A program made the position numbers and the translations under genes. A model generated the notes under the pieces. It had not been told where the DNA came from. It worked only from the letters and a program-made list of their open reading frames with translations, and ran no database searches. From contig NC_091123.1 of the NCBI RefSeq assembly GCF_040183065.1, forward strand, positions 110,830,821 to 110,894,820: a stretch of 64,000 nucleotides of DNA, given 5' to 3'. Each line of letters starts with the position of its first letter. Position 1 is the stretch's first letter. Shown piece by piece: positions 1 to 64,000 of the stretch. Source of the DNA: Periplaneta americana. Lineage: Eukaryota > Arthropoda > Insecta > Blattodea > Blattidae.

Positions 1-32
<32 letters not shown>

Positions 33-35
<3 letters not shown>

Positions 36-143
36 TTAAGTTAATACTTGTAAACCGGTATGTATTTTTCTGTATGTACTTTGATCCTGGTTGAGTGAAA
101 GCGAAGGCCAGATGGCGTTAACTCTGCCAGGAAAAATAAAACT
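33..143 (+). repeat. Repeat J, first tandem copy (retroposon 3' end)
   Basis: This unit contains GGTTGAGTGAAAGCGAAGGC, then AACTCTGCCAG, an AATAAA-like signal and a (TTA)n tail. A diverged copy lies on the other strand at 34577-34660. The order of conserved block, polyadenylation-like signal and simple tail is what a LINE or SINE 3' end looks like. The parent family is not identified. Confidence 0.6.
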
Positions 144-150
144 ATTATTA

Positions 151-203
<53 letters not shown>

Positions 204-206
<3 letters not shown>

Positions 207-313
207 TTAAGTTAATACTTGTAAACCGGTATGTATTTTTCTGTATGTACTTTGATCCTGGTTGAGTGAAAGCGAAGGCCAGATGGCGTTAACTCTGCCA
301 GGGAAAATAAAAC

Positions 314-314
<1 letters not shown>
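204..314 (+). repeat. Repeat J, second tandem copy
   Basis: This is nearly identical to 33-143; the differences I noticed are around the AATAAA signal. Such identity suggests a recent duplication, or an assembly artefact in (TTA)n. Confidence 0.65.
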
Positions 315-367
<53 letters not shown>

Positions 368-585
368 GCATTGGAGGGGGAATGGAACTGGCTATCCTAC
401 CACATTATCTTCTGGCTTTGTTGCTTCATGAGTGATGCCTCATTGGCGTTACTTGTGAGGTTCCAACCTATCTTCGGAAAGTTGACTGAACAACAACTAT
501 ATGGAATTGTCGGTTCGTATAAGTTTATTTTTTCAGGATCCACCTCAGCCGATTGTTCGGCATGCATATCGAATCTGATAGTACC

Positions 586-629
<44 letters not shown>
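586..629 (+). repeat. (ACT)n(GCT)n compound microsatellite
   Basis: ACT triplets pass directly into GCT triplets. The tract supplies poly-Leu and poly-Ser runs in overlapping open frames of 102 and 80 codons that have no other protein-like feature. Confidence 0.85.
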
Positions 630-1779
630 GTTTGTTCATGGATCGGTCTTTTTTTATAAATAATGAAAAGTTTAATTAAATGACGAAGATGTTGGAGGAT
701 GCAGACTCATTTATAAGAAAAAAAACATAAATATTCCCTTCCATGACTTCCGTAATGTCTTTGACACCCACTTGGCATTATGGTAAAATAAATAATTTGA
801 TTATTCTTCAGACGATATAGAACTATAGAGCCCGGTTCTGTCCATCATCTTTAATTATTAAAGTGGCTCTACCACTTCGTTCCCCATACACTTCTAATAA
901 TCAATTAAAAGTACATTGAAAGAGGTTCAGTACTCGACTATGAAGTGTTTACAATGTTTGTTCAACCCTGCCTTCATATGACGGATTCTTTTTGTTACGT
1001 AATGTTGAAATCTCTCAGAGGAATGTTAACACAGCCGATATCTACATAACAATGGCTACAGTCACGGAACGTGTTGACTCCAGGAAACAGAAGTGAAAAA
1101 TTGAAGCTGTCATGAGAGGAGTTACACACTCATCCGTACAAATGAAACTGTTTGCGCTGCACTTCTCGCTGGACAAGCGGCATGACTGCTTCTTGTCGCC
1201 GGCAGCGCCACAGTGTCTTCCACGGTACATCCATTAAATAATTGTAACCAGAAACACGCAGCCTGCATGACCTTCCAAACATATCCCATTACGACTCTGT
1301 GTAAAACGTTACTAATATGAGCAACAGAAGAGAGAGATTGACTGAAGGGATAGATTACTGCTGACACTCAGCCAGACATTGCTTTGGTCTTCTGAAAATT
1401 CCATCATTAAACTTTTTTATCTATGATATCTTCATCATCGTTGTCATCATCTAGGGTTTGCAGACGTACGGTATTGCCTGGAATAATAGATACGTAATTT
1501 TTTCGGGATGTTCTGCTTACTATGCAAAACTTCAATCGCACGCAAAATTTTCGATTTTGAAGATGAAGCGACTTAGAACATAGGTGAGTTAAGTCGCATG
1601 TTTTTTTTATGTAAGGTACAGCAGTTGATATAGGCCTACATAATTTGCACGATCACTTTCGAAGTTAATAAACATTTAATTGGAAGAATATACGTATCTA
1701 CATATTAACGTATGTACCGGGTCATCATTTTATTTTTACTAACATTTCCAATATTAACCTGACTATATCTTTGGACTAA
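630..1779. other. Unassigned stretch
   Basis: I see no coding potential, terminal repeats or copies elsewhere in the window. Open frames at 1042-1367 are short, overlapping and lack recognisable motifs. Confidence 0.5.
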
Positions 1780-2377
1780 GAGGTGGAAAAATTCAAACAT
1801 ATTGGAGCAACAGTAACAAATATAAATGACACTTGGGAGGAAATTAAACGCAGAATAAATATGGAAAATACCTGTTATTATTCGGTTGAGAACCTTTTGT
1901 CATCTAGTCTGCTGTCATTGTTCTGTATGGTTGTGAAACTTGGACTCTCACTTTGATAGAGGAACAGAGATTAAGGGTTTTTGAGAATAAGGTTCTTAGG
2001 AAAATATTTGGGCTAAGAGGGATGAAGTTACAGGAGAATGGAGAAAGTTACACAACACAGAACTGCGCGCATTGTATTCTTCACCTGACATAATTAGGAA
2101 GATTAAATCCAGACGTTTGAGATGGGCAGGGCATGTAGCACGTATGGGCGAATCCAGAAATGCATATAGAGTGTTAGTTGGGAGACCGGAGGGAAAGAGA
2201 CCTTTGGGGAGTCCGAGACGTAGATGGGAGGATAATATTAAAATGGATTTGAGGGAGGTGGGATATGATGGTAGGGACTGGTTTAATCTTGCTCAGGTTA
2301 GAGACCGATGGCGGGCTTATGTGAGGGCGGCAATGAACCTCCGGGTTTCTTAAAAGCCAATTGTAAGTAAGTAAGTT
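1780..2377 (+). mobile_element. RTE-type LINE, 5'-truncated 3' fragment
   Basis: This copy matches the region after the reverse transcriptase catalytic core of the element at 21007-24056. It starts near the VEKFKYLG segment, continues through GCETWTL and [12 protein letters not shown], and ends in the family tail AAAGCC-ATTGTAAGTAAGTAAG. An internal deletion near 1917 removes about 40 bases and shifts the frame, and another shift lies near 2020. The longest intact part (2072-2353) is 93 codons. It is a dead fragment with no target duplication seen. Confidence 0.85.
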
Positions 2378-2689
2378 TACTTTCGGATTAACGGTTGAGA
2401 ACCGGAAACACTGTGTTTTACCTCCTTCCATGACTAGAGTTTGATGGTACTAGTATAAAATACAAACAAATCACTTTACTAGGTATAGGGGTGAAAAAAA
2501 GTAGTGCATCCATTTACGTAAACTGGGAACTGTTACGATTTTGAGTGTGACAATTTTCGTTAGGATTTTATTTAATCAAAATATAGTACAATATTAACAA
2601 TAAGTGTTTTTACTCACTAACTGAACTATTCAGGTGGACGTATTCGTTATGCAATATATAGTACACTGTCTACAGCACATTAGCGTACA

Positions 2690-2930
2690 ATATCGAGAGT
2701 GCATTTCAATTGAAAAATAATCAAAATCTGAATATTTAAACAAATTGTTGAACATGATGGCACAGGCTTCTGTTCTTTTGTGTACATATTATCGAAAACG
2801 TTTTTAAGCATATCTTCTGAAATTGAATGTGTTGTTTCTTGAATGTAATTCTTTAATTCTTCTATTGCTGTAGGATATTCAACAAACAATTGTTTTACAG
2901 TAACCGCAAAAGAAATAATGTAAAGCACTC
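2690..2930 (-). pseudogene. Mariner-like transposase C-terminal remnant
   Basis: The minus-strand frame contains YPTAIEELKNYIQ followed by ISEDMLKNVFDNM. This resembles the PT-x-EELK and D-x-L-x-x-V-x-N pattern closing mariner transposases, for example the copy at 59546-59887. A frame change near 2785 is needed to reach a RTEAC-like continuation. No catalytic residues or inverted repeats were found, so this rests on a short resemblance. Confidence 0.4.
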
Positions 2931-3131
2931 AAATTACACTACATGGGGGGGGGGCATTATCCTGTGCCTCTTGAAATAATTCTGTACCTACTCTATAACA
3001 GAGCACCTTACTTACGTGCTGTAAATTCAATCTTCACTTTTGCCCGATTCGCACAGATAAATTTACTCAGACTGCTATCTACTGTCCATCCAAGTAGTTA
3101 TTTCGTAGAGACGTAGAAAGGGGGGGAATTC

Positions 3132-3245
3132 ACGTGACAGTTACTTAATGAGACCCTTTTATTTAAATTATTTTAAACATATAATATCACGCAGACGTCC
3201 AATTCCTAACAGCAAATGTTTTTAGAAACGAGCTAAGACAGCTCA
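3132..3245 (+). repeat. Dispersed repeat R1, partial copy
   Basis: Shares TGACAGTTACTTAA, then a CCCTTTTATTTAAATTATTTTAAAC-like block and GTCCAATTCC with copies at 53760-53963 (same strand), 39425-39575 and 41030-41105 (other strand). No coding content. Class unknown. Confidence 0.65.
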
Positions 3246-4200
3246 GCTACGGACACACAGTACCTGTGCGAAAATGTGATTCAATAATGAATGCTCTTTC
3301 TTCACTGGAAAATGCGACTATATTTCTAGAACGTACTATACTCACTCACTCATATTGCATATTGTGACCATAAGGCGACTTTGACTGCATATGCGGTCTT
3401 GGTTCTGTATTGAGGACGGGTAAGGTTTACTAGTAGAAGTGGTGGGAGGGAAGTACATTAAAAATCAGGTACACTAAAAATGGAAGTAAAAATAAAATGA
3501 TGTCCCTGTATAAAAATGTTTAAATTAGTAGTTTAACTTTGATGGTGGCAACATTTTGTCCTTTAGGAATTGAATATTCCTCGAAGAACAATCCCAGTTT
3601 CAAAATATTTTAAGATTAGCTAAGTCACATTGTATTGTTGACCACTTTACTATAGACCACTGGTGACCGATTGGTGTTCTTTGTGCAAGAGCACTCTTCG
3701 CTCCAAACCAGCAGTACGCAAGGGCAGATCGTCCCATTCAAACACTTAACGTCAGCAACCCTTTGATACTCAAGCTTACACCACTCACCGCGTGTTATTC
3801 TCCGTGCGTTTATTACTCGCCACGCTAAAAGTATATCAGTAAAACTATATTACATGCATATTCATAGTCCTTTTCCCGCGTATTGCTACGAGAGAGACGA
3901 AACTTGAGCTGCGTGTTCAAAAATGTTTTGTATACAGAGATAACACTCGGAGTTTCTATTTTTTTATCGCCCACATAATAATTATCGCTTCAATCATTGG
4001 ATTCCTGCAATGCCGCAATTATGTATCTAGAGATCACTTTAGTTTCTGGTTTATTTGTCGATAAGGAAATTGCCAGTATATTCCTATTTATGCATGTAGG
4101 CCTACAAATAATGTAAAGGCCTACATGCGACTGGGTAATGTACGCATACCAATATTTAATGTGCACATGCATGTATGCAATGTGATATGCAAGAGTACAG
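3246..4200. other. Unassigned stretch
   Basis: Unique-looking within the window. I see no protein-like open frame and no inverted or direct repeat boundaries. Confidence 0.5.
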
Positions 4201-4202
4201 TA

Positions 4203-4474
4203 CGATTATTTAGTCCTGACAATCGCCAGCGATCTGCGGCTTAGTCAGGAGAGTCGATTAAGTTACGCCAAGGGATGTTCAGGTTAGACTGTTGTCTGCA
4301 GTATGAGCGATCGGATGTCACGCATGCGGTATAGCGTTGTGTTTCCAATACAGTTAAGCTGTACTGCATTCCTTCACCGATCGCTCCCCTTATCTCTACT
4401 CCATAGCTCTCCCCACTCCTCCTATTACTTCCCCTCTTTCGCGTCGCTGAGCTGTCAGGACTAAATAATCGGTC
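4203..4474. mobile_element. Foldback MITE
   Basis: CGATTATTTAGTCCTGACA at 4203 is repeated inverted as TGTCAGGACTAAATAATCG ending near 4472. Inside, GAGCGATCGG (4305-4314) pairs with CCGATCGCTC (4377-4386), and TACAGTTAAGCTGTA (4349-4363) is a perfect palindrome. The stretch of about 270 bp can therefore fold as nested hairpins. It has no coding capacity. I could not fix a target duplication, so the superfamily is open. Confidence 0.7.
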
Positions 4475-4582
4475 TGTAGACGCTTTGAGATGGGAAACTA
4501 TAGGCCGCTAACGGCAATTAATTACGGCTGTAGGAGCCTGGTTGTTTCGTGAAGTTTAAATCCACTGCCACTGATCTGCATC

Positions 4583-4625
4583 GTACACTCTTAGACAAAA
4601 AAATGACCGGGCTCCAGATTCTATG
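4583..4625 (-). repeat. Repeat H copy (inverted relative to 6085-6130)
   Basis: Contains GTACACTCTTAGACAAAAAA then a TGACCGG block. The reverse complement recurs at 6085-6130. The two lie 1.5 kb apart in opposite orientation and might be ends of one element or independent copies. Confidence 0.5.
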
Positions 4626-4771
4626 TCCGAATCGGAAGACTTCGGGTGCATTCGTCAGAGCATGATACACACGCGGACGAATTTCTTCTGTCGTAAATGT
4701 TTCCAACACTCCTCTGCCACCACTGTATCATGATTATATAACATGCTTTTTAAAGCGCCACCATCTCTCTC

Positions 4772-4839
4772 GCATAGCGTAGTCTGTAGCATTGTGGTCT
4801 TGTATTCGAAAGGTTTCGAGTTCGAATTTCAGACTATGC
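4772..4839 (+). tRNA. tRNA-like relic
   Basis: The ends GCATAG and CTATGC could pair as an acceptor stem, and GAGTTCGAATTTC fits an internal pol III B box. A T-run follows shortly. The D arm and anticodon arm do not fold convincingly, so I regard it as a tRNA pseudogene or SINE head, not a working tRNA. Confidence 0.35.
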
Positions 4840-4987
4840 TTTGCTTTTTCATTCTCATTTTTTTACTTCTTATATGCTGATAATAGCCAGTATTGTGAAA
4901 TATTTAACAGACAGTTAATGTTTACAAAGGGCAAGTTAGATACATAATAGCAATTCTTCCCCTTGTATCTTGTATTTAAAGAGACTA

Positions 4988-5130
4988 AACGAAATCTTCT
5001 CGGATAGAAATAAACAAAAATAAATCTTAAGTAAAAGAAATCCTTCTCGGATAGGAATAAACAAACATAATCCTTTTCTTTGTATTAAACAAAATAAAGA
5101 AATAGATCTCGGAGATCAATAAACAAGAAG
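4988..5130 (+). repeat. Imperfect tandem repeat, unit about 50 bp
   Basis: The block AAATCTTCTCGGATAGAAAT followed by AAACAAA recurs at about 5038, and a third weaker copy begins near 5085. Confidence 0.6.
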
Positions 5131-5479
5131 AGCTTGCCTACACGTATCTGGCCTATGTCTTCTGTCAGCCATGTTATCCCTGATAATGACAAGAGAGAAT
5201 GGTTGTTTCACGTTTAATATGCGCAGTTACATGTGCACAGAACTATGTTTTCAGAAGTTCCAGATGTCTCTGATTAAATTACACATCAATATAGAAATAA
5301 ACATCTGACGTCCTTACGGGGTACACGACCTTGAACCGCCTACACAAGAAGCAAGGCTGTTGCCACGGAGCTATTACAAAGCAGATATGTAACGGCACTA
5401 TTTACGAGTGTAACCAATATCTGGAACGCATTGGTTTTTTTAACATTATTCATCTCGTTTTTGCAATACTATTAACATT

Positions 5480-5550
5480 ATGATGATGATGATGATGATT
5501 ATTATTATTATTATTGTGTTTGTATTATTATTATTATTATTATTGTGTTT

Positions 5551-5586
<36 letters not shown>

Positions 5587-5614
5587 TGGTTGTTACATTA
5601 TTATTAGACTATTA

Positions 5615-5651
<37 letters not shown>

Positions 5652-5655
5652 AGCT
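5480..5655 (+). repeat. (GAT)n / (TTA)n compound microsatellite
   Basis: A GAT tract passes into interrupted TTA tracts. It produces a spurious 81-codon frame of Met, Ile, Leu and Tyr runs. Confidence 0.9.
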
Positions 5656-5892
5656 ACTACTACTGATAGAAATTATAGTAACTGATCAATACTCCTTATG
5701 GAGAGGGAGAAGATCCAAGAAGTGAGCATCTATTTGAATTGAAGGGTAATTAGGAAGAAGTCACCGATATTACTGAATGTTTTTGTTTAATTTTTCAACT
5801 AATCCAAACTCCTGTGCACGTTAATAAATGTATCATTTGTTTCTAGCTAGAGAAAAAATAAAACGAAACAAATATATATACTTATACGAAGG

Positions 5893-5955
5893 CGGATACG
5901 AACCCGGGTTTTCTGCGTGTGAAGTCAGAGTTTTACCACGGAGCTCTGACACATA
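5893..5955 (-). tRNA. tRNA-like relic
   Basis: On the minus strand GCTCCGTGGTAAAACTC (A-box-like) precedes CCCGGGTTCGTATCC (B-box-like) at a tRNA-like distance, followed further on by a T-run. No clover-leaf closes, so this is probably a SINE head or tRNA pseudogene. Confidence 0.35.
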
Positions 5956-6084
5956 CACCGTTCAAACCGTTGTTTGCCGATATAAGAGTATGTTCTTGGA
6001 TCTCGCTGGTTTCGTCCTTACTACTCTGATTTTAGTCTTGTGTATCAGGCGCACAGCCGAACGGAACTTAGACAAATTTACGCT

Positions 6085-6130
6085 TCAAGAGTCCGGTCAT
6101 TTTTTTTTTTTTTGTCTAAGAGTGTACAAG
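6085..6130 (+). repeat. Repeat H copy
   Basis: AGTCCGGTCAT, a T-run and TGTCTAAGAGTGTAC mirror the sequence at 4583-4625. Confidence 0.5.
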
Positions 6131-6189
6131 AGGCCACAATTTGTACTCCAGACTTGTTTGTACACAGTATGACCAGGCTCAGTATCAGA

Positions 6190-6690
6190 ACTGATAGCTA
6201 CCAGGAATGAGGCGTTTCATGTGCAATGAATTGGCAGACATGCAGAAGAGCGTGACAGGAGATCGGTACGAACTCCGACCAACGAATTTTCCATCAATTT
6301 GAAAAAGAGTCGTCAACAGATAAACGATCAGTTGCTCGTTAAGTTGAATCACCCATCGAATAATGTGGAGTCATTTTACACGAGGAAAAATGACATCCAT
6401 TCTGTTTACACCAAACGCTCTCTCTGTGTTCAGATGCTGCTCTTGCGTCTTTCTGGAATATATGTGTTACCGAAGCTGCTGCAAGATGTTCCATTGCAAG
6501 TTCCGAGGAGCATGAGGTTCTAATACAATGGTGCTCCTGTTCACCATGATGTCCATGTACATCTCAATACACACTTTGGTGGCCTATGAATTGACAGAGG
6601 ACACGTTTATTGGCCCCCACGACCGCCAGACTTCACCCCTGTGGACTTTTCTCTCTGGGGATATATAAAGGACCTGGTCTAATTCGGCCC
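6190..6690 (+). pseudogene. Mariner-like transposase remnant
   Basis: Translated pieces near 6525-6680 read GAPVHHDVHVHLNTHF, then WPPRPPDFTPVDFSLWGYIK. This is the characteristic mariner block in which a D follows a PPRSPDLTP-like motif and precedes the DF-LWG segment. An upstream piece near 6225 (ELADMQKS) resembles the N-terminal helix-turn-helix region of the same group. Stops and frame changes separate the pieces, and inverted repeats were not identified. It is long dead. Confidence 0.6.
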
Positions 6691-7107
6691 TATCGAGTCG
6701 GGAGAGTAATACACTGCCCGCAAAACAGCAGCTTCACAAGTAATTCTAGAAGCACTAGAAATCTTCGAGTGAACCCTCCAGTCCCTAATCCGAAGATGTA
6801 CGCTGTGTGTAAATTAAAGGTAGAAAGTTCGTACCAAAACGTAGATTTCAGGTTGTGTGTAGCCACGCATATAGGTCATCTCGACTCTATTGCACTAGTT
6901 GCCTGCTATGTATAATATACTCTGTTCACATATACAACTCACGGTATATCCGCAGCTGTGAATGGATGACTTTCGTGACCACATTACAGTAATATGTACA
7001 ATAGAGAAGCAGTTTCATTATGTGCTAAAGTTTGCAGCGGAATTGTGCAGAATTTAAATCTTCCAATCACACGAAGTTGAATGTAAAATTTAAAGATTTA
7101 TTGGTAA

Positions 7108-8270
7108 CTAGCCGTACCCGTGCGCTCCGCTGCACCCGTTAGAAATAAATATAAAGTAATTACATAATTAAAATAGGACATCTGATCCAGGGAACATTCG
7201 TGTTTAATAGAAGGATAAATCGTTTAATGTGTTACTTAATTTAAATTGCATCCAAATAATTAAAATGCGATCATTTTGGTCCAGAGACACTCATTTGGTG
7301 CAATGACAATTCCTGTAACATGTTTCTTAATTTTTATTACATGCAACCATAGTTTAATGAACATTGACATCATTTAGATTTAATGTATATATTTTATTTT
7401 ACTTGTTATAGGTTTCCATTGAATTATGGTAATAACTTAATTTTAACTCTTGTATTCTACGTATTCAGTAAATGGCGCTTGGCCCACTATGGTTCTGAAC
7501 CCTTCAAATAACTTAAATTATATTATATTATATTATATTATATTATATTATATTATATTATATTATATTATATTATATTATATTATATCAGAAGTTAATG
7601 TAATAACATTATAGCATTATATCCATCTAGAGAAACTACACTTTCCAATGGTAAAATAATAATTAATTATACAAATCGGTTAATTTAGCTTCCGATATTA
7701 CTTCATACACACACAGAAACATTCTCTGTAGGCTATCTTTCATAGCTTTCGATTGTTGCTGTCCAAGGCCCCTTATAGACGAAGTCATTTGTTTTTTAAT
7801 TCATTACACGGCCTTAGATGACAGTTATTTTAATTTTAAAACTCATTTATCTCATTAAATATCGGTCCTATCAAAATTTTTCAAGGAATAAGACTTACCG
7901 AAAATTATTTTTAAAGAAACTTTTTTTATGTAACATTTTTCACAAAAATCAATAATAAGTGAGATATTTCGATTTATTTAATTCAGGCCCCCTTATAACC
8001 CCCCTTTTAAATAATATATTTTCAATGCCATATAGCCTAAAATCTAAGTTACAACGAACTTAATTTATATCTCAATTTTCATCGAAATCCGTTCAGCCAT
8101 TATCGCGTGAAAAGGTAACAAACATACAGACAGACAGACATACAAACAAAAATTTCAAAATAGCGATTTTCGGTTTCAGGGTGGTTAATTATATATGTTA
8201 GGACCAATTATTTTTGGAAAATCGAAAATTACCAGAAAAATTTCGGCTACAGATTTATTATTAGTATAGA
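7108..8270 (-). mobile_element. Non-autonomous Helitron
   Basis: Read on the minus strand, the element begins TCTATACTAATAATAAATCT (from 8270) and ends GGTACGGCTAG (to 7108). It thus has the canonical TC start and CTRR end. The flanking bases are A before and T after, the expected A/T target. Just inside the 3' end, GTGC-A-GC / GCGCAC around GGA can form the short hairpin that Helitrons carry. At 1163 bp it lacks any Rep/helicase frame, so it would need those functions in trans. A (TATTA)n microsatellite lies inside. There is no target duplication, as expected for this class. Confidence 0.8.
7517..7588 (+). repeat. (TATTA)n pentanucleotide microsatellite
   Basis: About fourteen near-perfect TATTA units lie inside the Helitron. 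Confidence 0.95.
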
Positions 8271-9180
8271 TCATACAAGCCTATCAGCAAATGGAGATAC
8301 GTATTACGTGGAAATTATGTAATGTGTAAGTTATACATAATGTAAATAATGAATATTACTTCAGAGACACTGTACTCCGAAATATTTATATGGAATACTT
8401 TTCTCTGCATGAGGATATAATAATCAATAGAAACATTCTACTTCAAAATGTGACTCAAAATAGACATATTTCTTGCTTCCACGACCTTATGTATGATGTT
8501 GGTATGTTTCAATATCCCTTCGAACAATTGTCTGTAGCAGTCCAGAAATATATAGGCCTAAATGACTGACATCGCGAGATGTGCAAGAATAATTATTGTT
8601 AAAATTTATATACCAATCCGCAGAAGTTCCAATAGCCATTAAAGCAAAAAATTAAAAGTGTTCTTAAAATGAATTATGGGTTTAGAGCCATATACGAAAT
8701 GCTCCATTGTATTCACAAAGCTCTTGTTCACTTAGTGATACAATAAGGAATATTGTATTATTCAGATTTGCTTCAATTACATCTTGTGACGTAGAACGAC
8801 CATTTTCAGGGTACAAATACTATTTTTCTGAACATAGAAAAGTATATTTTTGATAAACTGAAAATGTAAATTATTATTAATTGTAAGAAGGCTAGAAACA
8901 TATTAACACGTGTTTTGTTTTTCTTATATGTATGGGTAAATTATTTTATATTGAAAATCACGACGAATGTAATTGCCAATTAATATTTTTTTACACAATG
9001 TTCATTGCTCATTTTATTTCTGATTCTAAGGCCATGGATCATTGGCACAAAGATAAGTTTGGTTACCACCCGACTGTACATGTTTATTTTGCTGGTCTGT
9101 TGACGTTGAGAGCTGCGTCACTACAGTTCATTCGGTAGATACACAGTCCAAGATCACACAACGTAACAATTTTGGTACGA
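8271..9180. other. Unassigned stretch
   Basis: AT-rich with no recognisable element ends. The open frame at 8932-9138 has no identifiable motif and no partner. Confidence 0.5.
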
Positions 9181-9183
9181 ACT

Positions 9184-9325
9184 TCTTATTACTCGACAGA
9201 GGCGAGTGGAATCGCGGGCGTAATGTGAACTATCGCAATGCGGTATTATAAACGCACGAGCAGTAGCGCCATGGCTCCGGACTGCAGGACTCCACTGGCC
9301 TTGGTGGAGTAATACCTCTAGTGTA
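9184..9325 (-). mobile_element. Short TIR MITE, copy 1
   Basis: The ends ATTACTCGAC-AGGCGAGTGGA and its diverged inverse TCCACTGGCCTTGGTGGAGTAAT bracket about 140 bp. The whole unit is the reverse complement of 15297-15430. Shared interior blocks include GGGCGTAATGTGAACTATCG and GAGCAGTAGCGCC. It is non-coding and the target duplication is unresolved. Confidence 0.7.
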
Positions 9326-9737
9326 AATGCACAGAGTCGCATATTTTGAGCACTTACAGTAAAATGTAAGTTAATACGGTTTATTGCATTAAGTTACAAT
9401 AGTGAGTTTGTTTCATTTTCAGTTGTTTAGTCAACTGTCCGAAGACAGGTCTGAACCCCAAAAGTGACATCAACAAGGCACCGCTTATGAGGCATTTAGG
9501 CCAAGAAATAATGGGGTAGGGTGACCAATTCCTCCTCCTCCATTGGATATATCGCTGACTAGTTACATATTACACTAATCAAACTTCAGATGTATACAAA
9601 CAATAATTGTTCTTCCTCTGACCATATCGTCAAGTGAGATGTACTACCTGATAATAGATGTAGGCCTATATACTGTATCAGCCAGAACTTCACTCAGAGG
9701 AGTCACTTTCAGTGCGGCATCTAAACCTACTAGAACA
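9326..9737. other. Unassigned stretch before the hAT element
   Basis: No open frame of note and no repeat copy within this window. Confidence 0.4.
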
Positions 9738-9745
9738 GTAATTAC

Positions 9746-11941
<2,196 letters not shown>

Positions 11942-12047
11942 GTAATTACCCATTTCCGGACTACGGTTTCCTATCACAAGCGGTTTGTTTAGATGTACGG
12001 TACTTTTGCACATCATAGAGTTTCGCACCAATTTTTCTGCACCTTAT

Positions 12048-12150
12048 GTGTAATATAATCGTGTCAATATGTAATTTAAGCATGTCAATGTGCAATGTAA
12101 GCATGCCATTATGTAATGTACGCATGCTAGTATGTAGTGTACACACGCAT
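12048..12150 (+). repeat. 24-bp minisatellite
   Basis: Four to five imperfect copies of a unit like GCATGTCAATGTGTAATGTAA. The 24-base period gives an 8-residue repeat in translation on both strands. Confidence 0.75.
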
Positions 12151-12399
12151 GTAGCCTGTGTACAGCTCATGCATTTTGTGAAGACACTCGCGATGTGCAG
12201 TACGGGAACAACGTTTCTGTTGGGGGGATAGGAGTAGAAGGGAAGGTCGGGCGTGTGTCTACCGAGTTCAAGGCAAAGGCTAAACGATTCCCCTATAATT
12301 CCTAAGTAGACTCATCCGATCTCGTGCGCAGCGGGGGAGTGTCTTGACAAAATGCATGAGCTGTATTATAAGCTCGCTTTGATGTGAGTAAGGTAGGTA

Positions 12400-12804
12400 C
12401 TGGACCCCTACGGTGGTTGAGTGGTCAGACCTCCGACCTGTCACGCAGGTTCGAGTCCCGGTCAGGTCTGGAATTTTTCATTGAAAAATCCATAGTGACA
12501 CTTGTAGTGGACAAAATCGCAATTGGTGTTTTTCTCGGGGTTCTCCCGTTTCCCCACATTATGCATCTACACCATTCCGTCAACATTTCTCTATTTCATC
12601 AACATTCCATAGCATGTCCCGATGTCCATAGCACGGAGGTGCCTGGCCTAGTTTCCTTTCGAAACCTGGGTTCGCAGCGAACCTTAGTGTAGTCAGCCGG
12701 TGTGGGTTTGGGAATGCGCCTAGCTTGAAGGTTAGCGCAATACATCGTAGCAGGTCGCAGTGCTGGGCCAAAGTGCCCCCCTTCCGTGAATTCCATTCCA
12801 TTCC
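12400..12804 (+). mobile_element. SINE family D, full length
   Basis: The tRNA-like head has TGGTTGAGTGGTCAGACC (A-box-like) and AGGTTCGAGTCCC (B box). A body of about 330 bp and a short (ATTCC)n tail follow. Perfect 10-bp direct repeats AAGGTAGGTA flank it (12390-12399 and 12805-12814). Related copies lie at 41685-42078 (plus) and 62979-63312 (minus). At about 405 bp it is long for an insect SINE. It is transcribed, if at all, by pol III from its internal boxes. Confidence 0.88.
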
Positions 12805-12814
12805 AAGGTAGGTA

Positions 12815-13480
12815 TAATATACTCACGTGTATATAATCGATGAATGGATGCGTGCGTGTGTGCGTATATGTAAAAGTAACGTGTAAAGGCGTTTACATAT
12901 TTTCTCATAATGGAGTTAATAGATCAGTGTTTTGTAAGTAGTTCATAATTCATCCGTCAAAAAGAGAACTTAGCCATAATCGTTTTATGATTCAATTGAG
13001 AATGTTGAAAAATAAACTTACAAAGATTGAGCACACTAAAATATAAACTTTTACAGTGCCATGTGACTAAGACAGTAGTCTGCAGATCCCACGTTACTGC
13101 CGCGAGATCATTGCCTTTTGTTCTATCAGACACGGACCAGACAGTTGCAATTGGAGCTGTGTTTTGTTCCTAAAATAAGAGTTTATGTTGCGTTTGACTC
13201 CAGCTTCCAGCTGCGGTACTCATGCCAACACTCAACTGAACATAGTCCACAAAGAACCGACGCTTTATGTTCTACGTAAAGTGCTTTCAGTCCATAAACC
13301 AGCAAGGAATGTATTTCCCTTCTGATACAGAGTCTCGTAGTTTTCCGCAGAGTTCTTATGCAACTAGGAATGACACTATCTTAGAGAATTAAACTAATCT
13401 AGGCATGAAATGGTATGAACATTGAAGCAACTCTATGATTCGTAATACTATTATATATTATAAGCACTGAATATAGCGTA
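12815..13480. other. Unassigned stretch
   Basis: No motif-bearing frame or repeat boundary seen. Confidence 0.45.
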
Positions 13481-13483
13481 AAT

Positions 13484-14632
13484 TTAGTAATGGTAGTGAT
13501 GGTAGTGGTAGCAATGGTAGTAATGTAGTAATATAGCAATAGTGTAGTAGTTGTAGTAATTGTTGTAGGTATAGCGATTGTTGTAATTGTAGTCGCTGCA
13601 TTTGTAGTAGTTGCTGAATTGTAGTAGTAGTTGTAGTAGCACATTAGTAGTAGTAGTTGTAGTAGCACAGTAGTAGTAGTAGTAGTAGCATTAGTCATAG
13701 TCGTAGCTGTTGTCGTAGTTGTAATAGTTGTCTTAGTTGTAATAGTTGTCTTAGTTGTAATAGTTGTTGTAGTGGTAGTTGTAGTTGTGATATTGGTACT
13801 GGTAGCGGTTGTTGTGGTTATTGTTGTAGCAGATATTTTAGTAGCGAGTGTTGTAGTAGTGATTGTTGTAATAGTGGTTATTGTTGTTGTGGTTATTGTA
13901 GTTGCGATTGTTGTAGTAATGGTTGTTGTAATAGTGATTATTGTTGTAGTGATTGTTGTTGTAGTGGTTATTGTAGTAGCGATTGTTGTAGTAGTGGTTG
14001 CTGTTGTAATAGTAGTTATTGTTGTAGAGGTTATTATAATAGCGATTGTTGTTGTAGTGGTTATTTTTGTAGCGGTTATTGTAGTAGCGATTGTTGTAGT
14101 GGTTATTGTTGTAGCGGTTATTGTAGTAGCTATTGTTGTAGTAGTGGTTGTAGTTGTTATTTTTGTAGCGGTTATTGTAGCGATTGTTGTAGTAGTGGTT
14201 GCTGTTGTAATAGTGGTTATTGTTATAGTGGTTGTTGTTGTAGTGGTTATTGTAGTAGCTATTGTTGTAGTAGTGGTTGTAGTTGTTATTGTTGTAGCGG
14301 TTATTGTAGTAGCGATTGTTGTAGTAGTGGTTGCTGTTGTAATAGTGGTTATTGTTATAGTGGTTTTTGTAGTAGTGGTTGTTGTTGTAGTGGTTATTGT
14401 TGTAGCGATTGTTGTAGTAGTGGTTGCTGTTGTAATAGTGGTTGCTGTTGTAATAGTGGTTATTGTCATAGTGGTTGTTGTTGTAGCGATTATTGTAGTA
14501 GCGATTGTTGTAGTAATGGTTGTTGTTGTGATAGTGGTTATTGTTGTAGCGGTTATTGTAGTAGAGATTGTTGTAGTAGTGGTTATTGTTATAGTGGTTT
14601 TTGTAGTAGTGGTTGTTGTAATAGTAGTTACA
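13484..14632 (+). repeat. 1.15-kb trinucleotide-phased minisatellite
   Basis: Irregular units built from GTTGTAGTAGTGGTTATT and GTAGCG blocks keep a strict 3-base phase. Stops are therefore absent in one frame of each strand, giving 327 codons of Val/Ile/Ala (plus) and 448 codons of Thr/Ile (minus). Neither has a signal peptide or domain, and both are repeat artefacts. Strand composition is extreme, with G and T on the plus strand and almost no C. Confidence 0.9.
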
Positions 14633-14639
14633 GTATATT

Positions 14640-15296
14640 CAGCTACGAAATTCAACATGGGTGAGAAATGGTCGATTAATTTTTTTCTGCAGCTGTCTGT
14701 TACAGGAAAGGTTTTTACGTGCTGTGAATTAGTGTCCTGCAACATTCGAACATGAGAGATACAACCACTTCACAAATTTCGTATTATTTCACATGAAAAA
14801 TTAATTGCAAGGCCTGTGCTAAAATCCTTAAGATGTTAAAACATGAAAAGTTGGTAGCGGAGGACATCCTTCTGCAAAACAGACATTGGTGAATATCTGC
14901 CTTCACTATACTCGACAAACTTGAGTCGAACATAGCGCCTGTAATGCACGACACTACAGTGAATATACGACAAAATGTCCATTGCTTTACTTTCCCCCCA
15001 GAGAAAGCCATGCTTAGGATCTCATCGCCCTTTAAAATCCACCACCCTCAGTCGGGTTGTAACCAGCGAACTTCGTCTGCCAACACAGTAACCACAGAAG
15101 AAAATAGAAAATAAAATCTTAAAGCATGTAAGGCCTATGTGGCACTGAATCAACAGTTATTAAAAATAAAACTAATATAAGAAACTCGGATGAAGAATTA
15201 GTGAAACGAAAAAAATGGGTGAATGAAAGAGGACGAAATAGGAGTAGAAACAATTAAAAGATATGCGATCGCGTGAGGGAAATTTAGGCTGTGAGA
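14640..15296. other. Unassigned stretch
   Basis: Nothing recognisable on either strand. Confidence 0.45.
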
Positions 15297-15430
15297 AAGT
15301 ATTGCTCGACCAAGGTCAGTGGAGTCTGCAGCCCAAAGCTGTGGCGCTACTGCTCCTGCGTTCGTAATACCGCATCGCGATAGTTCACATTACGCCCGCA
15401 GCTCCACTCGCCTTCGTCGAGTAATACCAA
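15297..15430 (+). mobile_element. Short TIR MITE, copy 2
   Basis: Reverse complement of the unit at 9184-9325. Its ends GTATTGCTCGACC and GTCGAGTAATAC are inverted repeats that extend with mismatches for about 30 bases. The adjacent 1.6-kb element inserted at its right end, so this copy is the older of the two. Confidence 0.72.
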
Positions 15431-17025
15431 AGAGTTTGTAATACTTACTAGAGACACATACCTGTGAGTGGCAGGCAAGAAAAATGTCACAAATTGAATC
15501 GGCTAGCATCCGCCATTAAAGGGAGTGTTTGCGGCGTGAAATTCGAAAACAGTACCACAATACATTGATGTAGCCTGGTGATAGACACTGTTTTAAACGT
15601 CTTTCACAAAGGATGAGTCATGATGAAATAAACATGAATGGCAGAGAAGCGCTATATTTATTAAAGTATTATAATGATTCATCTTTGGCGATATTCTAAA
15701 AAATAAATTAAATCACCCATATAAGCTCGGGATAAATATATAAAATATTGAATTATGGCAATGTCAGCATTAATTTTCAGTATTACTAGTATTGTTTTAA
15801 GGACATAATAATGGATATTTACTGTAATATTTAAAATGATCTACAATTCAGTCCTTTCATGCAGAGGAAGAGGAAGGTATATGGTGCTTAGAAGATATTT
15901 AGTGGTGAAATATGAGATCATAAAAATTCCGGGAAACTAATTTAAAATATAATGAGAATACATTTTATCATAAAACAATATATTCATTGTGTAGTTGATA
16001 ACCACCAAGTTAGAGGTCAGTACAGACTTTTTAATACAATTAGTAGCGGTAATAGTAGGCCTAGTAGTAATAGTAATAATAGATCTAGTAGTAGTGGTAA
16101 TAATAGGCCTAGTAGTAGTGGTAATAGGCCTTGTAGTAATGGTAATAGGGGCCTAGTTTTGGTAGTATTAGTAGGCCTAGTAGTAGTGGTAATAGTAGGC
16201 CTAGTTTTTGTAGTAATAGTAGGCCTAGTAGTAGTGGTAATAGTAGGCGTAGCAGTAGTGGTAATAGTAGCCGTAGCAGTAGTGCTAATAGTAGGCCTAG
16301 TTTTGGTGGTAATAGTACGCCTAGTTTCGGTGGTATTAGTAGGCCTAGTAGTAGTGAGACCTAGTTAGTAGTAGTGGTAATAGTAGGCCTAGTAGTAGTG
16401 GTCATAGTAGACCTAGTAGTAGTGGTAATAATAGACCTAGCTGGGCCATCAGCTATATTTTCACTAATTTCTTTGCATTTAATACAACCAAAAACTAGAA
16501 GTACATACTGTTCAAAACGGAAATTACATGATTCATTTATTGTGAAACAAAACAGTTTTAGACAGATATAGTCTGACGATTTTCTTATGCACTCTGCTAT
16601 TATAATTCACTGTAATGTGATGGCACCTAACCCTTACATACAGTACATTGTTGAAATCAACCTTATATACCTGATTAATATGTTTCTGGAAAAACTTTAT
16701 CCAAGAAATATTCCGACATTCTGTAAACACAAGCAAAGGAGGAACTGCATTTGGAACATTCTTCCAAATATTAAGATATGCATGCTTTCCTGGGCAACCT
16801 ACAATTTGTAGCTATCTTCGAACAATTATTTGCGGCGCAGTATTTCACCATTTTCTTATTATTTCCCTTCAAGTGTACTTATATTTATTCATACTCCACA
16901 ATAAGCATGAACTGCTCGCACTCCCGGCGAAGCATAACTCCCTTTAATGGCGGTCGAACAGCGGTTCAATTTTTTACGCGAAACTAGCGCCGTTGGTGTC
17001 TCTAGTTATATATTACAAACTCTTT
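15429..17025. mobile_element. Long-TIR element with 10-bp target duplication (MULE-like?)
   Basis: Perfect 10-bp direct repeats GAGTAATACC lie at 15419-15428 and 17026-17035. Immediately inside, both ends read AAAGAGTTTGTAATA and then TAGAGACAC. Similarity continues inward through an AAATTGAA block to CGCCATTAAAGGGAGT, giving inverted repeats of roughly 110 bp. Length is 1597 bp with no transposase frame. Long TIRs and a 9-10 bp duplication are typical of Mutator-like elements, but the terminal motif does not prove it. A 24-bp minisatellite occupies part of the interior. Confidence 0.8.
16035..16445 (+). repeat. 24-bp minisatellite with StuI-like GGCCT cores
   Basis: About sixteen variants of a unit resembling AGGCCTAGTAGTAGTGGTAA plus a short TAGT joint. 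It sits wholly inside the long-TIR element, and the open frames across it are artefacts. Confidence 0.88.
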
Positions 17026-17127
17026 GAGTAATACCTATGTGGGCTACAAACCGATTGTCACTCAGACCTGCCAACCTATGAGAGAGAAAATGCAGATGAT
17101 GGTAATTTAGTAGGCAATACCCTTTTT

Positions 17128-17128
17128 A

Positions 17129-17195
<67 letters not shown>

Positions 17196-17213
17196 GTAAT
17201 AACAATAACAATA
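17128..17213 (+). repeat. (AAT)n microsatellite
   Basis: About 22 AAT units, becoming (AAC AAT) at the right end. Confidence 0.95.
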
Positions 17214-17621
17214 CCATTGGGCTGCAAACCTTACATCAAACAGGTAAGTTGTGCGACTGCCTAAAAAATCAGAAGAGTTTTGTGTCAATGCCGGAGAGCT
17301 GATTGCAGGTGACTCAAGCATTATGCATGAAAGTTGGTAGGTCTGTAATTTAACCACAAACTGGCGACAACAAATCTACAGCAGCGACTTGCTTCCGATA
17401 CGTGAAAATTACAAATTCGTGCAATATGACTAGAAACTGAGCAGATTCGGTTCGAATTCAAAAAGAAAAAGGGACCGGATATTTTACTTTTTTGTTATTT
17501 TTCCCTTGTGTCGCCGTCATTGCAGGTGGTATGATCAAGGAGTGCTGGTTCGAAATTCAGACAAAGTGAAGATATAACGGTCCTACGGTTACAACTCATC
17601 AGTGGGGATATGATTGTAATG

Positions 17622-17683
<62 letters not shown>

Positions 17684-17701
17684 CATCATCATCATCATCA
17701 C
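17622..17701 (+). repeat. (TTA)n(TCA)n microsatellite
   Basis: About twenty TTA units switch abruptly to TCA. Confidence 0.95.
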
Positions 17702-17787
17702 CGTGTCCTTGTAAATCTAGTATAAATGACTTCAGAACTCTACCAAAGACAACTTAGCCTATCACAATGGGCTAATATACACGTAAT

Positions 17788-18028
17788 ATTATTGGGTTAT
17801 TTTACGACGGTGTATAAACATCTGAATGAAATGAATGTGATAGACCTAGTACCGGTGATGCGAGTCCGGGGTTCAGCACCGAAAGTTACCCAGCATTTGC
17901 TCGTACTGGGTTGAGGGAAAACCCCTGAAAAAACCTCAATCAGGTTAACTTGACCCGACCGGGATTCGAACCCGGGCCACCTGGTTTCGCGGCCAAACGC
18001 GCTAATTGTTACTCCACAGAGATGTGGA
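17788..18028 (-). mobile_element. SINE family B, near full length
   Basis: Read on the minus strand: a tRNA-like head with GTGGAGTAACAATTAGCGCG and GGGTTCGAATCCC, then the conserved central block CCTGATTGAGGTTTTTTCAG, then GCAAATGCTGGGTAAC, and the 3' end CCGTCGTAAAATAA. Related copies lie at 20148-20255, 24460-24603, 50660-51125 and 53314-53560. Confidence 0.82.
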
Positions 18029-18146
18029 CAATATTCATGTATGAGGTAAGGTTCAAAACCAACACAGTGAGTTCTCTGGGTGCCAAAACAGTGCCTTAAC
18101 CATTCCATCACCACAGATTTCTTTCTTTCAGTACATTAGTAGTGCC

Positions 18147-18148
<2 letters not shown>

Positions 18149-18223
<75 letters not shown>
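18149..18223 (+). repeat. 75-base poly(A) run
   Basis: An uninterrupted adenine homopolymer. No retroposon body ending in it was recognised upstream. The length may reflect a young retroposon tail or an assembly error. Confidence 0.95.
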
Positions 18224-18225
<2 letters not shown>

Positions 18226-18547
18226 GGGACTAATTCTGCTGTTTCCGATGTCCATTATTAAGCTTACTAAGGCGGTGGAGAACGGCTCGCCCCTTGTAAC
18301 TGAACACTCTTGTGATTTGCGGATGCTTACAGCAGTTAAAATGAGTTCTTCGAATCATGCGTTGTAAGTGGAAACACTTTGTTACAATTATTTCTCTCTT
18401 TGTCTAGACATTGACTTTCTCACTTGAGGAGGCCATGACAGTAAGGTATTCATCACTTGTGACTGATTTCTTAATGTTCTGCTTTTTTTCACGTACTGGG
18501 AATATTTATTCGTTTCTTGATTTGATTATTTATTTACCTACTTACTT

Positions 18548-18733
18548 TAAGATTTAATTACATAAGTGACAATATTACAAGAACTTCGAGCACTGCCGCT
18601 GTCGTACTGTGCTAAAGACAAGTGACAAAAAAACTGTGTACAATATACTCACTCTGTAAACAATGTGTTAAATCTATTATTATATTTATTTAAGATTTAA
18701 TTACTTAAGTGACAATATTACAAGAACTTTGAG
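18548..18733 (+). repeat. Direct duplication, 143-bp spacing
   Basis: TTAAGATTTAATTAC, then AAGTGACAATATTACAAGAA and a GAGCA block occur at 18548 and 18691. The intervening sequence differs. This may be a local duplication or paired element ends. Confidence 0.7.
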
Positions 18734-19086
18734 CAATAAAGAAAGGACTAAGACGGTTTTTAAATTTTACAAGGTTGTTTGGTGCCAACCTGTGATACAT
18801 AGAAGTGGAAGATGACGTGTTATGAAAGAAAAGGATAAAGCAAGATTACAGATATCTGAAATAGCATAAATGCTGCTTATGTTGCTAATATCTTTTCTTT
18901 AGGAGGGCTGGATCCGGGATGAATCCATACACTTAGGCACGCTTTAGCCCTATATGTGCAGTAATTGTGCAAGTCCGATAGGTAGCCTGGGTGGCATTCG
19001 TGAATCCGATGATGGCAGATGTGCCATCCTGCCTCGGCTCTTGATAGAGCTGGGTTCCATCCGTTCACGAGTAGGACCTTTCTATA

Positions 19087-19871
19087 CAGAGTGGAAGTGA
19101 AATAATGTTAATGTTATGTTTTATTTAACGACGCTCGCAACTGCAGAGGTTATATCAGCGTCGCCGGATGTGCCGGAATTTTGTCCCGCAGGAGTTCTTC
19201 TACATGCCAGTAAATCTACTGACATGAGCCTGTCGCATTTAAGCACACTTAAATGCCATCGACCTGGTCCGGGATCGAACCAGCACCCTTGGGCATAGGA
19301 GGCCAGCGCTATACCAACTTGCCAACCACGTCGACGGAAGTGAAATAGCCTTGCAGATTTTCAGAGCGAATAGCTCATGTTATATGTAACAAAAAACTGT
19401 AAAATCATATTGGTGGAAAGTTAATAGTTTTTTCATAAAAAAATGTTTTCTGTCAAATGTTTAAACAACCTGTTATTCGATAACTATTGAAAGTAGAATC
19501 GTGATTTTTGTCCATGTCGATAGAAAACTAATAAATAATATGTATCTCTCTGGCGTATTTCAATATTGTGGACGGTTTTCGTGTAAATTTAATTTTAAAA
19601 ACCTCTAAATTGAAGCTACTGCACGCTGCGAGTTGGTTGCAACACAGCGCCAGAAAACAGCTCATCTAACGAGAGACACAGAGTTACCGAGTTCGTTGAC
19701 CTCTTACATCTGTATCACGAGAAGTGAGTGTTCGCGGCGGTGTTATCTGACTGCTGAAACTTCAAACTTAATTTTCTAATTAACAATGCATTTAATCACA
19801 AAACTTTTCTATTCATTTTAGTGTACCCTATCGTCCCTTTCAATCTGCAGGGTTATTTCACTTCCATCCTG
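19087..19871. mobile_element. Repeat K: mariner-type MITE, split by a SINE
   Basis: The left end CAGAGTGGAAGTGAAATA and the inverted right end CAGGATGGAAGTGAAATA lie next to TA on both sides, as in Tc1/mariner insertions. The TIR similarity continues across the SINE insertion into TTGCAGATT versus CTGCAGATT. Without the SINE the element is about 540 bp and has no transposase frame. A related fragment lies at 37985-38128. Confidence 0.75.
19105..19335 (-). mobile_element. SINE family A, full length
   Basis: The minus-strand copy is flanked by perfect 12-bp repeats GGAAGTGAAATA (19093-19104 and 19336-19347). Head: GTTGGCAAGTTGGTATAGCG (A box) and a B box altered to TGGTTCGATCCC. Tail: a GCGTCGTTAAATAA block and ACATAACATT-like repeats. 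It inserted inside the TIR of the mariner-type MITE. The second copy is 22686-22918. Confidence 0.92.
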
Positions 19872-20147
19872 TACTAGCATCGCAAATCAGAATTATTCCA
19901 AAGAATTCAACCCAGCCTATTTTTACTATTGCAGGATGATATATGAAATGAGGAGAAGTTGCAGAGTGTTGGTGAATGATAGAGGGAAACGAGAGGAACC
20001 CGAAAAAACCTTCTGCAACTCCTTCTTTCTCTACGAAGAATGGAAGACCAGCGTACTAGTACTTGAGGTACAGACGCTGGTTGTTGATGATGTCTTTCTC
20101 AGTTACTTTATGTCTTTCACATTTCCTTATTTATTGACATCATTGTT

Positions 20148-20255
20148 TTTATTTGGTTATTTTACAACGCTTTATCAACTGCTATGGTTATTTGGCGTCT
20201 GAGATGAAGGTGATAATGCTAGCGAGATGAGACTAGGGCAGCGGTGACCAAAACT
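20148..20255 (-). mobile_element. SINE family B, 3' fragment
   Basis: On the minus strand: CATTATCACCTTCATCTCA, then CAAATAACCATAGCAGTTGA and AAGCGTTGTAAAATAACC. This is the last third of family B; the head is missing. Confidence 0.75.
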
Positions 20256-20988
20256 GGAACGGCTGTGATTACATGCGAGAGAGAGCCTAAGAAGCAAAGA
20301 GACGGGAGAGAGATACTTGACATGAAAATTACAACCAGTGGTGGTTCGTGCACATGCTGGACCGATCATTCCGTAGCTAATTCTCTATCAACAGTATATC
20401 TGTAGGTAGAATAAGCTTTGGTAGAATGTATTTTTTATAATCATGCAGTATATTCACTAATCGCAAAACCTTTATTGCAAAGAAGCAATGATGTATTAAT
20501 AATTTAATAAGGAAAGAAACAGAACTCATTTGTAAGATCAGTTAAAAATACACAAAACTATTTTTGAAACAGATAAATATATGAACTTAGTGCTTGAAAC
20601 AAAACCTTTTCCTTCAATTATTTTCTCTACATCTCGCTCAAAAGGAAACAAAATTGTTAGACACGGCAATTCTCAACTGCGCTGTAAGGTTTTCGTCCGC
20701 AAAGCGAGCGCTGTTTTGTGTTAGATATGTGTAACATATGAAAACTGTTGTTCGCATAAGTAAGACAAAATAATCTAAATGTTTTAGACAAAGGATAACG
20801 AAGTTTAATAAGCATACACATTAGAATTAGAATTAGAATTAGACCACTAACATCCCGGTGCAGGCAAGGGCCTCCTGTAGGCCTACAGGGTAGCTTACAG
20901 TTAAAGGTACCTTGGGTCACCCATCCGTGACACTTTTTCATACACGTACAAAAGAATAAAATTATAATAACATTTGGTTATCAACAAT
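20256..20988. other. Unassigned stretch with a short (AATTAG)n run
   Basis: A four-unit AATTAG hexanucleotide run lies near 20820-20842. No coding or element boundary was recognised. Confidence 0.45.
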
Positions 20989-21028
20989 AATAAAAATAAT
21001 TATATACTTACTTATTACTTACTGGCTT

Positions 21029-22684
21029 TTAAGGAACCCGGAGGTTCATTGCCACCCTCACATAAGCCCGCCATTGGTCCCTATCCTGAGCAAGATTAAT
21101 CCAGTCTCTACCATCATATCCCACCTCCCTCAAAACCATTTTAATATTATTCTCCCATCTACGTCTCTGCCTCCCCAAATGTCTTTTCCCCTCTGGCCTC
21201 CCAACTAACACTCTATATGCATTTATGAATTCGCCCATACGTGCTACATGCCCTGCCCATCTCAAACGACTGGATTTAATGTTCCTAATTATGTCAGGTG
21301 AAGGATGCAATGCGTTAAGCTCTGCATTGTGTAACTTTCTCCATTCTCCTGTAACTTCATCCCTCTTAGCCCCAAATATTTTCCTAAGAACCTTATTCTC
21401 AAAAACCCTCAATCTCTGTTCCTCTCTCAGAGTGAGAGTCCAAGTTTTACAGCCATACAGAACAACCGGTAATATAACTGTTTTATAAATTCTAACTTTC
21501 AGATTTTTTGACAGCAGACTAGATGACGAAAGCTTCTCAACCGAATAATAACAGGCATTCCCCATATTTATTCCGCGTTTAATTTCCTCCCGAGTGTCAT
21601 TTATATTTGTTACTGTTGCTCCAAGATATTTGAATTTTTCCACCTCTTCGAAGGATAAATCTCCAACTTTTATAGTTCCATTTCGTACAATATTCTGATC
21701 TCGCGACATGATCATATACTTAGTCTTTTCGGGATTTACTTCCAACCCTATCTCTTTACTTGCTTCAAGTAGAATTTCCGCGTTTTCCCTTATCGTTTGT
21801 GGATTTTCTCCTAACATATTCACGTCATCCGCATAGACAAGAAGCTGATGCATCCCGTTCAAGTAAAGGTGATAGTGTATCTCCCTGCTTTAGCCCGCAG
21901 TGAATTGGAAAAGCATCAGATAGAAACTGGCCTATACGGACTCTGCTGTAAGTTTCACTAAGACACATTTTAATTAACCGAACTAGTTTCTTGGGAATAC
22001 CAAATGCAATAAGAATATTATATAAAACTTCTCTGTGAACCGAGTCATACGCCTTTTTGAAGTCTATGAATAACTGATGTACTGTACCCTTATACTCCCA
22101 TTTTTTTCTCCAATATCTGTCGAATACAAAAAATCTGATCAATAGTCGATCTATTACGCCTGAAACCACACTGATGATCCCCAATAACTTCATCTACATA
22201 TGGAGCCAATCTTCTCAAAAGGATATTCGACAAAATGTTGTACGACGTCAACAAAAGTGATATTCCTCGAAAGTTACTACAGTTAGTCTTGTCCCCCCTT
22301 CTTAAAAATAGGTACGATTATGGACTCCTTCCATTGTTCTGGTACAATTTCCTTTTCCCAAATTGCAAGTACAAGTGTATAAATTTCGCTAGATAATACG
22401 CTTCCACCCTCTTGTATTAATTCTTCTGGAATTTGATCAATACCTGGAGACTTGTACTTTTTCAGATTTTCTATCGCAATCTTTCACTGAAATAATTATC
22501 TCTATTCTCCTCAATTGGATCCTGTAAGAATTTCAATTTTTCCTGTTTCCTTCTATATACTGCAATGGAACAATCTTCATCAAACAATGGTTTCTTTTTC
22601 TTAGTTTCATGATAACCTATGCTCTGCTCAGCTGCAACTTTGATATTATCTCGGATATTGTCCCATACGCTATTAACATCTAAC
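21029..22684 (-). pseudogene. LINE reverse transcriptase, disrupted
   Basis: Recognisable RT parts, in order: FIDFKKAYDSV (motif A with its aspartate), [12 protein letters not shown] (motif B), and [11 protein letters not shown] (motif C, catalytic ADD). The thumb/C-terminal region follows with [16 protein letters not shown] sequence (here [13 protein letters not shown]). The 277-codon frame at 21029-21862 starts just before motif C and the 122-codon frame at 21825-22193 ends just after motif B. The stretch normally between them is deleted, shifting the frame. An earlier deletion near 22484 removes most of the linker between endonuclease and RT. Confidence 0.9.
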
Positions 22685-22685
22685 T

Positions 22686-22918
22686 AGTCGACCTGGTTGG
22701 CGAGTTGGTATAGCGCTGGTCTTCTATGCCCAAGGTTGCGGGTTCGATCCCGGGCCAGGTCGATGGCATATAAGTGTGCTTAAATGCGACAGGCTCATGT
22801 CAGTAGATTTACTGGCATGCAAAAGAACTCCTGCGGGACAAAATTCCGGCACATCCGGCGACGCTGATATAACCTCTGCAGTTGCGAGCGTCGTTAAATA
22901 AAAAACATAACATAACAT
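22686..22918 (+). mobile_element. SINE family A, full length, inside the LINE
   Basis: Perfect 11-bp duplications AACATCTAACT (22675-22685 and 22919-22929) bound it. Head: GGCGAGTTGGTATAGCGC (A box) and GGTTCGATCCC (B box). Tail: GCGTCGTTAAATAAAAAACA plus ATAACAT repeats. It adds a spurious tail to the LINE endonuclease frame. It inserted after the LINE and in the opposite orientation. Confidence 0.93.
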
Positions 22919-22929
22919 AACATCTAACT

Positions 22930-23952
22930 CTTTCTCAGCTTCGTCGGAAGTTGCTAAAGCAGCAAACCTATTTGAAATTTCAACCTGATAACGTTGCTTA
23001 GTTTCCTCGTCCTTTAATTTCAGAATATTGAATCTACTAATATTAGCTTGTTGCTCTACTCGCTTGGCTACCGATAGTCTTTCTCTTAATTCTCCAATTA
23101 CCAAATAATGGTCGGAATTACAGTCTGCCCCCCTGAAAGTTCGAATGTCTACTATACTAGTATGTCTTCGTTTATCTATCAAGATGTGATCTGTTTGGTT
23201 GTGTGTCATTCCGTCTGGAGAAGTCCAAGTATATTTATGTATATCCTTATGGGGGAATGTTGTACTCTTGACAATTAAATTTTTTGATGTGGCTAAGCTG
23301 AATAACCCAACTCCAATGTCATTACTACTTACGTGTAGGCTTTCTTTTCCAATTGTTGGTTTAAAAATATCCTCCTGTCCTACTTTAGCGTTGAAATCCC
23401 CCAATAAAACTTTCATGTGATATCTAGGTAACTGATCAAAAGTGTGTTCCAATTCCTCATAGAAGCTATCCTTTATATGGTCGTCTTTCTCTTCTGTAGG
23501 GGCGTGAGCATTTATAACTACGATATCGCACCATCTACCCTTAAGTGCTAAATACGATAACCTGTCACTGATAAATTCGACCTTTTTTACAGCTGATTTT
23601 ATTCTTTTATGTACAAAGAATCCCGTTCCTAATTGGTGATTAATGTTTCCTTTCCCATAATACAAGTAATCGCCTATTTGTGATATGCCATTCCCATCTA
23701 ATCTAACCTCTTGTACTCCCACGAAGTCTATTCTATATCTAGCTAGATCTTTAGCTACTAATGTTACCCCTCCTGTTCTATAAAGATAGTTACGTTCCAT
23801 GTACCAAATCTTATAACCTTATCCCTTTGCTGTGGTCTTGCCGGAGAATCAGTCCCATTCCGAGGCTTACTGTTAGGTTTTGTAACAAGCTGTTTTTTAC
23901 GGTGATGGGTTGTTAGCCCTTCGCCCAACCCCCAAGCTGGAGGACCACACAT
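22930..23952 (-). pseudogene. LINE apurinic-type (EEP) endonuclease, frameshifted
   Basis: The N-terminal FGTWNV motif lies in one frame (about 23790-23810) and the rest in the next, so a frameshift separates them. Then follow VGVQEVRLDG (catalytic Glu region), VINAHAPTEEKDD, LLGDFNAKVG (Asp/Asn active-site segment) and NSDHYLV (the SDH motif). The order and spacing are those of the exonuclease/endonuclease/phosphatase fold that nicks target DNA in RTE-type LINEs. Such frames are often mis-annotated as craniofacial development protein 2-like. Confidence 0.9.
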
Positions 23953-24075
23953 TATCGGCTGTCCACGATTGCTTATTCAATATATTCGCAGCTACCCTCC
24001 ATATCTGGAGGGCGACTCCTCTATCCGCAACCTGGGGACGCGCCATGCCGTGGAAAAATAAAAATAATTATATAA

Positions 24076-24076
<1 letters not shown>

Positions 24077-24111
<35 letters not shown>

Positions 24112-24166
24112 GTAATAGTAATAATAATAATAATAATGATAGTCATAGTAATAGTAATAATATCTG
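24077..24166 (+). repeat. (AAT)n microsatellite
   Basis: AAT units with occasional AGT and GAT variants, starting just after the right-hand target duplication of the LINE. Confidence 0.92.
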
Positions 24167-24459
24167 TTAAGTTTGTCTATTCACTTTGACATTTCTTGTA
24201 ATGCCTTTTGGTGTTGCTTCAAAATATTCCTAATTGAACCTCTGAACAAAGCAGAACAAAAAAATCCTCTTCCGATTTGTTACGAAACCTTGCCTTCCTG
24301 CTTTCAGAGGCAGAGGGTTTGTAGAGCGACACTGCTTGCCTTCAGTTCTTGAAGGGGACAGCCAGCAATGTAGAGAAAACTCCCTTTACCCATTTGAATA
24401 TCTGTGATTAAACAATGTCATCACGATACCCGTTTTGGTCATCGCTGGTCTAGGGTCCA

Positions 24460-24603
24460 AAGTTACCCAGAGTTTTTTCCCATTAGGGTTGAGGAAAAAC
24501 TCCGAAAAAAACTCAACCTGATAACTTGTCCCAATCAGAATTTGAACCCGAGCCCGATAGTTTCACAGTCAGACATGTTCACCGTTACTCCACAGCGGTG
24601 GAC
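24460..24603 (-). mobile_element. SINE family B, 5' part
   Basis: Minus strand: CACCGCTGTGGAGTAACGGT, a decayed B box, then the central block CAGGTTGAG-TTTTTTTCGGAG. The 3' end is missing. Confidence 0.75.
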
Positions 24604-24675
24604 GTCATTATCATCACCATACAACCACCACCACAGCAACTGGACAAAGGAAGTATCCACGATTACTTGATCCTA

Positions 24676-24923
24676 GCCACCGACGTAGCTCAGTCGACTA
24701 TGGCGCTTGTCTGCCGATCCGGGCTTGGGTTCGATTCCCACTTGGTGTGATTATCTATTTGTGTCTTTTTCGAGATTTTTCCTGACCGTAAGGCAATTAT
24801 CAGGTCATTTATGACGAATCCTCGGCCTCATCACGCCAAATGCCATCTCTCTATCCCAAATTACATCGACGCTAAATAACCGAGTAGTTGATACAGCGTC
24901 GTTAAATAACCGACTAAAAATAT
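24676..24923 (+). mobile_element. SINE family C, full length
   Basis: Head: CGACGTAGCTCAGTCGACTA (A box) and GGGTTCGATTCCC (B box). Then come a central domain, CCTCGGCCTCATCACGCCAA, and the 3' end GATACAGCGTCGTTAAATAA. Flanks ACTTGATCCTA (24665-24675) and ACTTAATCCTA (24924-24934) form an 11-bp duplication with one mismatch. Other copies: 38886, 43579 (minus) and 44262. Confidence 0.9.
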
Positions 24924-25049
24924 ACTTAATCCTACACCATAAAACTCGCCTGTTCTTTCCATCTTCATTCGAATATCCCCAACGGCTAATCGTTCGCTAG
25001 ATTCATAACGAATAGCAGTTTTGGGTAGTCCATTATCGTTCATTCTGAC

Positions 25050-25292
25050 GATATATTGAAGCTATTATCTGTGTATTTCGAACTGTCGGATCAAGGTCAT
25101 GTACAAGCGTACAAACCACGCATGGGTCACAGAACTAAAATCTGGGAACTGAAGCACTGGAAATCCTGGCTGTCCCCCATCTGACTTTAGTTGAGGAGAA
25201 TGTCCAGGACTGGGGGAAGGCACACGTGGCAAATGCAGTCCATTGCTTGACCTTGAGCCGCCACTTTGAATTTCACAGATAATAGTTGTACT
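25050..25292. mobile_element. Short TIR element (MITE-like)
   Basis: CTATTATCTGTGTATTTCG near 25054 and its diverged inverse near 25290 are inverted repeats of about 45 bp. Both continue inward to a CAAGGTCA block. About 240 bp, non-coding. No clear target duplication. Confidence 0.55.
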
Positions 25293-25429
25293 GGAATTTC
25301 TGTATATATTCAATTATCTGTTCAACTTTTATTTATCTCATACATCAGTGTTTGATCTCAACATGTTACTAATAAAAGTTGTTTAGAAAAAGTGTTCATT
25401 GAATTTTTTTCCTTTGTTGGTAATTAAAA

Positions 25430-26479
25430 CGTAATAGGTCTACTATTGATAAGATATTTTGTATTCGACAGGTATTGGAGAAAAAAATGGGAGTATAAGG
25501 GTACAGAATATCAGTTATTTATAGATTTCAAAAAGGCATATGACTTGGATAAGAGAAAAGTTTTATATAATACTCTTATTGAATTTAGGAGAAGAAACTA
25601 GTTCGATTAATTAAAATGTGCCTCAGTGAAACTTACAGCAGAGTCCGTATAGGCCAGTTTCTATCTGATGCTGCGAACTAAAGCAAGGGGATACACTATC
25701 ACCTTTACCTTTTAACTTCACTCTGAAATATTCAAGTAAAGCGATAGGTTTTGAAGTAAATCCCGAAAAGACAAAGTATACGAATATGTCTCATGACTAG
25801 AATATTGTACGAAATGGAAATATAAAAATTGAAGATTTATTTTTCGAAAACTTGAAAAAATTCAAATCTCTTGGAGCACGTAACAAATGTAGTCTAAATG
25901 ACAGTCGGGAGGAAATTAAACGCAGAATAAATATGGGAAATGCGTGTTATTATTCGGTTGAGAAGATTTTGTCATCTAGTCTGCTGTCAAAAAATCTGAA
26001 AGTTAGAGTTTATAAAACAGTTATATTATCAGTTGTTCTGAATGGTTGTGAAAATTGGACTCTCACTTTGAGAGAGGAACAGAGATTAAGGGTGTTTGAG
26101 AATAAGGTCCTTGGGAAAATATCTGGGCTATGAGGGATGAAGTTACAGGAGAATGGAGAAAGTTACACAACACAGAACTGCACGCATTGTATTCTTCACC
26201 TGACATAATTAGGAACATTAAATCCAGACTTTTGAGATAGGCAGAACATGTATGGGCGAATCCAGAAATGCATATAGAGTGTCAGTTGGGAGACACGAGG
26301 GAAAAAGATCTTTGGGGAGGCCGAGATGTAGATGGGAGGATAATATTAAAATGGATTTGAGGGAAATGGGATATGATGATAGAGAGTGGTTTAATCTTGC
26401 TCAGGATAGGGACCGATGGAAGGCTTATGTGAGGGCGGGAATGAACCCTGCTGGTTCCTTAAAAGTCATTTGTAAGTAA
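25430..26479 (+). mobile_element. RTE-type LINE, 5'-truncated, degenerate
   Basis: It begins at the family's RST-ID-IF-IRQ segment and continues through FIDFKKAYD. A deletion follows motif B and removes motif C. It resumes at EVNPEKTKY and runs to the C-terminal RRCRWEDNIKMDLREMG-like block and the TTTGTAAGTAAG tail. Many stops interrupt it. Flanks GTTGGTAATTAAAA (25416-25429) and GTTGGTTATTGAAAA (26480-26494) look like a diverged target duplication. Confidence 0.85.
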
Positions 26480-26494
26480 GTTGGTTATTGAAAA

Positions 26495-27400
26495 TGAAAT
26501 CGCAGCTTTACGAAAGCCGACAGTTCTTCGCAAAATTGTCAGTTGTAACTCGCAGCCTTGACGCTACATTTTGTGTATATTTTATATCCTTCGTTTATAA
26601 GTACTGTACTTCATCGATAAACGATCATAAATAAGCGATACGAACGTGATCGGCCACAAAACTCGAGCGTTTCCTCAAGAAAAGACGCCACGGGAGGGGC
26701 GGCCGGCCCGCAGGTGACTGGCATGTCCGCTCCAAATAAACAGAACGTGCGACTGATCCTCGGTCTGGGCTCTCGCGTGAGTTTTCCGCTTTGATTTAGT
26801 GACACCCATCATACCAGTAACTAAATATCCACAACGCCGTTCCCATTTCGTAGCTGTGCACGCTCCAAATTCGAAGTGGTCTGCTTTAACTTTAGAGAGC
26901 GATTATTGCCACCGAGTCTTATAGCATAATATAACACTATAAAACATACACTGCACGAAAAATTCTAGGAAAGCTATGCCTTGGTGGACGATTTAAAATG
27001 CAATTAATAATGCTTTCTAAAAGGGCTATTCGGATTTCAAACTCAGAGGGTCGATTTCTAAATATGAAATAAATCGTAATAGCTGAAGCTGAAGTGTGCG
27101 TATTAATAGAACTAACTATTTCTAAGTATATTTTACTGTTTGTTTAATTATTTCATACAAGAGAAATGACTGTACGACTCCAAAAACAAATCGTAGCAGA
27201 AAAATTATCCTATACAGAATTAGTTAAGCTGCAGAATCTATTAAAATGGTTCTTTCTGTAAAAGATACCTCAGTTGAAAACTTCAAGTTAAAATGATTGT
27301 CAGAGAAATGAAATTCTACCTACTAAAGTCTGTTATTATTGCAGTCGAAATACAGTATATTTAAGAAAAAATGTTTCAACTTCATTTTCATATCTTCTGT
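26495..27400. other. Unassigned stretch, partly GC-rich
   Basis: The section 26650-26780 is clearly richer in G and C than its surroundings. No gene structure was recognised. Confidence 0.45.
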
Positions 27401-27402
27401 AT

Positions 27403-27435
27403 AATTATTATTAATATTATTATTATCATTATTAT

Positions 27436-27470
<35 letters not shown>

Positions 27471-27512
27471 ATAAGTAGTAATAACAGTAGTAGTAGTATC
27501 AGCAGTAGTAAC
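27403..27512 (+). repeat. (TTA)n / (AGT)n compound microsatellite
   Basis: TTA units pass into AGT units, then imperfect AGT/AGC. Confidence 0.9.
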
Positions 27513-27576
27513 GGTAGTGTTGAATATCTGCACAATCTTTCTCTATGCACTATCCTTAATTCATGTAGCTACTCTT

Positions 27577-27593
27577 ACTATTATTATTATTAC

Positions 27594-27645
<52 letters not shown>

Positions 27646-27674
27646 GTTGTTGTTGTTGTTGTTCTTGTTGTTAC
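27577..27674 (+). repeat. (TTA)n(TTG)n compound microsatellite
   Basis: TTA units switch to TTG at about 27645. Confidence 0.93.
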
Positions 27675-27679
27675 TTCCT

Positions 27680-28120
27680 TGGAAAATTTGGGCCCAGGGT
27701 CTCTTTTATTCTTAGCCATGTATACAGTAATTATTTTAACCCAATATTAGACATTTATGAATGTTTCCAAGATATTTCGTTCAATTTTTATCATCCATCT
27801 CAAATCTCGTCCAATGTACAGTTACCCTGAAAAAGAATGAGACGATTCTTGGTCGTCGGAAGTTAAAGTTCTACAGCGCGGTTCACTCGATATCGACGTA
27901 ACGATACATAACATGACAAATAGTACAAGAATTGTTACAAGGACCACAACAAGGACAAGGACCAGAATAAGGATCACGAAGAAGACTGCCATTTAAGGCC
28001 AGGATTTCACAACATAGCTCGAGTCACAAAATATCATTGCTTCACTGTACCGAATGGCAAATGCCTGCTAAGGGATCTACATTCTGGACTGGTACTGTCA
28101 CTGTCTTGTCTCGTTACCTC
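27680..28120. other. Unassigned stretch
   Basis: A short purine-rich AAGGAC-type repeat lies near 27937-27980. Nothing else was recognised. Confidence 0.4.
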
Positions 28121-28124
28121 ATGT

Positions 28125-28188
28125 AGTAGCGTGTCGGTTCCACTGTATAACCGAAGCGTCTCGTGTTCGATCCCGGGTAAAACTTTTT
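28125..28188 (+). tRNA. tRNA-like relic with T8 terminator
   Basis: TAGCGTGTCGGTTCCACTG could hold an A box, and CGTGTTCGATCCCGG is a good B box. A T8 run follows at once, a typical pol III stop. The stems do not form a standard clover-leaf, so it is a tRNA pseudogene or SINE head at best. Confidence 0.4.
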
Positions 28189-28381
28189 TTTATTGAGGTG
28201 TAATTAATTTGTTCAGAGTTCCTCGACTGTCTAATTTGTCGAAAAATATGGAATAATTTATGCCCAATTTTTGGGTCTTACAAGTGGGCTGAACCTCGTC
28301 AAAAAAAATAAATCTTACTTGGTAGTTAAAAGTATTCTTCCTTAAACAAAAATCATAAGAAACAAAAAGAGACCTGTTAAC

Positions 28382-29379
28382 TTAAAATCTTGTCCACATG
28401 CTATCAGCTTCTATTACAGCCCTAAGTCGATCCGGCATGGATGTCACGAGATTGTGGAATAAGTTCTGATCCCCGGCGAGATCTTCCCAGGTGTCAACAA
28501 CTTGATCCCACAATTCGTCTCGATTTCGAGGCCGTCGGTGGGCATAGGTGGCTATCCTTCTCTTTTGCAATTCCGCCCATAAATTTTCGATGACATTCAA
28601 ACCAGGTGACTTCGGAGGCCAATTAATGATTTCGATCTCGGGTCTCCTTTGAAACCATCTTTGAATGCTTGCAGCATAGTGCACGGGATGGTTATCCTGC
28701 TGGAACAGCAATGTTCCTTCGGGAAAACGTTCTCGGGCGGAGGGAAGGAATATATTTTCCAGAATGTGCTCGTAAGTTCCCCCATTAAACCGGCCATTGA
28801 TGCGTTCTATAACGCCAGGTCCATCGTAAGACATCCACCCCCAACACGATATGCTAAAGCGCCCCGATCTTTCACGTCGGTGCACATAGCGCTGGTCATG
28901 TCGGAGACCATCCTCAAGATAGACACGGACAGGACCTTCGTAATCACTCGAGATGGTTGTTTCGTCGGAGAAAATTACATTTCTCCAATCGAAATCCAGT
29001 CAATTGGTAGCGAAGGCAAGATGGTCGACAACTTGTGCTTCCCCCAATATTTCCATTAGCGCAGCCCTCAGGCTCCTAATACCGCGGTTCCCCAACCTGC
29101 TGATCACAGTCTGTGAAGAGCCGGGAAAGTTAGATGCTGCTCTTATTCGTTAGCAGTCAGAAAGGGGTCCTGTCGAACTGTCTCGAATGAGAGAGCATCC
29201 TCTTCCAATGAAGAAATCCGCGAACGCCCAGGAATAGGGCGATTTTCGACCTCCCCTAAATTTTGGTCACGATGAACCCACCTCGCGGCTGTACTTCCAG
29301 GAACACCTACCAAACGGCCAGCAGATCTAGCACCATATCCAGCCTCAACTCGCTGTCTCATGTCACGTCGGTTCGCCAT
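28382..29379 (-). pseudogene. Tc1-like transposase, frameshift and stop
   Basis: The N-terminus (from the ATG at 29379) has a paired-like helix-turn-helix with RDMRQRVEAGYGARSAGR and the linker PIPGRSR. A 1-base loss near 29149 and a TGA at 29000-29002 break the frame. Catalytic segments are visible: NVIFSDETTI (Asp), FQQDNHPVHY (Asp) and SPGLNVIENLW (Glu), the last two separated by 35 residues by my count. Canonical Tc1 has 34. The C-terminus looks complete. Terminal inverted repeats were not found with confidence. Confidence 0.88.
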
Positions 29380-29644
29380 TACGATGAGAAATGAGGGATG
29401 GCGATAATACTTTAGTGTAGACAATGACTATTTAACGTGATATAGAATTATTGAAATAACAGGCATCTTGCATAGTAAGAGTTAATAAATCAACCCTAAA
29501 TTAAATATCTAAATAACAGGATATAACAGGAAGTCCAATTGTTGCGAAACTAATCAAATTAAATCTAATTACATTAGGTAAACAAACCCCAAGTTATGAC
29601 ACCACATTGCTACAGCTAAATTGTAGGTTATTAACATAAGCATT

Positions 29645-29715
29645 GAATAGGTCCGTGGTTGTGCGTTGGACGACAAAACCATCATCGAAAGTTCGAATCT
29701 TGCGGAGGAATGTAA
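29645..29715 (+). tRNA. tRNA-like relic
   Basis: TCCG and CGGA could form a short acceptor stem, and AAAGTTCGAATCTTG is B-box-like. A T5 run follows. Arms are poor, and this is probably a pseudogene. Confidence 0.35.
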
Positions 29716-29844
29716 CTTCTTGCTTTTTATAATGTAAATCAGACTTATAACTACAATCATTCATATTTCTTAGATTATCTATTAATATTTATAGCCAACA
29801 TTGAATTTGTAAAGAAAAGAATTTAGAAATCTCATATGGAATTT

Positions 29845-30760
29845 GTGATCTTTAGTGACATAAACATAGATTATCTCTCGGAACTTTTCCGTAAAAGTAA
29901 ATTAAATTCACTCCTTGAAACTGGAAACCTTAGTCGCAGAGTCATTATCCCACAGCATACAAGCTAAAGTAGTACAGCCATTGATAAATGTTTTGTACAC
30001 AGAATTAGACTGAATTCCTATTCGACAGAACCTATAATCAATGGTTTGTCTGAACATAATAAACAAATCCTAAGTGTTTCCAATGTTACTGAACAATTTC
30101 AAAATATTCATTTAAAAACTAAGAAAGGATCGTAAATGCTGTATCTAGTGATTATTCACATTTATGTCTACAAAATGAATCTTGGAAAAACATATATGAT
30201 ACTGGTAGTACTGATATTAAGAGTAAATGTATTGAATTTTTCACTTAATTTCATAATCACTTCAGTGGATGTTCTCCATTCTATGTTGTGGTTCTCCACT
30301 CTATGTTGTGAAAAAATTCAAAAGTAAAAACATGTAGATAACGCAGGGACTTAAAAATCTCATGTATTAAAAAGAAGAATCTATATGTAATGTGTTGCAA
30401 TGTAATGATCCTCATGTTCTTAAATAGTACAAGAAGTGCAGTGTAATTTATAAAAAATTATGAAACAGGGAAATAGAATATATTTGAATAAAAAAGTACA
30501 AAATTCAGATAATACAATTAAACCTATTCGGAATATTATTAATTTTAAACTTGTAGATATCCTATGAAATAAAATATTTTTTCATTAAAACCAATGATTA
30601 TAAAATAGAGGACCCCAAATCTATTGCACATTCTTTTAACGTATTATAGTATATAGTACAGAAATATTATTGACAACTTAAACATTCAAGATTTTGCAAA
30701 AGATACTGCAATAGGTTACTTAACAGATGCATTTAATAATTAGTATTAATATATGTAATT
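29845..30760 (+). pseudogene. CR1/Jockey-type LINE fragment: endonuclease end and linker
   Basis: Translated pieces read INIDYLSE, LNSLLETGNLS, SSTAIDKCFV and EPIINGLSEHNKQILSV. These match the C-terminal half of a LINE endonuclease, with GLSEHN where GLSDHD is usual. Downstream, NESWKNIYDTGS and then IEDPKSIAHSFN match the linker before the RT. The frame has many stops and no RT domain was recovered. It differs clearly from the RTE-type family. Confidence 0.7.
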
Positions 30761-30769
30761 AGTCAATAA

Positions 30770-32625
30770 CTGCAACAGTGCTTTTTCATTCAATCATAAC
30801 AAGAATAAAATTGAATGCACATTAAATTAAACACTATTGCAAACACGTAGATAAAATAGTTAAAATTAACTGAAGGGGTGAGAATGAAATAATCCAAAGC
30901 CATACTTTTAACAAAAATTGTTTTGTGCGAGTGCATTTCTTACACATATGGGAAAGCTATTAATAAAATATTGTAATAATTACTCAACAAATGACTTAGC
31001 CTAAGGACTCTAAACCTTTGTAAAAGTTTGTCTATTATTACATATATTTTTTAATTTCATTTCAATTGTTAATTTTTAATATATAAGCATTTACATTGTA
31101 TATGTGTGTATAAATGCATTCATTAGATTAACGTTTATAATATTATAACTTGTAATTTTGTATTGTTTGCGATCATTAACACTTAATCTCAGGACTTTGT
31201 AAATCTCTATTTCAACGTTACTTAGCTATTTCAACGTTATTTAGACAAAAAAAATTCTTTGTGTAGACTAAGAATCATCTCGCACTCTTCTACACAACAT
31301 GCAGAAGTCTTACCGTCTGAGCTATTGAAACGACATAAAAGCGTTCCTTTCTGTGCGGAGTGTCGATCTAGTCATGAAGGTCCATTGTCGATTTAACTAC
31401 ACGATTTATGTATATATTTATCTTTTATTTACGTAATATTATCATATTTTTTGCAGTTTTTGAAGTGAATTTCGGAACGATGCTAGTAACAAACCAAATA
31501 GCCTGAATTTAAGTAACTCAATATTCGTTATCTTGTGTATCGGTGCTCTGGTCTCCGATCATGCGCAGTGTCTTACATCTGAGACTTAGGAATATTCAAT
31601 CGTCTCATCCTTTTCCAGGGAATCTGTACGTATCAATTTTGTCCATAACTTGTCTCGTCCAGAAGGATATTTGTCCAATCCTATTTGTCTCCTATACTTT
31701 TGTCTTATCCAATAGTCAACCAACACAACAAAGATCCGATTTTCAGTCTTGTATTGGGGATACTGTTGTACTAAGGAGAAAATGCGCTCTTGGTTACGTA
31801 GGTACTGGCTGTTCAATGGAACTCTATTGTTCCTTTGACCTCCGAGAAGGCGTGTGTTCGTTCTGCCTCTGCTCCTCCTTCAGGGAGTCAGTGAACCGCC
31901 AAGGCGATGGATGATGATTCAATAACAATAATTTTGAAGATGAAGCATTGATTTCCCACTGTCACTCATTATAATTTCTGCCATATTCAGAACTGAAAAT
32001 ATTAATGAATAGAAGTTACTGAAAATTTTAAGCTATTGTGGAAACAGAAATTTTAAGTTACTGTGGAAACTCAATGACATAGAGCTACTGTAGGTGTCTC
32101 AGCATACCTCCGGTAGTCTCATATCGTTTGAAAGTAAACACAGTGAAAAAAGTCATTGAGGAAGACTAAGTTGATTCAGTAGTTTCTTCATTTTATGTAA
32201 TTTAATATGGTGATGTACAAACATATACAAATTAGATTCAGATTGGTCGAAATTTTACATTGCACTAATTTAGTTTGGATGAAATTTCATATTGAATTAA
32301 TGAGAATTGGACGAAATGTCCTAGACGAGTTTTCCATGGAAAAAATAAAAGACTGGACCAAAAATCTTCGACGAACTGCCCTCAAATCTCACGAGTTATT
32401 GGATTCCCTGGTAGTGTCGCCAGCGTGGAGCACGGCCACAGCTTAAAACAACTATTGCATTGAATCTAGTCAAGAGATGTACTGTACATCCAGTGCCAAA
32501 AAGACGGAAACATATCTACTTGCCTGCCGAGAATCTCATCCTGATCCTTTAAATTTTCAGCTAGAAATATCACCACTTGAGACAAAGCGATATTATTTTT
32601 ATAAACTATTGTTATCATCGGTTTT
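30770..32625. other. Unassigned stretch
   Basis: AT-rich. The open frames at 31543-31914 and 32207-32446 have no recognisable domain. Part may be further decayed LINE sequence, but I cannot align it. Confidence 0.4.
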
Positions 32626-32626
32626 C

Positions 32627-32627
<1 letters not shown>

Positions 32628-32677
<50 letters not shown>

Positions 32678-32691
32678 ACTACTACTACTAC
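32628..32691 (+). repeat. (TTA)n(ACT)n microsatellite
   Basis: It adjoins the 3' tail of the minus-strand LINE fragment. Confidence 0.93.
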
Positions 32692-32692
32692 T

Positions 32693-33518
32693 TACTTGCT
32701 TACTTACTCACTTACAAATGGCTTTTAAAGAACCTGCAGGTTCATTTCCGCCCCCACATAAACCCGCCATCGATCCCTATTCTGTGCAAGATTAATCCAC
32801 TCTCTATCATCATATACCTCCTCCCTCAAATCCATTTAATATTATCCTCCCATTTACGACTCGGTCTCCCCAAAGATCGTTTTCCCTCCGGCCTTCCAAC
32901 TAACACTCTATATGCATTTCTGGATTCGCCCATACGTACTACATGCCCTGCCCATCTCAAACGTCTGGATTTAATGTTCCTAATTATGTCAGGTGAAGAA
33001 TACAATGCGTGCAGTTCTGTGTTGTGTAACTTTCTCCATTCTCCTGTAACTTCATTCCTCTTAGCCCCAAATATTTTCCTAGGAACCTTATTCTCAAACA
33101 CCATTAATCTCTGTTCCTCTCTCAAAGTGACAGTCCAAGTTTCACAACCATACAGAACAACCGGTAATATAACTGTTTTATAAATTCTAACTTTCAGAAT
33201 TTTTGACAAGAAACTAGATGATAAAAGCTTCCCAACCGAATAATAACAGGTATTTCCCATATTTATTCTGCGTTTAATTTCCTCCCAAGCGTCATTCATA
33301 TTTGTTACTGTTGCTTAAAGATATTTGAATTTTTCCACCTCTTCGAAGGATAAATCTCCAATTTTTATATTTTCATTTCGTACAATATTCTAATCACGAG
33401 ACATAATTATATACTACCTTGTTTTTTCGGGGTGCACTTCCAAACCTATCACTTCACTTGCTTCAAGTAAAATTTCCGTGTTTTCCCTAATCGTTCTTAG
33501 ATTTTCTGCTAACATAAT
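32693..33518 (-). mobile_element. RTE-type LINE, 5'-truncated
   Basis: Minus strand: it starts within the segment just after RT motif C (EVHPEKTR) and continues through CETWTVTLREE and [16 protein letters not shown]. It ends in a CATTTGTAAGTGAGTAAG-like tail at 32693. A stop near 33316 and a 1-base loss near 32838 break the frame. (ACT)n lies on both sides, so it probably inserted into an ACT microsatellite. Confidence 0.87.
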
Positions 33519-33600
33519 TACTATTACTACTACTACTACTACTACTACCACTACTACTACTAGTTGTAGTAATATCAGCAGTAGCAGTAGCAGTACTACC
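33519..33600 (+). repeat. (ACT)n / (AGC)n microsatellite
   Basis: ACT units followed by mixed AGT/AGC, directly at the 5' end of the LINE fragment. Confidence 0.88.
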
Positions 33601-33609
33601 CAGTTGAAT

Positions 33610-34475
33610 ATTTGCACGATCCTTCTCTATGAACTACCTATAATATTGTTGTATTCATATCAGAAAAAGCCTCCATTGAATTCGTTCTTCACAATATGCG
33701 CAACAAAATGTCTAACGTGTGTTCTTGCAAGTTTCGTTATGTAGAAATTAAATTTAAACAATTGGACCTTGTCAAAATTCTGAGTATATCGCGGCATACG
33801 AGGTACACAAAAGTTGCTGCTGCATGCACTGAAATATAAGCCGGCGAAACCGGAAGAACCGTAGGCCATTCAATATTTTCTTCGAAGAGTGTTCATAAAA
33901 TATTAGGAAACATCCTGGCACCAAAGTGCGTGTGCAATCATACGGAATTTGTTCTCATGGCCAGGTGGCGTCTTAGCCAAGTACAGTATTAAACATCGTG
34001 GTCCCCTTTTCATCTGTAGGTTGTCCCAGTCTGTGAAGTCTGTTGTAAACGAATCATTTGTGGGCTTAACCTGAAGTCACCCATACTATTTTAATGCGCT
34101 ACTATTGCAATTTTGTGCCATCAACTTACCGTTTCTGTAGCTTGAAATGTATCTCAAATAAATCGTAAGAAATTATTTTGTCCAAAAAAATTTTCGATTC
34201 CAATCATAACTCTGTAGCTAACATTCATTTTTCTGACAGTCACATTACCTGAAGAAGTTCCAAATTGAGGTGTCTTTTACAAACCCAGCCATAGTCAAAA
34301 AGTTTTTTTTAATAGTGGCTGTAGTTTTATGGTTCTACCAAAATAATTATAATACTTAAAACTTTAATTTGAATCAAGTTTAATTTAACAATATTCAGGG
34401 ATAACTCCGAAAGAATATATTCCTCAACTATTATGCCTGAACTTTATCATGTAATATATGCCAGTGTAGGGATTC
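33610..34475. other. Unassigned stretch
   Basis: No supported feature. Confidence 0.4.
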
Positions 34476-34479
34476 GGTG

Positions 34480-34565
34480 TCCACTCAGAATCATGATGAA
34501 TTTGAGAGCTACAGTGAGTACCGAAATTCAAATTCGTATGCCAGCTACAACGGCTGAGAGGAAAA
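34480..34565 (+). mobile_element. SINE family E fragment
   Basis: GAGAGCTACAGTGAGTACCG and GCCAGCTACAACGGCTG align with the middle of the full copy at 55245-55605. Head and 3' end are missing. Confidence 0.6.
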
Positions 34566-34576
34566 TAATATAGAAT

Positions 34577-34660
34577 GTTTTATTTTCACTGGCAGAGTTA
34601 AGGCCATAAGGCCTTCTCTTCCACTCAACCAGCCTTAATCAATACAATACATATTTAAAT
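34577..34660 (-). repeat. Repeat J copy
   Basis: CTGGCAGAGTTAAGGCC and GGCCTTCTCTTCCACTCAAC are the reverse complement of the 3' block seen at 33-143. There is no (TTA)n tail here. Confidence 0.65.
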
Positions 34661-35284
34661 TACGAATATTTACACTACACTTAAAAGATTCTCCAGCAAT
34701 ATTCTTCTGTTAACTTGTAACGACTAGTACCTGTTTATTTAAATTTAGATAAAACTATAAGATAAAGTAATAACTTAATTTATGAGCTAATTTAATTCAA
34801 TCAATAATTATAATTAAGTTGAGATAGCTAGTAAAATGATGAGAATTAATTTAATATAAGTTTACTAGAACTATGTTATAGGAAGAAAAATATAAATCTA
34901 AAATATTTTTATATAATAAGAATATTAATGTAATGAAACTTTCCCGTTAGAGGTTTTGTATTCTATTTAGAGAAATTAATGTTAATAATAACAATGGACA
35001 GATGTTAGTTTCATTATAAGTAACAAATATTAATCAGTAATCAGAGTGTTATCGTAGACCACACGTTACTATGTACCGGTTTAATAATTATAACGATTAT
35101 AATCGTTCCCGAGGACGAAAGCGCAGTAGAGCGACATCTCAAAATGGGTAAGGAATCAAGATTGAACATTATAACAGTCTTTAGAAAGCCATGCTTGCGC
35201 GGGCTGCGTTGTCGTAAGTATGGCTCTGCCTGGTGTGTGGATAAGCTTCAGGGCTTCTACCGCGTTGTCTTGGTGTTGGTGGCT

Positions 35285-35318
35285 GACGTTTCGACCGCTG
35301 TATTGTGGTCATCTTCAG
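35285..35318 (-). ncRNA. Hammerhead-ribozyme-like motif, left arm
   Basis: Minus strand: CTGAAGA, a possible 4-bp stem GACC/GGTC, GAAA, then CGTC. This fits the hammerhead core CUGANGA ... GAAA ... UH. GCT before and AGC after can pair as the start of stem I. One extra U sits after CUGAAGA and stem III would be minimal. Self-cleavage is untested. Confidence 0.4.
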
Positions 35319-35476
35319 AGCAGTTGTTGGATAAGGAAATAGTCTGCGAGCTGGTATATATATAGTAGTCTCGATGGGGGAGTACTTGAGGTGATAGGTC
35401 GTAGGTTCTCCTTCTGGCACCTGAGGAAGGAGAACCTACGACTTATCACCGAAAGTACTCCCCCATCGAGACTACT

Positions 35477-35480
<4 letters not shown>

Positions 35481-35539
<59 letters not shown>
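35481..35539 (+). repeat. (TA)n microsatellite
   Basis: A perfect TA run inside the foldback. Confidence 0.95.
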
Positions 35540-35574
35540 GATCTCGCAGACTATTTCCTTATCCAACAACTGCT

Positions 35575-35608
35575 CTGAAGATGACCACAACACAGCGGTC
35601 GAAACGTC
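35575..35608 (+). ncRNA. Hammerhead-ribozyme-like motif, right arm
   Basis: The same core on the plus strand: CTGAAGA (35575-35581), GACC...GGTC, GAAACGTC (35601-35608), with GCT/AGC flanks for stem I. Distal pairing of CCTTATCC with GGTGGAAGG is possible. It differs from the left-arm copy at one loop base (CACAG versus TACAG). Confidence 0.42.
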
Positions 35609-35777
35609 AGCCACCAACACCAAGACAACGCGGTGGAAGGCCTGGAGCTTATTCACACACCATGTACACCAGCCGCGGAAGCCTACGCGAATGGCTCTGC
35701 CTGCCTGCCGCTCAGGACCTGTTGGCAACGAGACATTAAGGAAATAATCATATTTTATTTATCTATATACAGGGAGG

Positions 35778-35780
<3 letters not shown>

Positions 35781-35825
<45 letters not shown>
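35781..35825 (+). repeat. (TA)n microsatellite
   Basis: A perfect TA run, separate from that in the foldback. Confidence 0.95.
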
Positions 35826-35827
<2 letters not shown>

Positions 35828-36059
35828 CTTATTGCTTGGATAGAGTACAACAAAAAATTATAATTCTCAGAAAAAAGAATTACAGTAAACACAGTAAAGA
35901 AGTTACATAGTTAATCAGTAAAAAAAATAAATAAATTACCCTAAAATGTTAACATTGTTTTACTCGATATGTACTGTCTGTATGATTATGATTTTTACTT
36001 TTATCATTATTCTTGTCATGTCATAAGAAATGATTTATCCCTTTGCAGTTTTTTTTTTT

Positions 36060-36819
36060 AAATCTTGCAAATTAAATATCGTGCTATCAAAAAGGAGTGC
36101 GTTATATGACAGTAAAAATTTTGAATAGTCTCCCTACGGATATTAAAAAAAATCAAACTCAAAACATAAGATTATTTAGGACCAAATTAAAGAAGTATCT
36201 ATTTTTTTCGCACCTTCTATTCTTTAAGTGAATTTATGACATTCAAAAACACTGCATGAATATTTGTCTTGTATTATGGTGTTAGGTACAGCTTACAGCA
36301 GTAAAATTTTGGAAATATTCAACATTTTTTCCTCCATTACTGTATCTTGCATAATAATGAAAATTGGTATGTGTAAAACACTGTCCTTCTGCTATAATGA
36401 AAACATATTTTTACGATTTAAAAAAATTATTTGCTTTTTTATTTCAAAATTCAGTTCACTGTGCAGTGATGAAGCGTTTCCCACATAACTCACAAACTAT
36501 CCAACATTCTATGATGAAATTTTTTGTGTATATTTACGCATGCCATATCTACAATATGATTCAAGATTACTTCTCTACCTTTGATAGATTGCCTGATAAA
36601 AAATAAAATCTTTAAAAAATGGTCAAATACCAGTATTTCCTTCTAATATAAAATAAAAAAATATATATATATTATTTATTAAGGAATGTAGTTGAAAGAG
36701 CATGATATTCTAAACATGAGTTTCAGCAATAAAATAAAAGAGAGGGAACATAAATAGTTAACAAGTTCATCACTGTACAGTAAACTGGCATCATTTTGAA
36801 TTTTGAATTTTGAAAAAAG

Positions 36820-36853
<34 letters not shown>

Positions 36854-37175
36854 TTCGTAATCGCAAAAAATATTTTTATATAGCAGAAGGACATTGTTTT
36901 ATACATACCAATTTTCATTAATATACAAGATACAATAATGGAGGAAAAAAATGTTGATTATTTCCGAAATTTTACTACTTACCTAGCCCCTTAAATATTG
37001 ATACTAAACCTTTGTGTTGTACTAGTAGACTATATTATAAAACTCTTCTGCATATATTTCGACTAGACTGTGACTATAATTAAGACTTTATAGTACTATT
37101 AAGATTTTTTATATGTTCCATATTCTAGCTGTGAAGCGATGTACGAATACCATGAAATGTAAATAAACAATACAA
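36060..37175 (+). pseudogene. CR1/Jockey-type LINE 3' region, rearranged
   Basis: Near 36085-36240 the translation KGVRYMTVKILNSLPTDIKK followed by FRTKLKKYLFF matches the segment closing many CR1/Jockey-type RT proteins. At 37129-37171, CTGTGAAGCGATGTACGAAT and an AAATAAACAATACA tail resemble a LINE 3' end. Between them an inverted duplication (next entry) rearranges the 3' untranslated part. It is non-functional. Confidence 0.6.
36284..36988. repeat. Inverted repeat arms of about 200 bp in LINE 3' sequence
   Basis: The arm near 36284-36490 (GTAAAATTTTGGAAATA, then AATGAAAATTGGTATGTGTA) recurs inverted at about 36758-36988. A (TA)n run (36822-36850) sits in the right arm. Divergence is around 15-20% by eye. 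Confidence 0.75.
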
Positions 37176-37263
37176 TACAACGCGTATCGATATTTCCAGA
37201 CATTAGGAAGTTTCGCAACCCTGCTGCAGTGACAAAAGGACGGAATGCTGCCAGATCTAAGTG

Positions 37264-37937
37264 AAGGTATGGTCACACGTCGCTACTTTTGCGCAACTCC
37301 CGTACTGCGACGTGTGAACAACAGTGCAACCCGAAAAGTATCGGCTGCCGAACCTGCTGTCCGCTACTTTTTCATGCTTTGCACAGATTATAAGTAGGTT
37401 TTGTTGAAACTTTTGCTGCGGTTGCGACCAGTGTTGCTACCCAAATGTGTCAATGATACTTTTATTGTTTGTATATATTTTAATGTTAGATGTGATGAAA
37501 ATAAATTATTTGTAGCAGTTACTAAATGTACAACAGAGTCTGAGTATATTTGTTGACGATATATATATATTTTTTTCAGTAACGTAGTTTCAAACAGGAG
37601 GGTTGCCAACATTGATTACGTGAATATGCTGTTGGTTATCATTTAAGTATATAGGCGTTTTTAATAGCTTTATAGTAAAAGTAATGCCAATTTCTGAATA
37701 TTAGTTAGGACAGAAAAGCAAATAATAGATAAGTAAGTTGTCGCATAGTTTCATAATAATACGCACATAATCACAAAATGTATATTAAGAAGTCAACATG
37801 GGGCTGGAAACCTGCAGCAAGACTGCGGCTGCAAAAGTAGCGCCTTGTGTGTGAACAGACTCGCAACCTCCAGTTGCAACTTTTGCAGCTGCAAAAAAAA
37901 GTTGCGCAGCAAAAGTAGCGATGTGTGACCGTACCTT
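37264..37937. mobile_element. TIR element of about 670 bp
   Basis: AAGGTATGGTCACACGTCGC on the left and AAGGTACGGTCACACATCGC on the right (inverted) continue into CTACTTTTGC and GCGCAACT. There is no transposase frame. Near the right end, GTTGCAACTTTTGCAGCTGC and neighbours form extra small inverted repeats. TAAGTG and TTAGTG flank the ends but do not settle the duplication length. Confidence 0.72.
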
Positions 37938-37984
37938 TAGTGTGTATATTCGTAAATGAGCTGGCATTGAGCTGTTGCCAAGCG

Positions 37985-38128
37985 ACGCAAACTTTCAGCC
38001 TAATTTTCTAAGTAACCACGCACTTAATCACAAAACGCATAATAGTTTCTTTTATTAAATTTAGTGTATTACATTGTTTTCTTCAATCTTTACAGTTATA
38101 GGCCTATCACTTTCATCCTATATACTTT
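37985..38128 (+). mobile_element. Repeat K fragment (mariner-type MITE right half)
   Basis: TAATTTTCTAAGTAACCA, TTAATCACAAAAC and TATCACTTTCATCCTATA align with 19765-19871. The left half was not found. Confidence 0.6.
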
Positions 38129-38139
38129 TACTGAATATA

Positions 38140-38880
38140 TTTAGTTACGAAATAGAACAACTTAATCACAGAAATAGCAATTTCGATAATCAAATGGAAA
38201 AAAAAAAACAGTTTTAGCAAATCAAGCTATTAGGAGATTGATAGGTCACAACTTTGCTGCTTATCCGCATCATATTTCCATCTTTATTGTGTTGTTTGTG
38301 TGAATAAATTGACAGTGGAAGATTGTGACCTCATCCAATTGTGTAACGCTGTTAAGAATCTTGTGCATAAGACAAAGGTGAACTTTGTAGAGAATTATGA
38401 TGCTGAATTCCTTTAATCCATGTGTCAGTAGTAAATAGATTAAGGAAATACGTGAATAAATAAATTTATCTTTCCTTTATCAGGATTCCTTCATCATTAT
38501 TTTATTTTCACCTTGATAGTCAATAATTCCTGAATAGCCTGCGTAGCCGACATGCAGTAAGCTCGTATTATCCGATATTCTGCGTAGTCTTCCTTTGTTT
38601 GCAGCGTACCTAGCAAAATTGCTGAGCTTAGGTACGAGATCAGCGTTTTCCGTTTCAAATACATGACCTCTGATTACTTGGGTAGGACTGTAATTGTTTC
38701 CCAGAAGAAACTAGTATTTGAGTTCGGCGAATTTCAAGAGTCTCGTATTATGTTTCTGAACTGACACACCGCGTGCCGACCTGAGCGTAGGTTTCACTCG
38801 TCAGAATCAGCTTTCGAATGCATGCAAGTGGTGACGATGTTCGACGCAGCTTCCATGAGACCCCTCTTTTCCCTTTCCAG
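38140..38880. other. Unassigned stretch
   Basis: No supported feature. Confidence 0.4.
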
Positions 38881-38885
38881 AATTC

Positions 38886-39105
38886 CACTCCGCTCAGGCG
38901 TGGGTTCGAATCCCACTTGGACTGATTACCTGCTTCGGTTTTTTCTGGGGTTTCTCTCAAATATAAGGCGAATAGGCCATCAGGTATTTCATGATGAATC
39001 CTCGGATTCAACTCGCCAAATACCAGGTCGCTATCTCTAATTCCATCGACGGTAGATAACGTAGTAGTTGATACAGAGTAATTAAATAATCAACTAATAA
39101 TAAAA
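38886..39105 (+). mobile_element. SINE family C, head partly lost
   Basis: The B box GGGTTCGAATCCC, TGATTACCTGCTTCGGTTTT, AATCCTCGGATTCAACTCGC and GTAGTTGATACAGAGTAATT match family C at lower identity than the 24676 and 44262 copies. Confidence 0.78.
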
Positions 39106-39424
39106 CTATCATCCCCTATACCTAGGCTAGTCGCATTGTGTGCGTTTGTAATTAAAACATTTCAGCGCTGTATCAAGGATATACCGGCTCGTAGAATACG
39201 TCACCAGCTTCGGGAATGAAACTAAAACAGTGTTGGGTGTGAATGTTCTATTTTTGTTTCGGTTTACAAATAGAGAGTATGGGTCTATGAGAAGAGACGT
39301 AATTAACGAAGGGCGTATTGCATGTCGAATATTTTCTCTCCACATGAAGCAGTATGTCGAAACTAGTCCCAGTTCACAACGAATTTTTCACTGTGGTTCA
39401 TTCAAAGTATATCATACTTGTCTG

Positions 39425-39575
39425 CTGTCCGTTCGAGTGGTTATGTCGCATCCCAGTTTCCCCCACCGGTTTCTGTTGGCCCTCTGAAAAGAGTATTGGC
39501 TGGGCTGTTTGGCTCTTTCCTGAAAATATTTGCTATACGGAATTGGAAGTATAGCCTACATAATATCATACAACT
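39425..39575 (-). repeat. Dispersed repeat R1 copy
   Basis: GTGGTTATGTCGCATCCCAG, a CCACCGGTTTCTG block, GGGCTGTTTGGCTCTTTCC and TACGGAATTGGA are the inverse of 53820-53963. Confidence 0.72.
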
Positions 39576-39616
39576 GTTCAAAATAATGGGGCATTCGAAA
39601 CGTAATGACAGCATAG

Positions 39617-40132
39617 AGCGTATTCCGAATCTCACCGGTGAGCAATCCGATGGCATCACGGTGTTCCGAATTCCACCGATGACGTCATTGATGCTCCACC
39701 GGTGTCGCACTGGTGCCATCAGCTTGCAGAGGTGGTGGCAGTCTCCATCAGCCGCCATCAGTGAATCTGATTGGTTCTTGTATAGGGCGGGAATTAGCAG
39801 ACGAATGACATCGTGCACTGCTCTGTCATGACGGTGTGTTCTGCTGTATTGTTTGTAATGTGTACAACTTAAAAACAATTTGTTAATGGTTTATGAGCGA
39901 ACATGTCAACGGACCAGTTATTACTACCGGTTCAAGAAATAAGTTGTTTATGATCTCTTTTCTTTGAACGAGATGGCAGTACGGAAATTTCGCAAAATTT
40001 TGCTAACGTAGCACAGATAACAACTTACACAGTCGCCATAACAGCCAACGATCCTTCCAGCAGTTTTGTTTCTATTCCGCTGCAGCGTGACGTCATTGTT
40101 GTCCACCGGTCCGGTGAGATTCGGAATACGCT
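39617..40132. mobile_element. TIR element of about 516 bp
   Basis: AGCGTATTCCGAATCTCACC at the left end and its exact inverse at 40113-40132 define the TIRs, which match over 22 bases. Inside, TGACGTCATTG with TCCACCGGT occurs near both ends as a direct repeat. It is non-coding. ATAG near both outer edges may be part of a target duplication. Confidence 0.75.
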
Positions 40133-40134
40133 GA

Positions 40135-41025
40135 TAGTTACTATTTCACCTAAATTCATTTATGTTACTATTGACATTAGCCATGAATTTTAGATGTTAA
40201 AAGTTAAGAATGATACTGAGTGTAAATGAATAGATGTGGTGCCCGTAAGGAAGGTTTTAAGCCTAGTTCACAAGAGTCCGATTTGTAGGCCTAATAATAG
40301 ACAACAGAGTCACAAGGACTGGGCAATGGATCTTGTGAACCGTGCGCTAATTTGTAAGAGGTGGTTAAGAGGATTAAAGACCTTTAACGGTACCAAAAGG
40401 AAAATACTGGGTGGCAAGAATGACGTGTCAAAGAAGTGGGGACATGGCTTCTATTTTATAAACTATATCGAGGAACAATATTAACTTTTAGCACCTAATA
40501 TTCCCCGGGCTAATGTAATGATTACATAGTCTACTTCAAATATAGTGTTTTGCCATGTCAACAATACAATACGTTGCCAAATTCTTGGAAGACGGCGGAC
40601 TCCATCTGCAGCAGCATTTCTGGATAACTCTCTCATTGATCAATCTAAAGCTCTTCGGATGTCAACTCTTGATTGAAAGTGAATGCCTCGCTTTCACCCA
40701 ACTTCCAGTAGTTCAGTATGGTAGGACTTCTCTCCCACAGGCTTATTGTAATGCGCTAAGCCTAAACTACTGTGTTACATTTTTTTCTTGCAACTTGAAT
40801 ATTTATGAAGCACTTTTGTTCGTACCTTTAGGGCTGTAATGTTGACATCACAATCAGCACTATATTTACAAAATATGGCTATTTCGAGACTTCCAATATT
40901 GGAAATTGATGAAACAATCGCTGCTCTATTACGTAGTACAAGATTTCAAAAGGTCACCGCTAGGAGCACTGATTTACAGCTCTGTTATCATTATTATCGA
41001 ATTCTCTATCTCTAGTAATTTAAAT
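40135..41025. other. Unassigned stretch
   Basis: Frames at 40236-40484 and 40555-40839 carry no motif I recognise. Confidence 0.4.
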
Positions 41026-41029
41026 GAAA

Positions 41030-41105
41030 GGGCCTTGTTAAGTAACTGTCACGTCATTTCCATCGTTTCGACGAGCCTGTGACATAACCACTTGAACGGA
41101 CAATA
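41030..41105 (-). repeat. Dispersed repeat R1, end fragment
   Basis: AAGGGCCTTGTTAAGTAACTGTCACGTCA-type sequence is the inverse of the start of R1 at 3132. Confidence 0.5.
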
Positions 41106-41109
41106 TTAT

Positions 41110-41680
41110 CACGTTAATATTGCGGAACTCGCGATTACAATTCAAATGAATAGTAGCACAGGTCTGTAGCTACTCTCGATGCTGAGATATTACTAGAGAA
41201 ACGTCGCAGCACGACTAACTTTATAAGCAAATTCGGCGTCCTCATGCCCGTAGCGAGGGAAGGTGGCATCATTGGACGTGTTCACACAAGTTACATTGGT
41301 TTATGGCCTAATTATTATTGATAACATTAGCATTTAGTGTTTTTGCAGTAAGCATTAAATTCAAAGTCCACCATTTTTGTTTTCACACGGATCCCGGAAC
41401 GGGTGTCCATATTCGGCGCGGGGAAAGTGTATTCTACGTCAAAAATCAGTGAGGCGGTCATGACGTATAAGGGTGGATGGTAACCTCTGCATCAAAATGA
41501 AACTGGTAATAGATCATGAGGAGAGATTTAAAAAATCTAAATATGTTCTTTCTCTAACATTCACCCCGTTTTAGAGGAAATCATTACTCTCCTATGAAGC
41601 ATTTGGCAACATCATGACTGTTGCAATAACTCTAAGCAAGCACGACCTGCACTTCTTACCTTCCCCTCCTTTTTTTGCTG
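41110..41680. other. Unassigned stretch
   Basis: No supported feature. Confidence 0.4.
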
Positions 41681-41684
41681 TACT

Positions 41685-42078
41685 CAGTCGGTAACATGCG
41701 ACGTGCGCCCGGGTTCGATTCCCGGTCAGATCTGGGATTCTTTCATTGAAAATATCCATAATGACACTTGTGGCGGACAAGGTCGCAGTTGGGGATTTTC
41801 CCGTTTTTCCCCAAATTAGGCATTTACATCATTTCGTCACCATTTCTCCATTTCGTTATCATTCCGTAGCATTCCCCGAACGCCGGCTGGCGACGCATGG
41901 AGGGTGCTGGCCTAGGGACGAGTGGGGTTGCCTGCTCGAACCTGGGTACACGTAGAACCTTAGTGTGGTCAGCCGGTGTGAGTTTGGGAGTGCGTCACCA
42001 GAGAGTCAGCGCAATAGATCTTAACACGTCGCAGTGCTGGGCCATAGTGCCCCACTCCGTTAAACTCAGTTCAATCCA
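41685..42078 (+). mobile_element. SINE family D
   Basis: The B box GGGTTCGATTCCCGG, ATAATGACACTTGTGGCGGA, a TCAGCCGGTGTGAGTTTGGG block and GTCGCAGTGCTGGGCCATAG align along the 12400 copy. The A box region is eroded. The tail runs straight into another SINE-like unit at 42079. Confidence 0.88.
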
Positions 42079-42215
42079 AGGGCTCGGGAGATCCCGGATT
42101 CAAACCCCGTGGTCAACCAATATGACTGGGGTTCCCCTCAGTCACAAAGGCAAATGCTGGATTAAAAATTTACATATCTTCATTCATCGCCGCCTCAATC
42201 ACCAATATCATAAAC
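42079..42215 (+). mobile_element. SINE-like unit F
   Basis: CGGATTCAAACCCCGTGG is B-box-like; ATGACTGGGGTTCCCCTCAG and CACAAAGGCAAATGCTGG follow. This resembles a tRNA-derived SINE 3' body fused to the end of SINE D. Single copy here, so boundaries are provisional. Confidence 0.5.
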
Positions 42216-42518
42216 GTTAATCAAAATTTGTAATCAATTACATGAACACAAGCCATTTAGGACACACAATAGAAACAGGAACTCAACAGAAGTAACAACA
42301 GCATACTGGTATTTTCACAGACCCTAAACACGCAATATATGATGTTAAAGCGTGTATTTAAATAAACTTAACAAAGAAAAATACAAAGTCGCCTATTTTC
42401 ATTTACGAAACTGCCAACTCTGTAGGTATAGAAATATCACTTCTAACCTTGCGATAAATTCTCCTAGAAATAGGTATCGCAATTTTATGGATATGCTATA
42501 AAATTCACAGGTAAATAT

Positions 42519-42530
42519 AATCATAATAAT

Positions 42531-42582
<52 letters not shown>
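42519..42582 (+). repeat. (AAT)n microsatellite
   Basis: Near-perfect AAT units. Confidence 0.95.
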
Positions 42583-42589
42583 TAGAAGA

Positions 42590-43050
42590 TATAACTTGAA
42601 CACATAACTACTATTATTAATAGGAATTCAGAATTATTCCAACAAATACGGGTTCCGAGAGATTTTGTAAGTGCGTATCTCGGTACGCTTGCTAAGAAGT
42701 CTGATCAAGATGCCGCGCAACATCACGAGCACGTTGCGGCGGGCTGGACTGGTGCCGCGCCTCTCTTTCCTATTCGTGACCTTATCGAATAGAACACTTA
42801 AACCTTGTTCACACAGAAGGAATGCACTTTGTGATACCGCCATTTTCAGTGCGTTATACAAATATCCTTCAAGTAAAAAAAAAGAATCGTATTGATTTTG
42901 TTGGAGAAATGTGTTGCAACAGGACACAAGGTTTCAAATTTTAATACTGTAGCTATATTCTTGCGACTTTTTTTACGTAAAACTATGTCTTTCTCCTCAT
43001 TAGGTGCGGGGAGATAATATTTGAGAATTGATTATCACATAAAAATTGCA
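42590..43050. other. Unassigned stretch
   Basis: No supported feature. Confidence 0.4.
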
Positions 43051-43054
43051 AAGT

Positions 43055-43570
43055 CCGTCTTCTCACTCTCCTTGTCGTTCCCTTCTTCTCTTTGTCTGTC
43101 CCTCGCTCTTCTTGTCGTCTCCTCGTTCTCATTGTCATTTTCTTGTTCTCTTTGTCGTTCACTTGGTATCCTAGTCGTCCTCTTGTTCTCCTTGTCTTCC
43201 CTCGTTCTCTTCGTCTTCTCCTCGTTCTCTCTGTCTTCCCCTTGTTCTCCTTATCTTCCCCACGATCTCCTTGTCTTTCCCTCGTTTTCCTTGTCTTCAC
43301 CTCGTTCTCCTTGTCTTCCCCTTGTTCTTTTTTCTTCTCCTTGTTCTCCTTGTCTTTCCTTTGTTCTCCTTGTATTTCCCTTCTTCTTGTCTTTCTCTTT
43401 TCTTCTTGTCTTCCCATTTTATTCTTCTTGTCTTCTTTTTCTTCTTGTCTCCTTGTTCTTCTTCTTGTCTTCCCTTCTTCTTCTTCTTCTTCTGCTTCTT
43501 CTTATCTTCCTCTTGCTGTCCTCTTTTTCTTTCCCTTGTCCTCCATGTCTTCCCCTTGTCCCCTTGTTTT
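43055..43570 (+). repeat. Polypyrimidine minisatellite
   Basis: Imperfect units such as CTCGTTCTCCTTGTCTTCCC with 15-21 base spacing make the plus strand almost purely C and T with scattered G. Three plus-strand frames stay open across it (Ser/Leu/Phe), and minus-strand frames are Lys/Glu/Arg. These are artefacts. Confidence 0.88.
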
Positions 43571-43578
43571 TTTCCTTG

Positions 43579-43815
43579 CTGTATCAACCGCTGTGTTATT
43601 TAGCGTCGATTGAATCGGTGCGAGTGAGATGATGTTTAGTGAGATGAGGCCGAGGATTCGCTATAGGTAACTTGACATTCGCTTTACGGTTGGGTAAAAA
43701 CCTCGAAAAAAATCCAACCAGGCAATCAACTCAAGCGGGAATCAAATCCACCCTCTTGCGCGGTCCGAAACAGAAGGCAAGCGTATAAGCCAACTGTTGT
43801 ACATCGATGGCTCTT
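43579..43815 (-). mobile_element. SINE family C, diverged
   Basis: Minus strand: a head with GGTGGATTTGATTCCCGCTT, then CTGGTTGGATTTTTTTCGAG, AATCCTCGGCCTCATCTCAC and CGACGCTAAATAAC. It abuts the polypyrimidine array at its 3' end. Confidence 0.78.
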
Positions 43816-44189
43816 CCCCATGTTATCTTTGCCTTCCCCTTGTTGTCCTTGTCTTGCCCTTGTTCTCTTTGTTTTTCTCATATTATCCCTATATGCTCTT
43901 TATCTTCTCCCTGACCCCTTGTGATTTCTTTTTTCTCCTTGTATACGTTTTTTCTCATAGTATTTATTTTATGTGATAGCAACTATATAAATATATGCAG
44001 CAAAGTAAAGTTATTATTTATTCATTTAAACTATAGAGTCAAATCATGGATGATGATCAAATGGAACTGTGATAATATTATATCGTAGTATTGGTGAAAT
44101 GTCAAGTTTTTTGTACTTAATTTTTGGTTTGTAATGTTTGACATTCGACAGATATAATCAGACTTTCTCCTTAAAGATTATCTTATGTG

Positions 44190-44251
<62 letters not shown>

Positions 44252-44261
44252 CATTATTATT
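44190..44261 (+). repeat. (TTA)n microsatellite
   Basis: Upstream flank of a SINE C copy. Confidence 0.95.
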
Positions 44262-44518
44262 GGCCACCGGTGTAGCTCAGTCGGCTAAGGCTCTTGCCTG
44301 CTGATCCAGAGTTGCGCTTGGGCGCGGGTTCGATTCCCGCTTGGGCTGATTACCTGGTTGAGTTTTTCTGAGGTTTTCACCAACCGTAAGCCAAAAGTCA
44401 GGTAATCTATGGCGAGTCCTCGGCCTCATCTCACCAAATACCATCTCGCTATCACCAATTTCATCGACGCTAAATAACCTCGTAGTTGATACAGCGTCGT
44501 TAAATAATCAAGTAAAAA
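44262..44518 (+). mobile_element. SINE family C, full length
   Basis: The clearest copy: GGTGTAGCTCAGTCGGCTAA (A box), CGCGGGTTCGATTCCCGC (B box), the central domain CCTGGTTGAGTTTTTCTGAG, CCTCGGCCTCATCTCACC and GATACAGCGTCGTTAAATAA. (TTA)n lies on both sides, as expected if it inserted into a TTA microsatellite. Confidence 0.92.

Positions 44519-44561
<43 letters not shown>
44519..44561 (+). repeat. (TTA)n microsatellite
   Basis: Downstream flank of the SINE C copy. Confidence 0.95.
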
Positions 44562-44589
44562 GGTCTATTATTATCGTCCACCGTTGAGT

Positions 44590-44865
44590 CTATGTGAATA
44601 GCTCTTCTTAATCAAGCGGTCCGACGTTCGATTCTCGCCTTGTACAATGGAAGAAATTTATCTTTCGTCCACAGGACTGAGTGTTTGTCCATTGTCTTGT
44701 GATTGTCCTGTGATGTCTCAGCGCTGGTCCTGCTTCATATCGATCCCATGTCCAGGGAGGTCTGATTTTGTGAGATTTTAATGAATGATCAAGCGAATCA
44801 TCCTCCGGTCCACAGTGGTGTGTAAGAAGATTGAAAGGGAGGTAAGATATAGTAAGAAAGAAAAT
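44590..44865 (+). mobile_element. SINE-like unit G (tentative)
   Basis: AATCAAGCGGTCCGACGTTC followed by GATTCTCGCC gives a B-box-like element after a weak A box. A unique body of about 220 bp and an AAGAAAGAAAA tail follow. One copy only. Confidence 0.35.
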
Positions 44866-44869
44866 TATT

Positions 44870-45690
44870 ATTACTTTTACTATTGTTGGTACTTATCATA
44901 ACTTCACGTATGTCAGTACATCAATGTGAAGTTCAACGAACTGCTTCACCTCGACAGCTTGTTGACTATAGGCCATAAGTTGCTTTGATCAAGAATTTTT
45001 GGACGATGGTTCATGCATTAAACAGTACCGTCTCCTGCATTAATGCATGTATGTTGTCACTGATGTACAGACATCAAAAGTCACCTTGAAAATCCGTGGA
45101 ATTGCATTTGTTATCGATATTACTACTGCCAATGTTTGCACGTCAGTTACCTTCCCTATCAGTAGGCGTAATTATAAAAATTCTGTTTCTATAAGTCAGT
45201 GGATGTTTCGTACATGCGTACTGTCGGTGAAGTTACTAAATATTGAATTCTTACAAATGTGGGACATATATTCTTATTTTTGTTATTGTTTTTATTTTGC
45301 AAAATATACAGAGTCCTGTTCTGGTGCATATTACAATAGCATGGAGGTGGCATTAAACATATTAGTTACAATACAAAATCTATACTTCTTAACCAGAAAT
45401 GAATGAATAATCTTCTTGTTATTTAACTGCTGTGCAGTATTACTGATTAGCAGGGCTGAAGGTTTCGGAACTCTAACAAAAAAACAAGTTATGTGCACAT
45501 ATTGTAGGGTTGAGACTACTGGACTATGTCATGCAGTCCCTGTTTACATTCAGCATAAGACAACCACCGATTTCAGTGATCTTAAGGAGGCGGTGTTATA
45601 TGAAGGTACCGGGAGTTCAGTTGTTCAGTGCACTCATTGCAAGTGACTAAGTGGCCGGGATCCGACGGAATGAGCGCCGTCTTAAATCAC
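44870..45690. other. Unassigned stretch
   Basis: Frames at 45047-45406 and 45416-45646 lack recognisable domains and neighbours. Confidence 0.4.
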
Positions 45691-46491
45691 TAAGGGCCGT
45701 ATTCATAAACGAGACTTTGAACGAAAAATTTCCAAAGTCGACTTTCGTAGTAAAGTTTAACTTTGTTGAAAGTCCTATTCATAGACATTACTTCTGAGAC
45801 TTTGATTTCGGTAAGTCGAGATTTGATGATCTTGTACTAATGTTGGCAATCACAAGCATGGCCTTCTAAACGAATTAAATTAATAGATAGTTGAAATAGA
45901 GTAGGCATTGCCACAATCAAAGCCATCTTTTGAGACACAAATTAATTAAACAACTGAACATCGGTACATGTTAAGCGATTGTTAGCCATTCTTACAGCTT
46001 TACATAAGAATAATAATCGTGGGCTTAGTGTGAAACTAACGTAAGTACAAAAATTGATATTTTTAGATCTTTACCCCAATCGATAATAATTCGTTCTTCT
46101 ATTTGGTCATAAAAGATCGTAACTCAGTTCCGAACAGTCTTGTACTCTTATATAATGCAATAAAATTCGTAACTACAAAACATGATGGTATAGTTCCTGA
46201 AATAGGCCTGTTAAGAATTTTGTTGTGAATAAAACATCGACTGTAACTATGTTAAGTTCACATTAAGCCCTCGAATTATTTCATTATAAAACAATTTTAT
46301 TCTGAAGATACGGAAGATAAGATGCCATTAATGACAGACTATGAAAGAGACATTATCCTGCTGACAGTTGGCAGAGTTATTCCCTGCATGTCTGCAGAAA
46401 CTACTTGAAAATTAATTGAAATAAATATGCAGAAAACATTATTATGACGACTGCAGGATTAAAAATTAACTGCATATCCAACTGTATCAAC

Positions 46492-47646
46492 CAGTGGTCA
46501 TCAACTCGATGCCCTGTGACGTCATCTCAGGCAGTTCTGAAGCCCGCTGCGCTCGTGTTTCACTGCCGCGGGCACAGCGGAGGCTTGCGATGGTGGCTGC
46601 TTTTTCGTGATAATAAATGTTTGTCATAGTGATCAAATTAAATTTAAAGTAATGTAAATGCCTAATACTGGTATTTACATGTATGAAAGCAATTGGTTGA
46701 TAAGTTAGGGATGAAATAAAAGCCGAATAAAACTAAATACTATACTACATTTTAAATTTCTGCTTTTTCTTTTCATTTTGTTAATGCATGACCATTAGTA
46801 AAAATATTTCCTGATCTTCTGTAATGCTAATTTTACGAGATTTTTTAGCCTCTTTATTGCGTACTGATTTCTCAATATTATGCGCTATGACTTGGGTAGT
46901 GCATGAACTGAGAAAATTTTGTAGATTGTAGTCAGATGAATTAGCTAGTTCTGTGGTGGGATTTACTTATTTTCATTAAAGAAAACAATGTTCGTATATG
47001 TATGTGGATCCGAACATGCACAGTCTGTCGGAAGCTGCTGATGAAGCCTGAGAAATCTGACTAATGGAAAATGTGAATAAAAATCACACAGACTTTTTCC
47101 TGCTTTTATACAGTACGTATGTCACCTCCAGTTCATTATCACACTATCAGTCTGTCATTTCTAGCTGAAACTAAGCAGGAGCACAATCTACATCACAGTA
47201 GATGGGTCTATGATAGAGATAGGGAAAAATAACATAACCTGACAGTACTTTCGGAACAGTTCCAAGAAAATAACAGTTCCTAAAAAAGAACTAGGCCTAT
47301 AGGTCGTAACCCTCTGTTCCAAAATAACAGTAGAAGTTTCTCACAGAATCTTTCTCATAGGAACTGGAGTACTATGTAACGTACCGTCCAACTATCTTGT
47401 CTGAACACTCCAGATACTCTCTCAGAGACCATAACAGTTCCAGCCTAAATGTTCTCCTTGGGTGTACAGTAGTTCTTTCAGAATTGAGTATGTTGGAAGG
47501 AGAGCTAAATTTTTTATTATAATGAATTTGCAGGGCGCGTTTCAATATTAACTAATCAATTTCATTGGCGAATCAGCTTCAGTTACATTGTTTGCTATTA
47601 ATATAGCAATAAGAATGGAAAGAAAATCAAATTGTAAAATTGTGCC

Positions 47647-47703
<57 letters not shown>

Positions 47704-48638
47704 TACTACTATTTCAAAGTCACTGTTTTACTATATAAAATTAAAAAATTACACAAATTTATATATCGCACTGTATTGTGTTATAAAATTTGTATATTGT
47801 AACATATCTGCCTTCTGAAGGATACACCGGAAGGAATGGTGAACGGGAGAAGAGTTTGGGGCAGGAGAAGATATCAGATGATAGACAACATTAAGATATT
47901 ATATGGATCATAAGCGAAGACTAAGAGGAAGATAGAAAATAGAAAGACTGGAGAACGCTGGATTTGCAGTGAAATACCTGCCCTTGGGCAGAACACTATG
48001 AATGCATGACTATGGTAACAGCACTGCAAATGTAGCCCAACTAATCTCAATGTTTATTACAAATAAATTAAGAAGCTTCAAAAGAGACTAATATCACGTA
48101 GTAGTAATATCCCTTATTTAATAGGAGGAATGATCAAATTATTGCGATGTTTTATGGTTTGTATAAATTACTGTTACACCTGACTGTAACAGCTGTCGTG
48201 GTTCGAATTGCATTATGGTCTAAGATTTTTGAAAACGGAACTAGTTCCGAAACAATATAAAATTGTGGTAATTATTACGTTACGTCAGACGCTTGCTGTT
48301 ATTTCTGAACTGTTCTTTGAAAATAGTACTTTCTTGGAAATGAAACTCTTGGAAAAGTTCCAGAAAAAGAACGATTTTTCCCAACGCTAGGCTATGAAAA
48401 TCTTGAAATCTGACATCATACGTTCAACTCTTGAAACTGTGAATGAAATTCCTGACGACTGTTGAGACATAGCCTACTAGGCTACTTCTATTCAACATTG
48501 CAGCTAGCTGCTGTCAAGAGCCGCTACTGAACGGGAGATAGGGTTGTATAATGCCGAGCACGAGGTAATGCACGCTTTCCCCGCACGGAAGCAGTGCTGA
48601 GCGCCCGAGCCCGTTTTCAGTCGAGTTGACGATCACTG
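46492..48638. mobile_element. hAT-like element nested in the PIF-like element
   Basis: CAGTGGTCATCAACTCGA and the inverted CAGTGATCGTCAACTCGA are hAT-type TIRs beginning CAGTG. Flanks GTATCAAC (46484-46491) and GTCTAAAC (48639-48646) agree at 6 of 8 positions and keep the nTnnnnAn pattern. At 2147 bp it could once have held a transposase, but no frame longer than about 80 codons survives. Confidence 0.78.
47648..47705 (+). repeat. (TTA)n microsatellite
   Basis: Inside the nested hAT-like element. Confidence 0.95.
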
Positions 48639-49269
48639 GTCTAAACTATCCTCTATAGAATTAAATAGTCAAATTAATATTAAGCCATTAATTACCTGTA
48701 GCGTAAATTGCGATGAAATAAAAAATTGAATTATTGGTGGAATAGATAATCATCTTTGATTATTATTCATCAATGAATGTTGAAACATGACGAGGATATC
48801 TAATACGGTCTCTTTATCAATTAATATGTACCTTTATTTGAATTTATTATCTATAATTATCTAATAATATGCTAAGGAACATGCGCAGCTTTAATAATCT
48901 CCTGGATGTCCTCAATATTCTCGGAAAATTCAACAATTTCCCAAATATCAGCCATTTTCCTTATGTCCACGAACGAAAGTCAAAGTCAAAATCTAGATTT
49001 TCGGCGACTTCGAAGTAAAGTCATGATTGAAGTTTACTTTCGCCAAAGTGTCGACTGTGAATAGGAAAATGGCGACTTTGTACTTTCCAAAGTCAACTTT
49101 GGTCCAAAGTCTCGTCTATGAATACGACCCTGAGTGATTACATATGTATATCTGCGATGTACCGAAATACATAACGCAGAATTCCTGCACGAAAATATAT
49201 GTTCTTCGTTACATCGTAATAATATTTACTTAATATTTATTCTCTGAAGCGTGTTGTTTCCACTGCATG

Positions 49270-49746
49270 CACTGAACAAATGTATAAAACAGTTATATTA
49301 TCGGTTGTTCTGTATGGTTGTGAAACTTAGGGAGAGGAACAGAGGTTAAGGGTGTTCGAGAATAAGATGTTTAGGAAAATACTTGGGGCTAAGGGAGGAA
49401 GTTACAGAAGAATAGAGGAAGTTTCACAACGCAGAACTGCATGCATTGTATTCTTCACCTGACTTAATAATTAGGAATATTAAATCCAGACGTTTGAGAT
49501 GGGCAGGGCAAGTAGCACGTATGGGCGTGACCAGAAATGTTATGAAGTGTTAGTTGGGAGGTCGAAGGGAAAAAGGCCTTTGTGGAGGCCGAGGCATAGA
49601 TGAGAGGATAATATAAAAATGGATTTGAGGGAGGTGGAATATGATGGTAGAGACTGGATTAATCTTACTCAGGATAGGAACCGATGGCGGGCTTATGTGA
49701 GGGCGGCAATGAATCTCCGGGTTCTCTAAAAGTCATTTATAAGTTA
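49270..49746 (+). mobile_element. RTE-type LINE, 5'-truncated
   Basis: It begins in ATGTATAAAACAGTTATATT (the YKTVILSVVLYGCET segment), lacks TWTL by a small deletion, and ends AAAGTCATTTATAAG. Several frame changes. Confidence 0.83.
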
Positions 49747-49828
49747 ACACAGTGAAGTTGTTATTTATTAATTTAAATAACTTAACATTTAATCATTGAT
49801 TATACTGTATATAAGTGTATATAAGAAT

Positions 49829-49831
49829 GAA

Positions 49832-49877
<46 letters not shown>

Positions 49878-49880
49878 GCC

Positions 49881-49936
<56 letters not shown>
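49829..49936 (+). repeat. (TTA)n microsatellite, interrupted
   Basis: Two TTA runs separated by GCC near 49878. Confidence 0.95.
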
Positions 49937-49937
<1 letters not shown>

Positions 49938-49939
49938 TG

Positions 49940-50655
49940 TAATATTCGTATACTTTTTTCTATGCATTTCAAGGAAGCAATTACTGTAGGTAAGATCTAA
50001 GTTATTTATTTTCTTTGGATGGGTTACTTCGGCAGCGAAAACTGAAGTCTGAAAATTTCATGAGTTTTAGCTCGCTTCTAGGCATTCCAGTAACCGTTCC
50101 TTCATCTTGCATAGCTTTGTTATTAGTACGGAGCTGTTGGGTTCGCCGCTCCGCCTCGGTTCGTTCCGTAGCTCTTTTATTTCACTTGGCAGCGAACACG
50201 TGCGCATCAGTAAACTGGGACGTCCTTGGTTGGACATCTGGTTGGACAGTCACTGGCTGCGAACCAAGGTTTAGTTAAAACATTTCGCATCATTACGTGG
50301 AGAGCGTCTCAAGCGTCTCCATGTCTTCCGCCCCCCACACGTAAGTACACACATCCCTATTTGAAAGCAAGAAGTGAGAGTTCTCTTGTGGAACTTAAAC
50401 CTGTGAGGCGAGTTGAGCGAAGCATCTGTAATGCGATTCATCCGTATATTTGCAGGGCGTGCTGCAAAATTGTGGGTAAATGGGATGGGGAGAGCAGAGG
50501 ATCAGAAGATTAGCAGAATTACACTAAGTTAGGACATACATTGAGGCAAGATGCTTAAAGCATAGTAGAGAAGACTTTAGATTGGAATCCTGAAAGTACA
50601 AGGGGTAGAGGACGTCCCAGAAATACATGTTGAAACACAGTGAGGCAAGAAGGAG
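49940..50655. other. Unassigned stretch
   Basis: Frames at 50015-50513 overlap and lack motifs. Confidence 0.4.
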
Positions 50656-50659
50656 GAGT

Positions 50660-51125
50660 CCACCGCTGTGGAGTAACGGTAAGCATGCCTGACTAAGAAA
50701 CGAGCGGGCCCGGGTTCAAATTCTGGTTCGGACAATTATCTGGTTGAGGTTTTTCCGGGATTTTCCCTCAATCCATTAACCCTTTGCAGCACAGTAGTTG
50801 TTTAGAAGAACCACAATTTTCTTTCTCTACAATAATTATAGCACAGATATTCCACAATGGAACCACCTCTTGAGGATACATAGAGGTGCCATCTGTGTTT
50901 TGAAATTGTGTGAAAAATTAAAATAAAAAAAAATGATCGAAGATTTGTTATGATCTATGATACGAAAAACATAAAAATTTACATTTGTGCTACAAAAGTT
51001 AAGAGCAAATGCTGAGTAACTTTCGGCACTGGACTGTGGACTCATTTCGCCGGCATTATCAATTTCATCTCACTCAGTCGATACATAACCATAGCAGTTG
51101 ATAAAGCGTCGTAAAATAAAAAATT
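50660..51125 (+). mobile_element. SINE family B interrupted by a MITE
   Basis: The left part (50660-50779) has CACCGCTGTGGAGTAACGGT, GGGTTCAAATTCTGG and CTGGTTGAGGTTTTTCCGGG. The right part (50999-51125) has GCAAATGCTGAGTAAC, CATTTCGCCGGCATTATCAA and AAAGCGTCGTAAAATAA. Alignment to the intact copy at 53314 shows the break at a TTAA. Confidence 0.88.
50780..50998. mobile_element. piggyBac-like MITE, 219 bp
   Basis: TTAA lies on both sides (50776-50779 and 50999-51002), the target duplication of piggyBac. The ends CCCTTTGCAGCACA and inverted CTTTTGTAGCACA form TIRs of about 13-14 bp with a small gap. The intact SINE B at 53314 has a single TTAA at the matching place, directly supporting insertion. 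No coding capacity. Confidence 0.85.
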
Positions 51126-51239
51126 AAGAAAGCAGAGGTCAAGAAATGGCGATCAACACAGTCCGATAGCATGTATTAATCAAGGTCCTGTACTTTTAGA
51201 AGGGATAAAAAGACAATGATGATTATGATACTGGATCAT

Positions 51240-52156
51240 CATCTCTTCTTCTTCTTCATTTCTTTTACTATTACCGGTACCACTTGTCCTAATGCTATTT
51301 CCATTTCGTCTACTTTTATAACTATTACTTCCACTGGAACTTCTAACTTCTACTTCTGTTTCTAGCTTTACAGGTATTGCTATTCCTAACCGTGCTGGTA
51401 CTACTACTTCTACCCAAGGTCCGTGCACGGTCGGTCGCTGTCGCTCTCGAGCGATAGCGACAGACCGTCCACGGACCTTGACTTCTACCATACTATCCCT
51501 GCTACCCCTGTCACTGCTGATGTTAATCCTGTTACTACTGTTACTGTCGTATCCACTGTTACTGATACTTCACAGTTTTTGCTACTCTACTTCCGTCACT
51601 ACTATTACTACTTCCACTGTTACTAATATTACTACTTCCACTGCTACTAATATCGTTACTCCTGCTTTCACTGCTATTGTTACCTCTGCTTCCACTGTTA
51701 TTGCCATTTCTGCTTCCACTTCTGTTACTACTTCTGTTTCCACCGCTATTGCTACTTCTGTGTCCACTACTATTAGTAATTCTGTTTCCACAGCCATTTT
51801 CTACTTCTGTTTCCACTGTTATTGCTCTTCTGTTTTCACTGCTATTGCTATTTCCGCTTTAACTACTATTGCTACTTCTATTTCCACTGCTATCGCTACT
51901 TCTGTTTCCACTGCTATTGCTACTTTCGCTTCCGCTACTATTGCTACTTCTGCTCCCACTACAATTGCTTCTTTTAATTCCACTGCTATTGCTACTTCCG
52001 CTTCACTGCTATTGCTACTTCTGTTTTCACTGCCATTACTACTTACGTTTCCACTGCTATTGCTACTTTTGTTTTGTGGAAAATACATTGTTATTATTAC
52101 TGTTATTAGTATTATTGTTGCTATTTTTGTTATTATTACTAGTATTACTACTGCTG

Positions 52157-52212
<56 letters not shown>
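51240..52212 (+). repeat. 24-bp minisatellite ending in (CTA)n
   Basis: Variants of CTGCTATTGCTACTTCTGTT plus TCCA repeat from about 51490 to 52080, with a looser form before the palindrome at 51415. A CTA tract (about 52150-52210) ends it. Overlapping open frames up to 252 codons (Thr/Ser/Ile, Leu, and Val/Ala/Glu) are artefacts. Confidence 0.88.
51415..51480. mobile_element. 66-bp palindrome with 9-bp direct repeats
   Basis: CAAGGTCCGTG at the left and CACGGACCTTG at the right belong to a near-perfect palindrome centred on CTCGAG, with three mismatched pairs. ACTTCTACC flanks it on both sides (51406-51414 and 51481-51489). It looks like a minimal foldback element of two fused TIRs inserted with a 9-bp duplication. 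Confidence 0.75.
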
Positions 52213-52213
<1 letters not shown>

Positions 52214-52219
52214 ACTATA

Positions 52220-53300
52220 GGAGTGACTGTTATTGATAGCTTATTTCACTTCATTCATAAGGCATACTTAAATCTTACAACAAATTTTATTCTAATTGTA
52301 TTATCCTAATTCTTATATAGGCCTAGGCTAGACGTTACACGCAAACATAAGGATTTCCTCAAAGTCTGCCACTTTCTAAAATGTTTACAATTTGGTTAAA
52401 TTAATATTTAGAATATTCTGGATTAAAAACAGAGTAAAGGTAAGTAATTTGTTCACCTATTGCATGCATAACGTACGCGGTATAGTATTTGTCCAATATC
52501 AAGTGGGTCCACAATTAGTTTTACATGTATTTTATATCCTGGCTTCAGGCCCCAACATTCTAACCCATAAAGCACTGTTGGACCTACACAAAAATCTAGT
52601 AAAATTTAATTACAATGCCCCTATGTCTACAAAATACTGCATCCCGCTGTTCGATATTTGGTTTCTGTATCCGTCGGAGAGAAATCTTTAACACTAGATG
52701 AAACAGGCGAAGCATTGTATCAGCAAAAGTCATCCTTGTCGCCAGAGATCCCGTTAATTTCCTGTCTTTACGACATTTGGTGAGCGGACCCATGAGAACT
52801 GACTTTGACGTCTGCGAACCCATCTTCTGTTTGCAGTGCCGTCGGGCTCTGTTGAGCGTGCGCAGACATCGAGTGCCAATAGCACGAGTCTCAAAGGAGT
52901 CGATGAAAGAGTTGTTTGCTCAAAGGGGGCAGTAATATAAAACAAATCATTCCCAGCGCTGCCTTTACGGCCTGCAGCTACGTCACTGACCACAGTACTT
53001 CTCTTTACACCTACCTCTCGAGTGGCGTGGGTGTCGTATATAACAAGGAGTGCGGTTCTGGTCTTACAAAGAGTTCTTCATCGACTTTGATGTATGTATC
53101 ATGGCGGCGAACTTCCCTTGATTTCGAAGCCATAATCTGACCCCTTGACGCAGAAACTATAGGCTCAGCAGCAGCTTTCTTTTAGTTGGTTTTTCTGAAT
53201 GTCTCTTTGAACATTTGTAGTATGCAAAGCAAGGCGTGTATAAGGTAGATACATTTCTCCTACCATTTTGCTACTGCCACTGCTTTGTTAAAGCAGTACA
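52220..53300. other. Unassigned stretch
   Basis: 52790-53120 is richer in G and C. No gene structure or copies were recognised. Confidence 0.4.
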
Positions 53301-53313
53301 ATAAAATTACTGT

Positions 53314-53560
53314 TCACTACTGTGGAGTAACGGTTAGTATGCCTGATCGTGAAACGAGCAGGTCCGGGTTCAAATTCCGGTTGGGACAAGTTACCTGGTT
53401 GAGTTTTTTTTCAGGAGTTTTCTGTCAACTCCTTAAAAGAAAATGCTGGGTAAAATTCAGTCCTTGACACTGGGCTCATTTCGCTGGTATTATCAACTTC
53501 ACTTTACTCAGACTTTGGATAACCATCGCAGTTGATAAGACGTCGTAACATAAACCAATT
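53314..53560 (+). mobile_element. SINE family B, full length
   Basis: CTGTGGAGTAACGGTTAGTA (A box), GGGTTCAAATTCCGG (B box), ACCTGGTTGAGTTTTTTTTC, AAATGCTGGGTAAA and GATAAGACGTCGTAACATAA. It is the uninterrupted reference for the copy at 50660. Confidence 0.88.
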
Positions 53561-53759
53561 AAGAAATAATTACTTCTTCTATTTTTGAGTCTCCAATACC
53601 TAGTCTCCACAGGCTAAACCTACTCTCACTTCTCTTGTATTTAATCTGATGTACTCTTCCTGTTTCCAGAAAGTTTTCATTTCTCTATAATACTTTAATG
53701 ACTTAATCAATACAAATTCATTATACTACTAAAAACCTCCTGTCTTGAGATTTCGTACT

Positions 53760-53963
53760 TGACAATTACTTAACGGGGCCCTATTCTTTAAATACTTTAA
53801 ACGGTTATATAATATTAGGCCTACGTAGGCTATAGACCTATGTCCAATTCCGTAAAGCAAATATTTTCAGAAAAGAGCCAAACAGCCCAGTCACTAGACT
53901 TTACAGAGGGCCCAGCAGAAATCGGTGGGGGAAACCGGGATACAACATAACCACTCACATGGA
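53760..53963 (+). repeat. Dispersed repeat R1, longest copy
   Basis: Runs from TGACAATTACTTAACGGGGC through GTCCAATTCCGTAAAGCAAA and AGAGCCAAACAGCCCAGTCA to GGGGGAAACCGGGATACAAC. No coding content, inverted ends or tRNA head seen. Confidence 0.75.
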
Positions 53964-53994
53964 TAGTATATTTCGTTGAGTTGTACATCGAGCA

Positions 53995-54248
53995 GACGTT
54001 TGAGATGGGTAGGGCATGTAGCACATATGGGCGAATCCAGAAATGCATATAGAGTGTTAGTTGGGAGACCAGAGGGAAAGAGACCTTTGGGGAGGCCGAG
54101 ACGTAGGTGGGAGGATAATATTAAAATGGATTTGAGGGAGGTAGGATGTGATGGTAGAGACTGGATTAATCTTGCACAGAATAGGGACCGATGGCGGCTT
54201 ATGTGAGGGCGGCAATGAACCTCCGGGTTCCTTAAAAGCATTTTGTAA
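53995..54248 (+). mobile_element. RTE-type LINE, short 5'-truncated insertion
   Basis: Perfect 12-bp duplications GTACATCGAGCA (53983-53994 and 54249-54260) bound the last 254 bp of the family. It includes RWVGHVAHMGESRNAYRVLV and ends AAAAGCATTTTGTAA. Identity to the longer copy is high, suggesting it is among the younger inserts. Confidence 0.92.
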
Positions 54249-54261
54249 GTACATCGAGCAT

Positions 54262-55240
54262 ACGAACTCAACAGACAGCCCGATGGTCATTAAACAGGTA
54301 ATCGAACCACTCTGTGGTTATGATGTGCGCGAGATAATCAATCAGTCAGTTTTATTGTCTGAAACTACAGATTTCTGAAGTTGTAGATAAAGTCAAAATA
54401 TACATAAATAATGATAAACACATTAAAATACAATGCTAAGTGTTGAAATAACAAACTCACTAATATTATAAAATGGAATGTCAATAAACCGATTATCTCT
54501 TTAAGCTAGCGCAATGGGCGTCACTCGGCAATCTATTAAACATATCGTCGACTTAGAGTGTAAACCTGCTAACTAACAAAAAGGTAATTTTACAGGAGAA
54601 ACAAAAAACTGATTAAAAACTTTAGTACCAAATCCAAAGCACAGGTGGTACATATTTTGATTCTGTTCATTAATAGATAAAAAATAAATGCTGCAATATA
54701 ATGTATTTTTAATTTATATTCATTTTTGTAATTTAGCAGGTTTTTTTCAGATAGGAATTTTTTAACTATGGAGTTAGCAGATTTTTTCAAGAAAATTAAG
54801 CAAATTAATGAAAACTGTTTTTTTTATTTACTACTGTATTTCTATTATTTCAAACGAAATAATCAGCCGTGAAAATAAATAATTTACATACATCTAACTT
54901 ATCTTTGACATTCTTCGAGTCTTTCTTTAAAAAAATCTTCTATTCCAGACAAACTTAACAAAATTGAAAGGAAAATACAACGGTAAATAAACATTCTCTT
55001 TTATTGTTATGAAACACTTTTTCTTAAAAATTAACTGAAAATTTTCTTCTTTCCTATTCTAATTCTCAAAATATTCACATTGAAAAATATTAATTACATA
55101 AAAGTAAGAAAGTCAAACTAAAAAACATTTTCTACTGAATAATGAGTAAGTTATCTAATTTGTTAACTCTAAATTCTTTCCATTCTCCATTTAGTTCAAT
55201 CATGAGGTAATTGGTCATAATACTGGCGGTAATCTTGTGG
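54262..55240. other. Unassigned AT-rich stretch
   Basis: No supported feature. Confidence 0.4.
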
Positions 55241-55244
55241 TGAA

Positions 55245-55605
55245 GTCCCGCGCCGTGGCGTAGTGGTCTAAGGCATCCTGCCTAGGACTTGCGTTAGGGA
55301 ATGCGCGCTGGTTCGAATCCTCATGGGGAAAGAAATTTTCTCATGAAATTTCGGCCAGCGTCTGGGATAGGTGCCCACCCAGTATCGTGATGCACTTGGG
55401 GAGCTACGATAGGTACCGAAATACGGTTGCGAAAGCCAGCTATAATGGCTGTGGGGATCATCGTGCTAACCATTCGGTACCTCCATTCTGTTTCGATAAT
55501 CGTCCACCTCTGCTCCGGCATGTGAGCATGAGGCCAGCAGCCGGGTGGTTGGTCTAGGCCCTTCACGGGCTGTAGCGCCATGGATTATCATCATTCACAG
55601 AACAG
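55245..55605 (+). mobile_element. SINE family E, full length
   Basis: GCGCCGTGGCGTAGTGGTCT (A box) and TGGTTCGAATCCTC (B box) form a tRNA-like head. A body of about 280 bp follows with GTGCCCACCCAGTATCGTGA and GGGGAGCTACGATAGGTACC. A fragment lies at 34480. The 3' end near ATTATCATCATTC is followed shortly by (AAT)n. Confidence 0.75.
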
Positions 55606-55671
55606 GAGTGGTTAAGCACAATAAGCTTCAGGCTGCAGTGTAAGCCTTCGAGTTTCTCCTTCGTAAAATAG

Positions 55672-55688
55672 AAGATAATAATAATAAC

Positions 55689-55728
<40 letters not shown>
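55672..55728 (+). repeat. (AAT)n microsatellite
   Basis: Near-perfect AAT units. Confidence 0.95.
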
Positions 55729-55739
55729 TTCGTACGGCT

Positions 55740-56630
55740 TTTTCCTGAAGAAAAATTATGTTGTCTATATAGAAGCCATTGTCCCAAATATACCCATAGT
55801 TATACTATAAGGCAAGATATTATGAAAACATAATATGATTGAATGAGGTACTCTCTTGATATACTGATACTCATCGAAACATTTAGGTATCTTTCTCGAA
55901 AGGTTCTATCATTAGCAAAAAATTAACGAGTGTTAGTATCTGTTTCACTGACAGTTTAGCGCTTAAAAAATGTTCTTCGAGACCGAAATAGAGAAGAAGC
56001 CTTGTTTGTCGTGGCGCCTCTGTCACCGGAACCAGCCGAGTGTGATATTCAGGGCGAAACGAGAAAATGCGGAAGTTGCCAGAACTTTTACCTGAGCTGG
56101 TGTAGAAATCTATACATACCAACTCGTGTTAATTTCACCATTGCTTTGCAGTGCTATATTATTTTTGGGATTAGTATCACTGACATCACATTTAGCAGAC
56201 GAAATGCTATCTCGACATAGTAATGACTAGAGCCCAGTGTTTGGTCACTGATGCAGTGGAAACATGTTAGTTGTGTACGGGATATAGCACAAAAGCAAGC
56301 TACAGGGTTAGCACATTCGGATTCTTATTAATATAGTGTAGTATGACACTAGATGCGTTCTCAGTGCTTTTTTTATGCTAGCCGATTCTTGGACAAGTAT
56401 TCAAAGATCTATTCACAACTATTGAACTTCTCGAATCGTCAAAGAAAACACTACCGCCAATTTACACTCTTCCACTAAATTAGTGCGACACTTTCAGCAA
56501 AAATAAATGAAGAGCAAGCAGTCCGCTACTGAAAACGTTAAAACCAAATTGTTCAGTGTTCTAAAGAAAAATCCCAGATAATCTGTAACTTATGGCATAA
56601 CAATATTTTGGTAGCTACGACAGACAAAAG
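55740..56630. other. Unassigned stretch
   Basis: Part may belong to the decayed hAT at its right edge, but no motif was recovered. Confidence 0.4.
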
Positions 56631-56639
56631 AGTTGTGAT

Positions 56640-56790
56640 AATGTACATATCTATCATATTAACAGTTTTTAATCTTTCACCAATTACTTCTTGTGAGGTT
56701 GAAAGAATTTTCCTCCCCTCCGGATATAAACATTGTCCAATAGAGAAAAGAGGGAATTTTTCATTCGAAAAACTAAAAATGTATACGTAG
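56640..56790 (+). pseudogene. hAT transposase C-terminal remnant
   Basis: The frame contains NLSPITSCEVERIFLPSGYK and NFSFEKLKMYT. SPxTSxxxER is the conserved hAT dimerisation motif, and the downstream F-EKLxMY agrees. Only about 45 residues remain. It differs from the family at 9983-11467. Confidence 0.62.
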
Positions 56791-57209
56791 TAATTCATAA
56801 TAATGCCTCTCAACTGACAGTTTTAACTTCATTGTAAAAAGCTTCGAGAACGGTGTTTTATTTTCTTCAAAAAATGTACAGTCAGTTATTACTACGCATC
56901 CCATGTTACATAATCCCTGAGCGCTGATGACACCTATTAGCGTACAAAAACATTTGTTCTATATCCGCAGCACAGTTATAGCTTATTGGAATTCCGATAA
57001 GGAGAATAAGACTATGCTCTATGGATGTAGTGACAAGTTTTTATTTATGACTATAAGCTCGTTGCCGAAAGTGTTGTGTACTGCATACATTTCTTACAAC
57101 GTTATTGAACTTTAAGCAATGTAAAATAGAAATATAGACAGATTACCCAATTTGATTATTGTGTGAATTAGCAGTTAAATGCCATTTTTACATTCTGGAC
57201 AATTATATA

Positions 57210-57770
57210 CAGTGTGTCCCTTAGAACCACTACCATAAAGAAACCTGAATATCTCCTAAACTAATAGTGACAGAATAACCGGATTTAGATTTTATGTTAG
57301 AAAAACTCACCAAGTTTCAATCGATCTTCACATGTGCGCCTCTGGTGGCCCGAACAATATCTAGACGGTATTATATCTCTCTCCATGTGTTCCGCAGCAT
57401 TACAATTATCATTTCGCTGCAGCTTTTGCACAAGTTGTATTTTGTATGCTCTAAGTCGCAATCTTTTATGAACAATGTTGTGAACAGTCGACTTCGGAAT
57501 ACCCAGCTCTGAACTGGCCCGTCGAATTGATTTCCTTGGGCTACCCAGAAATGCTTGCCTAAGCTGCGGACACTTCTTTTTTTGCCGCTTCCCTTCTTCC
57601 TTAACACAGAGCCTGTTTCCAACAGCTGATTATACCATTTCACAATGGTATGACGCTCTATAGCATTTGCATCATATTCCTGCCTAAATCGTCTTTGCAC
57701 GGCAATTGGGAACTTCAATTCGGCTAACAAATAACATTTCATTTTCTGCTGTACCGTGCAATTATTTGCT
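57210..57770 (-). pseudogene. Mariner-like element with N-terminal transposase piece
   Basis: The left end CAGTGTGTCCCTTAGAACCA next to TA resembles mariner TIRs. The 123-codon minus-strand frame (57371-57742) starts with FPIAVQRRFRQEYDANAIER, the helix-turn-helix of the DUF4817-type group, followed by TIVKWYNQLLETG. The frame runs out before any catalytic motif and the element ends soon after, so the catalytic part is deleted. The right TIR was not found. Confidence 0.7.
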
Positions 57771-58021
57771 TCTTATTCAAGATCGATTGAATAATCAATA
57801 CTTTTTAATGCAACACAAATGTTATATTTAACTACTATCCTATTTCCCATTTTAACTTTGTGTTGTCATACCCCGCGCATGCGCACTACAGTCATAATTT
57901 TCGTTGTTACCAAACTTGGAGAGTTTCTACATAAGACAAGATGAGAAACATATTTCTAAATTCACTGAGTGACGAGATATTTATATCTCTTTGTGGTAGT
58001 AATTCTACAGGACACAGTGTA

Positions 58022-58141
58022 TGTGTGTGTGTATGTATGTATGTATGTATGTATGTATGTATGTATGTATGTATGTATGTATGTATGTATGTATGTATGT
58101 ATGTATGTATGTATGTGTGTATGTATGTATGTATGTATGTA
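58022..58141 (+). repeat. (TATG)n tetranucleotide microsatellite
   Basis: About 28 units, open in several frames on both strands, giving spurious 66-99 codon frames. Confidence 0.95.
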
Positions 58142-58149
58142 CACATACA

Positions 58150-59520
58150 TATATTCATTCATAGTTTTCTACCCAAGGATAGGTCTTTCACTGCAAACCC
58201 AGGAATCTCACATCTTTCCTACTTTCTGCCTTTCTCTTAGTCTCCACAGCTGATCCATGTATTTTAAAGTTGTCTATCATCTGATATCTTCTTCTGCGTA
58301 GAACTTTTCTTTCGTTCACCATTACTTCCAGTGAATCCTTCGGTAGGCAGTTTCTTCTTGGTCAGTGACTCAGTCATTTCCTTTTTCTCTTCCTGATCAG
58401 TTTCATCATTATTCTTACTTCGCCATACATACTACCACAGAGATTAACTGGGGATCGTTATCAGGACTTTCTTGTTAACGTATTAAAACAAATTTCAAAG
58501 AGTGCGTGGTTCCTTACCCCGAAGGGTAGAGGAATGCATTGCCATGAATGGACGTCACATTGAGCACCTCCTATGAAGAAGTATTCAGATCTCAGAAAGT
58601 ATGTGTTGTAGGACCTATGTTTATTATACATTATTTTCTTGTTTTGATGCATACTAGCACCTCCTGAAATATTGGATACTTTTCTTAACAGCCTGTATAA
58701 TACAGAAGAGGCACGACGCACTATCAATGACACCGCCTGTCAGTATATTATAGTCACTACTAACTTGTATGAAATGTGGCCAGTCATTGAGTTTTAGTCA
58801 TTTCGTAAGGTTTGAACTTCTGAACGCACAAGATGCGTTTTTTTGTACGAATATTCTTTCTAAATAGGAGCTACAATTTCTCAGAACTCAACTTGTTGAC
58901 GTTATGAATTATTTTCCTTATTTTCAGTAATTGCTGATTGTGTATTCATGTATGTTGTGTTCTTTATTGGAACATAATTCACAGCAATTTATTGTAGACT
59001 ACATCCATTTGCTGCGTGTTTATGGTCAGACGAATACACAGATTGCTTCTTCGAAAGGACTCTAACTAAACACGACGGCAGATATTGAAATATTACACGT
59101 GTTGATCATACCGCTGTCCCTCACAGACAAATCACTAGCTTCATAGCTAATGGGCTCTGAGCTATACAAATCCCTCATACCTTCAAGTGACACGCAGAGG
59201 AACGCCCTCCTGCTGTGTTGGGGTCTTCATTACACGCTCTGCATTACTGGGCTCAAAGGGTACCCGAACACGAGTCTTTATTACGAGAAGGACTCTCAGA
59301 ATTTTAAATCTCCTTTATATTAAAAACGGTTAGAAACATAAAAATTGTTAACTTATCCTAGCATATTATTTTTAAATAACTTTAGACAAGAGATAAACCA
59401 TATAGAATGACAAAATTTATATGTCACGTGTATTGTGTATACGCATAATATACATTTGTAAATTTCCTTTGACAGTTTCTCTGTACGTAAAGCGGTTTTC
59501 GGTAAGCTCATTGTACATTT
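58150..59520. other. Unassigned stretch
   Basis: No supported feature; frames have no recognisable motif. Confidence 0.4.
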
Positions 59521-59526
59521 GATATA

Positions 59527-60648
59527 CAGAGTGTCCCAAATTTATTTATACACATTTTGAAACACTATTTCTCAGCAACGAGATGAGACAGAAACACGAT
59601 ATTTGCGGTTTTATTTTCCTTAAGCCTCCTTCCGCCACAGTATACTCCCAACAACGACGTACAACAGAGCGATATACCAAGTGGATTGTTGCTAATGGAA
59701 TATAATTACAGGCATGTTCAATCTGAACTCTCAATTCCTCCAGTGTTTGTGGTTTTATGGCGTACACCGTGTCCTTTAGAGCTCTCCATAGGTGGAAGTC
59801 GATCGGAGATCGAAGCGGGAACTCCGCAGGACTTCCTCTTCGTCCCATCCATCTCTGATTGAGTGTACGTTCGAGAAAATTCCTCACATTGACATGAAAG
59901 TGAGCTGGAGTCCCGTCTTGTTGAAAGCAAAACCCATTTTCATTCTCAAAGAGGTCATTAAGACGTGGAATCGTGGTTTACAACATTTGCAGGTATTTAT
60001 CACGCGTGACAGTCTCTTCGAAGAAGTACGGCCCAATTATTCCTCTGGAAGACAGACCACACCATTCTGTTACTCCTGGAAGATTGACGGCCTTTTCTTG
60101 AAAGATGTGTGAGTTTTCGTTAGCCCAGTACACACAATTGTGCCATTAAGTTTAAATGTGGCTTCATCTGACCAAACAATTAAGTCTTGAAAATCTTCCC
60201 TTTGGATTTGCTGATACCAGTCTCATGAGAATATTGCTTCATTGACTTCTTTGGGGGTTGTGCAAACGCCTGCATGACTACATCAACACTCTCGTCATCG
60301 GTGGAACTCCTTTTTCTTCCGCACCACTCTTTAACACATCTTGCACTGTTCCGTCGACTTCAAACTTGTCTTGTATTCTTGTGATATTTAACCTTGTTGG
60401 TGGTTGTGTTTCAAATTCAACCCTCCGACGTCGTTGAACTTCAAAAACATTCTCCACGTTCCAATAACTTTTCAGTATCCATCATCGAACGATAATTTCA
60501 CCGCCATGTTTGTTTATAAACAGATGAACATGTTTCCATGCTTTCTGCTGCCTTCTGAATCATTAAAAGTAAAAATCGTATTTCTATCTCATTTCTTTGC
60601 TATGAAATAGTATGTCAAAGAGTGTATACATCAATTTGAGACACTCAG
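59527..60648 (-). mobile_element. Mariner element with TIRs and broken transposase
   Basis: Ends CAGAGTGTCCCAAATT and inverted CTGAGTGTCTCAAATT, each next to TA, match for about 35 bp with mismatches. Length is 1122 bp. Minus-strand coding pieces: ENVFEVQRRRRVEFETQPPT near 60440 (helix-turn-helix), DKFEVDGTVQD, and the C-terminal WMGRRGSPAEFP then PQTLEELRVQIEHACN (59546-59887). The SPD-xTP-DF block is shortened to RSPIDFHLW, so the third catalytic aspartate region is damaged, and frameshifts separate the pieces. Confidence 0.85.
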
Positions 60649-60779
60649 TAAGTAAAAAAATCGTAGGTTTTCTTCATTAATTTTTCACTTAACTTCATAG
60701 TTCTAACTGAAATTCTGTTCCCACATAATCATCGCTGTTTGGGTTTTTATATTTGTTCGGTATTTTCACATTGCTATTG

Positions 60780-62960
60780 GTTATTCCTTTGTTTTGATAC
60801 TTCTTTTTTCGTTTCTTCTTTCATTTCTGGCCTTCTGTAATGTTTATTTTATTCTTTCAGAAATTTCGATTAAAATTCAACATTTTATTAATACATTGTA
60901 TTCACTTTTTCTAACGTTATTTGTTACTTTAGTATATATCCATCATCGTAAATTATCTTTCTTTTTGTCTCTGATTCCTTCCTCTTTCTCTTTCTTATTT
61001 CGCTTTTATTTCTTCCGTTTGTTTAACTCCTTTCTCTTTTCACTTTTCCTTTTTTATTACTCTTATTTTTACAATTATTTCCTTTTTCTTTATTTATTTA
61101 TTTCCTTCTTTTCCCTCCCTTTCCCTTTATTTCTTTCGTTCTTAATTTCTTTCTTTCATTATTTCTTTCTTTTTTTACCTTCATTTTACCTGACCTATTA
61201 TCCTCTCATTAATTTTCCTTTGTTCTTCCTTTCTCTCTTTGTTTCATCGCTTCTTTCTTCCTGTCTATCATTCTTTCCTCCTTTTTCAGTTCCTATTCCT
61301 CCCTTCCTGCTCCTTTATTCCATCCATCTTTTTCCTTTCATTTTTTTCTTTAATTTTTCCTTTCCTTCTTCTCTTCCTCGTTATTTACCTTCTTTATTTT
61401 CATTTGTTTTTTTAATTCTTTCTTCCCATTATGTCTTTCTCTTTCTCCAATCCTTTCTTCCTTTTTCCGTCCTTCTCTTCTTCATTACTTTCGTTTTTCC
61501 CTTCTTACTTTCTTTCGTTTTTTACTTCTTCCTTGTCTTTATACCTTCATTTTTCTCTTCTTCATTCCCTCTTCTTTAGTTTATTTCGTTTTTCCTTCTC
61601 TTTATTTCTTCCGTTTACTTCCTTTTTCCTTTATTTTTCCTTTGTTATATTTTTTCTAGCCTTTTTCATTTCCATTATTACTTCATTTTCCTTAATTGTT
61701 CCTTTTCTTCGTTCGTTTTCGATTTCTTTCGCCTTCTTTACTTTCATCATTCTTTATTCCTTTCCGTCTTCGTCGCCTTCTTTCACTCTTTCTTTATTTC
61801 TCTTGTCCTTTACCTTTCTTTTAAGTCTTTTTTTCATTTATTTCTTTCTTCCTTTCGTTGCTCTTCCTTTTATTTTCTTCTTTCTTTTTCGTGTCTTTGT
61901 TCCCTCATTTCTTTATTTCTTTCCCTCCTTTATTTCTTCCTTCCTTCTTCCTCCCCTTTCTATCTTTTCTCTTTCCTTCTTTTCGTTCCTCCTTTACTTC
62001 CTCCTTCGTTTCATTTCTTGTAGAGTTCTTTCGTCTTTCATTTGTTTCTTCACTTATTTACTTCTTTCCTTCTTTCGTTCTTCCTCTCTCTCTTTCTTCT
62101 TCATTTCTTCCTTTTTTCCCCTTATTTTTTCCTGTCTTTTTCCTTTCTATCGTTTTTAATTTCTGTATTCCCTAATTTACTTCTTTCTTCCCTCTGTTTC
62201 TTTCTTCCTTTCTGCTCATTTCCTTACTTTCTTCTATTTTATCCTTGTTTCTTTATTTCGTCCTTACTTTTATTTTATTTTTCTCTTCTTTCGTTTGCAT
62301 TTCTTTCTTTCTTGATTTACTTTCTTCCTTCTTTTGTTATTCCTCTTTATTTCTTCTTTTATCTTTCCTTTCTCCTTTCTTTCGTTTTTCGTTCCTCTAT
62401 TTCCTTATTTACTTCTTCCTTTCCTGGCGTTCGTTCTTCGTCTCCAGTTTTAGTTCTTCCCTCATATTCCTTTGTTTTTATTTATTTATTTTTTCATTTA
62501 TTTCGTACTGCATTTCTTTTTACCATATTTATATTTTCGTTTCTTCTTCCCTCCCTTTTGCTGTATTTTTCTCTCTTTTTTGCCCTTCTTTCGCTTCATT
62601 TTTCTTTATTTCTTATTTTATATTTTTTCTTTTCTCCCTTTCTTTCGTTGTTTACTTCTTTATTCCCTTAGTTTTATTTTTTCCTTTCTTATTTTCAGCT
62701 TTATTTTTGCCGTTGTTCTTTCTGTATTCTCTATTCCCTTTTTCTTTCTTTATTTCTTTCTTTCAACCTTTCTTTCTTCCTTTCTTTCTTTCTTCCTTTT
62801 TTCCTTTCTTTCTTCCTTTCTTTCTCCCTGTCTTCCTTCCCTTCTTTCTTCCTTCCTTTCTTCATTTCTTTCTTTCTTTCTTTCTTCCTTTCACTTTTTC
62901 ATTTGTTTTCTTTTCGTTTTTAAGTTTTTCCTTCCATTGTTTCTCTTCCCCTTCCCTTCT
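60780..62960 (+). repeat. 2.2-kb polypyrimidine tract
   Basis: The plus strand is dominated by T and C in CTTT, TTCC and TTTCTTTC variants, with scattered A and G that increase toward the left. The most regular (CTTT)n/(CCTT)n part is 62745-62890. Overlapping plus-strand frames of 105-261 codons (Phe/Leu/Ser) are artefacts. The tract passes directly into a SINE D tail. Confidence 0.9.
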
Positions 62961-62978
62961 CTGTTTTTCTTTCACTGA

Positions 62979-63312
62979 CTGAATTGAATTGAATTGAATT
63001 GAATTGAATTGAATTTAACGGAGGGGGGCACCATGGCCCAGCACTGCGACCAATTAAAGTTTATTGCGCTAACCCTCTGGTGACTCATTCACAAACCCAC
63101 ACCGGCTGACCACACTAAGGTTCTCTGTGTGCCTAAATTTAGAGCAGGCAACCCCACTCGTCCCTAGGCCAGCACCTCCATGCGTCACCAGCCGGCGTTT
63201 GAGGAATGCTATGGTATGATGACGAAATGGAGAAATGGTGACGGAATGATGTAAATGTCTAATTTGGGGAAAAACGGGAGAACCCCGGGAAAAACCCAAA
63301 CTGCGGCCTTGT
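62979..63312 (-). mobile_element. SINE family D, 5'-truncated
   Basis: It begins (on the plus strand) with a (TGAAT)n tail, then GGCACCATGGCCCAGCACTG, ACACCGGCTGACCACACTAA and AGCACCTCCATGCGTCACCA, the inverse of the 41685 copy. The tRNA head is missing beyond about 63312. The tail unit differs from the ATTCC tail at 12790. Confidence 0.88.
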
Positions 63313-64000
63313 TTCTCTCACTGATAAATTTACGTGTTAGGCTCATGTTATCACTCGAAATGTTAGTTTCAAAATAACCTCAGTTTCGAAACTACAAGTA
63401 TTTGTTCGCTTATTTCCCTTCAAATACGATACGGAGGTAGGCTTTGTGAATTCAGGAAGGGAGGCGAAATATGTTTTCTGTGTTCAGATGCATGTTACAA
63501 AACATACGGAAACTTATCTTGCAAAGTTTTGGTGCCTTGTATGAATATATTTAAGACATACTGGCAAATAAACTGCATAGTGACGTCACGTGTTTACTTC
63601 TGATGTAAAATGTGTTACAAAAAAACATAATCTATATCATAAACTAGGGATGTAAATCAGTAGACGAGATAGTTCTTTGGTGTTTTGACACTATGTACAT
63701 AAACTTCGGTCTCTTGTAGTCATTCACAGTTTACGTTTGGTCTGAGCACCTCAAGGCAATACAGCACGGTCAAGTTTATCAATATGTAAGAGACATAACC
63801 GATAAATAACTTGAACGATGTGTTTAAAATAGAATAGAAATTCCGCCAAACGCCATTTTACATACACTGAGCCAACGCAAATTATAATTCTTATAAACCC
63901 CTCGGGGTAAGATGGGTTTTTCAGCGTAGTCTGTTAGCTAGACAACTCTCTGCTCTCTGGGAGCATGTCTCCAAGAATGAAGACAAGAGAGAGTGTTACT
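63313..64000. other. Unassigned right edge
   Basis: No supported feature; may continue into an element outside the window. Confidence 0.4.

Follow-up and report, generated by a model that had tools for sequence, protein, structure and literature searches.

We found that a foldback in the Periplaneta americana genome is one small Penelope-like element (PLE) insertion with mirror-image ends. The foldback lies in the window (the whole 64-kb stretch of DNA that was analysed), and coordinates refer to the window unless a contig or another locus is named. Very probably, it is a single insertion of a non-autonomous PLE that involved a staggered cut of ~13 bp, outward pLTR ends, two reverse transcriptase (RT) starts, and head-to-head joining, with a hammerhead-like motif that overlaps an AUG in each arm.

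Anatomy of the foldback

An inverted-repeat search of the window identified main arms of 134 nt (35231-35364 and 35529-35662) that are 95% complementary. The RNA of 35231-35691 has a predicted folding energy of -372.5 kcal/mol, versus -124.8 kcal/mol (standard deviation 5.9) for 100 shuffles (z = -41.9), which excludes chance as the origin of the foldback. The parts of the unit are listed below. L035 is a relative from elsewhere in the genome that is described in the next section, and family A is the PLE family of the window copy.

35220-35232: left copy of the target-site duplication (TSD), ATGGCTCTGCCTG; an exact 13-bp direct repeat
35233-35425, sense strand minus: left half, the 5'-truncated 3' end of a family A PLE, with no tail; aligns to 3128-3352 of L035
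35363-35414: inner inverted repeat, left copy; 52 nt, 94% against the right copy
35415-35425: 11-nt loop, counted in the left half
35426-35690, sense strand plus: right half, the same PLE 3' end, with a tail; aligns to 3138-3381 of L035
35426-35477: inner inverted repeat, right copy; 11 nt from the left copy
35482-35538: (TA)n run in the right pLTR, a putative TATA region
35663-35690, plus strand: 28-nt tail, at the right end only, between ORF +82 and +110
35691-35703: right copy of the 13-bp TSD; an exact direct repeat

Because the 13-bp direct repeat brackets the unit, we set its bounds at 35233-35690, and because the whole foldback sits between the two exact copies, we consider it to be a single insertion. 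The TSD of the window copy outscores all 520 mismatched-flank controls. The two halves are joined 5' to 5' around the 11-nt loop. The window copy is a short stub that lacks its own ORF.

An earlier, sequence-only reading of this DNA had described a foldback with hammerhead-like cores in both arms, a tighter inner inverted pair, and (TA)n, and all of these are present as described. It had placed the foldback at 35150-35720, which does not hold: the 13-bp repeat gives the narrower bounds above, and the right arm has 28 extra nucleotides.

Elsewhere in the window, positions 1-342 are a 171-bp tandem duplication (99% identical). One non-LTR retrotransposon family is present in both orientations (1778-2379, 21003-23800, 25430-26447, 32701-33521, 49392-49744, and 53993-54197), and its copy at 21029-23800 has matches to RVT_1 and Exo_endo_phos. 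At 9983-11467 and 28382-28885, there are a 494-amino-acid ORF with a match to DUF659 and an ORF with a match to DDE_3 (transposase-like).

Penelope-like relatives and the structure of two-ended copies

Searching the genome (3.23 Gb in 91 contigs) for the right arm yielded 1,817 first-look candidates, of which 40 were scored. Among 20 copies that were taken with 10 kb, 16 are two-ended, with a minus-strand arm followed by a plus-strand arm and the ribozyme sense pointing outward; the other four (L012-L015) are one-sided.

In L035, the family A repeat lies on both sides of an RT frame (pLTRs at 494-707 and 3138-3381). The element runs from a direct pLTR that contains the motif, through the RT frame and a C-terminal frame, to a 3' pLTR where the motif recurs; an inverted copy of the element's 3' end lies upstream of the first pLTR. 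The RT frame has a stop at its end and is out of frame with the first AUG. The RT of L035 (this relative, not the window copy) matches Pfam RVT_1 above the cut-off (E = 1.8e-12) and weakly matches PDB structures of Drt2 RT (E = 0.0011) and telomerase RT (E = 0.0051). Another relative, L025, has RT and GIY-YIG-like frames between inverted ends, and the RVT_1 match there is below the cut-off. No Pfam match to a GIY-YIG domain was found in the PLE frames that were searched. The sequence motif GIY...YIGQTG...RRKEH is present in L025 (the same place as L031), L027, and L030, with a related form in L047; L035 reads RIY at the GIY position.

Thus, the structural marks of PLEs (pLTRs around an ORF, an optional tail, and a TSD) are present, and an RT related to telomerase RT is found in the relative L035, not in the window copy. 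The foldback is akin to PLEs. The sequence-only reading had suspected this link, which the PLE frames that accompany the same repeat in L035 and L025 bear out; it had suggested looking for a Penelope RT flanked by the repeat, and L035 has that arrangement. It had also seen terminal repeats paired head to head. The inverted arms and the alignment to L035 agree with this, with the amendment that the pair is one insertion with a TSD and not a chance meeting.

To describe how such copies are built, we compared 26 two-ended insertions, namely the window copy, L002, L003, L005, L006, L008-L011, L016-L030, L057, and L059, which are best-scoring copies throughout. Family A loci with one complete end only (L004, L007, and L012-L015) were left out, as were L056, L058, and L060-L063 (one complete end within the 1.4-1.5 kb taken), L031 (the place of L025), L032-L035 (partial), and L001 (the window itself). 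Apart from the window copy, a query containing the tail supplied 23 of the 26, and a tail-free one supplied L057 and L059.

With end coordinates set by hand and 520 mismatched flanks as controls, 23 of the 26 copies have a TSD of 13-18 bp with at most one mismatch that scores above the best control. No TSD was found in L009 or L022, and L025 is borderline. All 26 copies have the tail on exactly one end and two tails were never seen; because the query includes the tail, only the absence of a second tail is a fair test for the 23 copies from that query and the window copy. In other families, L064 (family C) and L065 (family B) each have one longer and one shorter end, as judged by eye. The outer ends lie at ORF +82 and +110 in the window copy (family A), +84 and +122 in L065, and +90 and +119 in L064.

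These results also bear on whether the foldback could be a DNA transposon of the foldback or MITE type, with terminal inverted repeats. Such an element would have inverted ends, a TSD, a small size, and many copies, as seen here. However, the ends are unequal (the tail is on one end only), TSD lengths vary from 13 to 18 bp, and truncation points vary. The PLE reading frames in the longer copies L025 and L035 contradict this explanation, which we rejected as extremely improbable.

The truncation points of the two halves are at most 40 nt apart in 11 of the 26 copies, versus 4.1 expected (10,000 permutations, p = 0.001), and are more than 40 nt apart in the other 15. Arm divergence is 4.3% within a copy versus 4.9% between copies (p = 0.001, n = 21, after dropping L006, L010, L021, L023, and L059 as rearranged or truncated), but this test cannot separate one template from two because the copies are nearly identical. 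L064 has arms of 1.33 kb with zero mismatches outside a 10-nt loop. Among 150 RT matches listed separately, 21 pairs of neighbours lie within 15 kb of each other, and every one of these pairs is divergent. In two motif searches and among the matches listed on contig C1 (the first 100 per search), 50 of 53 two-member clusters are divergent, and 45 of 71 and 35 of 65 clusters consist of a single exact match.

The two halves might have come from two independent insertions, or from RT events on different RNAs, one per target strand, that were then end-joined. The 15 copies with distant truncation points would fit this explanation, as would an arm divergence within copies that is nearly the between-copy value; also, the Anolis PLE protein cuts and extends both strands, according to the available text of PMC11167929. 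On the other hand, a single TSD brackets both halves, which excludes two insertions. Also weighing against separate RT events are the excess of matched truncation points, the slightly greater likeness of arms of one copy than expected by chance, the identical arms of L064 around its short loop, and the lack of any copy with two tails among the 26. We view an origin from two events as possible but somewhat doubtful.

In the single-insertion mechanism that we favour, a full-length relative would supply the enzyme. The target would be cut with a stagger of ~13 bp and the element's cDNA primed, and each end of the insert would be an outward-facing pLTR end. RT would start at two sites ~28 nt apart near the ORF start, with the tail between them on one end. 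The halves would then be joined head to head at the short loop, either by self-priming of one cDNA or by the joining of two cDNAs.

A hammerhead-like motif at the start codon

Both arms contain CTGAAGA-T-GACC...GGTC-GAAACGTC with GCT/AGC flanks, starting at 35575 on the plus strand and at 35318 on the minus strand. The features of each arm are:

35563-35620, plus strand: right-arm hammerhead-like motif; core 35575-35608; predicted cleavage 35608/35609; model R1 31.0 bits, E = 6.2e-8
35273-35330, minus strand: left-arm hammerhead-like motif; core from 35318 down to 35285; predicted cleavage 35285/35284; model R1 30.8 bits, E = 7.3e-8
35581-35583, plus strand: AUG of the right arm, formed by A9, the inserted U, and stem II's first G; frame open to the end of the insert
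35310-35312, minus strand: AUG of the left arm

The type I core (CUGANGA / GAAA / UH) is intact in both arms of the window copy, with one base inserted after A9, and this is also true of 43 of the 50 scorable family A arms. R1 is a covariance model that we built from PLE families B-E of the same genome only, with family A excluded. Across the 64-kb window, R1 matched both arms and nothing else up to E = 10 (these E-values are rough). This agrees with the sequence-only reading's proposal of a candidate ribozyme on both strands. The check that it had put forward, against the Rfam hammerhead families, went the other way: Rfam gave no hammerhead at the gathering score and none up to E = 10 around the foldback, although R1, from the other PLE families, does match. 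Weak miRNA-like and pestivirus-like Rfam matches on the foldback and the TA runs were far below their gathering scores, and we discarded them. Taken alone, the 71-nt ribozyme stretch has an unremarkable folding energy relative to shuffles (z = -0.69), and the minimum-energy structure predicted for it differs from the full hammerhead.

We also considered 20 stretches near the expected ORF starts of PLEs that are 46-89% identical to the L025 RT query. The motif CTGAAGATG...GAAA(CGT, GCT or CCT) is present in 14 of these, which belong to four families (B-E) with RT identities of 46-51% to the query. It is absent from the stretches for L036, L038 (101 bases only), L050, L051, L053, and L054, the last two of which are the nearest to family A.

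In seven sequences from five families, 92.9% of cells are consistent with the hammerhead pairing. Both bases change in eight of the 12 pairs, a count that 6 of 500 shuffles attain, and these changes fall in all three helices (stems I, II, and III). For covariation, the sequences score 0.611 and shuffles 0.222, with none of 500 shuffles as high as the real value; slid versions score no more than 0.143. Stem III is two pairs with no loop: ACGU in families A-C and L049, and AGCU in family E. In L040 (family D), it reads ACCU and the inner pair is broken. As judged from the alignment, then, the stem III palindrome that would let two RNAs pair is kept from ACGU to AGCU, L040 excepted. Because stem III is only the palindrome ACGU, the minimal type I motif should act as a dimer of two RNAs.

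Across the genome, the exact pattern with an ACGUC end has 3,759 matches (control, 1) and the AGCUH form has 1,472 (control, 10). With the same 3' half, the base between A9 and the G of stem II is U in the 3,759 matches and A, C, or G in another 169 (control, 8); the G directly follows A9 in just 19 (control, 6), and at least four of these coincide by place with the 169. Among these matches, then, an inserted base is nearly obligatory. The extra U had earlier been taken as a departure from the core, but U is the norm in this genome and supplies the middle base of the ORF's AUG. Some of the 169 have C for the extra U, with a perfect six-pair stem II and no AUG (for example, C1:137714372-137714406 and C1:150778709-150778743). 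Either the AUG was lost in these copies, or the inserted base serves some purpose besides the AUG.

The motif also occurs in tandem on contig C1. At C1:198442908-198444097, six AGCU-type matches in the same orientation, with an exact spacing of 186 bp, follow one match in the opposite orientation; judging by this arrangement, it is likely a retrozyme- or satellite-like tandem array of the PLE repeat. At C1:72051506-72051708, four motif matches in the same orientation are spaced by 56 bp, and the unit of this minisatellite is little more than the ribozyme.

In families B-E, the AUG opens the PLE reading frame in the stretches taken, although stops follow later in some of them. For family A, the right arm of the window copy keeps the frame that starts at the AUG open throughout, and further on, SLREHLTYLYRE in L035 resembles SLHCKINRLYGE in family C. 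Because L035 has a stop and a shift, the identification of this AUG as the ORF start in family A rests on homology. The predicted cleavage site is 28 nt inside the ORF. If a full-length element were cleaved there, the downstream unit would lose the AUG and nine codons, leaving an mRNA with no start codon. The foldback's own ribozymes are probably sequestered and idle, because read-through RNA of either strand is predicted to pair arm to arm (the -372.5 kcal/mol fold); the sequence-only reading had anticipated that the opposite arm could do this.

The motif might not be a working ribozyme at all: it could be conserved as the coding sequence for the N-terminus of the PLE protein, or as a binding and priming signal on the RNA. 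Its location at the ORF start, adjoining the RT start sites, would fit this, and so would the lack of an Rfam match. In Anolis, cleavage needed the PLE protein, insertion in vitro proceeded without the ribozyme, and no RNA-seq ends were at the cut site (available text of PMC11167929). The in vitro result speaks for a non-ribozyme role, and the three together disfavour an essential role for ribozyme cleavage. But stems I, II, and III all show coordinated pair changes, and the reading frame of GAAACGTC in family A is not the one used in families B-D. This frame difference points to constraint on the RNA, and protein constraint alone is not a sufficient explanation. Overall, we consider it unlikely that the motif is not a ribozyme.

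If the motif is a ribozyme, then the ribozyme core and the start codon might be one object. Cleavage 28 nt into the ORF, triggered by the protein or by dimerisation, would turn the mRNA into a non-translatable template for insertion and act as a self-limiting switch, and each insertion would be primed twice on one RNA, at sites 28-38 nt apart. This is speculative, and we would not bet on it. If true, double priming on one RNA would account for the single tail and also for the agreement in truncation points between the two halves.

Comparison with known systems

Cervera and de la Pena (in 2014) and Lunse and others (in 2017) reportedly linked minimal dimeric hammerheads to PLEs. Those hammerheads are like the ones described here in being type I with almost no stem III. 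That PLEs have hammerheads in their pLTRs, with a reduced stem III and action as dimers, is already known (PMC6155905, PMC7761336, and PMC7229834, in their available parts).

The closest parallel for the start codon is PAc, a Penelope/Poseidon-type PLE of Anolis carolinensis (PMC11167929, as far as its available text goes). PAc has a hammerhead at the start of its ORF, and because this ORF begins at stem II, the overlap of AUG and ribozyme as such is published for one element. The cut is 26 nt downstream of the start codon in PAc, and the predicted cut is at 28 nt here. The RT start of PAc is 111-118 nt into the ORF, which is close to the tail end at +110 here, and in both cases the tail lies between two RT start sites, to which it was traced in PAc. 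PAc differs in its host and its family, and the window copy lacks its own ORF. The available text on PAc makes no mention of an inserted base after A9 or of a compensated stem III. More broadly, we found no description of the inserted base or of the start-codon overlap, PMC11167929 excepted, in a literature that was available in part and without supplements, which makes this weak evidence of absence.

Penelope families of Adineta vaga have head-to-head inverted pLTRs, junction palindromes, and an ORF start inside the pLTR, with a 31-bp tail on one of the inverted pLTRs (PMC3846280). Cases from Adineta vaga have TSDs of 8-10 bp, versus 13-18 bp here. Hammerheads have zero occurrences in the available text of that paper.

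The non-LTR retrozymes of animals are small non-autonomous repeats with type I hammerheads and are thought to be moved by PLEs (PMC7229834, available part). They are head-to-tail tandem repeats with mostly canonical hammerheads, whereas the unit in the window is a single inverted pair. We therefore rejected a retrozyme identity for it, as it is not a head-to-tail series of repeats that each have a hammerhead.

A 2020 review called the role of PLE hammerheads a mystery (PMC7761336, available part). The families within this one genome provide a natural alignment that has a near-obligate base beside the core; the compensated two-pair stem III fits action as a dimer, and the start-codon overlap hints at the effect that cleavage would have. 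How inverted PLE copies form is a question that is left open in the available text of PMC3846280, and the statistics on single tails and truncation points constrain models of this process. Overall, PLE hammerheads, inverted pLTRs, and tails were published before, and what is added here is the near-obligate inserted base, the compensation in stem III, and the statistics of tails and truncation points.
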